A stretch of DNA of 64,000 nucleotides from Granulicella sapmiensis. GTDB lineage: Bacteria; Acidobacteriota; Terriglobia; Terriglobales; Acidobacteriaceae. The notes under the pieces were generated by a model. It made no database searches. It saw only the letters and a list, made by a program, of their open reading frames with translations, and had not been told where the DNA came from. Positions 1 to 64,000 of this stretch are shown piece after piece; positions within the stretch are counted from its first letter, which is position 1; the number at the start of each line of letters is the position of its first letter. The position numbers and the translations under genes are program-made. The DNA is taken from NCBI GenBank assembly GCA_026225395.1, contig JAMFSR010000035.1:124001-188000 (forward strand). The letters are read 5' to 3'.

Positions 1-1406
1 ACCCACAAGAAATAGTAGTCATGAAGTTGACCGTCGGCGCTGCGCCAGCCACCAAGCACTCCGGTTGTTGGGTTGTAGAAACAGGCATAATAGGCGCGGC
101 GCAGCTTTTCTGCAGCTGCCCTATACCGCGAGGCATCGGAGGTCTTGTTCAGCTTCGCTGCCATCGCAGCCAGGTCCCGAAGGGAACGATAGGCCAGTGC
201 ATTCCCGTAAGCATCTTCATGCCCGAACCCGATGGTATCCCACCAATTCGACGGTCTGACCATAGGAAAACCGTTTGGCCATATGCCGGAGTTACCGCTG
301 ATGCTGTATTTGAAAAGACCATTTCCGTCAGTATCGGTAGCCATCATGGATTCGCCCCAGCCGCGAATACCCTCATAGTTTGAAGCCAGCCATTCATCAT
401 TTCCGGCCGCGCGGCTACAGTTGCCCGCTGCAATCAACAACGACGGAAACGTGTCAGCAGAGGCAGTCGGGAAATTACCGGGCATAGGCAGGCCGTAGGC
501 TGTTCCTCCGGCCAGAATTCTATCCAGCGTCACGCGCACCAGATCGAGAGCCGTCAAAGCCTCCGCCAATGGAGGCGTCAATGCAGCGATATCGCTAAAT
601 TCGTAGTAACAGAAAGCACAGGATGTACTTGCAGTGTTGTTGGCTAGGCCGGCATATCCTGGGTTCATCTGCAGGATGTTCAGCCAGTTGCGGCGGAACG
701 CGTCGAAGCGGACATCATCGGCGATCCCGGGTAAATCGGGATAGACCGCCGTTACATCCAACGTGTAGACCACGCGTTTATGCTCGAAGCTTGCGCCTGG
801 AAGCATGAGCGTTGCGTTAGGCTGGTGCCAGGTCGACTGGTATGTCAATCCAAGATTCGGAACATTCGCGACGATCCGCACCGAACCCTGGTCGGGAAAG
901 TGTAGAAGCGCAGGAAGCGCTACTAAATTATTTCTTCGAAAAACGCCGAGCAGAGTACTGTGAACCTGCGGCAGGACGAAATGAAAGCTCATCGGAACGG
1001 ATTCGAAGCCCGGCGACCATTCCGAGGTCAACACGATCCTCTTACTGGTAAATTCAACCGTCCATTCCGGCACAGCATCCTTCTCCGCCATAGCCGAGCG
1101 GTATTCAACGCGAAGGCTTCCGTTGGATGGGAAGCTCGCCGAACGAAAGCCGGAAGTCGAGCTCTTAGCGTTCACGATATTGGGGCCACGCCGGCCCTTT
1201 CCCAGACCATCGATACTCCACGCTGTGAACTCCGGGGCATCCCCGGACAACTCCGCCGACATGCTATCGGATGTGAAGCGCAGTCCAATCGCGCCATTTA
1301 CGTCCGTAGTATCTGCCAGAGACACGTCTTCAAAAAGCGACGGTAGGAGCATCCACGTTGCCGCGCTGGTGATTGCGGACTTCAGGAATTTTCTACGCCC
1401 ACTCAT
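1..1406 (-). CDS. Putative secreted glycoside hydrolase (six-hairpin type), 3' end outside window
   Basis: Open reverse frame from ATG at 1406 (MSGRRKFLKSAITSAATWMLLPSLF..., Tat/Sec-like N-terminus) to the window edge without a stop; contains GLFKYSISGNSGIWPNGFPMVRPSNWWDTIGFGHEDAYGNALAYRSL typical of (alpha/alpha)6 glycosidases. Missing from the ORF track because its stop is outside the window. Confidence 0.65.
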   Translation of the reverse strand, partial: MSGRRKFLKSAITSAATWMLLPSLFEDVSLADTTDVNGAIGLRFTSDSMSAELSGDAPEFTAWSIDGLGKGRRGPNIVNAKSSTSGFRSASFPSNGSLRVEYRSAMAEKDAVPEWTVEFTSKRIVLTSEWSPGFESVPMSFHFVLPQVHSTLLGVFRRNNLVALPALLHFPDQGSVRIVANVPNLGLTYQSTWHQPNATLMLPGASFEHKRVVYTLDVTAVYPDLPGIADDVRFDAFRRNWLNILQMNPGYAGLANNTASTSCAFCYYEFSDIAALTPPLAEALTALDLVRVTLDRILAGGTAYGLPMPGNFPTASADTFPSLLIAAGNCSRAAGNDEWLASNYEGIRGWGESMMATDTDGNGLFKYSISGNSGIWPNGFPMVRPSNWWDTIGFGHEDAYGNALAYRSLRDLAAMAAKLNKTSDASRYRAAAEKLRRAYYACFYNPTTGVLGGWRSADGQLHDYYFLW

Positions 1407-1413
1407 ACTTCTC

Positions 1414-2610
1414 TTATCTCCCACTTCTTTTGCTCAATTGGTTCACCTCGGAACCTGCAAGCAAAAACGCGCCCACTCCAAAAACGTAACTGGAGCTCTC
1501 GGTATACGCACCCGGAGCTTCACCAACCGGCTGAATACATCCAAGCCGTCCGTCCGCGTAGATGTGGTGTACCAGTCCTGCCCAGCCGTTCTTCACCACC
1601 GGATCGAATCGCTTGGCATCGAGCACATGATGATTGATCCCCCATGCCATCGCATAAACAAAAAACGCCGAGCCCGACACTTCCGGATAGCGATAGTCGT
1701 CGGCATCGAGCAACCCCGCTCTCCACAACCCATCCGGGCTTTGTAGCGTCGCCACCGAGTCCGCCATCTGTTTGAACTTCTCTAGATAAAAGGTTCGATC
1801 CGGTGAGTTTGCCGGAAGCGTCTCCAGCACACGCACCAGCCCCCCCATCACCCACCCATTACCTCTCGACCAGAAGACCTTCCGGCCGTTCTTCTCACGC
1901 TTATCAAAGTAGTTCTTGTCACGGAAGAACAGACGCTCCTGCGGGTCCCAAAGCAGGTCCGAGGTCACTTTCCATTCGTGGTCCATATAACCGACATATT
2001 TTGCGTTATGCGTGGCGCTGGCTAGGCCACTCCAGACAGGCGGCGCCATGAACAACGCATCACACCACCACCACACAGGCTTGGCCGGATCATCGGGCAA
2101 CTGCATGATCGAATCGAACTGCGCTTTTAGCGACTGAATCCGCTCAGGAGCCGGCGACTGACCGTACAGCCACAGATACGCCTGTCCGATAGCTTGGTCG
2201 TCGGCATGCGTCTTTCTTGGACCCAGCGTCCATTGGTAATGTTCTGCAACATGCAAAACGAGGTCGCGGTATCGTGGCTCCTGAACCGTCTTCGAAGCGG
2301 ATAACAGGCCAGCATAGAGCGTCGCGTAAGTCCAGTCCTGGCTGGGCGTGTCTGCAACACGTACACTTTGCCAGTCCGCCACCTTTCTCATCGCGGCTTG
2401 AATCGCCATCGGTTTTAGGTCTGGAGACAGCGTTGCAAGAGGTCCCGGGTCAATCGGCGCATCACCGTCAACAGCCACGCGCTCACTTCCAGTCGACTGG
2501 GCGATCTCACTGCCCCACGAGCTTGCAACGGCCACCATGGCTAGACACGCCACTAACGAAAGTTTCATTGGTTTCAGAATTGCCATGTCGCGCGAGTATT
2601 GGGGTTCCAC
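1414..2610 (-). CDS. Glycoside hydrolase family 88/105-like protein (unsaturated rhamnogalacturonyl hydrolase type)
   Basis: ORF 398 aa; internal start MKLSLVACLAMVAVASSWG (signal peptide) likely; WQSVRVADTPSQDWTYATLYAGLLSASK and WWWCDALFMAPPVWSGLA match the GH88/GH105 pattern. Confidence 0.8.
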   Translation of the reverse strand: MEPQYSRDMAILKPMKLSLVACLAMVAVASSWGSEIAQSTGSERVAVDGDAPIDPGPLATLSPDLKPMAIQAAMRKVADWQSVRVADTPSQDWTYATLYAGLLSASKTVQEPRYRDLVLHVAEHYQWTLGPRKTHADDQAIGQAYLWLYGQSPAPERIQSLKAQFDSIMQLPDDPAKPVWWWCDALFMAPPVWSGLASATHNAKYVGYMDHEWKVTSDLLWDPQERLFFRDKNYFDKREKNGRKVFWSRGNGWVMGGLVRVLETLPANSPDRTFYLEKFKQMADSVATLQSPDGLWRAGLLDADDYRYPEVSGSAFFVYAMAWGINHHVLDAKRFDPVVKNGWAGLVHHIYADGRLGCIQPVGEAPGAYTESSSYVFGVGAFLLAGSEVNQLSKRSGR

Positions 2611-2694
2611 TTGACTGCTGGCAAGTAAATTTACGGCAAAAGAGCGGGGAACGAGTCAGGGCACAGTCAGAGAGCGATTTCTGATTCGTTTCGG

Positions 2695-2719
2695 CACCCG
2701 GCTGTAAGACAGCCGGGTG
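2695..2719. repeat. Perfect 11-bp stem hairpin (CACCCGGCTGT-aag-ACAGCCGGGTG)
   Basis: Direct reading of inverted repeat in the intergenic region between divergent genes; no adjacent T-run. Confidence 0.6.
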
Positions 2720-2995
2720 TTGCATCAATCTTTCAAGTTCGCGTTATAAAGGCTCGCCTCAGATCCATAGCTATTGCAAAAGAACGAGATAAGCGTCCTC
2801 CATTCGGTTCGTGTCACTATTGCGTCGCCGTTGCCGTAACTAGAATAAAACCGGTTTCTGGCTATGTGAGCCATAGCCTGTCTTGCCGCTTGGCATCACG
2901 GCTTTCCAGCAGATAAGACATATCTTCTTACTGTTAGAAGAACCCGGAATAGACGGCATGGTAAGATTGGCCGCGAAGAAGGTTGATAGAAACAG

Positions 2996-4336
2996 ATGGC
3001 TATGCTGGCATCGCCTCCGCAATCGACGATGGAAACGCCCGATTCCGAAATCTGCTGGGCTCTCGTGGAACGGATCGCGTCGAGTACTCCATTCCGCCGC
3101 TCTACGCGACTGCGGGATCTCCTGATTTATGTAAGCAGGTGTTCGTTAAAAGACGGCCGCAACAAGGTTCATGAAAACGAGATTGGTGCTGCGGTTTTTG
3201 ACCGGCCGGCTGACTACGACACCAATATCGATCCGATCGTGCGGGTAAACGCTACTGAACTGCGAAAGCGCATCGAAGCCTATTTCGACTCCGAGGGTGC
3301 GAACGAAACAATCATCATGGAGATACCGCGCGGTGGTTATACACCTGCCTTCCGGTATCGTCCTGTTCAACCGCAGATCATCACGGACACGGCGGTTCCC
3401 GATCCATTACCCATTCACCATGCACCCGGGGCAGATTTGGAGACCACACCAGCTCCCGATCGACAGCGTTGGATGTTCATAGGGTTGCTACTAGCCGGAG
3501 CAATGCTGATTGTGCTCACGGCTTGCTGCCTGTTCTTCTGGAGCCAATACCGCGCCTTGCACCGCTCTTTATACGCATGGCAGGACAAGCCGACAGTCTC
3601 GGCATTGTGGTCGGACATCTTCAGCGCCAGTCCGGATACGGATGTCGTCGTGGCGGATGCGTCGATTGGGCTGCTTCAGGATCTCAGCAAGATGAACTTC
3701 TCGCTGGACGACTATCTCAACCACAGTTACGTCGGCGAGCTTCACTCTAAAGACCTGAACCCGGACATACACGCTACGTTAAACCGCATCGTTGCCTGGA
3801 ATCTGCAGAGTCAGGACGATATCAAGCTGGCGCGGCGCATCCTCGCGCTCGACCCTCTCGGCAGGAATATCCACCTCTACAGCGCACGCGACTATATGCC
3901 CGATCTGATCAAACGTGACAATGTCGTTTTGATTGGTGGCCTGCTCTCGAACCCTTGGGACGAACTCTATGAAGACCGAATGAACTTTACAGCGACCTTC
4001 AATAGCAATGGACCGATCTCTGTCAGGAACAGGACTCCTGGCGCCGGGGAGCAACCGATCTATACTCAGACAGACTCCGTAGCATATTGCGCCATCGCTT
4101 ACGTGCCAAAACCCGACCACAATGGAGTCGCTTTGATCATCGAGGGCACCAATGCAGAAGCGTCAGAAGCCGCCGGAGATTTTCTCTTGTCGGAAGATGC
4201 TTTATCCGGTTTCAAGAAGATGCTGCATAGCCAGAAACTTCCGTACTTTGAAGTGCTGCTGAAGGTCTCCTCGGTACGAAGCACTCCCCTGACCGCGACA
4301 ATCGAGGCCTATCGAATCTATCCCGATCTGCACTGA
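2996..4336 (+). CDS. Membrane-anchored protein with N-terminal winged-helix-like domain (Acidobacteria-type regulator)
   Basis: 446 aa; FRRSTRLRDLLIYVSRCSL...NEIGAAVFDRPADYDTNIDPIVRVNATELRKRIEAYF..IIMEIPRGGYTPAFR followed by one TM helix (WMFIGLLLAGAMLIVLTACCLFFW). Confidence 0.65.
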   Translation: MAMLASPPQSTMETPDSEICWALVERIASSTPFRRSTRLRDLLIYVSRCSLKDGRNKVHENEIGAAVFDRPADYDTNIDPIVRVNATELRKRIEAYFDSEGANETIIMEIPRGGYTPAFRYRPVQPQIITDTAVPDPLPIHHAPGADLETTPAPDRQRWMFIGLLLAGAMLIVLTACCLFFWSQYRALHRSLYAWQDKPTVSALWSDIFSASPDTDVVVADASIGLLQDLSKMNFSLDDYLNHSYVGELHSKDLNPDIHATLNRIVAWNLQSQDDIKLARRILALDPLGRNIHLYSARDYMPDLIKRDNVVLIGGLLSNPWDELYEDRMNFTATFNSNGPISVRNRTPGAGEQPIYTQTDSVAYCAIAYVPKPDHNGVALIIEGTNAEASEAAGDFLLSEDALSGFKKMLHSQKLPYFEVLLKVSSVRSTPLTATIEAYRIYPDLH

Positions 4337-4346
4337 GACAACATCC

Positions 4347-6482
4347 TTAGCCAATCACGCCCCAACTATGCACGTTGTAATCGGTACCCTGGCCTTCAAC
4401 CTTTCCCGCCCCATGCTTCCAGCTCAGAGTCTGACTTCCAACAGACGTACCCACGGAAAATGGTATCGAGCCGTTTCCGTACACTCGCACCGAGAGTTGC
4501 CGTGTCTCTGGCGCGCGTGCAAATTGGCCGACATCGGCCCACGGCACAAGACTTCCACTCTTCACGTACACCGGAATTTTCTCTGTGGAAGCGGGCACGG
4601 AAATCTCCGTCGCCGACTTGATAGATGCACCCGTCCAGAAATCATGCCAGTCTCCTTCAGGAAACACGATCTTCCGGCTTTTTTCTCCGGCAAACAGCGG
4701 CGCAACCATCATGCGATCGCCCACCAGATACTGATCGTCAACCTTATGCAACCGCTTGTCGCTCGGCCAGTCCAGCACAAGCGCCCGGAACGGCGGCGTT
4801 CCATCCTCGGCATAGCGTTGAAATGCAGCAGTCAGATAAGGGATGAGTTGCATTCTCCAGCCGATGATTTCACGGCAGCGTGCCTCCAACTGTTGCCAGT
4901 CGTCGAAAAATTTATCTGCATTGTTAAGATTCCGATTGGTTTGTTTCCATGGCGGATTCTTCATGTACCAGCAGTCGACTTGAGCGAGAGGCGAAAACAC
5001 AACGCTCTGCAGACGCCGAATCAAATCCTCTTCGTTGTCCGCCTGCCTCACTTCAGGACACCAGAGCAGACCGCTAAACCCGGAGTTCGCGAGCGCTCGA
5101 ATATAGTCGCGATGGTCATAAAGATCGCTGTACAGCACAAACGGATACGGCGCAGCAAGCGCTCCGCTTGAGCGCACCAGCCCATACGTCTCGCGGCCAC
5201 GGTTGCGAAACGCATCCCAAATCGCCATCTGGTAGCGCAACCCGAAAACGTTGTGCATCTGTTCCCCGTCGACACCCGAAGGAAAAACAGTGCACTCGGG
5301 AAAAGACCAGTTATGCGTGTAGTCGGAGTTATCGCATTCGTCCAGCTTGAAGCCGCTCACTCCGGCATCGATCAGCGTCTTTCCGTGGAACTCTCCAAAA
5401 GCATCTCTCGCCGGCTGGCCGGCAAAGTCGGGAACCAGACCTTCCCATACGCCAAGATCCCCCGAATGAGGTTCGAGCGCCGAAAACAGCGGTGAAGAGG
5501 AATGCGTGTACGCATGCTCCCACAGATTGACATGGAAATTCGCATCTTGAGTGGCGGCGAGAAAACCATTCGGATCGGGAAACCGTCCCTTATCCCAAAC
5601 GAACGAGCAAGAGTAGGAATGGGATTGCCACCCGGGCTCAAGCCCGATCACGTCGCAAGGAATTTTGCTATCCCGAAGTTCTCGCGCAAGAGCCAGCACA
5701 TCGCCCTGCGTATCCTTCGCCATCATGCGAAACCAGAAGCCCAGGCCCCACTCCGGCGGAACAAAACCTCCACCAGAAAAAAGGTTATAGCGCCGCACCG
5801 CGCTCAACATGTCCGGCCCGTCGAATAGGTAGATGTCCACGCCGGCCGCATCCGGCACATCGATCATCACAAAATTTTCGTGGTCAGCCGTCTCGATGTT
5901 TCCATACTTCGGATCGACGCTGGCGTCATTTGCCGCGGCGATCGGGTGCGTAGGTTTGGGATGAGCGCTACCAAGGTAAAACGTAGCATATCGTGCAGTG
6001 TCAACAAGAACACCGATACCTTCCGTCGTTACATAGAACGGAACCGGCGCGTGTGAGTCTCCAGTGTCCATCTTAGGGTCGGCATTTACGCGCACCGTCT
6101 TCTTGCTGCCTCGCTGCGCGAAAGAAAGCAGCTGCAAACCAAGACCGAATATCTGCTCGTCCGGCTTTAGGGGCAACCGGACCGTGCATCCGCGCGCCGA
6201 GCGCGATGCGCTGATTGACAATGCAGGTGCCTTGCCGGCCTTGGGCAGCGCCGCAAACGCCGCAGCATTTGGCGGAATCAAACGGCTGGACACAGGCGTG
6301 AAAGAGGCCGGCACGCCGATCGTGACTCTCCATACGCCGGGGTGAACCGGGCTCAAGTCGCCAACTGTAAACGGTCCCGAGGTGGTAGCTTGACTAGTCG
6401 CCCATCGGGACAAACCTACCCCTGCTCCACCGGCGACAAGGGTCTTTGCAATAGCCCTGCGCGAAATTTTCCTTGAGATCAC
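4347..6482 (-). CDS. Glycoside hydrolase family 31 (alpha-glucosidase/alpha-xylosidase type), Tat-like signal
   Basis: GH31 motifs FVPPEWGLGFWFRMMAKDTQGDVLALARELRDSKIPCDVIGLEPGWQ and GVSGFKLDECDNSD. Probable GTG start at 6482 (VISRKISRRAIAKTLVAGGAGVG) with an AAGGAAA RBS; the longer ORF to 6602 overlaps the upstream gene. Confidence 0.8.
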   Translation of the reverse strand: MISRKISRRAIAKTLVAGGAGVGLSRWATSQATTSGPFTVGDLSPVHPGVWRVTIGVPASFTPVSSRLIPPNAAAFAALPKAGKAPALSISASRSARGCTVRLPLKPDEQIFGLGLQLLSFAQRGSKKTVRVNADPKMDTGDSHAPVPFYVTTEGIGVLVDTARYATFYLGSAHPKPTHPIAAANDASVDPKYGNIETADHENFVMIDVPDAAGVDIYLFDGPDMLSAVRRYNLFSGGGFVPPEWGLGFWFRMMAKDTQGDVLALARELRDSKIPCDVIGLEPGWQSHSYSCSFVWDKGRFPDPNGFLAATQDANFHVNLWEHAYTHSSSPLFSALEPHSGDLGVWEGLVPDFAGQPARDAFGEFHGKTLIDAGVSGFKLDECDNSDYTHNWSFPECTVFPSGVDGEQMHNVFGLRYQMAIWDAFRNRGRETYGLVRSSGALAAPYPFVLYSDLYDHRDYIRALANSGFSGLLWCPEVRQADNEEDLIRRLQSVVFSPLAQVDCWYMKNPPWKQTNRNLNNADKFFDDWQQLEARCREIIGWRMQLIPYLTAAFQRYAEDGTPPFRALVLDWPSDKRLHKVDDQYLVGDRMMVAPLFAGEKSRKIVFPEGDWHDFWTGASIKSATEISVPASTEKIPVYVKSGSLVPWADVGQFARAPETRQLSVRVYGNGSIPFSVGTSVGSQTLSWKHGAGKVEGQGTDYNVHSWGVIG

Positions 6483-6507
6483 TTGTTTCTTTCCTTCCTG
6501 ACCATCA

Positions 6508-8688
6508 TCAGACTTCCATAAATACAACGGCGGACCTGGCCGGGATATCGATTTTCCCATTTGATTCCCTCTCATCAGGCTCTTCGGGAGTCGCAGTCGC
6601 AAGCTTTCGAGCGTTCGGCAGATCCAACGTCACATTGATCTTCTTCTTCGGCTCAGTACTGATCACTACCACGGACCTCTGTCCATTCGGCTGTACAAAA
6701 ACGCTGTAACGATAGAGTCCGGTCGCCTTGACTGAAGCTCCAAGAGAGTCGCGAAACTCGGCGTCCCATAGCTGCGCTTTATATCGCTTTCGCAAAGCAT
6801 CAATCTTTTGTCCATAGGAAAGGGTCAGCGGAAAGTCGGTCACGTGTCCATGGAAGTTAAAGGGTTCATAGCTGATGATGTAGCGGTTGAGGAAGATCAG
6901 GTTCAGTTTCTCACGGTCGTCGAATCCAGTAACGGCCACAACGAGCGGAGCCTGCGGATCAAGCAAACGGCACACAGGACGCGAACTCTCGGCAATCCGG
7001 AAATAGGAAATCGGATAATACTGCAGCAGCCAGTCCTGAGGTCCCTCACCCGCGAAGACAAAGTCAGGATCTACCTTGTCAGCAGCAGCACGAAACTGCC
7101 GCGACAGAGGAATATCGCCACCATAAATAAATTTTGGTGCAGTATAGCCATGCGTCTTACTGAAGGAATACTCCACCGGGCCATGGTGGCAAACCTCATC
7201 GAATAACCAGCCGGCTGCTCCAAACTTCAAGATCTTCTCAAACTCGCGGGTTGCGAAGTCCCGGTAAGCCTGGCATTGAACATCCATGATCGCCCTGCGC
7301 CGGTTGTTGACGCCTGCGAGCTGTGTAGGTGTCACGTAGCTAAAGCCACCCGTCTGATATTCGATTTCGAATGGATCGGTGGCGGCATACTTATAGAGCT
7401 CCTTCTTGTAAAGCTCGGTCGTCAGGTCTGCCCACCAGATCTTGCCAAACATAATCATTTTGATGCCTTTGGAGTTTGCGTGAGCCACGGCCTGCTTCAA
7501 CTCTTCCCACGTGCCCAGGCCGGGATCAGTATCCTGCGCTGGATCGCCGCCGTCTTGGCCGCCAAGGTTCCAGCCCACAAGTTGGATCGCGGTAACTCCA
7601 TTCGCGGCGCACTCGTCGATATACTTGGGTAACTCGCGATAAGGAATGCGAAAGTCCTGTTCGGCGCCATCGATCTGCAGCTGCAACCAGGAGTGAACGT
7701 CCTTCACCCAGGCGGGCAAATGCGGTTGCTTGAACCACGCAGCCCGGCGCTCCTTATACACCTCAATGCATTGGTGCCAATCCCCGTCGTAGGTCTTGAG
7801 GATAACGGGAGCAAAATTACGTGACCCGCCAGCCGGCACAAAGAGGAAGTGACACAACCGGCATTCAAGGTGAATGGGAAAGCCCGAAATTTCATCGCCA
7901 GCCGGAACAAAGTCGCTTGTTGAAGTTTCGAGGCCTGGCCGCTGTTCAAAGGTGAATTCCAATAGGTATGGAAGGCTGGGATCTGCCATCTCCATATAGA
8001 TACCCTGCGATGCAGCTTGCAATGCGCAGAAGAGAGATTGCTTCGAATCGACCGTCTTCGTCGGGTAATCAACACCCCAATACCCCTTCTCGTTGCCGAA
8101 TCGGGGGTGCAGCTCTACGCCAACAAGGTTTCCGTACCACATGTGCTCCGACGCCATCTGTTCTTCCGGAGAGGGCGCATTGAGGTCCCCCCAATAGGGA
8201 TAGTCCACTGTCTCGATAATCAAAGTCGACCGGTTGTCGATGTTCGCGTTGAACTCGAGTTCTCCGGACTTCAGCGTGACAGAGACATTGAATCCTATCG
8301 GCAATGTTCCGGCATGCTCGCTCAACAGATTGTTCCATTCCAGACGCACCTCACGATCGGAGATTCGCTCAACCCGTTGTGCTCTCTGTTCATGACCAAA
8401 AATAAAGTTCGACCGTCGGTGCGGCATCGGTACGAGCATGCGAAAGGACACACCCAATTCTGGTCGCCGCTGTATCTTCCACTCCGTCGACTTGCGGACC
8501 ATTCGGGTTATCGCACCGGTATGTCCATCAAATGCTACAAGCAGCTGATCGTCCTCGAGCATAATCTCCGGACCTAGCATCTGCTTGCTAGTCGAATCAT
8601 TGCTGCCCGGCACCTGTGCTTCAGCTCCCCGCCCCAAGGCACCCAGCACACCAAATCCAGCCAAGGCGTTAAACGTTCTTCGATTCAT
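6508..8688 (-). CDS. DUF6259-like putative glycosidase, secreted
   Basis: MNRRTFNALAGFGVLGALGRGAEAQ signal; TIM-barrel-like GVTAIQLVGWNLGGQDGGDPAQDTDPGLGTWEELKQAVAHANSKGIKMIMFGKIWW. Confidence 0.65.
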   Translation of the reverse strand: MNRRTFNALAGFGVLGALGRGAEAQVPGSNDSTSKQMLGPEIMLEDDQLLVAFDGHTGAITRMVRKSTEWKIQRRPELGVSFRMLVPMPHRRSNFIFGHEQRAQRVERISDREVRLEWNNLLSEHAGTLPIGFNVSVTLKSGELEFNANIDNRSTLIIETVDYPYWGDLNAPSPEEQMASEHMWYGNLVGVELHPRFGNEKGYWGVDYPTKTVDSKQSLFCALQAASQGIYMEMADPSLPYLLEFTFEQRPGLETSTSDFVPAGDEISGFPIHLECRLCHFLFVPAGGSRNFAPVILKTYDGDWHQCIEVYKERRAAWFKQPHLPAWVKDVHSWLQLQIDGAEQDFRIPYRELPKYIDECAANGVTAIQLVGWNLGGQDGGDPAQDTDPGLGTWEELKQAVAHANSKGIKMIMFGKIWWADLTTELYKKELYKYAATDPFEIEYQTGGFSYVTPTQLAGVNNRRRAIMDVQCQAYRDFATREFEKILKFGAAGWLFDEVCHHGPVEYSFSKTHGYTAPKFIYGGDIPLSRQFRAAADKVDPDFVFAGEGPQDWLLQYYPISYFRIAESSRPVCRLLDPQAPLVVAVTGFDDREKLNLIFLNRYIISYEPFNFHGHVTDFPLTLSYGQKIDALRKRYKAQLWDAEFRDSLGASVKATGLYRYSVFVQPNGQRSVVVISTEPKKKINVTLDLPNARKLATATPEEPDERESNGKIDIPARSAVVFMEV

Positions 8689-9050
8689 GCGCAACCTTTC
8701 TCAATAAAGCGTGATGCATAGTGGACAGGGATCATCTTCCAATATTCGGCTACATCTACAAGGCGTTAAGGAACCGGTTTCTCATCAACAATAGACCTCA
8801 AGAGAGATTCCGGTGATGTTAAGGATTGAATCCGATCCCTGTCAACAGATTTCCGGGATATGGACTCAGGTACGATCAAATACGGCATATTCTATAGGCA
8901 AATTAGACTTTTCCTCGATGCCCACTTTTATGCTGATTCGTGAAATCATCTGCATGCTCAGTTTGATTAAAGCGACATCGCCCTGCAAGACAATTCGGAA
9001 AAGTTTTGAAAGGAGCATTGGGAAGGAAGTAATTTGAATCGGAGAAATCG

Positions 9051-9340
9051 CTCTCTCATCTGGGAGGCGTCATCACCTTCGGTTACTGGGCCACGGATTT
9101 TCTCGTCGTTCAGCGCGCCATGGCCGCGAAGGACCTGAGATCCGCAAAGATGACTCCAATCATCGCTTCTTACTTCAAGATGATTGTCCCGCTGATCGTG
9201 ATCCTACCCGACCTGCTGCGTTGGGAGTACTTCCGTTCAAACTCGTTCCTGAAAGCGCTGTCGGTCCGGGCCTCCATAGCTATAACGAAGTATTTCTTTT
9301 GATGCTCGCCCGCCCCCAAGTGATCTACCTGAATCTCAAC
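9051..9340 (+). pseudogene. Remnant of a sodium:solute symporter (SSS family) gene
   Basis: Translation LSHLGGVITFGYWATDFLVVQRAMAAKDLRSAKMTPIIASYFKMIVPLIVILPDLLRW, then after a frame change PFKLVPESAVGPGLHSYNEVFLLMLAR; both are SSS-transporter-like and no intact ORF is present. Confidence 0.7.
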
Positions 9341-9414
9341 TAACGACCGGAGAACCTCACGATATACTTGCACCGTAGCGCCACCAGCATCTGAAATGAA
9401 AGGCAGCCTCACTC

Positions 9415-10449
9415 GTGAACATTGGGGAAATCGCTAGCAGAGCGGGTGTATCTCGTGCGACTGTCTCCCGTGTCATCAATGACGTCGCAACAGTCGATCC
9501 CAAGTTGGTGCGGCGCGTCAAGGCTGTCATCAACGAAGTTGGCTATCGTCCCAACTTCCAAGCGCAGGCACTTGCCCGGGGAAGGACTCACACCGTTGGG
9601 CTGATCGTTTCCGAAATCAGCGGTGGCAATCCGTTCTTCGCGGAAATCATTCTTCATTTCGAACGTGCCGCGCTCGAAAATGGCTATGAAGTCCTCATCA
9701 GCTTCGCGGATACAGAAACCAATCCCGACCACGTTGTTACCTGCGTCAACCGTATGCGCGAACGCCAGGTAGAAGGCATAGCGGTGCTTACCTTCGGCAT
9801 GGAAGAGGCTCTGGCCAAGAAGTATCAAACTATGGGCTTCCCCATGGTCTTTGCGGGCGCTCTGTTCGGCACGCGAGCGCTCAATATCCGCATTAACTAT
9901 CTTTCCGGTTTGCGTGAAGCCGTGAAGCATCTCGCGGAGTTTGGTCACACCCGCATCGGCTATCTCAGCGGCCGCCTTTTCTGGAGCAGCATGCGAACGC
10001 GCTATGAGGCGCTTCGAAAAGCAATGAAACTTGCTGGCGTCGTGTTTGACAAGGACCTCGTCGCCGAGTGCGATCACACACTTGAAGGCGGCGCGCAGGG
10101 GATGGCACGTCTCCTGAGCCTTCCAAAACCTCCAACCGCTGTCCTCTGCTGCAACGATATGGCGGCCATCGGCGCTATCAAAACGCTGCGGGCAAGGAAC
10201 CTTGAGGCGGGCCGGGATATTTCCCTCGTCGGTTTCGACGATCTTCCTCTTGCCGCTTACACCCAACCACCGCTCACCACAATCCGTTTCGCCCCCAGTG
10301 AGCTGGCAAAGATGGCCTTCGAAGTCCTGCTCGATGCTATCCAGGGCAAGAGCCGGAAAACGAACCGCGAATATAAAACACAATTCATTCTGCGCGAATC
10401 GACCGGAGCGCCGCGAGTGAAGCTACGGAAGACATCACCCAGACAATAG
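9415..10449 (+). CDS. LacI-family transcriptional regulator
   Basis: GTG start; MNIGEIASRAGVSRATVSRVINDVATVDPKLVRRVKAVINEVGYRPN HTH plus periplasmic-binding-like domain. Confidence 0.95.
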   Translation: MNIGEIASRAGVSRATVSRVINDVATVDPKLVRRVKAVINEVGYRPNFQAQALARGRTHTVGLIVSEISGGNPFFAEIILHFERAALENGYEVLISFADTETNPDHVVTCVNRMRERQVEGIAVLTFGMEEALAKKYQTMGFPMVFAGALFGTRALNIRINYLSGLREAVKHLAEFGHTRIGYLSGRLFWSSMRTRYEALRKAMKLAGVVFDKDLVAECDHTLEGGAQGMARLLSLPKPPTAVLCCNDMAAIGAIKTLRARNLEAGRDISLVGFDDLPLAAYTQPPLTTIRFAPSELAKMAFEVLLDAIQGKSRKTNREYKTQFILRESTGAPRVKLRKTSPRQ

Positions 10450-10453
10450 ATCG

Positions 10454-10550
10454 GATAGCGATCCTGCGTCGGATGATCTCCAGGTCCCTCAGCGAGACGT
10501 TGGCGCTTCTCCCTTGCACCTGATCGAACTGATTGAACGGGGTCTGTGGG
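10454..10550 (-). pseudogene. Relic of a beta-sandwich module homologous to the neighbouring 14753-12330 gene
   Basis: Reverse-strand reading MIPQTPFNQFDQVQGRSANVSLRDLEIIRRRIAI resembles YSYQFSQVKGRTVNVSLSSLQLIRCRVV. Ungapped nucleotide alignment with 12903-12985 at constant offset 2449, about 80% identical by eye over the core. Confidence 0.6.
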
Positions 10551-10551
10551 A

Positions 10552-12327
10552 TCATCCCACCTGGATATCCTCCCGGGTGATGTGCAGGGCATCTTCCTTA
10601 CTTGAGTGGCCGCTCGTGGTGGTGCCTGACTGCCTATCCACATGGAGTAGATACGAATAGTCGGCAGAGACGACCCGGTCCATCAGGAAGTCATTGATCT
10701 CCATGTCTACTCTGCCTGTACCGGTGAGCTTGTTGCGGGTTAACGTGACTTCATTCCCAGGGGTGAATTTCACACGAACAGCGATGATATCCCCGGCAAA
10801 GGCGTCTGCCGGCACTTCCACCGAGATGCTCTGAGAGATGTCCGCGCCAGGCTCTTCATAGATGCGATTCCAGAGCGCATCCCGGTCTCCCTCGACACGG
10901 CCCTGAAATCCCACAGTTTGCACCCAATCGCCCATCTTCACTTCGATCTTCCCGGTAAAGAGCGTACGGCTTCCGCCGAACATCGCGTCGCGGAGTCGTT
11001 TCAGGGCGACCAGCCCTACTTCAAAGGAATCGGTGATGCGATGGTGAAGGTCCTGACAGCTGGCAGATGGCCTTGATTCTTCGCTCCAATGCAAATCATC
11101 CTCATGCGGCAGGCGAAGCGTGTACGTCATCTTGGTGTTGCCGATGGCGTCCGGCTTCAGAGGCCACAGTTCCACGTTGCTGAAACCGGGACCCGCCATT
11201 TCAAGAAGCTCCGTTCTTGCGTCTTTCAGTAAGCGGCCTTGCTTGTTCACTCGCGGAAATGCCTGGTATTCCACCTGAAACCGGCGAAAGCCACGCGCTG
11301 CCCTAATCTTCAAAAATCTCGGTGAACCTTTCTCGCCGACCAGATCGAAGTATTCCGGCAGATAGTAGAACTGGTTGAGCTGGCTCACCTTTTGGAAGTA
11401 GACCTGGCCGCCCTTGGTCGTCTGCATGCGCAGTCCCTGCCACGCTGGGCGGTTGAATTCCAAGTCCGCAACCCTGACTTCCAGCGGTTGCGTGGCAGGT
11501 AAAGTGACGGTTGCTACAAGCCATCGGTTTGCCCGCGCAAGGGCGGCGTAGACAGCGTACCTCAAACCCTCAAGCCGCTTGATCTCCCAGCGAAGGGCAT
11601 CGTCGGAATCCCCGGGGTCAATGATGTACACCGGCTTAGGCCCAAACTTGGTACGGCTCCTCTGTGCCAGCCGGCCTTCGAAAAAGGCAATGCTCAAGGA
11701 ATAAACCCTGAGCGAGTCCTGGCATCTCTTGACCTCTCCCGGGTTCTCCATGGATGCGAGATCCAGCCTCCGTGTCAGAGCCAGGACGAAGCGAACGGTC
11801 CCGTCCTTCATCATGGTGTCCAGTGCAACCTGATCGTCGTCGGACGATATCGTGAGCGTCGCGCGAAGCCGACCACTATTGTCTTCTAGCCGCTGAAAAT
11901 CGAACTGCTTCAGAAGCTTATCCCCCCTCCAGAGTTGCAACTGGAGCAAGCTTCTGACCGCCATCCCGGTTGCCTGCGCCGCTGTCCGCCCAGCGTCCCC
12001 CAGCTCCGGCGCAGGAAACGGCTCAAGGTCAGCGATGATTGTGTACTCCGCGGCGCAGCGCAGATGGATCTGCTGTCGTCTCACGCCGTTCTCATCGCTG
12101 TAGGTATACAGACGATATTGCGGCAAGAATAGCTTCTTTGACGGATTCTGAGAGTCCTCGAGGAGCACCTGATCCTGCTTCTCTCGTGGCGCTATCCCTG
12201 GGAAGACAGGACACCGCAGTGCCTCGCGAGCGAACGGTCCAGGATCGAGCACGGTCGAGACACGCAGCGTGTGACCAGGAGAGACTTCGATCGCATCCAC
12301 TGCCAGTTCGATCCTCGGCTCTGCCAT
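10552..12327 (-). CDS. Hypothetical protein, cluster gene F (paralogous-family member)
   Basis: ORF; real start probably ATG 12327 (MAEPRIELAVDAIEVSPGHTLRV), 2 nt after the upstream stop; internal FYYLPEYFDLVGEKGSPRFLKIRAARGFRRFQVEY resembles N-terminal motifs of cluster genes C-E. Confidence 0.8.
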   Translation of the reverse strand: MAEPRIELAVDAIEVSPGHTLRVSTVLDPGPFAREALRCPVFPGIAPREKQDQVLLEDSQNPSKKLFLPQYRLYTYSDENGVRRQQIHLRCAAEYTIIADLEPFPAPELGDAGRTAAQATGMAVRSLLQLQLWRGDKLLKQFDFQRLEDNSGRLRATLTISSDDDQVALDTMMKDGTVRFVLALTRRLDLASMENPGEVKRCQDSLRVYSLSIAFFEGRLAQRSRTKFGPKPVYIIDPGDSDDALRWEIKRLEGLRYAVYAALARANRWLVATVTLPATQPLEVRVADLEFNRPAWQGLRMQTTKGGQVYFQKVSQLNQFYYLPEYFDLVGEKGSPRFLKIRAARGFRRFQVEYQAFPRVNKQGRLLKDARTELLEMAGPGFSNVELWPLKPDAIGNTKMTYTLRLPHEDDLHWSEESRPSASCQDLHHRITDSFEVGLVALKRLRDAMFGGSRTLFTGKIEVKMGDWVQTVGFQGRVEGDRDALWNRIYEEPGADISQSISVEVPADAFAGDIIAVRVKFTPGNEVTLTRNKLTGTGRVDMEINDFLMDRVVSADYSYLLHVDRQSGTTTSGHSSKEDALHITREDIQVG

Positions 12328-12329
12328 GA

Positions 12330-14753
12330 TTACTCCTCCGGCTCCGCAACATCGACGTCGAAGCTCCAGCCCTCGCTCTGCTCGGCGAGCTTCGTCGACG
12401 GTCCGCCCTTCTTCCACTTGATCTCGGCGGCCCACGAACACTTGAACTCGTCGAGGCCTTGGGGTATGGGACATGAGAAAACCCACTCCCCCGCTTTGAT
12501 CGCCTTCGTCAGCTCAGTGCCCTTCAACGCCTTCTTCTCCTGCCAGTCATAACCGATGGCGCGCATGGATAGGCTCACCTCCACGACAGCCGAAGGCTTA
12601 AGTGAACCGAGACGGAAATGCAACGGCATCAACGCAGGGCCGCTGATCGTCAACTCTCCAGGATCGTTGGCCGCGAGCCATGGGCCAACTAGGTCCCGTA
12701 GAGCCCCCTTGTGGATGACCCGGTACTCGAACGAGACGGGATCCTTGCTGTCGATGCGCAGCCGGTAGAGCTGCGGTTCACTATTTTTCCGTACAGAAAG
12801 CGTCACCTGCGGAACCGGGCCAGATGGAGAAGGCTTTCCTCCGGGTAGGTATCGTATCTCGACCTTCGCAGACGTAAACCCGTTCTCCCAGTTATCCTCG
12901 CCTGGAACGACCCTGCACCGGATCAGCTGCAGGCTACTTAGCGAGACGTTGACGGTTCTCCCTTTCACCTGGCTGAACTGATAGGAGTAGCTTGCCCTAC
13001 TCCCCTCACTGAGCCATCCCGAGGTGAAGTTATCGTGAAAGGTGTATTCGACACTGTAATCGTAGGTCTGCCCCTCAAGATGTGGTTGCCATGTCGCCGA
13101 CGTGCTGCTTCCCTTGTTGAACGAAAACACCTCGGTCCCATCCCCGTCTTCCTTGCGCGAGCGCGGATAGCGCAACGTGACCGTGGCCGCCTTCATTGAA
13201 GCGGTCGGATAGAGTTCCTCATCCGGCCCGTACACTTTGATCGGAAACGTGTCGAAGAACGCACTGTCGAAGACGACGCGCTGCAGATACTCGTTGGTCT
13301 TCTTCTCTTTGTCTTTCCAGACTGTCATCTGGCTGGCCAGGATATTGGTGAGGAACTGCTGCGGGCAGAACGACCGCTGCTGAGCTTCACGCTTATTGAG
13401 GTCGAAAGTCAACGTCCGCAACTCGGTTTGCCTAATCGCCTTCAATTCGAAGGAGATCACAGCGCCACCAGCGACCTTGGGAATGAGATCCTTGATCTTC
13501 TCGAGCTTCGAACTCGAGTTATCGGGGAGTTTTTTACCAGGCTCGGGCTCGTCGGGTTTTGCAGGCTCATCGTCAGGCGGTGGCGGGGGAGTCTCCTCGT
13601 CCTCTGGGTAAGGAGGTGGTGGATCGTCATCCTCGTCTTCCGGGTAAGGCGGCGGCGGGTCGTCATCCTCCTCCACCGGGTAAGGGGGCGGTGGATCATC
13701 CTCTTCCGCCTCATCCGGTGGGTCGCCGACCAGCGGCGGATGACGCAAGACAGGTCGCATCTCCTCCGGATTGCCCCCCGTATTCGCTGTATTACTCCCA
13801 ATGGTCGTATCGAGCGAATCCGGATCCTTCACCATGCCCCGCAGTTCGCCCGGCGTCAGCACGGGCTTCATCCATTCATTGATGATCTTCTCCTCGAGGA
13901 TCGACATGACCTTGGCCTCAAGCTCCTTATTCTGTCCCGGGAGAAAGTCTTCGATCTCGATCTTGATCACATCGTTGCGTTTCAGCTCTTCGAGCCCCGC
14001 CGTGATGCCCACCTTGATGAGCTTCTTCTGACCCGAGACGCGCGCGCTGAGGTGCTTATAGACCTGGCTCATATCGGCCGAGATATGGGCCTTGTACGAT
14101 GGCGTCATGCCGACGTACTTTAGCTGATAGATGATGCCGATGGGCATTGTGTCCGAGGGGTTCTCGAGCGTGGCGCGCATCAACTCGGCACCCTCCTTCG
14201 TGAGGTGCAGGCCGAAGATAGCGGTATTCTTCGCGTCGAGCGAAGGGGTCACGGAGCCTTGGATCGATTGCGTGAAGCTGAAGCTTGCGGTCTTTGCCTC
14301 GGGCTTTCCGGAAGCCGATTCCTCATCGCCCTCAGCTGGCTCGACCCGCAGGCTACTCTTATCGAAGCTGACACACTCCACCGTTCCTCCGACCCAGGGA
14401 GCCACGTGAAGTCGGATGTTGGATGGGCTTGGCGGTCCCTTTTCCTCATCCAGCTTTCCCTTCTCGGTGCACTCCTTGATCCACGCCCGAAAGACCGAAG
14501 CAATGACCAATTTGATTTTCTTCTCCACCACGGCGGGCAATTGGAGGCACACCTGGAAGTTGACAAAGGCGCCTTTCGGATCTCCCTCGCCGCCCGTGTA
14601 CTCGATCATCTGGAAGACAGGCTTCTCCACGCCTTCAATGGTTTGGCTGTCCAGAGAGACGTGATTGGGCAGATACCAGAAGGTGTAGGGATCCGTATGG
14701 TCTGCGAAGACCGTCGTCCACTCAATGGTTCGTTCCGTGCCAAGGTCAAGCAT
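12330..14753 (-). CDS. Hypothetical protein, cluster gene E: YLP-type N-terminal domain, Pro/acidic repeat linker, tandem beta-sandwich-like modules
   Basis: 807-aa ORF; YTFWYLPNHVSLDSQTIEGVEKPVFQMIEYTGGEGDPKGAFVNFQVCLQLP; linker DDPPPPYPVEEDDDPPPPYPEDEDDDPPPPYPEDEE. Confidence 0.85.
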   Translation of the reverse strand: MLDLGTERTIEWTTVFADHTDPYTFWYLPNHVSLDSQTIEGVEKPVFQMIEYTGGEGDPKGAFVNFQVCLQLPAVVEKKIKLVIASVFRAWIKECTEKGKLDEEKGPPSPSNIRLHVAPWVGGTVECVSFDKSSLRVEPAEGDEESASGKPEAKTASFSFTQSIQGSVTPSLDAKNTAIFGLHLTKEGAELMRATLENPSDTMPIGIIYQLKYVGMTPSYKAHISADMSQVYKHLSARVSGQKKLIKVGITAGLEELKRNDVIKIEIEDFLPGQNKELEAKVMSILEEKIINEWMKPVLTPGELRGMVKDPDSLDTTIGSNTANTGGNPEEMRPVLRHPPLVGDPPDEAEEDDPPPPYPVEEDDDPPPPYPEDEDDDPPPPYPEDEETPPPPPDDEPAKPDEPEPGKKLPDNSSSKLEKIKDLIPKVAGGAVISFELKAIRQTELRTLTFDLNKREAQQRSFCPQQFLTNILASQMTVWKDKEKKTNEYLQRVVFDSAFFDTFPIKVYGPDEELYPTASMKAATVTLRYPRSRKEDGDGTEVFSFNKGSSTSATWQPHLEGQTYDYSVEYTFHDNFTSGWLSEGSRASYSYQFSQVKGRTVNVSLSSLQLIRCRVVPGEDNWENGFTSAKVEIRYLPGGKPSPSGPVPQVTLSVRKNSEPQLYRLRIDSKDPVSFEYRVIHKGALRDLVGPWLAANDPGELTISGPALMPLHFRLGSLKPSAVVEVSLSMRAIGYDWQEKKALKGTELTKAIKAGEWVFSCPIPQGLDEFKCSWAAEIKWKKGGPSTKLAEQSEGWSFDVDVAEPEE
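13585..13710 (-). repeat. 36-bp coding tandem repeat encoding PPPPYP(V/E)(E/D)(E/D)DDD units
   Basis: gggtaagg-type core recurs at a 36-nt period (~13605, ~13641, ~13677); three copies in frame. Confidence 0.8.
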
Positions 14754-14782
14754 CGACTGTCTCCTTCGATCTGTGCCGGTTT

Positions 14783-17062
14783 CTACCTGGGGGAGGCCGG
14801 AATCTGCAATTCGAACGTGTCGCCATCGACAAACGGAACCGGCGTCACATCGCGGCCCTTGAAGTAATCGACTTTATAGCGATAGCTCGCGGGTTTGAGG
14901 AAGAAGTACTCCCAAACCTTCGGATCGCAAGACGAACGGGTAAAAACGAGGATCTCCTGAGCATCGTGGAGAAACTTATCCTGGTCTACGTGGCGAACAG
15001 TCACCTGAATCTTGTCGAAGCGGCTGTCCCAATCCCCTGCCAGCCCGACTCGGACCGCACCCCGGCCTGCAAGCACCTGGATATCGACCTTGCCATCCCG
15101 CCCCGGACCCGTCAAAGAAAGCTCATCACTCCAAACCGAGCACTTCAGCGCAAAGTCTCCGCTTCGAGCGGAAACCTTCATCACGTATTGAATGAGCGCG
15201 TTGTCGATACTGTCACACAGGTAGTTGAAGGCATCGGACGTCTTCTTGGGGGTCAACGTAATCGTCTTCTTACCCTTCGGCATCGCTTTGGCCCTGGTAT
15301 ATTCAAGCGCGAGGTCGATCTTTGACACGTCGGCCCAGTCCACGTCTGCTCCGCTGATGGCGAGCGACCGGGCATAAGGTCGTGGATCGCCGATCTCGAG
15401 GAAGTTGCGATCCCATTCCTTCCACGGCGTCTCGAGGCTTTCGCCGCCCTTCAGCGGTTCTCCGGTGTAACGCACACGAAACTCGCAAGCGGAACTCTTT
15501 CCGGCCAGGGTAAAGTTCCGGTACATTGCGCCTTTATCTTTGATCAGCGGAAGCCTGTTCTGCGGCGCGCTCTCGCCACTCGACCCGGCCGGACGTAGCT
15601 CAACGTCGACCCGCGGATAGCGATCCCAGGGAAAGCCGTAGTCCGGGCGAACCTCTACCGTTGTCAGATTGTAGACATCCGGCTGCGGGGTCACATAAAA
15701 CACCCGACCCGGAAAGGCGATGTCACTTTTGGAGATGGTAGGCCCACGACCCGGGACCGACTTGCCCTGTTCATTCTTAAACCGCACCGTGTAGTTGATC
15801 TTGACATTGTCGTTCCCCTCATCACGTGCCCAGCTTAGATCCGGGGGGGAGGCGTCCGACGTACCCAGGGATACTGTCTCGGGAGGAAACCTACCATACC
15901 GGGCCGTGACGTCGATCGCTTGAATATCGTGGGCCGTGAAGTCGATGGCAGACCGCACCGTGAGCTTCCGGAACTGGAAGAATGGGTCGTCGCCGAAGAC
16001 CACCTTCTGCACCGAGTCAGGCGAGAGCTTGGCGGCGTCGCTAAGCCCTCCAAGAAACGCGCAAGGGGAGATCGTTCGCTTGACCGCGATCCGCTCCCTC
16101 ACCTCCGCGTTCAACGTCGAGATCGCCGTAGTCGTGATGCTTGTCTTGTTGAAGGTGTAACCGAGTCCGACCACGCTGGAGAAAAGTCCACCGATCGAGT
16201 TGGCGATACCGTCCATGAGACCAGCCGCGGGCTTGTCCGGCTCGTTGCTGACCACCGGCGTGAAAAACTTGTTGGTCACCATATCGGTCAGGCGGTCGAC
16301 GACCATTGCGATGTTCGCGTCCACGCCGGCGTCGACACCACCCTCAATCGTCTTGGTGATTTCGATCTCAAACGTCTTGTCGTCCGTCAGCTTGCTGACT
16401 TCGTCCTTGATGTCTTCGTGAAAGAAGACATAGTTCTTCTTGGTCTGGGTTGAGAAGCGTTCAGACACCTTCTTCCAGTTTGCCTTGACCTTGACGTTGT
16501 AGGCAGGCTGAAGCCCAGCGAAGCTGAGCGTGTAGATCACACCGATCGGCGGATTTTTGCCTCCGCGGATGGCCTGATTGACCAGTTCCATGCCGTAGCG
16601 CGTCAGATTCACTGAAAAGATCGCGTTGTTGTCGCCATAGAGTGACGGAGTCTGCGAATAGCGCATGTGCTCCACAAATGCGGACTTCCCTTTTTCATCC
16701 GCACCGTACAGCATCAACTGGACACTTCCACCCGTAACCGGCACAGGAACAAGCCTCACGTCGGAGGGCTTGACCCGTTTCCCCGTCACGTTGAGTATCT
16801 CGGCGAGCTTCTTTTGTATCAGCTCTTTCTTCTCCTCTTCGACACCCAGATCGGTCTGAAAGGAGAGGAAGCCGCCTTGCAGGCTTCCCGCTTCGGATCC
16901 TGTGTATTGCAGGGCTTGGAAGACCGGCTTCTTCGTGACAGTATCCACCGAAAGACGCGGTCCCGACGGGAGATAGTAGAAGAGGGTATCATTCTGCGGT
17001 TCGTGATCCGGAAAGAGTGTTACGCCCTCAATCATGTGAAACGGCGGCATGAAATAGAGCAC
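14783..17062 (-). CDS. Hypothetical protein, cluster gene D (paralogous-family member)
   Basis: 759-aa ORF, GTG start overlapping the stop of gene C; DTLFYYLPSGPRLSVDTVTKKPVFQALQYTGSEAGSLQGGFLSFQTDLGV. Confidence 0.85.
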   Translation of the reverse strand: MLYFMPPFHMIEGVTLFPDHEPQNDTLFYYLPSGPRLSVDTVTKKPVFQALQYTGSEAGSLQGGFLSFQTDLGVEEEKKELIQKKLAEILNVTGKRVKPSDVRLVPVPVTGGSVQLMLYGADEKGKSAFVEHMRYSQTPSLYGDNNAIFSVNLTRYGMELVNQAIRGGKNPPIGVIYTLSFAGLQPAYNVKVKANWKKVSERFSTQTKKNYVFFHEDIKDEVSKLTDDKTFEIEITKTIEGGVDAGVDANIAMVVDRLTDMVTNKFFTPVVSNEPDKPAAGLMDGIANSIGGLFSSVVGLGYTFNKTSITTTAISTLNAEVRERIAVKRTISPCAFLGGLSDAAKLSPDSVQKVVFGDDPFFQFRKLTVRSAIDFTAHDIQAIDVTARYGRFPPETVSLGTSDASPPDLSWARDEGNDNVKINYTVRFKNEQGKSVPGRGPTISKSDIAFPGRVFYVTPQPDVYNLTTVEVRPDYGFPWDRYPRVDVELRPAGSSGESAPQNRLPLIKDKGAMYRNFTLAGKSSACEFRVRYTGEPLKGGESLETPWKEWDRNFLEIGDPRPYARSLAISGADVDWADVSKIDLALEYTRAKAMPKGKKTITLTPKKTSDAFNYLCDSIDNALIQYVMKVSARSGDFALKCSVWSDELSLTGPGRDGKVDIQVLAGRGAVRVGLAGDWDSRFDKIQVTVRHVDQDKFLHDAQEILVFTRSSCDPKVWEYFFLKPASYRYKVDYFKGRDVTPVPFVDGDTFELQIPASPR

Positions 17063-19488
17063 TAGACACCCCCTCCATTAGCAAGTGCAGGCGCATCGAG
17101 CATGATGACCCACTCGGATGTCTTCCCCTTCAGCCTCTCGTTCGGGCGCTTCTTGTCTTTGAAAGTGATCGTGGCTTCATAGCTGAATCCCTCGGGGGTA
17201 TTCGTCCCCACCTCGATCGGCCACTCCAGCAGAGGATCAGCACTCTCCTCAAGCGACGCGACGGCCTTCTTCCCTTTGTAAGAAGGATCGACTGGATCCT
17301 CATACTTGACCACTAGGTTCCGCACGGCGCGGACGACCTCCCAGAAGTCGGCACCGGCTTCGATCACGATCATGATCTCCACGGTCTCCGATTCCTCCGC
17401 TGGCGCACGATCCTTCACCGCGGTAATCATGAGCCTCTCATCGTCACTGGGGACGATACCGGAGAAAGACCGAACCTGACCTTTTTTGTAGATCACCCTA
17501 CCGCTGGCCGACCACGTTCCATCCGCCTCACCTGGCACGCCCAGAGAAAACTCTTTGGGTAAATCGCGCTTGGTGAGCTTGAGGTTCGTGTAGCGGATAT
17601 ACTTTGCCGCACTGTCCTTGTACTGCACTTTGACATGAATCTCCTGGACATCCTTGTCGAACGTTGGAGAGTCGACCATGATGCTCACTCTGCGAAAGAA
17701 CGGATAATCAAGATCGAGCGACGACCCTACCTCGACCTCAACTCGGTCCTTCCATACAGTGTGATCTCGGAAGCTGTAGGACACATTGCAGACGAAGGGC
17801 TTTGGGTTGCGGATGAAGACAGGCCGCGCGAGAGACTGTATCAACTGCAATCCCGGGGTCGGCTTCTCGGCGTCGCGGTCATCGTCGTCGAAACGATCTT
17901 TCCCTCCGTCGGACTTCTCCTTTGATGTCTCTCCCTTGCCGGTGTCGAGGACAAAGCGGTACTGCTTCGGGACCTTGACACTGGGGTGCGTGACCTCCAC
18001 CTGGACCGCAGTGCAATCGCCCTTCAAAATCTCCAGCAGCGTCGCATTGACGGACATCGTGGCGACGCCCAGGTCCGCATCGGTCAGGATCACGCTACTG
18101 TCTACTGTGCTCAATTCAGGAGACTGGAAGGAGGTGCCGACATTCTTATAGAACACTTCGTAGCTGTAGATAAGCTCCTCTTCGGCCCCCTCCTGATTAA
18201 CCTCGATCGTCCAGCCCGTGAGGTTCTTCTCGTCAAAGGTTCGGTCGTCGCGGAATGATCCGTAGCGCGCACGCACTTCGATGTATGAGATCGGCGAGTC
18301 GGCGGCAAAGGTATGCTGCACGGAGATCTGGAAGTAGCGCTTCTCATAAAAGCCATGATTCAGCGTCAGACTAGAGGAAAGCTGCTTCCAGTCCAGCACC
18401 TTCCCGCCGCGATCCTTCATGGAAGTGATGGCGGGCAGAGTACCCTGCGGCGCAATATTAAAGTCGATAACATAGCTCTCATGCAGCGAGACACTGAAAT
18501 GTGACGACTTTCCATACTCACTCTTAAGCTGGCTTTTGCGTTCCTGAGACTGATCCTTGTAGTAGTACCAAAACCATCCATAGGAAGAGCGGACGGAGAT
18601 CTTATGCTCGTCGGCGTCCTTGGCCGCTGCCTTGCTGAACGACTCGCGTTCCTCCTTGCTCACGCCCGATAACTCTTGGAGCTCTTTCTCCATCTGCTTG
18701 CTGAGCGTCTCAAGCGCCCAATCCCGCACCTTCTTCCGGGTCGCTTCCACCACTGCCGCGGCAGCAGCATCCGCCGTCGCGCTGCCGGATTTAGGTTCGT
18801 ACTGTCCAAATTTAATGTCGATTTTGGCCACCCGGTCCGTTGAGAACTTCTCGTTCACCTCCTGAGCGAACCCTTTCCCTGTCCCCGCGCCGCCGGATGC
18901 AATCGTCTCAATAAACTTCCGCACTTGGTCCACGTTGTATTCGATCGACACGTTCATCTCACCGCAGCGCGCCGGTGTTCCCAGGTTGTAGACGACCTGG
19001 ATGGACCCTTTGCCACCATTCATGCCCGCCTTGAAGATCTCCGCCCATTGCGACGTCATCCTCAGATTGAACGACGTAACATTGCTCCCGATCAGGCTTG
19101 GTTTGCCAAGGTTCGTGACGCGAATATCGGGGTTGCCAGTGCCACCCGGAAGCAGGAGTTCAGCTGTGCCCCACAAATATTGCGGGCGGGTGACCGCCTT
19201 CTTTCCACCTAGCTGCTTGGTAAGTTCGTCGGCAATTCGCTTCATCTCCGCATCCGCGACGGTAAACTGCACGTCGAACAGACACAGAGCACCCTCGAGT
19301 GTGCTCTTGGAAGCGTCTTTTACCGTCTGCGAAGGCTGCCTGTATTCCACGTAAGAAAATACCGGGAGGCCATCGTCATCCAGACGAAAATTCGGCTGGT
19401 TCGGAACGACATAAAACTGCTCATTATCCTGATCGTCTGGATAAACGGTATAACCAAGGACGGTGCGTGGTCGGTCCAGAGTTAACAT
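17062..19488 (-). CDS. Hypothetical protein, cluster gene C (paralogous-family member)
   Basis: 808-aa ORF; MLTLDRPRTVLGYTVYPDDQDNEQFYVVPNQPNFRLDDDGLPVFSYVEYR...LEGALCLFDVQFTV. Confidence 0.85.
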   Translation of the reverse strand: MLTLDRPRTVLGYTVYPDDQDNEQFYVVPNQPNFRLDDDGLPVFSYVEYRQPSQTVKDASKSTLEGALCLFDVQFTVADAEMKRIADELTKQLGGKKAVTRPQYLWGTAELLLPGGTGNPDIRVTNLGKPSLIGSNVTSFNLRMTSQWAEIFKAGMNGGKGSIQVVYNLGTPARCGEMNVSIEYNVDQVRKFIETIASGGAGTGKGFAQEVNEKFSTDRVAKIDIKFGQYEPKSGSATADAAAAAVVEATRKKVRDWALETLSKQMEKELQELSGVSKEERESFSKAAAKDADEHKISVRSSYGWFWYYYKDQSQERKSQLKSEYGKSSHFSVSLHESYVIDFNIAPQGTLPAITSMKDRGGKVLDWKQLSSSLTLNHGFYEKRYFQISVQHTFAADSPISYIEVRARYGSFRDDRTFDEKNLTGWTIEVNQEGAEEELIYSYEVFYKNVGTSFQSPELSTVDSSVILTDADLGVATMSVNATLLEILKGDCTAVQVEVTHPSVKVPKQYRFVLDTGKGETSKEKSDGGKDRFDDDDRDAEKPTPGLQLIQSLARPVFIRNPKPFVCNVSYSFRDHTVWKDRVEVEVGSSLDLDYPFFRRVSIMVDSPTFDKDVQEIHVKVQYKDSAAKYIRYTNLKLTKRDLPKEFSLGVPGEADGTWSASGRVIYKKGQVRSFSGIVPSDDERLMITAVKDRAPAEESETVEIMIVIEAGADFWEVVRAVRNLVVKYEDPVDPSYKGKKAVASLEESADPLLEWPIEVGTNTPEGFSYEATITFKDKKRPNERLKGKTSEWVIMLDAPALANGGGV

Positions 19489-19546
19489 GGGGAGCTATCC
19501 TCTTTGGAGAGTTCGGTTCGGCTACGGGGAGATCTGCGATTTCGAA

Positions 19547-20338
19547 CTACGACAGCGTAACATCTGATTCGCCGCTACATCTTACTCTCATTTCGACGGA
19601 TTGAGACAGGCGCGAAATGGACCGGTTGCGGTATTCCGCCACACTGTTATGAAAGTCCGGCACGTGACTTTTTCGCATGAGGTCACGCATGGTGCGCGCG
19701 GTATCCATGACTACCTTCTGCCGGACTTCGTCCGTCATCTTCTCTAATTGTTCCTGCGGAGTGCCTACAGACGAATGGATGGTTAGCAGAAGCCTCTGCT
19801 GCTCAATAGCCTCCTCGATGCGCTCCTGGCAATCGAAGACGCTGCTCCCACCCAACTCTCTCACCGCGTCCATCTCCACGCTGAGATCGCCCGAAAGCTC
19901 GCACGAGACTTCAAGGCTTTGCAGAATATGGAGCACCGCTTCATAGGTGATCCGTAACGTAACGTCTTCGCCCTGGCAACTGCCTGAAAGCACGATCTGG
20001 AAGATGGTCTGATACGGGGAATAGCCAGAGGACGCATCCGATCGGGCCACTTCCGTAAACTCACCTCCAGCCGTGCGAGCCTCCAGCAGCACAAGAGATA
20101 CGCTTGCCTGAGCGGCCGCGAACTCCGATCGCGTCAACCGTGCCGCGGCCGTCAGGATCGCATTGGCCTCTGGCGACGAAACCCAGTTGCAAGTGACCAG
20201 AAGCGTCCGCAACGGGTCCACCCACGATGTCTGAACGATCGACGGCTTTGATGAGAAATAGAAATGATTTTGAGTTTCAGGTGGCCAGGTAAAGAAATAA
20301 AGGCCTCCAGCTTCGATTCCTTCCGGTAATTCCATCAT
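19547..20338 (-). CDS. Hypothetical protein, cluster gene B (short, possibly single-domain member)
   Basis: Start ATGATG at 20338 overlapping the TGA of gene A (20335-20337); ORF to 19547. Confidence 0.75.
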   Translation of the reverse strand: MMELPEGIEAGGLYFFTWPPETQNHFYFSSKPSIVQTSWVDPLRTLLVTCNWVSSPEANAILTAAARLTRSEFAAAQASVSLVLLEARTAGGEFTEVARSDASSGYSPYQTIFQIVLSGSCQGEDVTLRITYEAVLHILQSLEVSCELSGDLSVEMDAVRELGGSSVFDCQERIEEAIEQQRLLLTIHSSVGTPQEQLEKMTDEVRQKVVMDTARTMRDLMRKSHVPDFHNSVAEYRNRSISRLSQSVEMRVRCSGESDVTLS

Positions 20339-30230: not shown

Positions 30231-30911
30231 ATGAACCTAAGCCGCGCCACTTCGATCCTGGCCATCTCCTTCGCCACCGTCGCTCTACACGCCCAGGCTC
30301 CAAAGGCAATCCTCGACCAGCTCGACGCCGCCAGCAAAACCTTCAAAAACGCCCAGGCGAACGTCCTCTCCGACGTCTACACCCGTTCCATCAAGGCCCA
30401 CGACACCGAACCCGGCAGCCTCTACGTCGAGCGCTCCGGCTCTGCTACCACTATGGGCGCCATTACCTTCGACCCCAGCACCAAAGCCCCCACCAAGATC
30501 ATCGCCGTCAGCGGCGACACCTACCAGCTCTACACCGTCGGCACCAATCAGGACGATGTTCTCAAGGCGACCACCGACCAGGCCAAGTACAACAGTCTCC
30601 TTACACTCGGCTTCGGTGGCAGCGGTTCCGATCTCGCGAGGGCCTGGACCATCAACGACCAGGGCCCCGACACTATCGACGGCGTCAAAACCGAAAAACT
30701 CGACCTCGTCAGCAAAGACCCCAGCGTCAGAAACCTGTTTTCGCACGTCACCATCTGGGTCGACCCCACCCGTGCCGTCTCTCTCAAGCAAATCTTCTTC
30801 GCCCCCAGCGGCGACAACCGCACCGCGACCTACACCAACATCAAGCTGAACTCCTCCATCAACAAGAAGCCCTACGCCATCAGCAGCAAAGCCACCCGCA
30901 TCAACCACTAG
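30231..30911 (+). CDS. LolA-like outer-membrane lipoprotein carrier family protein
   Basis: Signal peptide; pattern ILDQLDAASKTFKNAQANVLSDVYTR...GAITFDPSTKAPTKIIAVSGDTYQLYTV...LFSHVTIWVDPTRAVSLKQIFFAPSGDNRTATYTNIKLN. Confidence 0.65.
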   Translation: MNLSRATSILAISFATVALHAQAPKAILDQLDAASKTFKNAQANVLSDVYTRSIKAHDTEPGSLYVERSGSATTMGAITFDPSTKAPTKIIAVSGDTYQLYTVGTNQDDVLKATTDQAKYNSLLTLGFGGSGSDLARAWTINDQGPDTIDGVKTEKLDLVSKDPSVRNLFSHVTIWVDPTRAVSLKQIFFAPSGDNRTATYTNIKLNSSINKKPYAISSKATRINH

Positions 30912-30942
30912 CCATCAAGCACAATAGCCGGCCATGCAGGCC

Positions 30943-32349
30943 TTACTCCGCGACCTTTGCGCCTCTCTCCGCGCCCTCTGCGTTAAAACTTTTGCCCTTC
31001 CCCACCGCATACCCCGCCAACAAAATCACCACCGGAAAGCACTCCAGCGTATACCGAGGCTCCGAGTTATCGAGCGTCCACAGCAACGCACACCGCAGCA
31101 CCACAAACCCCACCATCCCCGCAGCAATTCCCCACTGTCCGCTCCATGCATCCCGCCGCCACAACCAAAACCCCGCCCAGCCCAGCCCCAGATACACCGC
31201 ATTCCAAACCGCATACCCCAGGCTCAACCACGACTGCCACGGATGCGCGCGAAACCGCCACCAATCCACCGGCACCTTCATATACTCTGTCCGCGGTCGC
31301 AGCCACATATCCGCCAGCTTCAGCGCCGGCAGCACCACGTAATACCTCACCGGATGCTCCGCAATCCGCCGATCAGCCAGCCGCCCAAACGCATCGTCTA
31401 CCGGCTTAGTCGAAGCCCCCACGTCGTTGTAAATCCTGTAAAGCCGCGCCGTCTCAGCCAGCTCCGCATCATTATCGAAGGCCCTCTGCGGCAAATCCCC
31501 CAGCACCACCGGCGACCCGTCATAGTTCCAATACACATCCACCGTCGCCTTGAAATCGATGGCCCAGGTCCGGTACCACTTCTGAAATCCATAAGGATTC
31601 GGCTCTCCCGGGTCATTCGCAAACCGCGGAGCCAGCGGCTGCACCACATGGAACACCCTCCAGTTCCTCACCCCCCAAAGCAGAAACGGCACTGCGATCG
31701 CCACAGCCACGGCAACCACCGGCATCACCCCACGCGACTTCGTCTTCCGCCATCCAACCCACGCCATCACCGGAAGCACTGCCATCACCACCAGCGCCTC
31801 ATCCGGCCGAAGCAGAATCCCATAAGCCAGCGCAAATACCATCGCCACCAGCCACCAACTCCACAGCTTTCCCGCCGACCACCGCTCCAACGCATAAAAC
31901 GCCAGCGCAACGCAAAAAATCGCCCACGTCTCCGCCAGCGGGATTGCCGCATAGTTCGCCAGAAACGGACAGAGCGCCGCCAACCCCAGCGACCACAACC
32001 CCACCCTGCGGCCCATCAACCGCGCCGCCAGTCCGCCGATCAGGCAACACGTCCCCAAATCCACCAACGCCTGCACCCAAAGCACCGGCACAAACTTTCC
32101 CACCCCAAACACCGCAAAACAAACCGCCAAAAATGCCGGATATCCCGGCAGCCGAATCAACGTCGGCCGAATCCTCGTCGCCTCGGTGAATCCGAACACA
32201 TGATGCTGCAACATATTGCCGGCTAGATCCCCATAAAGCAGCGAATCACCCGAGATCCACGGATGCCACTTCACAAAGCCCGTACGCAGCAGCGCTCCCG
32301 CCACCAGCAACAGCGCCGCCGCTCCCCATCTCCTCCACCACTGTGCCAT
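30943..32349 (-). CDS. Membrane glycosyltransferase (GT39-like)
   Basis: Multi-TM protein; WISGDSLLYGDLAGNMLQHHVFG...RLPGYPAFLAVCFAVFG. Confidence 0.75.
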   Translation of the reverse strand: MAQWWRRWGAAALLLVAGALLRTGFVKWHPWISGDSLLYGDLAGNMLQHHVFGFTEATRIRPTLIRLPGYPAFLAVCFAVFGVGKFVPVLWVQALVDLGTCCLIGGLAARLMGRRVGLWSLGLAALCPFLANYAAIPLAETWAIFCVALAFYALERWSAGKLWSWWLVAMVFALAYGILLRPDEALVVMAVLPVMAWVGWRKTKSRGVMPVVAVAVAIAVPFLLWGVRNWRVFHVVQPLAPRFANDPGEPNPYGFQKWYRTWAIDFKATVDVYWNYDGSPVVLGDLPQRAFDNDAELAETARLYRIYNDVGASTKPVDDAFGRLADRRIAEHPVRYYVVLPALKLADMWLRPRTEYMKVPVDWWRFRAHPWQSWLSLGYAVWNAVYLGLGWAGFWLWRRDAWSGQWGIAAGMVGFVVLRCALLWTLDNSEPRYTLECFPVVILLAGYAVGKGKSFNAEGAERGAKVAE

Positions 32350-32458
32350 TTCCTTGCATCATACTGGCCAAAGCGCCATCCCTGCTTGCTCTTGAGAGTC
32401 CAGCGGTTCAGGGACGCACAGCCGACTGTTATACGATTGCGGAGAACCCTTACTAAGA

Positions 32459-35400
32459 ATGAGCAAACAAGTTTTTTTCGACCCGCAACGCAAGCGCTGG
32501 AAGCGGCTCAGGCGTCTCTTTGACTCTTTCGCCGTCTTCGGCGTCGTCGTAGGTGCCATCTTCATCATCGGCCTCATGCGCATCAAGCCCATGAACGGCC
32601 TCGATCTGCGTTCCGCGACCAAGCGCTACCGCGCCCTTTCGAACCCGCCGGTCAATGAACTCACCTCAAAGGAAAAGCTCAACCAGTCAGCCCACCGTCG
32701 CACCGATCTCAAGCCCTCTGACGTCGTCCTCAACCAGAGCGAAGGTCTCCGTGCGGCCTTCTACACCGACGCCGACCCCGCCAGCTACGCCTCCTTCAAG
32801 CAGCACGTCAAGCAGATCGATCTCCTCTTCCCCGAGTGGCTCCACGTCGTCACGCCTGACGGCGCCCTGACCGCCATCAACTCCTCCAACGTCGCCTTCC
32901 GCGTCGTCGAAGGCAACATCGTCCACGGCGTCGACCGCGAAAACAAGATCGCCAAGGTCATCGACTCCGCCCACGAAGACACAGAAATCTTCCCCCTGGT
33001 GAACAACTACTCCGCCACCGACGGCGTCTTCGAAGACTCCATCGGCCAGATGTTCATGAATCCGGCCTCGCGCTCCAACTTCGTCCATCAGGTCGACGCC
33101 TTCCTCGCTGCCAACACCCGTTATCGCGGCCTCACGCTGGACTTCCAGAACATTCCCGCCACGGCCCAGCCGGGCTTCCAGCAGCTCGTCCAGGCCCTCT
33201 ACAATGACTTCCACCCCCGCAACCTGCGCCTCTATATCAACGTCCCCGTCGAAGACCCCGACTTTAACATGACATTTCTCTCGGCCAACTCCGACGGCCT
33301 TATTCTCATGAACTACGACCAACATCAGTCCGGCACCGATCCCGGCGCCGTCGCCGGCCAGGACTGGTTCGCCGATAATATCCGCAATGCCCTCAAGGTC
33401 ATGCCGCGCGAAAAACTCATCTGCTCGGTCGGCAGCTTCGGCTACGACTGGACCACCAGCCTGCCTCCGCCGCCGGCCAAGCTGAAGCGCGGCCAAAAGC
33501 CCCCACCGACGCCAGCACCACAGGTCCTCAACACCGTCTCACTCTCCACGCAGGAAGCCTGGCAATCAGCCTCCGACTCCGAAGCCAAGATCGATCTCGA
33601 CGAAGCCTCGCTGAACCCGCACTTCGCCTACGACGACGAAGATGCCCGCGTCCGCCACGACATCTGGTTCCTCGACGCCGTCACCGTCCTCAACCAGATG
33701 CGCGTCGCCCGCGCTCTCGGCATTCAAACCTTCGCCCTCTGGCGTCTCGGCTCCGAAGACGACTCCCTCTGGAAGATCTGGGACAATCCGCTCCACTCCA
33801 ACCCCACAGCCGTCCTCGCCGCCGTCAGCCCCGGTCAGGACGTCGACACCGAAGGCGACGGCGACATCCTCAAGGTCACTGGCGTGCCCCAGAACGGCCA
33901 TCGCACCATCACGATGGACGATGACAACACCATCCCCCCGCAGTACCTAAGCGTGATCTCCGAGTCCATGGACTCCTATCCGCTGCCCTACCAGCTAACC
34001 CAATACGGCTACCACCCCAAAGAAGTCGCCATCTCCTTCGACGACGGTCCCGACCCCGAGTGGACCCCCAAGATCCTCGACATCCTGAAGCGCTACAACG
34101 TCAAAGCCACCTTCTTCATGATCGGAGAAGTCGCTCAGGATAACGTCGGCGTCATGCAGCGCGTCTACCGCGAAGGACACGAGATCGGCAACCACACCTA
34201 CACCCATCCCGACATCTCCGAAATCTCCGACGGTCAGATTGATCTCCAGCTCAACCTCACCGAAAAGCTCTTCGCCGCCAAGCTCGGCGTCCGCCCCGTC
34301 TACTTCCGTCCGCCCTACTCCATCGATCAGGAGCCCGACACCAACGACCAAGCCGCCCCCGTCGACCGCATCCAGCACAAGCTCGGCTACGTCATCGCCG
34401 GCAATAAGATCGACACCAACGACTGGGATGAGCATCCCCGCAAAACACCGCAGGAGATCATCAAGGATGTCTTCCAGCAGATCAACGACGCCCAGACCAA
34501 GTCCTGGATGCGCGGCTCCATCATCCTTATGCACGATGGCGGCGGCAATCGCCAGCCCACCATCGACGCCCTTCCCCGCCTCATAGAAGCCCTCGAAGCA
34601 CGCGGCTACAAGATCGTCCCCATCCACGAGCTCATCGGCCAGACCCGCGATCAGGTCATGATTCCTCTCACACGGCGGCAGCGCTACCTCGCCGTCTTCG
34701 ATTCGATCACCTTCTTCTTCATCGGCTTCTTCAACCACTTCGTCATCTACGTCTTCTTCGTCGGCGACGTCCTCATGAGTTCGCGCCTCATCATCATCGG
34801 CATCTGCGCCGTCATCGATCGCCTCCGCAAGCGCAAGAACTTCGCCGGCCCGGACTACAACCCCCGCGTCGCTGTCCTCATCCCCGCCTACAACGAAGAA
34901 AAAGTCATCGCCCGCACCATACGCTCCGTGATGATGTCGAACTACAAGAACATCCGCATCATCGTCATCGACGACGGCTCCTCCGACAACACCTACAAGG
35001 TCGCCACCGAGACCTACGCTAAGGACATCGCCGAAGGCCGCCTCACCGTCCTCACCAAACCCAACGGCGGCAAGGCCGAAGCCCTCAACTACGCCCTCGC
35101 CTCCACCGACGAAGAAGTCTACGTCGGCATCGACGCCGACGGTGTCATCGCTCACGACGCCATCACGCGCCTCGTCACCCACTTCGCCAACCCGCAGATC
35201 GGCGCTGTCGCAGGCAACGCCAAGGTCGGCAACCGCGTCAACCTCTGGACCCGCTGGCAGGCCCTCGAATACATCACCAGCCAGAACTTCGAGCGCCGCG
35301 CTCTTGACCTGTTCAATGTCGTCATGGTCGTCCCCGGCGCCATCGGCGCCTGGCGCACCTCAGCCGTCAAAGCCGGCGGCCTCTACGCCGTAGACACTGT

Positions 35401-36010
35401 AGCCGAAGACGCCGACCTCACCATGAACCTGCTCGAGCAGGGCTACTACGTCATCTACGAAGACCAGGCCCTCGCCTTCACCGAAGCTCCTATCAACGCC
35501 AACGGTCTCGCCCGCCAGCGCTTCCGCTGGTCCTTCGGCATCCTGCAGGCCATCTACAAACACAAAGGCGCCATCACTCACCGCCGCGCCATGGGCCTCT
35601 TCGCCCTGCCCAACATCCTCATCTTCCAGATCCTTTTGCCGCTGGTCTCCCCACTCATCGACCTCATGTTCGTCGCCGGCGTCATCCACTACTTCATCGA
35701 CAAGCACTTCCACCCCGAAACCACCAATACCGCCGACTTCTACAAGCTCCTCATCTTCTTCCTCACATTCCTTCTCATCGACTTCGCCGCTTCCGGCCTC
35801 GCCTTCCTGCTCGAACGCAAACATCCCGCCAGCCGCGGCGACGCCTGGCTCCTGTTCCACATCTGGATCCAGCGCTTCACCTACCGCCAGCTCTTCTCCT
35901 GGGTCCTGCTCAAAACAATCAAGCGCGCCATCGACGGCAAGCCCTTCAACTGGGACAAACTCGAACGCACCGGTGAGATGTCCAAGTCTACCGAAAGCTC
36001 TACAATCTAA
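32459..36010 (+). CDS. GH18-like / polysaccharide deacetylase (NodB) / GT2 glycosyltransferase fusion, membrane protein
   Basis: 1183 aa: DGLILMNYDQHQSGTDPGAVAGQDWF (GH18-like barrel); EVAISFDDGPDPEWTPKILDIL, GHEIGNHTYTHPD, RPPYSID (NodB); VLIPAYNEEKVIARTIRSVMMSNYKNIRIIVIDDGSSDNT, QRFRWSFGILQ (processive GT2). Confidence 0.92.
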   Translation: MSKQVFFDPQRKRWKRLRRLFDSFAVFGVVVGAIFIIGLMRIKPMNGLDLRSATKRYRALSNPPVNELTSKEKLNQSAHRRTDLKPSDVVLNQSEGLRAAFYTDADPASYASFKQHVKQIDLLFPEWLHVVTPDGALTAINSSNVAFRVVEGNIVHGVDRENKIAKVIDSAHEDTEIFPLVNNYSATDGVFEDSIGQMFMNPASRSNFVHQVDAFLAANTRYRGLTLDFQNIPATAQPGFQQLVQALYNDFHPRNLRLYINVPVEDPDFNMTFLSANSDGLILMNYDQHQSGTDPGAVAGQDWFADNIRNALKVMPREKLICSVGSFGYDWTTSLPPPPAKLKRGQKPPPTPAPQVLNTVSLSTQEAWQSASDSEAKIDLDEASLNPHFAYDDEDARVRHDIWFLDAVTVLNQMRVARALGIQTFALWRLGSEDDSLWKIWDNPLHSNPTAVLAAVSPGQDVDTEGDGDILKVTGVPQNGHRTITMDDDNTIPPQYLSVISESMDSYPLPYQLTQYGYHPKEVAISFDDGPDPEWTPKILDILKRYNVKATFFMIGEVAQDNVGVMQRVYREGHEIGNHTYTHPDISEISDGQIDLQLNLTEKLFAAKLGVRPVYFRPPYSIDQEPDTNDQAAPVDRIQHKLGYVIAGNKIDTNDWDEHPRKTPQEIIKDVFQQINDAQTKSWMRGSIILMHDGGGNRQPTIDALPRLIEALEARGYKIVPIHELIGQTRDQVMIPLTRRQRYLAVFDSITFFFIGFFNHFVIYVFFVGDVLMSSRLIIIGICAVIDRLRKRKNFAGPDYNPRVAVLIPAYNEEKVIARTIRSVMMSNYKNIRIIVIDDGSSDNTYKVATETYAKDIAEGRLTVLTKPNGGKAEALNYALASTDEEVYVGIDADGVIAHDAITRLVTHFANPQIGAVAGNAKVGNRVNLWTRWQALEYITSQNFERRALDLFNVVMVVPGAIGAWRTSAVKAGGLYAVDTVAEDADLTMNLLEQGYYVIYEDQALAFTEAPINANGLARQRFRWSFGILQAIYKHKGAITHRRAMGLFALPNILIFQILLPLVSPLIDLMFVAGVIHYFIDKHFHPETTNTADFYKLLIFFLTFLLIDFAASGLAFLLERKHPASRGDAWLLFHIWIQRFTYRQLFSWVLLKTIKRAIDGKPFNWDKLERTGEMSKSTESSTI

Positions 36011-36064
36011 CCCTTAGTCTCACTCCTCGTTCCTTCAGCCCTCATCCCTCGACAGACCCCGCCT

Positions 36065-38338
36065 CTACGGCGCGGTCCCCACCCCGCAACCCCGATACGA
36101 AGCATCGCTCATCGAAGGCGGCGGAACCTCCTTACCCCACCCCGACGGCGCCGACCCCATCGTAAACACCAGCGTCGCCCCATCCTTGATCTCTCCATGC
36201 CGGAACCACGAGTTCTCGAGCGGCCGTCCATTGAGCGTCGCCGACTGCACATACCGGTTCAGCCCCGCCCCATCCAGGTTCTTCGCCACGATCCGCAGCG
36301 TCTTTCCATTGCCCAGCACTAACGAAGCATCCGGAAGACTCGGCGTGCTGATCAGATAAACATCCTGCCCCGCCACCGGATAAATCCCCAGCGTCTGAAA
36401 GATCAGCCAGCTAGACATCGCTCCCGAATCATCGTTGCCCGGAATCCCCGCGCGACTATCCGTGAACGCCTTCTCCAGCAACAAATGCACAATGTCCGCG
36501 CTCTTATCCGGTCGTCCCGCATAGTTATAAAGCACCGGCATCAGAAACCCCGGCTCATTGGTCACATCGAAGTGTCCGCGCGAAAAGATAAAGTCCATCC
36601 GGTTATCAAACATCTCGCGCCCACCCGCCATCTCAATCAACTTCTTCATATCCTGCGGCGCATACAGCGAGTACGTCCAGATATCGCCCTCATACATAAA
36701 ATCCGGCCACGTCCCACGCACCGTCAGATAAGGCGCAGCCCAGGTTCCATCCGGATTTCGCGGACGCAGAAACCCTTTGAATCCCAGCGCCGTCATGTCC
36801 TTGTCCCACAGGTTCTCAAAGTTATGCGTCCGCCCCGCATACAAAGCCGTTTCCTTCGTCTTCCCTAACCCACAAGCCAGTTCCGAGATCGCGAAGTCGT
36901 CATACGCATACTCCACCGTCCGCGAACCCGACCGCTCGTCCGCCAGCGTGACATACCCGCGCTCGTTATAGTCCTTCAGCCCACCGCGGCCTTCCTTCTG
37001 CGCATCCGCCGGAGGCACCGTCGTATCCTTCACCATCGCCTCAAACGCCGTCTCGTAATCGATCCCCTTCAACCCCTTGATATACGCATCGGCCACCACC
37101 ACATTCGCATTCGACCCACCCTGCGTCCGCCCATTGTCATTGCCGCTCCGCGCATCCGGCATGTATCCCGTATGACGATAGATATCCACCAGCGACCGGA
37201 TGATATCCCTCTGCCGGTCCGGCGAAATCAGCGTCAACAGCGGACTCGAGCTCCGGTACGTATCCCAGATCGCATAGTAATCATCGTAGTAAGGCTCGCT
37301 CGAAACCCACCCCGGATTTTCCCCCGTCCTGTCCGTCGGCATCAGCATGATGTGATACATCGCCGTATAAAGCTGTCGACGCTGCGAATCCGTCTCCCCA
37401 CTCAGCTTCAGCTTCCCAAGCTCCGCATTCCATAGCCCCACCGTAGCCGCATGCACCCGCTCAAAGTCCCACCCCGGAACCTCTTCGGAAACATTCGCCT
37501 TAGCCTGCTTCGCACTAAGAAACGAAATCCCCACCTTCACCTGCACCACCTGCTTCGCATGCGTCTTGAAGTCGAAGGTCGCCCCGATCGGCACATTGCC
37601 CGCTACCACCGCATCCTTCGCATTCGACAACGCACTCCCGGTCCACGTCCGCGTAGAATCCGCCGGCATATCCATGTCGAAGTAGTAATAAACCCTGTAC
37701 TCACCACCCTTATTCCATCCACCCGTAAACCGAGCCACGCCCTCCGCCTCATGCAACGACGTCACATGCAACTCCGCCCCCAAAAACTTCTGGCTCTCTA
37801 CACCCGTACCCAACCCAAGCGCATGCGCCACATTCAGCGTCACATGCGCCTGATCGCTCGCCGGAAACGTATACCGATGCACCCCCACCCGCCGGCTGCT
37901 CGTGATCTCAGCCTTCACACCATACCGCGTCAACTCCGCCGAGTAATACCCAACCTTCGCTACCTCATCGGTCCGCGGCGTCTTGATGTCGTTGATGTCC
38001 AGCGCACCCGTCACCGGAGCCACCAGGATGTTCCCATACTTCCCCTGCGCCCCACTCAGGTGCAAATGCGAAAATCCCAGGATCACCCCGTGGCTCGAGT
38101 ACCCAAACCCCGAAGCCTTGCCATCGAACGTCTCCATATCGGGCCCGACCTTCACCAGTCCAAACGGAACCGCCGACCCCACAAATGTATTCCCACCCCA
38201 GTCCACGCCAATAAAGGGATCGACATTGTGCGTGTAGTCGACCGCCTTCACCTTCTGCGCAGCACCATATACCGCAATCGCAGAAAGACCAAAAACAGCC
38301 GCCAATAAACGCACACGAGAAGCACGATACAAAGTCAT
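36065..38338 (-). CDS. Glycoside hydrolase family 92 (alpha-mannosidase type), secreted
   Basis: VDYTHNVDPFIGVDWGGNTFVGSAVPFGLVKVGPDM; GNDDSGAMSSWLIFQTLGIYPVAGQDVYLISTP; start MTLYRASRV at 38338. Confidence 0.92.
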   Translation of the reverse strand: MTLYRASRVRLLAAVFGLSAIAVYGAAQKVKAVDYTHNVDPFIGVDWGGNTFVGSAVPFGLVKVGPDMETFDGKASGFGYSSHGVILGFSHLHLSGAQGKYGNILVAPVTGALDINDIKTPRTDEVAKVGYYSAELTRYGVKAEITSSRRVGVHRYTFPASDQAHVTLNVAHALGLGTGVESQKFLGAELHVTSLHEAEGVARFTGGWNKGGEYRVYYYFDMDMPADSTRTWTGSALSNAKDAVVAGNVPIGATFDFKTHAKQVVQVKVGISFLSAKQAKANVSEEVPGWDFERVHAATVGLWNAELGKLKLSGETDSQRRQLYTAMYHIMLMPTDRTGENPGWVSSEPYYDDYYAIWDTYRSSSPLLTLISPDRQRDIIRSLVDIYRHTGYMPDARSGNDNGRTQGGSNANVVVADAYIKGLKGIDYETAFEAMVKDTTVPPADAQKEGRGGLKDYNERGYVTLADERSGSRTVEYAYDDFAISELACGLGKTKETALYAGRTHNFENLWDKDMTALGFKGFLRPRNPDGTWAAPYLTVRGTWPDFMYEGDIWTYSLYAPQDMKKLIEMAGGREMFDNRMDFIFSRGHFDVTNEPGFLMPVLYNYAGRPDKSADIVHLLLEKAFTDSRAGIPGNDDSGAMSSWLIFQTLGIYPVAGQDVYLISTPSLPDASLVLGNGKTLRIVAKNLDGAGLNRYVQSATLNGRPLENSWFRHGEIKDGATLVFTMGSAPSGWGKEVPPPSMSDASYRGCGVGTAP

Positions 38339-38426
38339 GAGGCAGTCTCCGCGGAGCGCACACAACGCCACCCCGCTCAAGACTGCCTCACCGCAAGCCT
38401 CACGCGCAAGCGCAAGCCGCGAATCT

Positions 38427-38981
38427 TCACATCCCAATCATCTTCAGCACGCCTTCTGTCGTCTCCACTTCTCCCAATTTCGGAAAGCTCCGCGAAATGC
38501 AATTCTCATGGATCTCCGCGCTCATATCCGCCATCGCATCCGATACGAACACCACGTTGTACCCCAGATCGAACGCACTCCGCGCCGTCGACTCCACGCC
38601 ACTCCCCGTAGCCACACCCACCATCACCACCTGCGTCACGCCGCGCTTCTTCAACTCCTCATCCAGCTTCGTCCCCAGGAAAGCGCCCACCCTCTGCTTC
38701 GTGATCAACACATCATCAGGCTGCTGCTCCAAATCCGGTATCAAATCCGCCCAGTCCTTCGGCAACTCACCGCTCATGCGCATCGGCGCATTGGTCCGGC
38801 CAGGCGCCCGGCCAGATACATTCACCAGGACCACGGTCTTACCAGCCTCGCGAAACGCCTTCACCAGCTTCACGCCCCGATCCACCACCTCAGGGAGTCC
38901 AGCCACTGGCAGCCCAACGATCCCCTTCTGTAAATCAATCACAACCAGCGCAACCTTCTCATCGATCTGTGTCAACGGCAT
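38427..38981 (-). CDS. Isochorismatase-family cysteine hydrolase
   Basis: MPLTQIDEKVALVVIDLQKGIVGLP...GVTQVVMVGVATGSGVESTARSAFDLGYNVVFVSDAMAD. Confidence 0.85.
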   Translation of the reverse strand: MPLTQIDEKVALVVIDLQKGIVGLPVAGLPEVVDRGVKLVKAFREAGKTVVLVNVSGRAPGRTNAPMRMSGELPKDWADLIPDLEQQPDDVLITKQRVGAFLGTKLDEELKKRGVTQVVMVGVATGSGVESTARSAFDLGYNVVFVSDAMADMSAEIHENCISRSFPKLGEVETTEGVLKMIGM

Positions 38982-39014
38982 CTTACGTTTCCTTTCCACT
39001 ACCTGATATCGTCC

Positions 39015-39053
39015 GTCATCCTGAGCGAAACGCAGCGAAGTCGAAGGACCCGC
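39015..39053. repeat. Dispersed intergenic repeat, copy 2 (GTCATCCTGAGCGAAACGCAGCGAAGTCGAAGGACCCGC)
   Basis: Similar to copies at 30121 and 41240. Confidence 0.7.
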
Positions 39054-39099
39054 CACGGCGTTCGTCTTCGCATACTGCCCGTAAGTTTCAACCACCAAC

Positions 39100-39405
39100 T
39101 CACACCGCGTGCTTATGCTGAAAGTTCACACTCGACAAAACCGCAAGCACTGCGAAGCCCACAAAGAAGGTCAACATCAACCCATGCGAGCTCATCGGCT
39201 GTGACACATGCCAAAGCACATGCCCCACCAACAGGTTGAACAGTCCCCAAACCACATTCACAGGCGCAGACGAAAGCCCCTTACCCGGTGGTTTCGAAAA
39301 CGGCGTAGGAAACTTGTCCCCGCAAACGCCCTTTACAAAATGCGGAATCGCATTCAACAAAAACGCACCGGCAAACAACGCACCAACATAGTGTCCCCAG
39401 CTCAT
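39100..39405 (-). CDS. Small multi-TM hypothetical protein
   Basis: MSWGHYVGALFAGAFLLNAIPHFVKGVCGDKFPTPFSKPPGKGLSSAPVNVVWGLFNLLVGHVLW. Confidence 0.75.
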   Translation of the reverse strand: MSWGHYVGALFAGAFLLNAIPHFVKGVCGDKFPTPFSKPPGKGLSSAPVNVVWGLFNLLVGHVLWHVSQPMSSHGLMLTFFVGFAVLAVLSSVNFQHKHAV

Positions 39406-39439
39406 AGCACTCTCCTTTGAAACTCTCTTGACGTTCGAC

Positions 39440-40705
39440 CTAAGCCCGCTGCATCAACCCCATCGCTTCATACACCGGACGCATACTCGCCCGCACGCCC
39501 GGCAGCTTCACGCTGAACCACACCGCTGCGACTAAGCAGCACGCCCCCGTAAACATCACTGTCCGCGGTGCTCCAAACAGATGCGCCAGCACACCCGCCA
39601 GCAAGCTCCCGAACGGAGCCGCTCCAAAGAACGCCATCGTGTAGTAGCTCATCACCCGCGCGCGCATACCCTCCGTCACCAGCGACTGAATGATCGTGTT
39701 GCTCGCACTCGCCGCCTGCAGCATTCCAAACCCGACCAACATCATCAGCAGGATGGACAACCAAAGCACGTGCGAAAACCCAAACAAAATCAACGCCACA
39801 CCCAGCAGCGCCACCGACACCTGCACCATCCGCGTCAACCCCAGCACCGTCTTCCGCAACGCCAGCGACATCGCCGAGATCACCGCTCCCACTCCCGATG
39901 CCCCCGTCAACCACCCCAGCGTATGCGCCCCGCCATGCAGCACACTACCCGCAAACACCGGCAGCAACACCATCCACGAGTACCCCATCAAGCTCACCAC
40001 CGAGAACAGCATCAGGATCGTCCGCACCGGTTGGAACCCGCGCACATAATCCCATCCCTCGCGCATCTGCACCAGCATGCTCGCCTTCACACGCTTCGCA
40101 TCCAGCGGTTTAATCCGCATCATCTCCAGCGACGCAATCACCGCAAAGTAACTCAAGCCATCCACAAGAAAGCACCAGCCCTCACCGAACCGCGCCACCA
40201 CCAGCCCCGCCACCGCTGGCCCCACCAGCCGCGCTCCATTCGCCATCGACGAGTTCAGCGCGATCGCATTGCTCAGGTCTTCCTTGTCCTCCACCATCTG
40301 CACCAGGAACGACTGCCTCCCCGGCATATCGAACGCATTGATCACACCCTGCATCGCCGTCAGCGCAATAATCTCCCACAGCGTAATCACGTGCATCAGC
40401 GTCAGCACCGCCAGCGCCAGTGACTGCACAGCCCCGCCAAACTGCGTCCACACCAGCATCCTGCGCCGCTCCCAGCGCTCCACCCATACGCCCGCAAACG
40501 GCCCCAGCAGGAACGAAACAATCTGTCCCGAAAAACTCACCACACCCAGTAACAGCGCCGAGTGCGTCATCCGATACACCAGCCAGCTCGTCGCCAGCCT
40601 CGTCATCCAAGTACCCATGACGGAGATGCTCTGCCCCGCAAAAAACAGCTTGAAGTTCCGGTGCCTCAGCGACCGCCATGCATGAGAGATCGAAGGCTTC
40701 GTCAT
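39440..40705 (-). CDS. MFS transporter (EntS/TetA-like efflux type)
   Basis: SLRHRNFKLFFAGQSISVMGTWMTRLATSWLVYRMTHSALLLGVVSFSGQIVSFLLGPFAGVWVERWERRRML. Confidence 0.9.
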   Translation of the reverse strand: MTKPSISHAWRSLRHRNFKLFFAGQSISVMGTWMTRLATSWLVYRMTHSALLLGVVSFSGQIVSFLLGPFAGVWVERWERRRMLVWTQFGGAVQSLALAVLTLMHVITLWEIIALTAMQGVINAFDMPGRQSFLVQMVEDKEDLSNAIALNSSMANGARLVGPAVAGLVVARFGEGWCFLVDGLSYFAVIASLEMMRIKPLDAKRVKASMLVQMREGWDYVRGFQPVRTILMLFSVVSLMGYSWMVLLPVFAGSVLHGGAHTLGWLTGASGVGAVISAMSLALRKTVLGLTRMVQVSVALLGVALILFGFSHVLWLSILLMMLVGFGMLQAASASNTIIQSLVTEGMRARVMSYYTMAFFGAAPFGSLLAGVLAHLFGAPRTVMFTGACCLVAAVWFSVKLPGVRASMRPVYEAMGLMQRA

Positions 40706-41136
40706 TGCGGATCGCCTTCCGCCATCCGCCGCATGATCTTGCTCGCAGCAAACAACGTCGCCTGCTCTTCCGGACTCAGTTTCGCAATCGCCTGCACCAA
40801 CCAGCTCATCTTCATCTCGCCGGTCCTCTTGCGTACTTCAATACCCTTCGCCGTCAGCTCCACATTCATCTGCCGGCCATCCGTCGGATGCGGCTTGCGC
40901 ACCACCAACCCCATCTCTTCTAGAGTCGCCACGATCGTTCCCATCGACTGTGGCCTCACACTCTGTGACCGTGCCAGCTCCGCCGTCGTCGCCGGCCCGC
41001 TCAGCAGCTGCTTCATTACCGCGCCTTCGGACCACGAAAGCTCTTGCGACGCAGCAGCCGCCCGCACCCTCCGCACCAGCAACCCAACAGCATGCCCACA
41101 ATCATCCACAGCAGTTTCAAACTTCGTCCGCGCCAT
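40702..41136 (-). CDS. MarR-family transcriptional regulator
   Basis: SEGAVMKQLLSGPATTAELARSQSVRPQSMGTIVATLEEMGLVVRKPHPTDGRQMNVELTAKG; overlaps the MFS start (ATGA). Confidence 0.92.
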   Translation of the reverse strand: MARTKFETAVDDCGHAVGLLVRRVRAAAASQELSWSEGAVMKQLLSGPATTAELARSQSVRPQSMGTIVATLEEMGLVVRKPHPTDGRQMNVELTAKGIEVRKRTGEMKMSWLVQAIAKLSPEEQATLFAASKIMRRMAEGDPQ

Positions 41137-41149
41137 GAATGCAGTCTAC

Positions 41150-41189
41150 GAGATTAACAGTCAAACTTGCAAGTTTGACTGTTAATCTC
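41150..41189. promoter_or_regulatory. 40-bp perfect palindrome upstream of marR-type gene, candidate MarR operator
   Basis: GAGATTAACAGTCAAACTTGCAAGTTTGACTGTTAATCTC is its own reverse complement; ends 14 bp from the ATG. Confidence 0.8.
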
Positions 41190-41239
41190 CAGCGAGACGT
41201 TCCGGTGCATAAAGTAATCATCCTGAACCGTTATGACTT

Positions 41240-41267
41240 GTCATCCTGAGCGCAGCGAAGGATCTGC
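41240..41267. repeat. Dispersed intergenic repeat, copy 3 (GTCATCCTGAGCGCAGCGAAGGATCTGC)
   Basis: Similar to copies at 30121 and 39015. Confidence 0.7.
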
Positions 41268-41330
41268 TATTGGTTTGAGGCAGCAAGTCTCATTCGCTGG
41301 CCAACGCCCGCCACCAACGCCAACCCACCG

Positions 41331-43211
41331 CTAGTTCAACAAAACCGGCCGCTCCACCGAATCGAACGCCATCGGCGCCTCAGCCCGCTCCAGCCCAACC
41401 TCCGGAAAGAACACCACAAAGCAGGTCCCACTTTCCCTACCCATCCGGCTCTTCACCCGCACGCACCCGCTATGCTTGCGGATAATCTCCTCGCTCAACC
41501 AAAGACCCAACCCCGTCCCCGTAACCTGCTTCGTTGTAAAGAACGCCTCGAAAGCCTTTCGCAGCGTCTCCGCGGACATACCCGTCCCCGTATCCGTTAC
41601 CGAAATCCTGACGCCCTCGCTCCACACGCCATCCGGCCGCCGCCCACATCCCGCACGCACCCGCAGCACCAACCGTCCTCCATTGGGCATCGCGTCCAAC
41701 GCATTCCCTACAAAGTTAGCAAACACCTGCCGCAGCTCTCCGCCAAACCCAAACACCTCCGGCTCTCCGCGAAACCGCCGCTCGACCACCACGCCGGCCG
41801 AGTTGATCCGCCCCTGGTACAGCTTCACCACCGAATCCAGCACTTCCGCCACCTTCGTAAAGCCTGGCGAGGTCGACTGCCGATAGAACCGCAGCGTCTG
41901 CTGCGTAATCTCCGAAACCCGCTCCAGCTCCGCTTCCGCCGTGATCACGAACTCCATGGCTTCCGCGTCGATCGATTCATGCGTCCGCAACAAATAGAGC
42001 AGGTTCGTCACTGCTTCCAGCGGGTTGTTGATCTCATGCGCGATGCTCGCCGCCAGCCGCCCTGCGGCAGCAAGCTTCTCGGTCTTCCGCAGCGCTTCCT
42101 CGGTCAGCAATCTTTCGGTAATCTCCACCGCAACCACGCCCACCCACTGCACCGCATCCTGCTCCGTGCGCACAGGGTAAAAGTGCATTAGCCAGCTCCG
42201 CTGCACGCCCGCGGCATCACGGCTCTCTCCCGCAAGTTCCACATTGCGTAAGGCCTTGCCGGTCACAAACACTTCGGCCAGCAGGGCTTCCATTTCCTTG
42301 GCCATCGCCCCCGGAAACAACTCCGTCGCGCGATGCCCCAGATGCGCCTGGATCGGCACATCGTAAATATCGGCCAGGAACTGGTTTAACCGCACATACC
42401 GGAACTCCGCGTCGAAGAACCCAAACCCAATCGGCGCGTTCGCCAACATTGAATCCAGCAGCGCCAGTGTCCCCAGCAACCCACTCCTCTGCTCTTCCAG
42501 CTCCTGCACCATGGTGTTGAAGCTGACCGTCAACTCTCCGGCTTCATTGCTGGTTGTCACAGGCAGCGGAAACGCTCCATCCCGCTCTTCATCTCGACTC
42601 ACGTGCTGCGTCGCCTCGCGCAGCCTGCGCAAGGGTCTGGTCATCGTCCGCACGATCAAAAAGATTGGAAGAATATTTGCCAGCAGCGCCAGCAAGCCAT
42701 ACGTCAACGCAATGTGTACCAGCGTGTTTGGCGTGTTCAGCGAAGCCGCATGGTTCGGCTCCAGCCAAAGCAACGCAATCGGCTTCCCACCGTAAAACAC
42801 CGGAGCCTCCGCTTCCAGCTGTCCATTCTGGATCGCGAAAATGTGCTTGGCGGGCGCTCCAGCCAATACCGCTAACTCCAGCGGATCAAGTCCATGGTCC
42901 CGTCCGCTATCGCCCACGGAAAGGGTTTTTCCAGTTAGATCGGTCAGCCGCGCAACTTCGATCGCCGTAGAAAGCCGCGCCAGCTCCAGTGAATCGTGTA
43001 CCGAATCCATATCGCCCGCAGCCAGTTGTTTGGCGCAAACCCCAGCCAGCCGTTCCAGTTGCAGGTCCAGTCGATGCCGCGTACGCACCTCACCCGCATT
43101 CCTTGACGAAACAATGATGTAGGAGAGAAAAACGGCCAGAACCAGTGTCTGCACCACGAGGATGCCGAGCACCAGTTGTCCAAAAAGCGTTTTAGGAAGA
43201 TTCAGCCGCAT
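41331..43211 (-). CDS. Sensor histidine kinase (TM-periplasmic-TM, HAMP, PAS, HisKA, HATPase)
   Basis: LAASIAHEINNPLEAVTNLLYLLRTH H-box; RQVFANFVGNALDAMPNGGRL N-box; SVTDTGTGMS and GTGLGLWLSEEIIRKHSG. Confidence 0.92.
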   Translation of the reverse strand: MRLNLPKTLFGQLVLGILVVQTLVLAVFLSYIIVSSRNAGEVRTRHRLDLQLERLAGVCAKQLAAGDMDSVHDSLELARLSTAIEVARLTDLTGKTLSVGDSGRDHGLDPLELAVLAGAPAKHIFAIQNGQLEAEAPVFYGGKPIALLWLEPNHAASLNTPNTLVHIALTYGLLALLANILPIFLIVRTMTRPLRRLREATQHVSRDEERDGAFPLPVTTSNEAGELTVSFNTMVQELEEQRSGLLGTLALLDSMLANAPIGFGFFDAEFRYVRLNQFLADIYDVPIQAHLGHRATELFPGAMAKEMEALLAEVFVTGKALRNVELAGESRDAAGVQRSWLMHFYPVRTEQDAVQWVGVVAVEITERLLTEEALRKTEKLAAAGRLAASIAHEINNPLEAVTNLLYLLRTHESIDAEAMEFVITAEAELERVSEITQQTLRFYRQSTSPGFTKVAEVLDSVVKLYQGRINSAGVVVERRFRGEPEVFGFGGELRQVFANFVGNALDAMPNGGRLVLRVRAGCGRRPDGVWSEGVRISVTDTGTGMSAETLRKAFEAFFTTKQVTGTGLGLWLSEEIIRKHSGCVRVKSRMGRESGTCFVVFFPEVGLERAEAPMAFDSVERPVLLN

Positions 43212-43309
43212 CGTGACTAGACAAGAATAAGCCGAAGTGTAAAACAAAATGGTCGAAAACCAACCCACCCTCCGGTAACTCTTGACACACCCTGTAGAAT
43301 AAAATCAGT

Positions 43310-43338
43310 AGCCCGGCCCTCAGCCGGGCTTTTGCTTT
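43310..43338 (+). terminator. Terminator-like hairpin AGCCCGGC-CCTCA-GCCGGGCT-TTTGCTTT with no + gene immediately upstream
   Basis: 8-bp perfect stem, 5-nt loop, T-rich tail on the + strand. Confidence 0.55.
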
Positions 43339-43486
43339 GTGCGATCCGGCAGCTTTCGCAACCGGCCAAGTCCAAAGCTAACCCTTTATTCCTGCGGACT
43401 TTACGAGAAAACAGGGGGGAGGGGGCAACGCCCACCCCGACATTGTCTACGATAGAAACAGCATCTGAAGTCCAGGAAGGTTCCGC

Positions 43487-45076
43487 ATGAAACTCACCGA
43501 TCTCAAACCCTTCACCAACGAACCCTTCAAAGACTTCACAGACCCAGCCACAACGCAGTCCATGCTCCAAGCCCTCGCCGAAGTCCGCTCCCAACTCGGC
43601 CGCACCTACAACGTCTACGAAGGCCAGAACACCTTCCTCTCCACCAATCCCGCAAACCCCTCAGAGGTCATCGGCATCCACGGCGCCTCTACCGAAGCCG
43701 ACGCCCAAACCGCCGTCTCCACCGCCCAAACGGCCTCCCTCACCTGGTCCAAAACCCCTGTCGCCAACCGCGTCCAGCTCCTCCTCCGCACCGCCCAGCT
43801 CATCCGCGACCGCCACTTCTACTTCTGCGCCTGGCTCACCTTAGAGGTCGGCAAGAACTACGCCGAAGCCGACGCCGACGTAGGCGAGTGCATCGACTTC
43901 CTGGAGTTCTACGCCCGCCAGGCACTCCACCTCGACGCCGCCACCACTCCCATCCAGTTCCCCGGCGAGCGCAACCTACTCCGCTACGTCCCGCTCGGTC
44001 CCGGCGCCGTCATCCCACCCTGGAACTTCCCCTTCGCCATCATGGCCGGCATGACCACCGCCGCCATCGTCACCGGCAACACCGTAGTCCTCAAACCCTC
44101 CCCCGACGCCCCCACCATAGCCGCCAAATTCGTCGAGCTCCTCACCGAGGCCGGCCTACCCCCCGGCGTAGTCAACCTCGTCCAGGGCGGCCCCGAAGTC
44201 GGCCGCGCCATCGTTGAACACCCGCAGATCCGCTTCATCGCTTTCACCGGCAGCAAAAAAGTCGGTCTCGAAATCCACGAGCGGGCCGCCAAAGTCCAGC
44301 CCGGCCAGCGCTTTATCAAGCGCACCATCCTCGAGCTAGGCGGCAAGGACGGCATCATCGTAGCCGCCGACGCCGACATCGACTCCGCCGTCGAAGGCGT
44401 CGCCGCCTCGGCCTTCGGCTTCAACGGCCAGAAGTGCTCCGCCTGCTCCCGCGTCATCGTCGAGGAGCCCATCTACGAAGCTTTCCTGACCAAACTCACT
44501 GCCCGCGTAGCCGCAATCCAGTCCGGCCCACCCGCCGACAACTTCTACGCCGGCCCGGTCATCAACCCCGCCGCCCACAAGCGCGTCCTCGACTACATCG
44601 CCCTCGGCCAGACCGAAGGCCGTCTACTCACCGGCGGCAAAGCCATCGATACCAAAGAACACGGCTACTACATCGCTCCCACCGTCATCGCAGACGTAGC
44701 CCCCACCGCCCGCCTGGCCCAGGAAGAAGTCTTCGGCCCGCTCCTCGCAGTCATCCGCGCCAAGGACTTCGACGATGCTCTCACCATTGCCAACGACACC
44801 GAGTACGGTCTCACCGGCGCCATCTACAGTAACTCCCGCACGCAGTTAGACCGCGCCCGCAACGAGTTCCACGTAGGCAACCTCTACCTCAACCGCAAAT
44901 GCACAGGAGCGATGGTCGGCGCCCACCCTTTCGGCGGCTTCAACCTCTCCGGCACCGACAGCAAAGCCGGCGGCCCTGACTACCTAACCCTCTTCACCCA
45001 GGCCAAGTCGGTGGCGGAAAAAATCTCTGTCGCCTCTCCTCAAGCAGAAGAGCAGGAGCAAGGCCTCGGCCTCTAA
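43487..45076 (+). CDS. L-glutamate gamma-semialdehyde (1-pyrroline-5-carboxylate) dehydrogenase
   Basis: VLKPSPDAPTIAAKFVELL, FTGSKKVGLEIHERAA, ELGGKDGIIVAADADID, FGFNGQKCSACSRVIVEE. Confidence 0.9.
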   Translation: MKLTDLKPFTNEPFKDFTDPATTQSMLQALAEVRSQLGRTYNVYEGQNTFLSTNPANPSEVIGIHGASTEADAQTAVSTAQTASLTWSKTPVANRVQLLLRTAQLIRDRHFYFCAWLTLEVGKNYAEADADVGECIDFLEFYARQALHLDAATTPIQFPGERNLLRYVPLGPGAVIPPWNFPFAIMAGMTTAAIVTGNTVVLKPSPDAPTIAAKFVELLTEAGLPPGVVNLVQGGPEVGRAIVEHPQIRFIAFTGSKKVGLEIHERAAKVQPGQRFIKRTILELGGKDGIIVAADADIDSAVEGVAASAFGFNGQKCSACSRVIVEEPIYEAFLTKLTARVAAIQSGPPADNFYAGPVINPAAHKRVLDYIALGQTEGRLLTGGKAIDTKEHGYYIAPTVIADVAPTARLAQEEVFGPLLAVIRAKDFDDALTIANDTEYGLTGAIYSNSRTQLDRARNEFHVGNLYLNRKCTGAMVGAHPFGGFNLSGTDSKAGGPDYLTLFTQAKSVAEKISVASPQAEEQEQGLGL

Positions 45077-46359
45077 ACTTCGCAAGCGCTATCGCGGCTC
45101 ATGTGTAAGGGAAACTTCAGGGCCAGTACCATGAGAACAACCAGGAAAAAGCATTTCGCTTGCCCTTCGTAACGCTGCCCGAAAAATACAAAAAAGCTCT
45201 CCGCAGACAGGAGATAGGCGAAGCACAAAAGGATGGCTCGCAATCCCGGGATCGCATAGTGCATTTCCCATGCGTCAAGAGCGAGAAAACAGCAGATAGC
45301 AAAAGGATAGTAGAGATGGACCAGTGTTCCATCGCCTGAAAACGGTGTAAGCAAGATTGAGGCAATCGTCAGCGCCAGTAACTGGTTGACCCACGGAAGT
45401 TTCCTGATAAACAGCGCGTATAGTAACAGGCCGCACAGAGCCATCGCCGCAAGGTAAACGCTGGACATTCTTTGCAGCTCGTCAGGCTGATTGTTCCCGG
45501 TTACCGCTCCATGAATGACTTTGCAAAACCCAAATAAAGAATGATCAAAACCGGTTTCATCGGGTTTGAAGGTTCCTACATAGTTCGCATCGAAGTATTT
45601 CAGGCCGTCAGATATACCGCGATTCGCCACCGCAATAGTGGGTCCGAGAACCGACAGTGAGCCGACAGTGAGCACTACGAATGTGAGAAGACCGAATAAC
45701 AGTTTCTTGTATCCGCGCCGCGTCAGCAGTAATGCGAGATAGACGAACGGGAAAAGTTTTAGCGAAGCAGCCAGGCCAAACATCGCCGCTGCCGTCCAGT
45801 CCTTCCCGCGCGCATAGGCCCATGTCCCAATCGCAAGTGTGACCCAGACAAAGATCTCCACGTTCGCGCGATCGAAAAGCAACCACGCCGGCCATGACAG
45901 CACCGCCACAACCACCACGAACATTGCCGATGTGCGCGGCCTAAGTCCACGTTTCACAAGCGCTCGGCCAAAGAGTGCGGCTGGTATGAGAAACGCTAAA
46001 CATACAAATGCTAGAAAGAAACAAAGGTCGGCTGTGTCACCAAGCATGAAAAAAAGCTTGTAAAGCAACGCCACCGGTGCTGGATAGGTGAATGGAAATC
46101 CGGTGGAGAAAAACGCTGCGTGATGAAAGAGGGCAAACTTGCGCTCATAGACCCAGAAGTCTCCAAAACGTTCCTTGGGAAGAAAGAACGGCCAATCATA
46201 GGGGTACTGTCTATGAAGACAGCTCCACATGATGAAGCAATAGAGGGTTGATGCCAGCGAAAGCAGACCGGTCAATCGGCAAAAATCACGCAACAGTGGC
46301 GGCAGACGGGCAACATGACCAGCCTGTTGCTCACACAGCCCATCCGATTCACTTGTCAA
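45073..46359 (-). CDS. GT87/DUF2029-type membrane glycosyltransferase
   Basis: Multi-TM; LFDRANVEIFVWVTLAIGTWAYARGKDWTAAAMFGLAASLKLFPFVYLALLLTRRGYK. Confidence 0.75.
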   Translation of the reverse strand: MTSESDGLCEQQAGHVARLPPLLRDFCRLTGLLSLASTLYCFIMWSCLHRQYPYDWPFFLPKERFGDFWVYERKFALFHHAAFFSTGFPFTYPAPVALLYKLFFMLGDTADLCFFLAFVCLAFLIPAALFGRALVKRGLRPRTSAMFVVVVAVLSWPAWLLFDRANVEIFVWVTLAIGTWAYARGKDWTAAAMFGLAASLKLFPFVYLALLLTRRGYKKLLFGLLTFVVLTVGSLSVLGPTIAVANRGISDGLKYFDANYVGTFKPDETGFDHSLFGFCKVIHGAVTGNNQPDELQRMSSVYLAAMALCGLLLYALFIRKLPWVNQLLALTIASILLTPFSGDGTLVHLYYPFAICCFLALDAWEMHYAIPGLRAILLCFAYLLSAESFFVFFGQRYEGQAKCFFLVVLMVLALKFPLHMSRDSACEV

Positions 46360-46434
46360 ACCCGATCTCCAGAGGTGGTGCGACGATGTTCCTGATACTT
46401 ACAAGATAAGCCTCTACGCCTCATGATGCCTTGC

Positions 46435-48129
46435 TCATCGAAGATCATCCCGCGACACTCGATACAGATCATTCGATTCATACGTTGATTGAAACTTGCC
46501 TAGATAGTCGAGTTTCAAGCCGTCCGATGCGAGCTTTCGCAGTAGCCATACCTCCGGCTCGTCATAGTTTCCGACTACGTAAAAAGCTTCGTGCTCTCCA
46601 ATAAATTTATTTAGATCCGCAGTCTGCGAGGGTAAGTCCAGTAACTGTCGAATCTTGTCTTCATTCTCGAACAAAGTGTAATGCGAGTACCTCAGAGCCG
46701 CATTTCGATCCGTGAGGTAAAACACGCGCCTTGCTATCTCCGGCCTCTCGCGGTCTGACATCTCCACGAAGGTCATTGGGCTCGCAGCCACAATAGGCAA
46801 TGAATGGTCAAGACTGCTCAACACGATCGGCATCCGCCCACCATCCATGGTTCCGGCATTTCCCTGTGGACCACTCTCACCTACCATCCGTTGCACCATG
46901 TAGCCCACACTAGCGGCAATCAAGAGCACGGCAACAACGCGCGCCAACACCAATCGACGCGCCAGCAACCACGCCCCCAATAACGCCAGCCCGGGCATAG
47001 CAGCGAAGGCATACCGCAGCCAGAATTGAAGGTGAAAGATCGCCGCAGGGATGAGCAATAGAAAAGGCAAGAACAACAACGCCAACAGCAGGGCGACATC
47101 CTGCAGATTGAAAGTGAGCCTTTTCGGTCGGTTATCGCTTACGTCGAACTCCTTCGCCGTCTCAGGAACAAAAATGACCGTAACTGCAAAAGCACACACC
47201 GCCACAATCAAAAGAGTGTTGCCGAAAATTGCCCCGTAGATATCTCCGGCGAGCTTGAAAGAAGGTGCCTGCGATGAAGGAAAAACATTCTCACTCAGGT
47301 GGTGCAATTGATAAAAGAAGCCGAGACCGACGAGCGTCGGCAACAGGAAGGCGAGCACCAATGGCCAGTCCATGCGCCTCCGGGAAAGTCCGCGCACAAA
47401 TTCAGCTACGAGAAACGGGCCAACACACGCGATTCCAATCAGATGGGTCATCAGCATCAGCAACGTGAGGACGAACACGAGTGTTACAGCCCAAGCCTTC
47501 CGAGCCGGACGAACCGCCGCATCGCGTCCCAATAGCAAGAGACACAGCCATGCCATCCACAGCATGTACGGCCGCGCCACCCATGCGGAATCCAGCACCG
47601 GGCTGAACCAGAAAATCGCTACGGCCACCAATCCAAACACCGGACTGGTCCGCTTCGCGGCATACCGAAACAGCGCGAAACAAACCACCAGCCCCGCCAG
47701 CATGCTGGGCACCCTCGCCGCAAGCCATCGGGGCGCCGGCATTGCCAGGGTCAACCGCTCCGCTAGGTAATGCAAAGGAGGATGCAGATCAATTTCACGG
47801 GCCAGCGCCAGCATGGAACGCAAGTTTGAGGCCTGCGCGATATGAACACTGTAGATCTCATCGTTCACCAGCAGGGTGCTATGGGCCCTCAATATCCCAA
47901 GCGGAGCAAAGCAAATCGCAATCAGGCCAAAGCAAAGCCATACGTTTTCATCCAAAACATCCGCTGCCAAGGTGAGCCATCCGACCAGCGCGGTTTGAAC
48001 CCGTAGCCATCCTTCATGGCTCTTACGGACCGCAGGCGGCGGGACTCGCTGCGGTCCGCGCGAACCGTGATCGATTCTTCTTTTTTGCTGCTGTGGCCCA
48101 ACATCTGAAACTAGCCCGAAAATTCCCAA
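46435..48129 (-). CDS. Membrane glycosyltransferase (GT39-like)
   Basis: Multi-TM; LLVNDEIYSVHIAQASNLRSMLALAREIDLHPPLHYLAERLTLAM. Confidence 0.7.
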   Translation of the reverse strand: MGIFGLVSDVGPQQQKRRIDHGSRGPQRVPPPAVRKSHEGWLRVQTALVGWLTLAADVLDENVWLCFGLIAICFAPLGILRAHSTLLVNDEIYSVHIAQASNLRSMLALAREIDLHPPLHYLAERLTLAMPAPRWLAARVPSMLAGLVVCFALFRYAAKRTSPVFGLVAVAIFWFSPVLDSAWVARPYMLWMAWLCLLLLGRDAAVRPARKAWAVTLVFVLTLLMLMTHLIGIACVGPFLVAEFVRGLSRRRMDWPLVLAFLLPTLVGLGFFYQLHHLSENVFPSSQAPSFKLAGDIYGAIFGNTLLIVAVCAFAVTVIFVPETAKEFDVSDNRPKRLTFNLQDVALLLALLFLPFLLLIPAAIFHLQFWLRYAFAAMPGLALLGAWLLARRLVLARVVAVLLIAASVGYMVQRMVGESGPQGNAGTMDGGRMPIVLSSLDHSLPIVAASPMTFVEMSDRERPEIARRVFYLTDRNAALRYSHYTLFENEDKIRQLLDLPSQTADLNKFIGEHEAFYVVGNYDEPEVWLLRKLASDGLKLDYLGKFQSTYESNDLYRVSRDDLR

Positions 48130-48268
48130 TCACACCACCTTTGTTCATTTGTCGCTTTTTTTCTGGTCCTGGGTAACGAGTCGCCTAATTTTTTTTGACG
48201 CGGCAATGTCAGGGAAAGCACCAAGCCTGACACCTGCTTTCCACCACAAGGGCCCGTAAACTAAATAA

Positions 48269-49570
48269 ATGGACAAGTTTGTCATCCGCGGCGGCAACCC
48301 TCTTCTCGGCACGATCAAGATCTCCGGAGCCAAAAACTCCGCGCTCCCCTGCATGGCCGCCGCCATCCTCACCGAGGACGAAGTCATCCTCGAAAACATC
48401 CCCCAGGTCCGCGATATCGAAACCGAGCGCAAGCTCCTCGAATCCATGGGCGCTGAAGTCGAGCTCGGCTATGGCCGTGCGCAGCACCGGACCTCCATCA
48501 AGTGTGCCGTGCTGTCCGATCCCGTCGCGAAGTACGAGATCGTCAAGACCATGCGTGCGAGCTCACTCGTGCTCGGTCCACTTATCGCGCGTACCGGCAT
48601 GGCCCGCGTTGCGATGCCCGGCGGCTGCAACATCGGCGGCCGGCCCATCGACCTGCACATCAAGGGCCTGGAATCCATGGGTGCCGTCATCACCTACGAC
48701 CATGGCTATCTTGAAGCCCGTAGCCCCAACGACGGCAGGTCGCAGCTCAAGGGCGCTCACATCGTCTTCGACAAGATCACCGTCACCGGCACCGAAGATC
48801 TGCTGATGGCCGCGGCCCTCGCCGATGGCGAGTCGCTCTTCGAGAACTGCGCCCGCGAGCCCGAGGTCACCGATCTCGCCGCCATGCTCATCGCCATGGG
48901 CGCAAAGATCGAAGGCGCCGGCACATCCACCATCAAGATCACCGGCGTGTCAAAGCTTCACGGAGCGCGCCACCGCATCAATCCAGACCGCATCGAGGCC
49001 GGCACCTTTCTCATCGCAGGGGCCATCACCGGCGGCGACCTCAACGTCGACTGCCTCAACCCCGAGCATCTTGGCTCGCTGCTCAGCAAGCTGCAGGAGT
49101 GTGGCGTCAAACTCGAGGTTGGTAAGGACGCTATCCGTGTGCGTTCCGAAGGCGCTGCCAGCCTCAAGGCCGCCGATATCACTACCGAAGAGTATCCCGG
49201 GTTCCCCACCGATATGCAGGCGCAGTTCATGGCCCTGCTCACGCAGTGCGAAGGCACTTCGAACGTGACCGAAAATATCTTCGAGAATCGCTTCATGCAT
49301 GTTGGCGAACTCAACCGCATGGGCGCGAATATCACTGTTGCGGGACGCACAGCCACTGTTCGTGGAGGCACCAAGCTTCAGTCCGCCGCTGTGATGTGCT
49401 CTGACCTTCGTGCAAGCGCCGCGCTGGTACTCGCAGCGCTTGTGGCTGACGGCGAATCCATACTCGACCGCGTGTATCACATGGACCGCGGCTACGAACG
49501 CATGGAAGAGAAGCTTCGCGGAGTCGGTGCGCAGATCAGGCGCATGGGTGAAGTTTTCGGGAAAAAGTAA
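48269..49570 (+). CDS. murA: UDP-N-acetylglucosamine 1-carboxyvinyltransferase
   Basis: MDKFVIRGGNPLLGTIKISGAKNSALPCMAAAILTEDEV; ARTGMARVAMPGGCNIGGRPIDLHIKGLESMGA. Confidence 0.97.
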   Translation: MDKFVIRGGNPLLGTIKISGAKNSALPCMAAAILTEDEVILENIPQVRDIETERKLLESMGAEVELGYGRAQHRTSIKCAVLSDPVAKYEIVKTMRASSLVLGPLIARTGMARVAMPGGCNIGGRPIDLHIKGLESMGAVITYDHGYLEARSPNDGRSQLKGAHIVFDKITVTGTEDLLMAAALADGESLFENCAREPEVTDLAAMLIAMGAKIEGAGTSTIKITGVSKLHGARHRINPDRIEAGTFLIAGAITGGDLNVDCLNPEHLGSLLSKLQECGVKLEVGKDAIRVRSEGAASLKAADITTEEYPGFPTDMQAQFMALLTQCEGTSNVTENIFENRFMHVGELNRMGANITVAGRTATVRGGTKLQSAAVMCSDLRASAALVLAALVADGESILDRVYHMDRGYERMEEKLRGVGAQIRRMGEVFGKK

Positions 49571-49573
49571 CGC

Positions 49574-50326
49574 TTATTTGAGGATGGCGTTCCAGCAGAA
49601 CTGAATCCCGATCACCGAAAGCCAGAGCGACAGCGCCAACCTGAGATTGCGGTTGGGAATTTTGGGCGCGACCGTTGTGCCGACGATCCCGCCAACCACG
49701 CCACCGATCGCCATCTTCACCAGGATGTCGCCGGCATAATGGCCTCCAATCATGTGGACGCCTGTACCAACCAGCGCGATCGCCAGCCCAAACGCAAGAT
49801 CCGTGCCAACCACCTGCGCGGTTTCAAGATTCGTCATGCCGAGCAACGCAACCGTTCCCAATGCACCTGCGCCGGACGACGAAAATCCAACCTCAGCGCC
49901 AATCGGAAACATAATTAGCCCGATCAGCTTTGAGCGGTCTCGTACGGGACGCGCGATGCCCGATGGCTTGAAGTAACGGTAGATGTGCCAACCGGAGGTG
50001 AAGAGAATGATCGCTCCAAGCGCAAACATCAGCGCCTGGCGTGGCCCATGCGCTGCGACATGTTTGAACGCCACCGATCCGATGATCACACCGGGCAGAC
50101 CACCTAGAAGCATGAACCCAAGCACGCGATAGTTCACCTGCTTGCGGACAATCTGGACCGGCACCACGATCAACTTCACAATCGCCGAGTACGCCAGCGC
50201 CGTGCTCACGGCAATCTCCAGCGGAACATGCAGAAACAGAATCAGCAACGGCGCTGTGATTACTCCGGCGCCCACGCCGGTCAACGCGATCACAACGGCA
50301 ATCACAAAGCCGATAACAAAATCCAT
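49574..50326 (-). CDS. TauE/SafE-family anion exporter/permease (in cys operon)
   Basis: MDFVIGFVIAVVIALTGVGAGVITAPLLILFLHVPLEIAVSTAL; 45-bp gap to cysH. Confidence 0.88.
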   Translation of the reverse strand: MDFVIGFVIAVVIALTGVGAGVITAPLLILFLHVPLEIAVSTALAYSAIVKLIVVPVQIVRKQVNYRVLGFMLLGGLPGVIIGSVAFKHVAAHGPRQALMFALGAIILFTSGWHIYRYFKPSGIARPVRDRSKLIGLIMFPIGAEVGFSSSGAGALGTVALLGMTNLETAQVVGTDLAFGLAIALVGTGVHMIGGHYAGDILVKMAIGGVVGGIVGTTVAPKIPNRNLRLALSLWLSVIGIQFCWNAILK

Positions 50327-50371
50327 TGAGCTACTTTCTTTCTTTGCGCTCCTGCCACCAGCGCCGGTCGC

Positions 50372-51094
50372 TTACGACTGAATGTGAATTCCGCACTCTT
50401 GCTTTTGCCCCGCCCAGCGGCCCGAACGCGGATCGTTCGGATCAAGCGGCAGGCTTGTACACGGCTCACACCCAATGCTTGTGTAGCCCAGATCGTATAG
50501 CTTCAGCAAGGGAATATTGTTCTCCGCTGCATAGGTCCACACGTCTTTCGTGCTCCACTCAGTAAGCGGACTGATCTTGCGAATCTTCTTTCCTGTCGGC
50601 AGCGCGAAGTCATCGACCTCATGCAACGATGCACGACTCTTGGCCTGCTCGCGCCGCAACCCGGTGAACCACATTACGTAGTTCTCCAGCGAAGCGAACA
50701 GCGGCTTCACCTTGCGCATCCCGCAGCACTTGCCCGGATCGGTTTGGTTCAGTATCCCAAACAACGACTCCTGCTCAGCCACAGTTGTTTCCGGAAGCAG
50801 ATTGATGAGCTTCATCCCCCACTCTGCTGCCATGCGGTCGCGATACTCATACACCTCGGCGAAGTGATAGCCAGTATCGAGAAACACCACCGGCACGTCC
50901 GGCAGAATCGTGCGCACCATGTGCAGCAGCACCATGTCTTCAGCCTGGAAGCTGTTGGTGACGACAATGTCGCCTGCGGCGCTCGCGATCTCGCGGGCGA
51001 CAAGCTCCTTCGCTTCACGCACACGTTCCGCAGTGGTTGGCACTCTCAGCGGTTTCGCGATCTCGACCGGCGCTATGTGCAGTTCTTCGCTCAC
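50372..51094 (-). CDS. cysH: Phosphoadenylyl/adenylyl-sulfate reductase, Cys4-cluster type
   Basis: NSFQAEDMVLLHMV, LDTGYHFAEVYEYRD, KCCGMRKVKPL and GCEPCTSLPL. Confidence 0.95.
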   Translation of the reverse strand: MSEELHIAPVEIAKPLRVPTTAERVREAKELVAREIASAAGDIVVTNSFQAEDMVLLHMVRTILPDVPVVFLDTGYHFAEVYEYRDRMAAEWGMKLINLLPETTVAEQESLFGILNQTDPGKCCGMRKVKPLFASLENYVMWFTGLRREQAKSRASLHEVDDFALPTGKKIRKISPLTEWSTKDVWTYAAENNIPLLKLYDLGYTSIGCEPCTSLPLDPNDPRSGRWAGQKQECGIHIQS

Positions 51095-52716
51095 TTCGCT
51101 CTCCGTTCTTCGGCGTCGAGCACATCGGCAACACGCAACTGCTCCACAAGGTCGCTCACCTTCGCCGTCCCGCGAGCGTTCATAACCGCAAAGCCGCCCG
51201 AGGTCAACGCGGCGTCGGCGTCAGCATCCATCGCTTCTTCCAGCAACACGATCAACCCGAGCGCCAGCAGACCGCGCAGCGTCTTCACCGCGGTCACACG
51301 AGTCCGCACCACAGCGGCGCCCTTGTTCAGCAACGCACGCTCAAGATCGGCAACGAGTGAACCATCGACCAGCACCACCGCAGCCTTATGCTCCGGCCCA
51401 GTTTCAGCCGTAGCGACACCACGGCGAATCATGCCCGCAGCCAGCGTCGCATTGGTATGCGGATCGATGAGGATAAAACTTCCCGAGCCGCGGTTCTCCG
51501 CGTAAGGATCGAAGTACAGCGGTCGCGTCAGTTCAATCTCCGCGACACCAATATCGTTCATCCCAAGCGAATTTACGGCTTCTTCCGCCAGTGTCTGAAT
51601 GTTCGTGCGGTAGAGCACCCGCGTCACGCGGCCGGGCAGCGTCTGCGCGCCATGCTTTACCAGATACGGACGATGTGTCTCTAGCCGCTCTGCATCGAAC
51701 CATACCAGCGATGCCTCGATCGATGTCGCGTGCTGCGGCTTCCGATCAACCTCCGAAATCAAATCGCCGCGGCTGATATCCAGCTCGTCTTCTAGCGTCA
51801 ACGCAATCGATAGCGGCGCGCTTGCTTCTTCCAGATCACCATCGAACGTCGTGATTGACGCCACACGGCTCGTGCGACCGGAGGGCAACGCCAGAATCAG
51901 ATCACCCTTGCGCACCGTACCTGCAGAAATCTGCCCGGCAAACCCGCGATAGTTCTGGTCCGGACGAATCACACGCTGCACGGGCAACCGCAAGGGCTGC
52001 GTAGCCACATCAGTCCACACCGGCACATTCTCCAGATGCTCCAGTAGGGTCGGCCCGCTGTACCAGTCCATGCGCGTCGAACGCTCCACGACGTTATCGC
52101 CTTCGAGTGCGCTCACCGGGATCGTCGTCAGGCTCGCACTGCCAAACGAACCTACAAGCTCGCGGAAGTCATGTTCGATCTTGCGGTAAACCTCTTCCGA
52201 AAAATCGACGAGATCCATCTTGTTGATAGCCGCGACAAGATGCCGCGTCCCCAGCAGCGACGCGATATACGCATGACGCCGCGATTGCACCAAAATTCCC
52301 TTGCGCGCGTCGATCAGAATAATGGCAAGATCCGCCGTGGAAGCACCGGTCGCCATATTGCGCGTGTACTGTTCGTGGCCCGGGGTATCGGCGATGATGA
52401 ACTTCCGTCGCTGCGTCGAAAAATAGCGATACGCCACATCAATCGTGATGCCCTGCTCGCGTTCGGCACGCAACCCATCGGTCAATAACGCGAAGTCGAT
52501 CGTCGGCTTGCGTTCGCCAACCTGTGTACCAGTCACAGCGCTAACCTGGTCTTCATACACGTTGCGCGAGTCGTATAGCAGCCGCCCGATCAGCGTCGAC
52601 TTGCCGTCGTCCACGCTGCCCGCCGTGCTGAAGCGCAGCAGGTCCTTCGCGGCCTCAGCTTCGAGGAATTCTTCAATCGCAAAATCAGTTTCCAATTCCA
52701 GCTCCTCGATCGGCAT
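51091..52716 (-). CDS. cysN: Sulfate adenylyltransferase subunit 1 (GTPase) with C-terminal extension
   Basis: LLRFSTAGSVDDGKSTLIGRLLYDSRNVYEDQ; ITIDVAYRYFSTQRRKFIIADTPGHEQYTRNMATGAS. Confidence 0.95.
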   Translation of the reverse strand: MPIEELELETDFAIEEFLEAEAAKDLLRFSTAGSVDDGKSTLIGRLLYDSRNVYEDQVSAVTGTQVGERKPTIDFALLTDGLRAEREQGITIDVAYRYFSTQRRKFIIADTPGHEQYTRNMATGASTADLAIILIDARKGILVQSRRHAYIASLLGTRHLVAAINKMDLVDFSEEVYRKIEHDFRELVGSFGSASLTTIPVSALEGDNVVERSTRMDWYSGPTLLEHLENVPVWTDVATQPLRLPVQRVIRPDQNYRGFAGQISAGTVRKGDLILALPSGRTSRVASITTFDGDLEEASAPLSIALTLEDELDISRGDLISEVDRKPQHATSIEASLVWFDAERLETHRPYLVKHGAQTLPGRVTRVLYRTNIQTLAEEAVNSLGMNDIGVAEIELTRPLYFDPYAENRGSGSFILIDPHTNATLAAGMIRRGVATAETGPEHKAAVVLVDGSLVADLERALLNKGAAVVRTRVTAVKTLRGLLALGLIVLLEEAMDADADAALTSGGFAVMNARGTAKVSDLVEQLRVADVLDAEERRAK

Positions 52717-53673
52717 TTAGAAATACCCCTCGCGCTTCTTGATCTCCATGGAGCCATCTGTGTCGTGGTCGATCACGCGGTTCGCACGCTCCGACGAGCG
52801 GAAGCTCACCAGTTCCGCAATGATCTTGGGAATCGTGTCGGCTTCCGATCGGATCGCGCCCGTGCAAGGGCTGCATCCCAGCGACCGCAGCCGCGACTTC
52901 ACCATCTGCTCTTCACCCGGCAAGCTTTGCACAAAGCTTTGCTCAACGGGGATCAGGCTGTCCGCCCGCACGATCATCTTGCGTTCTTTCGCGAAGTACA
53001 ACGGAACGACCGGAATATCCTCAAGCGCGATGTAGTGCCAGATGTCGAGCTCCGTCCAGTTCGAAAGCGGAAATACGCGAATGCTTTCGCCCGGCGAAAT
53101 ACGCGCGTTGTACAGATTCCAAACCTCAGGCCGCTGGTTTTTCGGGTCCCACTGGCCGGCCTTGTCGCGGAAGGAGAAGATGCGCTCCTTCGCGCGCGAC
53201 TTCTCTTCATCGCGCCGGGCCCCACCAAAGGCTGCATCGAAGCCCCACTCGCGCAGGCCATCGAGCAGTGCGGTTGTCTTCAACAAACCACAGCAACGCT
53301 GTGTTCCCAGCGTTACAGGATTGGCGCCATCGGCCAGTGCCTGCTCATTACGCCACACGCGCAGGTCGAGCCCGAGTTCCTTCGCCATCTGATCGCGGAA
53401 CGCGATCATTTCGTGGAACTTGTAGCCGGTATCGATGTGCAGCAGCGGAAATGGAATCGGCCCTGGAAAGAAAGCCTTCTGTGCCAGCCGCAGCATCACG
53501 CTGGAGTCCTTGCCAATCGAGTACAGCATCACTGGCTTCTGGAACTCAGCCGCTACCTCGCGGAAGATCTGGATGCTCTCGGCCTCCAGCAACTTCAAAT
53601 GACTCAACCGCTTGCCGGTTGAGTCAGGGATCGCCGCTTCGCTGCTCGGCTCGAAACTGGATAATGTCGCCAT
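52717..53673 (-). CDS. cysD: Sulfate adenylyltransferase subunit 2
   Basis: [64 protein letters not shown]; probable start MATLSS at 53673, leaving a 110-bp leader after the Cys-rich ORF. Confidence 0.96.
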
Positions 53674-53717
53674 AGGTACTCGATAAACCTTCGTGGAACT
53701 GCCCCGCAGGGCAAATA

Positions 53718-53750
53718 CAAAACCCACTCATCCGATGTCGGAAGGTGGGT
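53718..53750 (-). terminator. Attenuator-type hairpin between Cys-rich leader ORF and cysD
   Basis: Reverse strand ACCCAC-ct-TCCGA-ca-TCGGA-tga-GTGGGT followed by TTTGTATTTG. Confidence 0.75.
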
Positions 53751-53783
53751 GCTTGACTCTTGATTGTCGTGATCGGCTAAAAG

Positions 53784-53870
53784 CTATCGACAAATGCACC
53801 CGCTGGAATATGCCAGACAGCAACAGCAGTTGCAGTTCAACACACACGCGCAGATGCGACAATTTGCCAT
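53784..53870 (-). CDS. Cysteine-rich leader peptide upstream of cysDNH: MANCRICACVLNCNCCCCLAYSSGCICR
   Basis: ATG GCA AAT TGT CGC ATC TGC GCG TGT GTG TTG AAC TGC AAC TGC TGT TGC TGT CTG GCA TAT TCC AGC GGG TGC ATT TGT CGA TAG; 10 Cys/28 with a CCCC run; below the ORF-track length cutoff. Confidence 0.8.
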   Translation of the reverse strand: MANCRICACVLNCNCCCCLAYSSGCICR

Positions 53871-53894
53871 TCCTTTAAGCCTGAACGACCCAGC

Positions 53895-53910
53895 TTGATT
53901 TGTCAATCAA
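53895..53910. promoter_or_regulatory. Dyad TTGATT-tgtc-AATCAA between divergent leaders
   Basis: 6-bp perfect inverted repeat with 4-nt spacer in the shared promoter region. Confidence 0.5.
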
Positions 53911-53924
53911 CGCTGAATCACGCC

Positions 53925-53953
53925 TTGACACTGCCCTTCGTTACATTTACGTT
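53925..53953 (+). promoter_or_regulatory. Predicted sigma70-like promoter TTGACA-N17-TACGTT for the + strand leader transcript
   Basis: -35 TTGACA 53925-53930, 17-nt spacer, -10 TACGTT 53948-53953; places the TSS a few nt from the ATG at 53964. Confidence 0.6.
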
Positions 53954-53963
53954 ACATCCAGTT

Positions 53964-54065
53964 ATGAATTCGTTTAACTCCATCGCCTATCGCGCCTGTT
54001 GCATGTGTTCAACGCAACTGTGTTGCCGCGTCGGTGCGAGTTCCTCCATGATCCTGCCTTCCTGA
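53964..54065 (+). CDS. Cysteine-containing leader peptide upstream of TonB receptor: MNSFNSIAYRACCMCSTQLCCRVGASSSMILPS
   Basis: 34-codon ORF with CCMC and CC clusters, near-leaderless relative to the predicted promoter, followed by a hairpin. Confidence 0.7.
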   Translation: MNSFNSIAYRACCMCSTQLCCRVGASSSMILPS

Positions 54066-54100
54066 TACTCCTCAGAAGAAGACATCATCGGATTCCCCTC

Positions 54101-54126
54101 AAACCCACGCCAACCGCGTGGGTTTT
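54101..54126 (+). terminator. Attenuator-type hairpin AAACCCACGC-CAACC-GCGTGGGTTT-T
   Basis: 10-bp perfect stem, 5-nt loop, short T-run; between the leader ORF and the receptor gene. Confidence 0.7.
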
Positions 54127-54154
54127 GCACTTTCACACAACGTTCGACTCCACT

Positions 54155-54217
54155 ATGAATCGTTTCTCCAACCCGCGAAACTGCCCGCAGACCTCAACAG
54201 CCATGAGCTGTTGTTGA
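54155..54217 (+). CDS. Possible second short leader ORF ending in CC: MNRFSNPRNCPQTSTAMSCC
   Basis: ORF terminates TGT TGT TGA; hairpin CAACAGC-CATGA-GCTGTTG (54195-54213) overlaps the terminal Cys codons. Confidence 0.4.
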   Translation: MNRFSNPRNCPQTSTAMSCC

Positions 54218-54318
54218 GTCGTGAGCCCGCACGCCTTCGTCTTCTCCCTCTTGTTTTCAACTTTCAACCAGTAATGCGCAACCGTTCGCGTCCTTTGTTT
54301 CATCTTCAGGAGATTGTC

Positions 54319-57300
54319 TTGTCTACGCCGTTTCGTTCGCTCGCCCTTGCCGCTTTAGCCGTTTTCACCTCTGCCACTCTTTCCGCCCAGGTCGTCAACG
54401 GCACTATCTCCGGCACCGTCACTGACCCCAGTGGTGCGCTCGTCCCCCACGCTCACGTGCTCGTCCACAACGACGACACAGGCGTCCAGCGCACATTAAC
54501 TACCGGCAACGAAGGCACCTTCGCCGCACCGGCAATCCCTATCGGCTTCTACACGGTCACGGCAGAATCCCCCAGCTTTGCCGCCTACAAGCGCACTGGG
54601 ATATCGCTTACCGTTGGCCAGACGCTCAATCTCACGCTCGCGCTGTCTCTCTCTGGTTCGGACACCGTCACCGTCACGGACGTTCCCTCCACCGTGAACA
54701 CCTCTGTCGACCAGACCTCCGGCCTTGTCGATTCGCGACAGGTGAAAGAGCTTCCGCTCAACGGCCGCAGCTACGATCAGCTCCTCCAGCTCAATCCCGG
54801 CGTAGTCAACTACACCAACCAGCGCTCCGGCAGCGTTGGCACATCGAACTCCTCGGTCGGCAGCATGTTCTCCATCTCCGGCCGCCGCCCGCAGGACAAT
54901 CTCTTCCTGCTCAACGGCATCGAGTACACCGGCGCCTCGCTCATCAACACCACCCCCGGCGGCACCTCCGGCCAGCTGCTCGGCATAGATGGCATTCACG
55001 AGTTCAACGTCGTCACCGACACCTACTCCGCCTCCTACGGCAAACGCGACGGCGCACAGATATCCATCGCCACCACCGGCGGCACCAACAAGCTCCACGG
55101 CAGCGTCTACGACTTCGAGCGCAACAGCTTCTTCGACGCCCGTAACTACTTCGACGGCGCCCGGATCCCTGAGTTCCAGCGCGACAACTACGGCGCGGCC
55201 CTCGGTGGCCCCATCAAAAAGGACAAGCTCTTTCTCTTCGCCAACTACGAAGGCTACCGCCAGAACCTCGGTGAATCCATCGCCGCTCTCGTTCCTGACG
55301 CTACTTCGCGCGCCCACGCTGTCGCCAGCGTCCAGCCACTTCTCAACCTCTGGCCTGTTGCCAACGGCCCCGAAAGCGCCACGGCGGCCGGAGTCGCGCT
55401 CTACACCGGTTCAGCCCCTCAGCACATTCGCGAAGACTTCGGCACGAGCCGCTTCGACTACAACATCAACCAGAACGACACCTTCAACACCATTTACACC
55501 ATCGACGACTCCTTCGCGTCCAGCCCCTCCGCCGATCCGTTCTCCTACGTCAATGAATCCTTGCGCGAACAGGTTCTCAGCGCACAGGAGCAGCATGTCT
55601 TCTCTCCGCGCCTCATCAACGTAGCCCGCGTCGGTTTCTCCCGGTCCAAGTTTTATTTCTACGGATACGTCCCCGCCGCCGAGCAAGCTCTCGCACCGTC
55701 GGTTCGCCCCGGCATACCCACCTATGCCATCGTCATCGCCGGTTCAACAGCTTCGAACGGCCCGGCATCCATCGCCACCGCAGGCGCCAATGTCGGTTCT
55801 AACAACGGCATCACCCGCAACATCTACACCTTCGACGACCACGCCTACTACACCATCGGCAAGCACACCTTCCAGGCAGGCATCTGGCTACAGCGCCTGC
55901 AGTCCAACGACAACCTCGCGCAGGATCAGTACGGTCAGGCCTCCTTCGCTTCGGTAGCAACCTTCCTTACGGGAACCATCAAGACCTTCACCTACGCACC
56001 CGCGACCACCGAGCTCAACTGGCACACGCTCTTCGCCGACGCCTTCATCGAGGACGTCTACCACATCACTCCTCGCCTCCAGATCCGCGCCGGCTTCCGT
56101 TCAGAATCCTCCACCGGTTGGAGCGAAGCCCACGACCGCTCCTCCGTTTACACCTTCAACTCCGCCGGCGTCATCTCCACCAACCCCACTCCCGGCCTCT
56201 CGAACGCCCTCACCAACAACCACGGCCTCTTCCTGCCCGAGCCCCGTCTCGGCATCGCCTGGAACGTCTTCGGCAACGGTCGCACCAGCGTCACGTCCGG
56301 CGTGGGCTTCCACCACTCGCTCCTCGACGCGCTCGACTACCGCCTCGATCAAGCAGCTCCCTACAACACCGTCTACTCCTACTCCGGCACCACAGTGGCT
56401 AATCCCACCAGCGGCACCGGCCTCGTTTCGCCCTCCACCATCGACACCGGCATCCGCACCCCCACGCTGTTATCCTACGACCTAAAAATCGAGCAACAGC
56501 TCGCTCCCGCCACCGCTATCAGCATTGGCTACAGCGGCTCCCACAGCTACCACCAGATCATGAACGGCGATCTCAACGAGCCCGCCTACACTCTCGTCAA
56601 CGGCTCCGTCTTCTACCCGGCCGCCGGAACTCCCGCTGTGCCCGCAGCCCCCATCAAGGCCAACCCCGCTGTCGCCAACACCACCTCCTGGTGGTCCGGC
56701 GCTTCCGGCAACTACAACGCCCTCATCGTCGACTTCCGCCACGACCTCTCACACGGCCTACAGTTCCGCGCCAACTATACCTGGTCCAAGAACCTCGACG
56801 ACGGCTCAGCCTGGAACACCTCCGTCTCCGCCAACACGCCCGCCTTCGTCGAAGTTCCTTCGCTCCCTCACCTCGACTACGGCCCCGCGGCTACGGACAT
56901 CCGTCAGCTCGCAGCCTTCAACACCAGCTACGATCTTCCTTTCGGCGCAGGTAGGGAATTCTTATCGAGCACCAATCACGTTGTCAGCCACGTCATCTCT
57001 GGCTGGACTCTCTCCTCCATCGCTAACCTCGCTACCGGCACCCCCTTCAGCCCGCAACTCGGCTACAACCCCACCGGCTCCGGCGATAGCCGCAACCCAG
57101 TCCGTCCCGACGTCAACCCGGGCTTCACCGGCTCGCTGTACAACCACGGCAGCACAGCCTCGAAGGTCACCCAGTACTTCAACCCAGCAAAGTTCTCCGC
57201 ACCCAAGGCTGGCTACGTGGGCGACTCCGGTCGCGACAACCTCGTCGGTCCAGCCTTTGCCGACTGGGATCTTTCGCTCCTGAAGTCCACCCAGATCACC

Positions 57301-57513
57301 GAAGCCGCTCGCCTGCAGTTCCGCGCCGAGTTCTTCAATGTCCTCAACCACACCAACCTCGGCCTTCCCAACGAGGTCGTTTACTCCAACGGCCCCACGC
57401 AAGGCACACTCACCAGCCAGAACACGGCCGCTGCGCTCGGCTCACCAGGCAACATCACCTCCACCGCCAATACCAGCCGCCAAATCCAGCTGGGCTTGAA
57501 GCTTCTCTTCTAA
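54319..57513 (+). CDS. TonB-dependent receptor with N-terminal carboxypeptidase-regulatory-like domain (Oar-like)
   Basis: TTG start after AGGAG RBS giving LSTPFRSLALAALAVFTSATLSAQVVNGTISGTVTDPSGALVPHAHVLV; plug region VKELPLNGRSYDQLLQLNPGVV; C-terminal QIQLGLKLLF. The upstream in-frame ATG at 54118 lies inside the hairpin and is unlikely to be used. Confidence 0.9.
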   Translation: MSTPFRSLALAALAVFTSATLSAQVVNGTISGTVTDPSGALVPHAHVLVHNDDTGVQRTLTTGNEGTFAAPAIPIGFYTVTAESPSFAAYKRTGISLTVGQTLNLTLALSLSGSDTVTVTDVPSTVNTSVDQTSGLVDSRQVKELPLNGRSYDQLLQLNPGVVNYTNQRSGSVGTSNSSVGSMFSISGRRPQDNLFLLNGIEYTGASLINTTPGGTSGQLLGIDGIHEFNVVTDTYSASYGKRDGAQISIATTGGTNKLHGSVYDFERNSFFDARNYFDGARIPEFQRDNYGAALGGPIKKDKLFLFANYEGYRQNLGESIAALVPDATSRAHAVASVQPLLNLWPVANGPESATAAGVALYTGSAPQHIREDFGTSRFDYNINQNDTFNTIYTIDDSFASSPSADPFSYVNESLREQVLSAQEQHVFSPRLINVARVGFSRSKFYFYGYVPAAEQALAPSVRPGIPTYAIVIAGSTASNGPASIATAGANVGSNNGITRNIYTFDDHAYYTIGKHTFQAGIWLQRLQSNDNLAQDQYGQASFASVATFLTGTIKTFTYAPATTELNWHTLFADAFIEDVYHITPRLQIRAGFRSESSTGWSEAHDRSSVYTFNSAGVISTNPTPGLSNALTNNHGLFLPEPRLGIAWNVFGNGRTSVTSGVGFHHSLLDALDYRLDQAAPYNTVYSYSGTTVANPTSGTGLVSPSTIDTGIRTPTLLSYDLKIEQQLAPATAISIGYSGSHSYHQIMNGDLNEPAYTLVNGSVFYPAAGTPAVPAAPIKANPAVANTTSWWSGASGNYNALIVDFRHDLSHGLQFRANYTWSKNLDDGSAWNTSVSANTPAFVEVPSLPHLDYGPAATDIRQLAAFNTSYDLPFGAGREFLSSTNHVVSHVISGWTLSSIANLATGTPFSPQLGYNPTGSGDSRNPVRPDVNPGFTGSLYNHGSTASKVTQYFNPAKFSAPKAGYVGDSGRDNLVGPAFADWDLSLLKSTQITEAARLQFRAEFFNVLNHTNLGLPNEVVYSNGPTQGTLTSQNTAAALGSPGNITSTANTSRQIQLGLKLLF

Positions 57514-57719
57514 CGCCTCACGCAATTCTTATCGGAGTTAACGCGGGAACAGGTCAAAGTCCGTTTCGTCCTTCACTTTGCTGGTTTAACTCCTTTGCCT
57601 TCAAAGACTTCCTCAAAAACAACCACAAGTCCTCCCCTATCCCCTTATCTCTCAGGAATTTACCCCGAAAAGTACGCGGGGGGAGGGGGTGGGGAACGAC
57701 CACACCTATAATCGAAACG

Positions 57720-64000: not shown

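Follow-up and report, generated by a model that had tools for sequence, protein, structure and literature searches.

It is likely, with a probability of roughly 0.84, that the cysDNH operon in the window (the whole stretch of 64,000 nt that was analysed) is controlled by a cysteine-responsive, ribosome-mediated transcription attenuator. The terminator/antiterminator arrangement proposed in the preliminary description of this DNA is supported by comparison with relatives, in which leader, terminator and complementarity recur together, and also by a promoter placed at the leader start codon and the absence of a sense gene upstream. The sequence elements (Table 1) are present in the window and are conserved together in relatives. 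CysD, CysN and CysH were identified as the products of the downstream genes, with the cysD ATG where it had been placed before, and a gene for a TauE/SafE-family membrane protein is the last in the run. The other flank of cysD carries a gene for a TonB-type outer membrane protein (54118-57513) in the opposite direction; since it is antiparallel to cysD, the region upstream of cysD has no sense gene, so that the hairpin found there cannot serve as the end of such a gene, which fits an attenuator. On the plus strand at 54101-54126, before the TonB-type gene, lies a near-perfect inverted repeat, AAACCCACGC..GCGTGGGTTT, then T, overlapped by a sub-threshold Rfam match to Leu_leader (E 0.18). The Rfam search of the cysD upstream region gave nothing above the gathering score and three sub-threshold matches, all on the opposite strand, and no leader family, riboswitch or T-box reached the cut-off there. 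CysN has about 110 extra residues at its C-terminus (51091-51420) without any Pfam domain match, and as the CysN/CysC bifunctional model scored under its cut-off on CysN, an APS kinase domain is not evident.

Table 1. Features of the cysDNH locus in the window, with the sulfite reductase leader locus of the same genome
Feature	Position	Strand	Basis or remark
-35 element TTGACA	53901..53906	-	sequence; TTGACA aligned in close relatives
Putative -10-like hexamer CAGGCT, weak match	53878..53883	-	17-nt spacer; 7 nt to leader ATG
Cys-rich leader ORF MANCRICACVLNCNCCCCLAYSSGCICR and stop, probably leaderless	53784..53870	-	translation, relatives, promoter position
Strand 1 GCATCTGC, candidate protector arm, pairs with GCGGGTGC	53850..53857	-	minimum-free-energy fold
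Four Cys codons TGC TGT TGC TGT (codons 15-18), predicted stall site	53817..53828	-	
Strand 2 GCGGGTGC, antiterminator 5' arm within codons 23-25	53796..53803	-	GGGTGC = 53801-53796
Antiterminator helix 2, 5' arm TTGTCG, directly before leader stop	53788..53793	-	relatives pair with other bases
Antiterminator helix 2, 3' arm CGACAA	53764..53769	-	
Strand 3 GCACCC	53747..53752	-	pairs with GGGTGC (antiterminator) or sits in terminator 5' arm
Terminator-like hairpin and tail TTTGTATTTG	53712..53750	-	-17.6 kcal/mol; sequence, fold, relatives
cysD, sulfate adenylyltransferase small subunit	52717..53673	-	ATG at 53673
cysN, sulfate adenylyltransferase large subunit	51091..52716	-	
cysH, (P)APS reductase	50372..51094	-	
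TauE/SafE-family membrane protein, final gene in run	49574..50326	-	
Sulfite reductase leader locus (L262)	G000:C7 near 104098-104577		

Translation of 53870-53784 on the reverse strand agrees with the earlier account of a 28-codon ORF upstream of cysD with 10 Cys, four of them encoded by consecutive codons, and places its stop codon at 53786-53784. The density of the leader, 6 Cys per 10 codons, was reached in 0 of 5000 dinucleotide shuffles of the upstream region, and 5 Cys per 10 codons in 7 of 5000. Across 52 loci the leader Cys codons are divided into 214 TGT and 87 TGC, as compared with 8 TGT and 231 TGC in cysD of the same loci, and the window leader itself uses the two equally (5:5); this preference of the leaders for a synonymous codon that is otherwise rare points to selection on decoding and not on the peptide. 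Relatives carry CATCCT, CACGCT and CACCCT in the same placement as the -10-like hexamer of the window, and a promoter-like pair that scores at least 8/12 and whose -10 stops 2-10 nt short of the start codon precedes 47/68 leaders, a promoter score of at least 8/12 being attained at 2.9% of background positions. Because the promoter abuts the start codon, ending 6-10 nt ahead of it, transcription is expected to begin at or near it, and the leader mRNA, judged by promoter position alone, is probably leaderless. A transcription start downstream of 53784, which the preliminary description had named as evidence against an attenuator, is not what is predicted; the predicted start is the leader start codon. 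For Acidobacteria, the share of leaderless genes has been put at about 13% (PMC3160421).

The hairpin ACCCAC-ct-TCCGA-ca-TCGGA-tga-GTGGGT lies at 53750-53722, 33 nt past the leader stop, and its tail at 53721-53712; its location and sequence had been given correctly, but the tail had been cut too short at 53718 and runs on to 53712. Its U tract is interrupted in the window (TTTTGTATTTG) and stronger in relatives, the nearest of which have canonical terminators (GAGTGGGTTTTCTTTTT), and a hairpin of -12 kcal/mol or below ending in a U tract follows the leader in 42/68 cases (6.6 in shuffles). The intrinsic terminator that attenuators of the trp type have downstream of the leader ORF and ahead of the first gene is found both in the window, with its interrupted T tail, and in these 42 of 68 relatives. 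Some same-genus relatives have a Cys leader and no visible terminator, so the terminator is not universal; in four same-genus regions upstream of cysD (L010, L012, L013, L028) the leaders are short, with CPxxFGCC or similar directly before the stop and no terminator visible, and leaders of this ending without a terminator may act via a different control route. Such leaders, together with the imperfect U tract of the window and the mycobacterial leaders that lack a terminator (PMC1262725) and are termed translation attenuators (PMC13236596), speak for the rival idea that a cysteine-responsive leader acts on cysD translation or via Rho and that the hairpin is incidental, or a pause or processing site. 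This is improbable, though the best of the alternatives, given that the nearest relatives carry canonical terminators, that terminators exceed shuffle expectation, and that the window hairpin stops about 50 nt short of the cysD ATG, leaving ATG and SD uncovered.

Transcription attenuation further calls for a strand that competes for the 5' arm of the terminator. The exact complementarity between GGGTGC and GCACCC, the latter overlapping that arm, is found as first described; in the window alone these 6 nt are not significant (p = 0.13 against shuffles), and the pairing is convincing only through its recurrence in relatives. When the stretch from the Cys run to just past the stop was compared with the terminator 5' arm at 47 terminator-bearing loci, 23 paired better than their own shuffles (p<=0.05), and the combined p of 8e-20 is overstated because many of the tested loci are related. 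Strong cases are CCGAGGGCGG/CCGCCCTCGG in the cysD set (L165) and GGGTACTCGG/CCGAGTGCCC before a sulfite reductase gene (L269). In close relatives the pairing of helix 2 is kept as the bases change, from TTGTCG/CGACAA in the window to GCGTGTTG/CAACACGT in L006, CGTGTTG/CAGCACG in L007, GTTGCC/GGCAAC in L221 and GTGTTG/CAATAC in L112. A competing antiterminator strand of the trp type is thus seen across the set and in the pair changes of helix 2, the window alone not being significant.

When the RNA is cut before the terminator 3' arm, the antiterminator GGGTGC:GCACCC is the best fold both for the window and for the relatives closest to it, and most of these nascent folds also have helix 2 behind it; for the window alone the nascent pairing is equalled by 10% of shuffles and is not significant. 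The full-length fold of the window contains a protector-like stem, GCATCTGC:GCGGGTGC. At equilibrium the terminator is favoured in all ribosome states in most members (window 0.90 with the ribosome stalled, 0.78 with it at the stop), stalled and terminating ribosomes alike, as against the antiterminator favoured in the nascent fold before the 3' arm is made. Thermodynamics alone was rejected as proof of switching, the equilibrium folds with a stalled, a terminating or no ribosome showing no switch in most members. Since equilibrium favours the terminator in most members, the switch would have to be kinetic, with the antiterminator forming first, co-transcriptional folding being assumed.

The positions also fit: judged by the general ribosome footprint, a ribosome stalled at codons 15-18 would leave GGGTGC exposed, and one at the stop codon would hide it. 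In the proposed mechanism, transcription by RNA polymerase would begin on the leader ATG itself or no more than a few nt away from it, giving a leaderless or nearly leaderless mRNA on which a ribosome would load. Were Cys-tRNA scarce, the ribosome would stall at codons 15-18 and leave GGGUGC and UUGUCG uncovered; their pairing with GCACCC and CGACAA would capture the 5' arm of the terminator, and transcription would read through into cysD. With ample cysteine, a ribosome at UAG would mask GGGUGC and UUGUCG and the terminator (53750-53712) would form; with the ribosome absent, GCAUCUGC may pair with GCGGGUGC, and the terminator would be free once more.

The survey of how widely these elements recur covered 138 different regions upstream of cysD, the majority of them from Acidobacteriota. 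ORFs with at least 3, 4, 5 and 6 Cys per 10 codons occur in 70, 51, 32 and 18 of them, as against 10.6, 1.1, 0.08 and 0 in shuffles and 4, 0, 0 and 0 in a reverse-strand control on the same regions; at least 4 Cys per 10 codons were found in 1/43 cysD loci drawn almost entirely from other phyla. Every cysD locus examined from the Acidobacteriaceae has a leader (22/22, the window and G019 included), as do 2/8 outside the family, a tally over the cysD loci examined in a draw of 247 genomes of the phylum; Granulicella sp. dw_53, Acidobacterium sp. S8 and Terriglobus albidus are among the relatives. In same-genus genomes G007, G016 and G015 the leaders MVMHRTPACLTCCSCCCQACSCGCACCR, MVFSRTFANTSCCSCCCQACICGCACCR and MIMHCTPACLTCCSCCCQACPCGVHVLSIGF, respectively, occupy the same place as that of the window and are followed by terminators of the GCACCCACTC..GAGTGGGTTTTCTTTTT type. 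The preliminary description had proposed looking before cysD in other Acidobacteria for Cys-rich ORFs with hairpins, and had counted a lack of conservation in close relatives against its own reading; ORF and hairpin recur together in diverged relatives, and in close ones both the Cys codons and the hairpin are kept.

Outside the Cys codons, leader sequence has diverged almost completely among relatives, the distant Acidobacteriota having leader families such as SCC(C/R)LSNIFDGC, CCACCCxxRRTxG, ACCCCR and CCCCDKCC, among others. One of these (L033, L036, L039, L126-L137, L177, L233) has a nearly invariant SCC(C/R)LSNIFDGC end and a poor U tract on its second hairpin, and its codons, GACGGGTGT included, are apparently held by RNA pairing. 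L007 (G015) has one additional G directly behind the Cys run, by which the last part of the leader is put into another frame and the RNA elements are left intact. The very high Cys content, with its CC and CxC motifs, might suggest a functional metal- or redox-binding peptide whose proximity to cysD is operonic and not regulatory, which is very unlikely considering that non-Cys sequence is not conserved between families, that the C-terminal codons track RNA pairing (GGGTGC being read as S-G-C or D-G-C), that the 1-nt insertion in L007 changes the peptide end and spares the Cys run and RNA elements, and that a preference for rare TGT bears on decoding and not on a peptide. Least probable of all is that a Cys-rich ORF arose by chance next to an unrelated hairpin, for which the shortness of the region and the non-significant pairing of the window by itself might be cited, against the recurrence in relatives measured by shuffle, reverse-strand and cysK controls and the single such ORF in 43 loci from mostly other phyla.

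The putative attenuator arrangement extends to sulfite reductase, whose genes across genus and family have leaderless Cys-rich leaders and terminators of their own. In the same genome the gene for this enzyme (PF01077) has a leader, MKFSLGFPLIFSSAACCLCPCTWAHSVAV, with a promoter right before it and a terminator, GCGCCCACGA..TCGTGGGCCTTTT; among the sulfite reductase loci of the genus and family (L250-L274, L357-L385), leader and terminator are found at 17 loci of the genus, and a leader at about 17/29 loci of other genera of the family, with eight consecutive Cys codons in L383. No comparable leader was found at 30 cysK loci (0/30) or at SulP sulfate transporter loci, and searches for poly-Cys codons in the window's own genome and for a pattern of promoter, ATG and TGYTGY returned mostly noise. 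At G000:C9:10889-10957 (L324) a promoter is followed by MSSFALRRCCCRQHPLAG, a possible in-frame Cys leader before a small secreted protein, with no terminator seen. With less assurance than for the cysDNH operon itself, we favour the broader proposition that throughout the Acidobacteriaceae, and patchily elsewhere in Acidobacteriota, a sulfate-assimilation and sulfite-reductase regulon is under leaderless polycysteine transcription attenuators, which would have originated separately from mycobacterial leaders and would have kept their Cys codons (preferably rare UGU) and competing-helix logic as peptide and RNA sequence were rebuilt in each lineage.

Amino-acid attenuators as such are textbook biology. 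As in the trp, his, leu, ilv and phe leaders of enterobacteria, regulatory codons are followed here by an antiterminator strand near the leader end and by a terminator upstream of the first gene, with a candidate protector hairpin; unlike in those systems, it is cysteine that is proposed to be sensed and initiation is predicted to be leaderless. The short leader ORF rich in end-product codons that marks the trp type is present before cysDNH (10 Cys in 28 codons) and recurs in relatives. Leaving aside Lopatovskaya et al. (2010), who may list Acidobacteria cys attenuators, we know of no cysteine-specific attenuator that uses a terminator.

In mycobacteria, polycysteine leaderless short ORFs precede cysteine-biosynthesis genes (Canestrari et al., 2020, doi 10.1111/mmi.14498, as relayed in PMC9094748, PMC9031893 and PMC13236596), and the cysteine attenuation by such ORFs that the preliminary description had mentioned is indeed on record, as translation attenuation (PMC13236596, PMC9031893). 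The mycobacterial leaders are like the present one in being leaderless short ORFs (as predicted here from promoter position only) with consecutive Cys codons, in which cysteine is thought to set ribosome speed. They differ in attenuating translation without a terminator, in contrast to the intrinsic terminator and competing antiterminator found here, and they belong to another phylum and have unrelated sequences; given the terminator, the present system is similar in its working to the mycobacterial polycysteine attenuators, yet is not classed as a member. Cys-run leaders have also been predicted before sulfur-assimilation genes in acnes and, for cbs, in B. longum, where conserved terminator hairpins were not found and Rho was suggested (Seliverstov et al., 2005, PMC1262725); these actinobacterial leaders share with the present ones a Cys run and a place ahead of sulfur-assimilation genes, and the conserved terminator sets the present ones apart. 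Predicted attenuators in Acidobacteria have hardly ever been assigned functions (PMC2965389). If the proposed attenuator is real, the phylum would gain a named nutrient switch, the evolution of RNA switches could be studied on a series of attenuators rewired by nature, a single case would bring together transcription attenuation and leaderless translation, and the setting of sulfur assimilation in abundant soil bacteria would become predictable.

Follow-up and report, generated by a model that had tools for sequence, protein, structure and literature searches.

A conserved cysteine-codon leader as a probable attenuator of a TonB-dependent receptor gene in Acidobacteriaceae

In attenuators of the trp and his type, the leader peptide is rich in the regulated amino acid, and the RNA can form an alternative antiterminator or terminator. 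The locus described here departs from that plan in its leaderless start and its use of cysteine, and we identified no protector hairpin. Polycysteine leaderless short open reading frames (ORFs) of mycobacteria attenuate downstream translation in response to cysteine (Canestrari et al. 2020, as cited in PMC9031893 and PMC13236596). Our locus resembles the mycobacterial ORFs in that sulfur genes are preceded by a short, nearly leaderless ORF in which Cys codons cluster, but it differs in phylum, in its intrinsic terminator and candidate antiterminator, in its tandem leaders and in the presence of a TonB-dependent transporter; we claim no sequence homology. In the uORFC-8-2 motif upstream of cysS, for which transcription attenuation was proposed, an intrinsic terminator comes after a short ORF that carries tandem Cys codons (PMC8632094). 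That order of elements is found here as well. The uORFC-8-2 target is cysteinyl-tRNA synthetase, however, and the motif has a two-stem RNA of defined structure with Cys codons at conserved positions; our leaders vary in length and in the placement of Cys, and they precede transport and sulfate assimilation genes. In Bordetella, the upstream ORF CruR (DUF2946) controls bfrG, which encodes a TonB-dependent transporter (PMC9426467). Our locus also has a Cys-containing upstream ORF ahead of such a transporter, but CruR is a 145-aa exported protein with a CXXC copper sensor, a RAPP arrest motif and Rho dependence, none of which is found here.

Attenuators that use Cys codons thus have precedents in mycobacteria and upstream of cysS; what this locus adds is a new phylum, a form that combines a leaderless start with a terminator, a tandem form and the predicted control of a TonB-dependent transporter. 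We found no report of Cys attenuators in Acidobacteria in the literature searched, which consisted mainly of open-access papers. In a 2010 survey, predicted attenuators of Acidobacteria were almost wholly without an assigned function (PMC2965389).

We analyzed a 64-kb stretch of DNA (the window) from a soil acidobacterium, in which a TonB-dependent receptor gene lies divergent from a sulfate assimilation operon. The elements between and around the two are as follows.

53925..53953, + strand: promoter TTGACA-N17-TACGTT, by direct reading (TTGACA 53925-53930, TACGTT 53948-53953)
53964..54065, + strand: distal, nearly leaderless Cys-rich leader ORF of 33 aa, by direct reading; counterparts in orthologs
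54028..54035, + strand: candidate antiterminator segment GCGTCGGT, pairing at 7 of 8 positions with ACCCACGC; kept in orthologs
54101..54126, + strand: intrinsic-terminator-like hairpin AAACCCACGC-CAACC-GCGTGGGTTT plus T; equivalents in relatives
54155..54217, + strand: second, proximal Cys leader MNRFSNPRNCPQTSTAMSCC, ending S-C-C-stop
54193..54218, + strand: hairpin CTCAACAGCCATGAGCTGTTGTTGAG, which contains the last two Cys codons of the proximal leader; same element in locus L159
54308..54312, + strand: Shine-Dalgarno sequence AGGAG of the receptor, by direct reading
54319..57513, + strand: Oar-like TonB-dependent receptor (Pfam: CarboxypepD_reg, Plug, OMP_b-brl_4), start codon TTG; the gene predicted to be regulated
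49574..53667, - strand: sulfate assimilation operon of cysD, cysN, cysH-type PAPS reductase and TauE/SafE genes (Pfam)
53784..53870, - strand: divergent, very Cys-rich leader MANCRICACVLNCNCCCCLAYSSGCICR of the cysD operon; Cys-rich counterparts in L144, L146, L159 and L154
53719..53751 (edges approximate), - strand: terminator-like hairpin ACCCAC...GTGGGTTTT between the divergent leader and cysD, by sequence reading

We put the probability at about 85% that this region attenuates the gene of a TonB-dependent outer-membrane transporter in response to cysteine, with the ribosome as mediator. The sequence elements, their conservation, the genomic context and the RNA pairing potential were observed directly; from them we infer leader translation, ribosome stalling, transcription termination, a response to cysteine and import of a sulfur compound.

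An earlier note, made from the window sequence, had proposed the promoter, the distal Cys-rich ORF, the antiterminator and the terminator hairpin, and on direct reading all four lie where it placed them; the proximal leader is an addition to it. The distal ORF encodes MNSFNSIAYRACCMCSTQLCCRVGASSSMILPS, with Cys at residues 12, 13, 15, 20 and 21 and a stop codon at 54063-54065. Its ATG at 53964 lies 10 nt after the -10 hexamer, which agrees with the nearly leaderless transcript that had been suggested, and a transcription start about 4 nt before the ATG is predicted. This ATG is the sole start codon in the window with a TTGAC-type promoter of such geometry 4-13 nt upstream. Between this short ORF with its clustered Cys codons and the receptor lies the hairpin at 54101-54125, a perfect 10-bp stem (-16.2 kcal/mol, z -3.9) with a T run of just 4 T, about 190 nt ahead of the receptor start. 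The TTG at 54319, previously given as that start, is preceded by the AGGAG sequence, and several orthologs also start with TTG. No Rfam family matched the region at gathering score; the window's only match was a tRNA at 23048-23119. Taken alone, the Cys cluster of the distal ORF is not significant (11.5% of shuffles equal it); the significance of the leader comes from its conservation in orthologs.

The receptor combines a Plug domain with a TonB-type outer-membrane beta barrel, and its predicted fold matches the TonB-dependent transporters FusA, YddB and Cir (Foldseek, ~1e-26 or better; model of moderate confidence, pLDDT 66). Oar-like receptor matches often number about 20 per acidobacterial genome. 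Relatives of this receptor were gathered from 28 genus-level and 399 family-level genomes, with Granulicella paludicola and Bryocella elongata among the named ones, and we read 80 loci, most of them 18 kb long. In the tree, 75 related receptors, all from Acidobacteriaceae, form one clade (support 1.0). An upstream leader ORF with a Cys cluster is present in 74 of these 75 but in 1 of 18 outgroup receptors (Fisher 2e-16), so the comparison of orthologous intergenic regions, which had been set as a possible refutation, came out in favor of the leader. The exception, L185, has no Cys leader, and its receptor is immediately preceded by an ORF that, judged by eye, resembles an Rrf2-type regulator. 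The same genome carries a second receptor copy, L188, with Cys leaders. We rejected the classification of another locus, L190, as a paralog, since its receptor falls inside the clade and has the leader.

Most loci adjoin cysD-cysN-cysH-tauE or yeiH (blast maps), and these contexts are intermixed in the tree. The leader is present whether the receptor is divergent from cysD, ahead of cysD-cysN-cysH-tauE, behind yeiH or next to neither within the fetched locus, which argues that the leader follows the receptor and not its neighbors. The genome of the window has no PF03601 (yeiH) match. The close spacing of promoter and start codon also recurs. Of 70 loci, 22 have a TTGACN-N17-TANNNT promoter 5-12 nt ahead of the initiation codon of the Cys ORF, where shuffles of upstream DNA would give 0.02, so these leaders are predicted to be essentially leaderless; the start codon is ATG or GTG in the clearest cases. 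Judged by predicted promoters, leaderless initiation of the kind seen in mycobacterial polycysteine ORFs applies here as well.

In many relatives an intrinsic terminator comes after the distal leader, which itself contains a segment complementary to it, and in the relatives grouped with the window the terminator is ACCCACGC...GCGTGGGT. The 7-of-8 pairing between GCGTCGGT and the 5' arm of the hairpin, which had been read as a plausible antiterminator, held up and recurs in relatives. In the window alone the energy of this duplex is not significant (34% of shuffles are as good). In the nascent window RNA its mean pair probability is 0.87, versus 0.50 for shuffled segments (3% as high), and the combined z for 18 leaders, -3.7, indicates stronger pairing than shuffled sequences give. 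These counts were made from pairwise duplexes and not from the MAFFT alignment, in which the window's terminator arm was misplaced. When the nascent RNA lacks the 3' arm, the pairing reaches at least 0.75 in 7 of 9 sequences, but the predictions for L008 and L152 do not show it; once the 3' arm is there, at equilibrium, the terminator outcompetes it outright.

The same RNA segment is read in two different frames. GCGTCGGT is translated as R-V-G in the window and L008 and as A-S-V in L144, L014, L165 and L168, and the perfect GCGTGGG is read as A-W-V in L169 and L199, which argues for constraint on the RNA and not on the protein. In L159, both sides are shortened to match (GCGTCGT / ACCACGC). 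In five relatives (L144, L014, L152, L165 and L168) the end of the pairing coincides with the leader stop codon, and a ribosome positioned on that codon would cover the segment. In the window, unlike in L144 or L165, the leader has a further 27 nt after GCGTCGGT; a ribosome that had reached the stop codon would leave the segment exposed, and classical masking would not apply there.

These observations suggest the following sequence of events. RNA polymerase would start about 4 nt before the ATG at 53964, and a ribosome would immediately begin on the nearly leaderless ORF. A shortage of Cys-tRNA would stall it at the first Cys cluster, C12, C13 and C15 (53997-54008), 19 nt before GCGTCGGT, which could then pair with the emerging ACCCACGC arm, block the terminator and allow the receptor to be transcribed. 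With ample cysteine, the ribosome would move through, the more stable terminator would form and transcription would end. The second Cys leader would provide a further check before the receptor, perhaps through Rho-dependent termination or control of translation.

Tandem leaders are frequent, with at least two Cys ORFs in 41 of 75 clade members. L159 has a near-identical 26-nt version of the proximal element with MRCC followed by a stop codon. In yeiH-type loci there is a proximal leader only, in several cases overlapping the yeiH stop codon, and no distal terminator, and the mechanism there may differ from that of the window. The proximal hairpin is conserved in these loci, with the Cys codons as its 5' strand; in 17 of them, 95.8% of alignment cells are paired, with six two-sided changes, and none of 500 shuffles reached its score. 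The spacer that follows is C-rich and G-poor (0.36 C, 0.18 G). In yeiH-type loci such as L122, L134 and L148, a second hairpin recurs after the one over the Cys codons, upstream of the receptor Shine-Dalgarno sequence.

The yeiH-type loci bear on a different account of the whole region, in which the Cys leader works at the level of translation, like the mycobacterial leaders, or by way of Rho. Stalling would then open the receptor start site or block Rho loading, and the hairpin at 54101 would be incidental or a backup. Their lone proximal leader, conserved hairpin over Cys codons and C-rich, G-poor spacer fit such a mechanism, and the mycobacterial leaders are also leaderless and attenuate downstream translation (PMC9031893, PMC13236596). 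Against it stand the many clear intrinsic terminators with their complementary leader segments and the position of the window terminator, about 190 nt before the receptor start. We give this account some weight but hold it to be less than probable.

Transcription attenuation in response to cysteine, our preferred reading, is consistent with leaders found elsewhere in the same genome. A Cys leader, MTYTVSNSILTCCCRCCCCGRAR, and a terminator precede a 1-Cys peroxiredoxin gene (L067, contig C2, ~154941, - strand), and 14 of 15 peroxiredoxin orthologs retain a Cys leader. In sulfur-starved Pseudomonas, lsfA, which encodes a 1-Cys peroxiredoxin, is up more than 45-fold (PMC12581299). A leaderless Cys leader, MKFSLGFPLIFSSAACCLCPCTWAHSVAV, and a terminator precede a sulfite reductase gene (L263, contig C7, ~104.8-105.2 kb, - strand); most sulfite reductase orthologs retain the leader, as do order-level relatives (L299-L301). 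Genome-wide scans for Cys-cluster patterns (TGYTGYNNNTGYTGY and TGYTGYTGY) were swamped by out-of-frame repeats but still led to the peroxiredoxin leader. On balance we favor the existence of an Acidobacteriaceae cysteine-attenuator regulon that covers sulfate activation and reduction, sulfite reductase and 1-Cys peroxiredoxin. Its member in the outer membrane would be a TonB-dependent receptor dedicated to sulfur compounds and controlled by tandem Cys leaders: the first, leaderless, would attenuate transcription, and the second, close to the receptor, has its Cys codons in a conserved hairpin.

Regulation and genomic context suggest that the receptor substrate is a sulfur compound. The earlier assignment of the receptor to sulfur uptake gains support from the cysD-cysN-cysH-tauE and yeiH neighbors and from the leaders at the sulfite reductase and peroxiredoxin genes. 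Alternatively, the receptor might be merely coregulated with sulfur metabolism and serve protein export, like Oar of Myxococcus, or uptake of carbohydrate or iron. It does have Oar-like domains, Oar is required for PopC secretion (PMC6434023), and its closest folds are those of diverse TonB-dependent transporters. Against this stand the sulfur genes adjoining most loci and the leader itself, which this receptor clade has kept across several changes of context and which other receptors of the family lack; we regard a role outside sulfur import as unlikely.

Very unlikely is a metal sensor of the CruR/CutF type, in which the nascent Cys-rich peptide would bind copper or another metal, alter stalling and control a TonB-dependent metal transporter. 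CutF-like leaders are common before metal genes (PMC9973294), but the six leaders that we tested had no Pfam match, the leaders here have 20-33 aa versus the 145 residues of Bp2923 and no RAPP-type end, and the number and spacing of their Cys residues vary freely. The neighbors, moreover, are sulfate assimilation genes, and similar leaders precede sulfite reductase and 1-Cys peroxiredoxin genes. Copper sensing of the CruR type in particular was rejected, as the 33-aa window leader is not a DUF2946-type protein with CXXC and a C-terminal RAPP. The chance that a short Cys-rich ORF simply lies beside an ordinary bidirectional terminator, to which the 11.5% of shuffles matching the window's Cys cluster would lend some color, is negligible and is refuted by the conservation of the leader (74/75 versus 1/18) and by the promoter geometry at 22 loci versus 0.02 expected.

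A leader peptide that names the sensed amino acid is a rare sequence-only clue to the role of one Oar-like receptor, and a leader shared by an importer and other sulfur genes appears to mark the importer as part of the sulfur starvation response. If our reading is correct, one receptor clade gains a testable substrate class, Acidobacteria gain a cysteine-attenuator regulon, and leaderless Cys leaders either arose or were maintained in bacteria far removed from mycobacteria, here coupled to intrinsic terminators. The leaders also differ from other genes in codon choice: TGT is strongly preferred, with a TGT:TGC ratio of 172:54 in leaders of the receptor clade versus 16:36 in the genes of the window.
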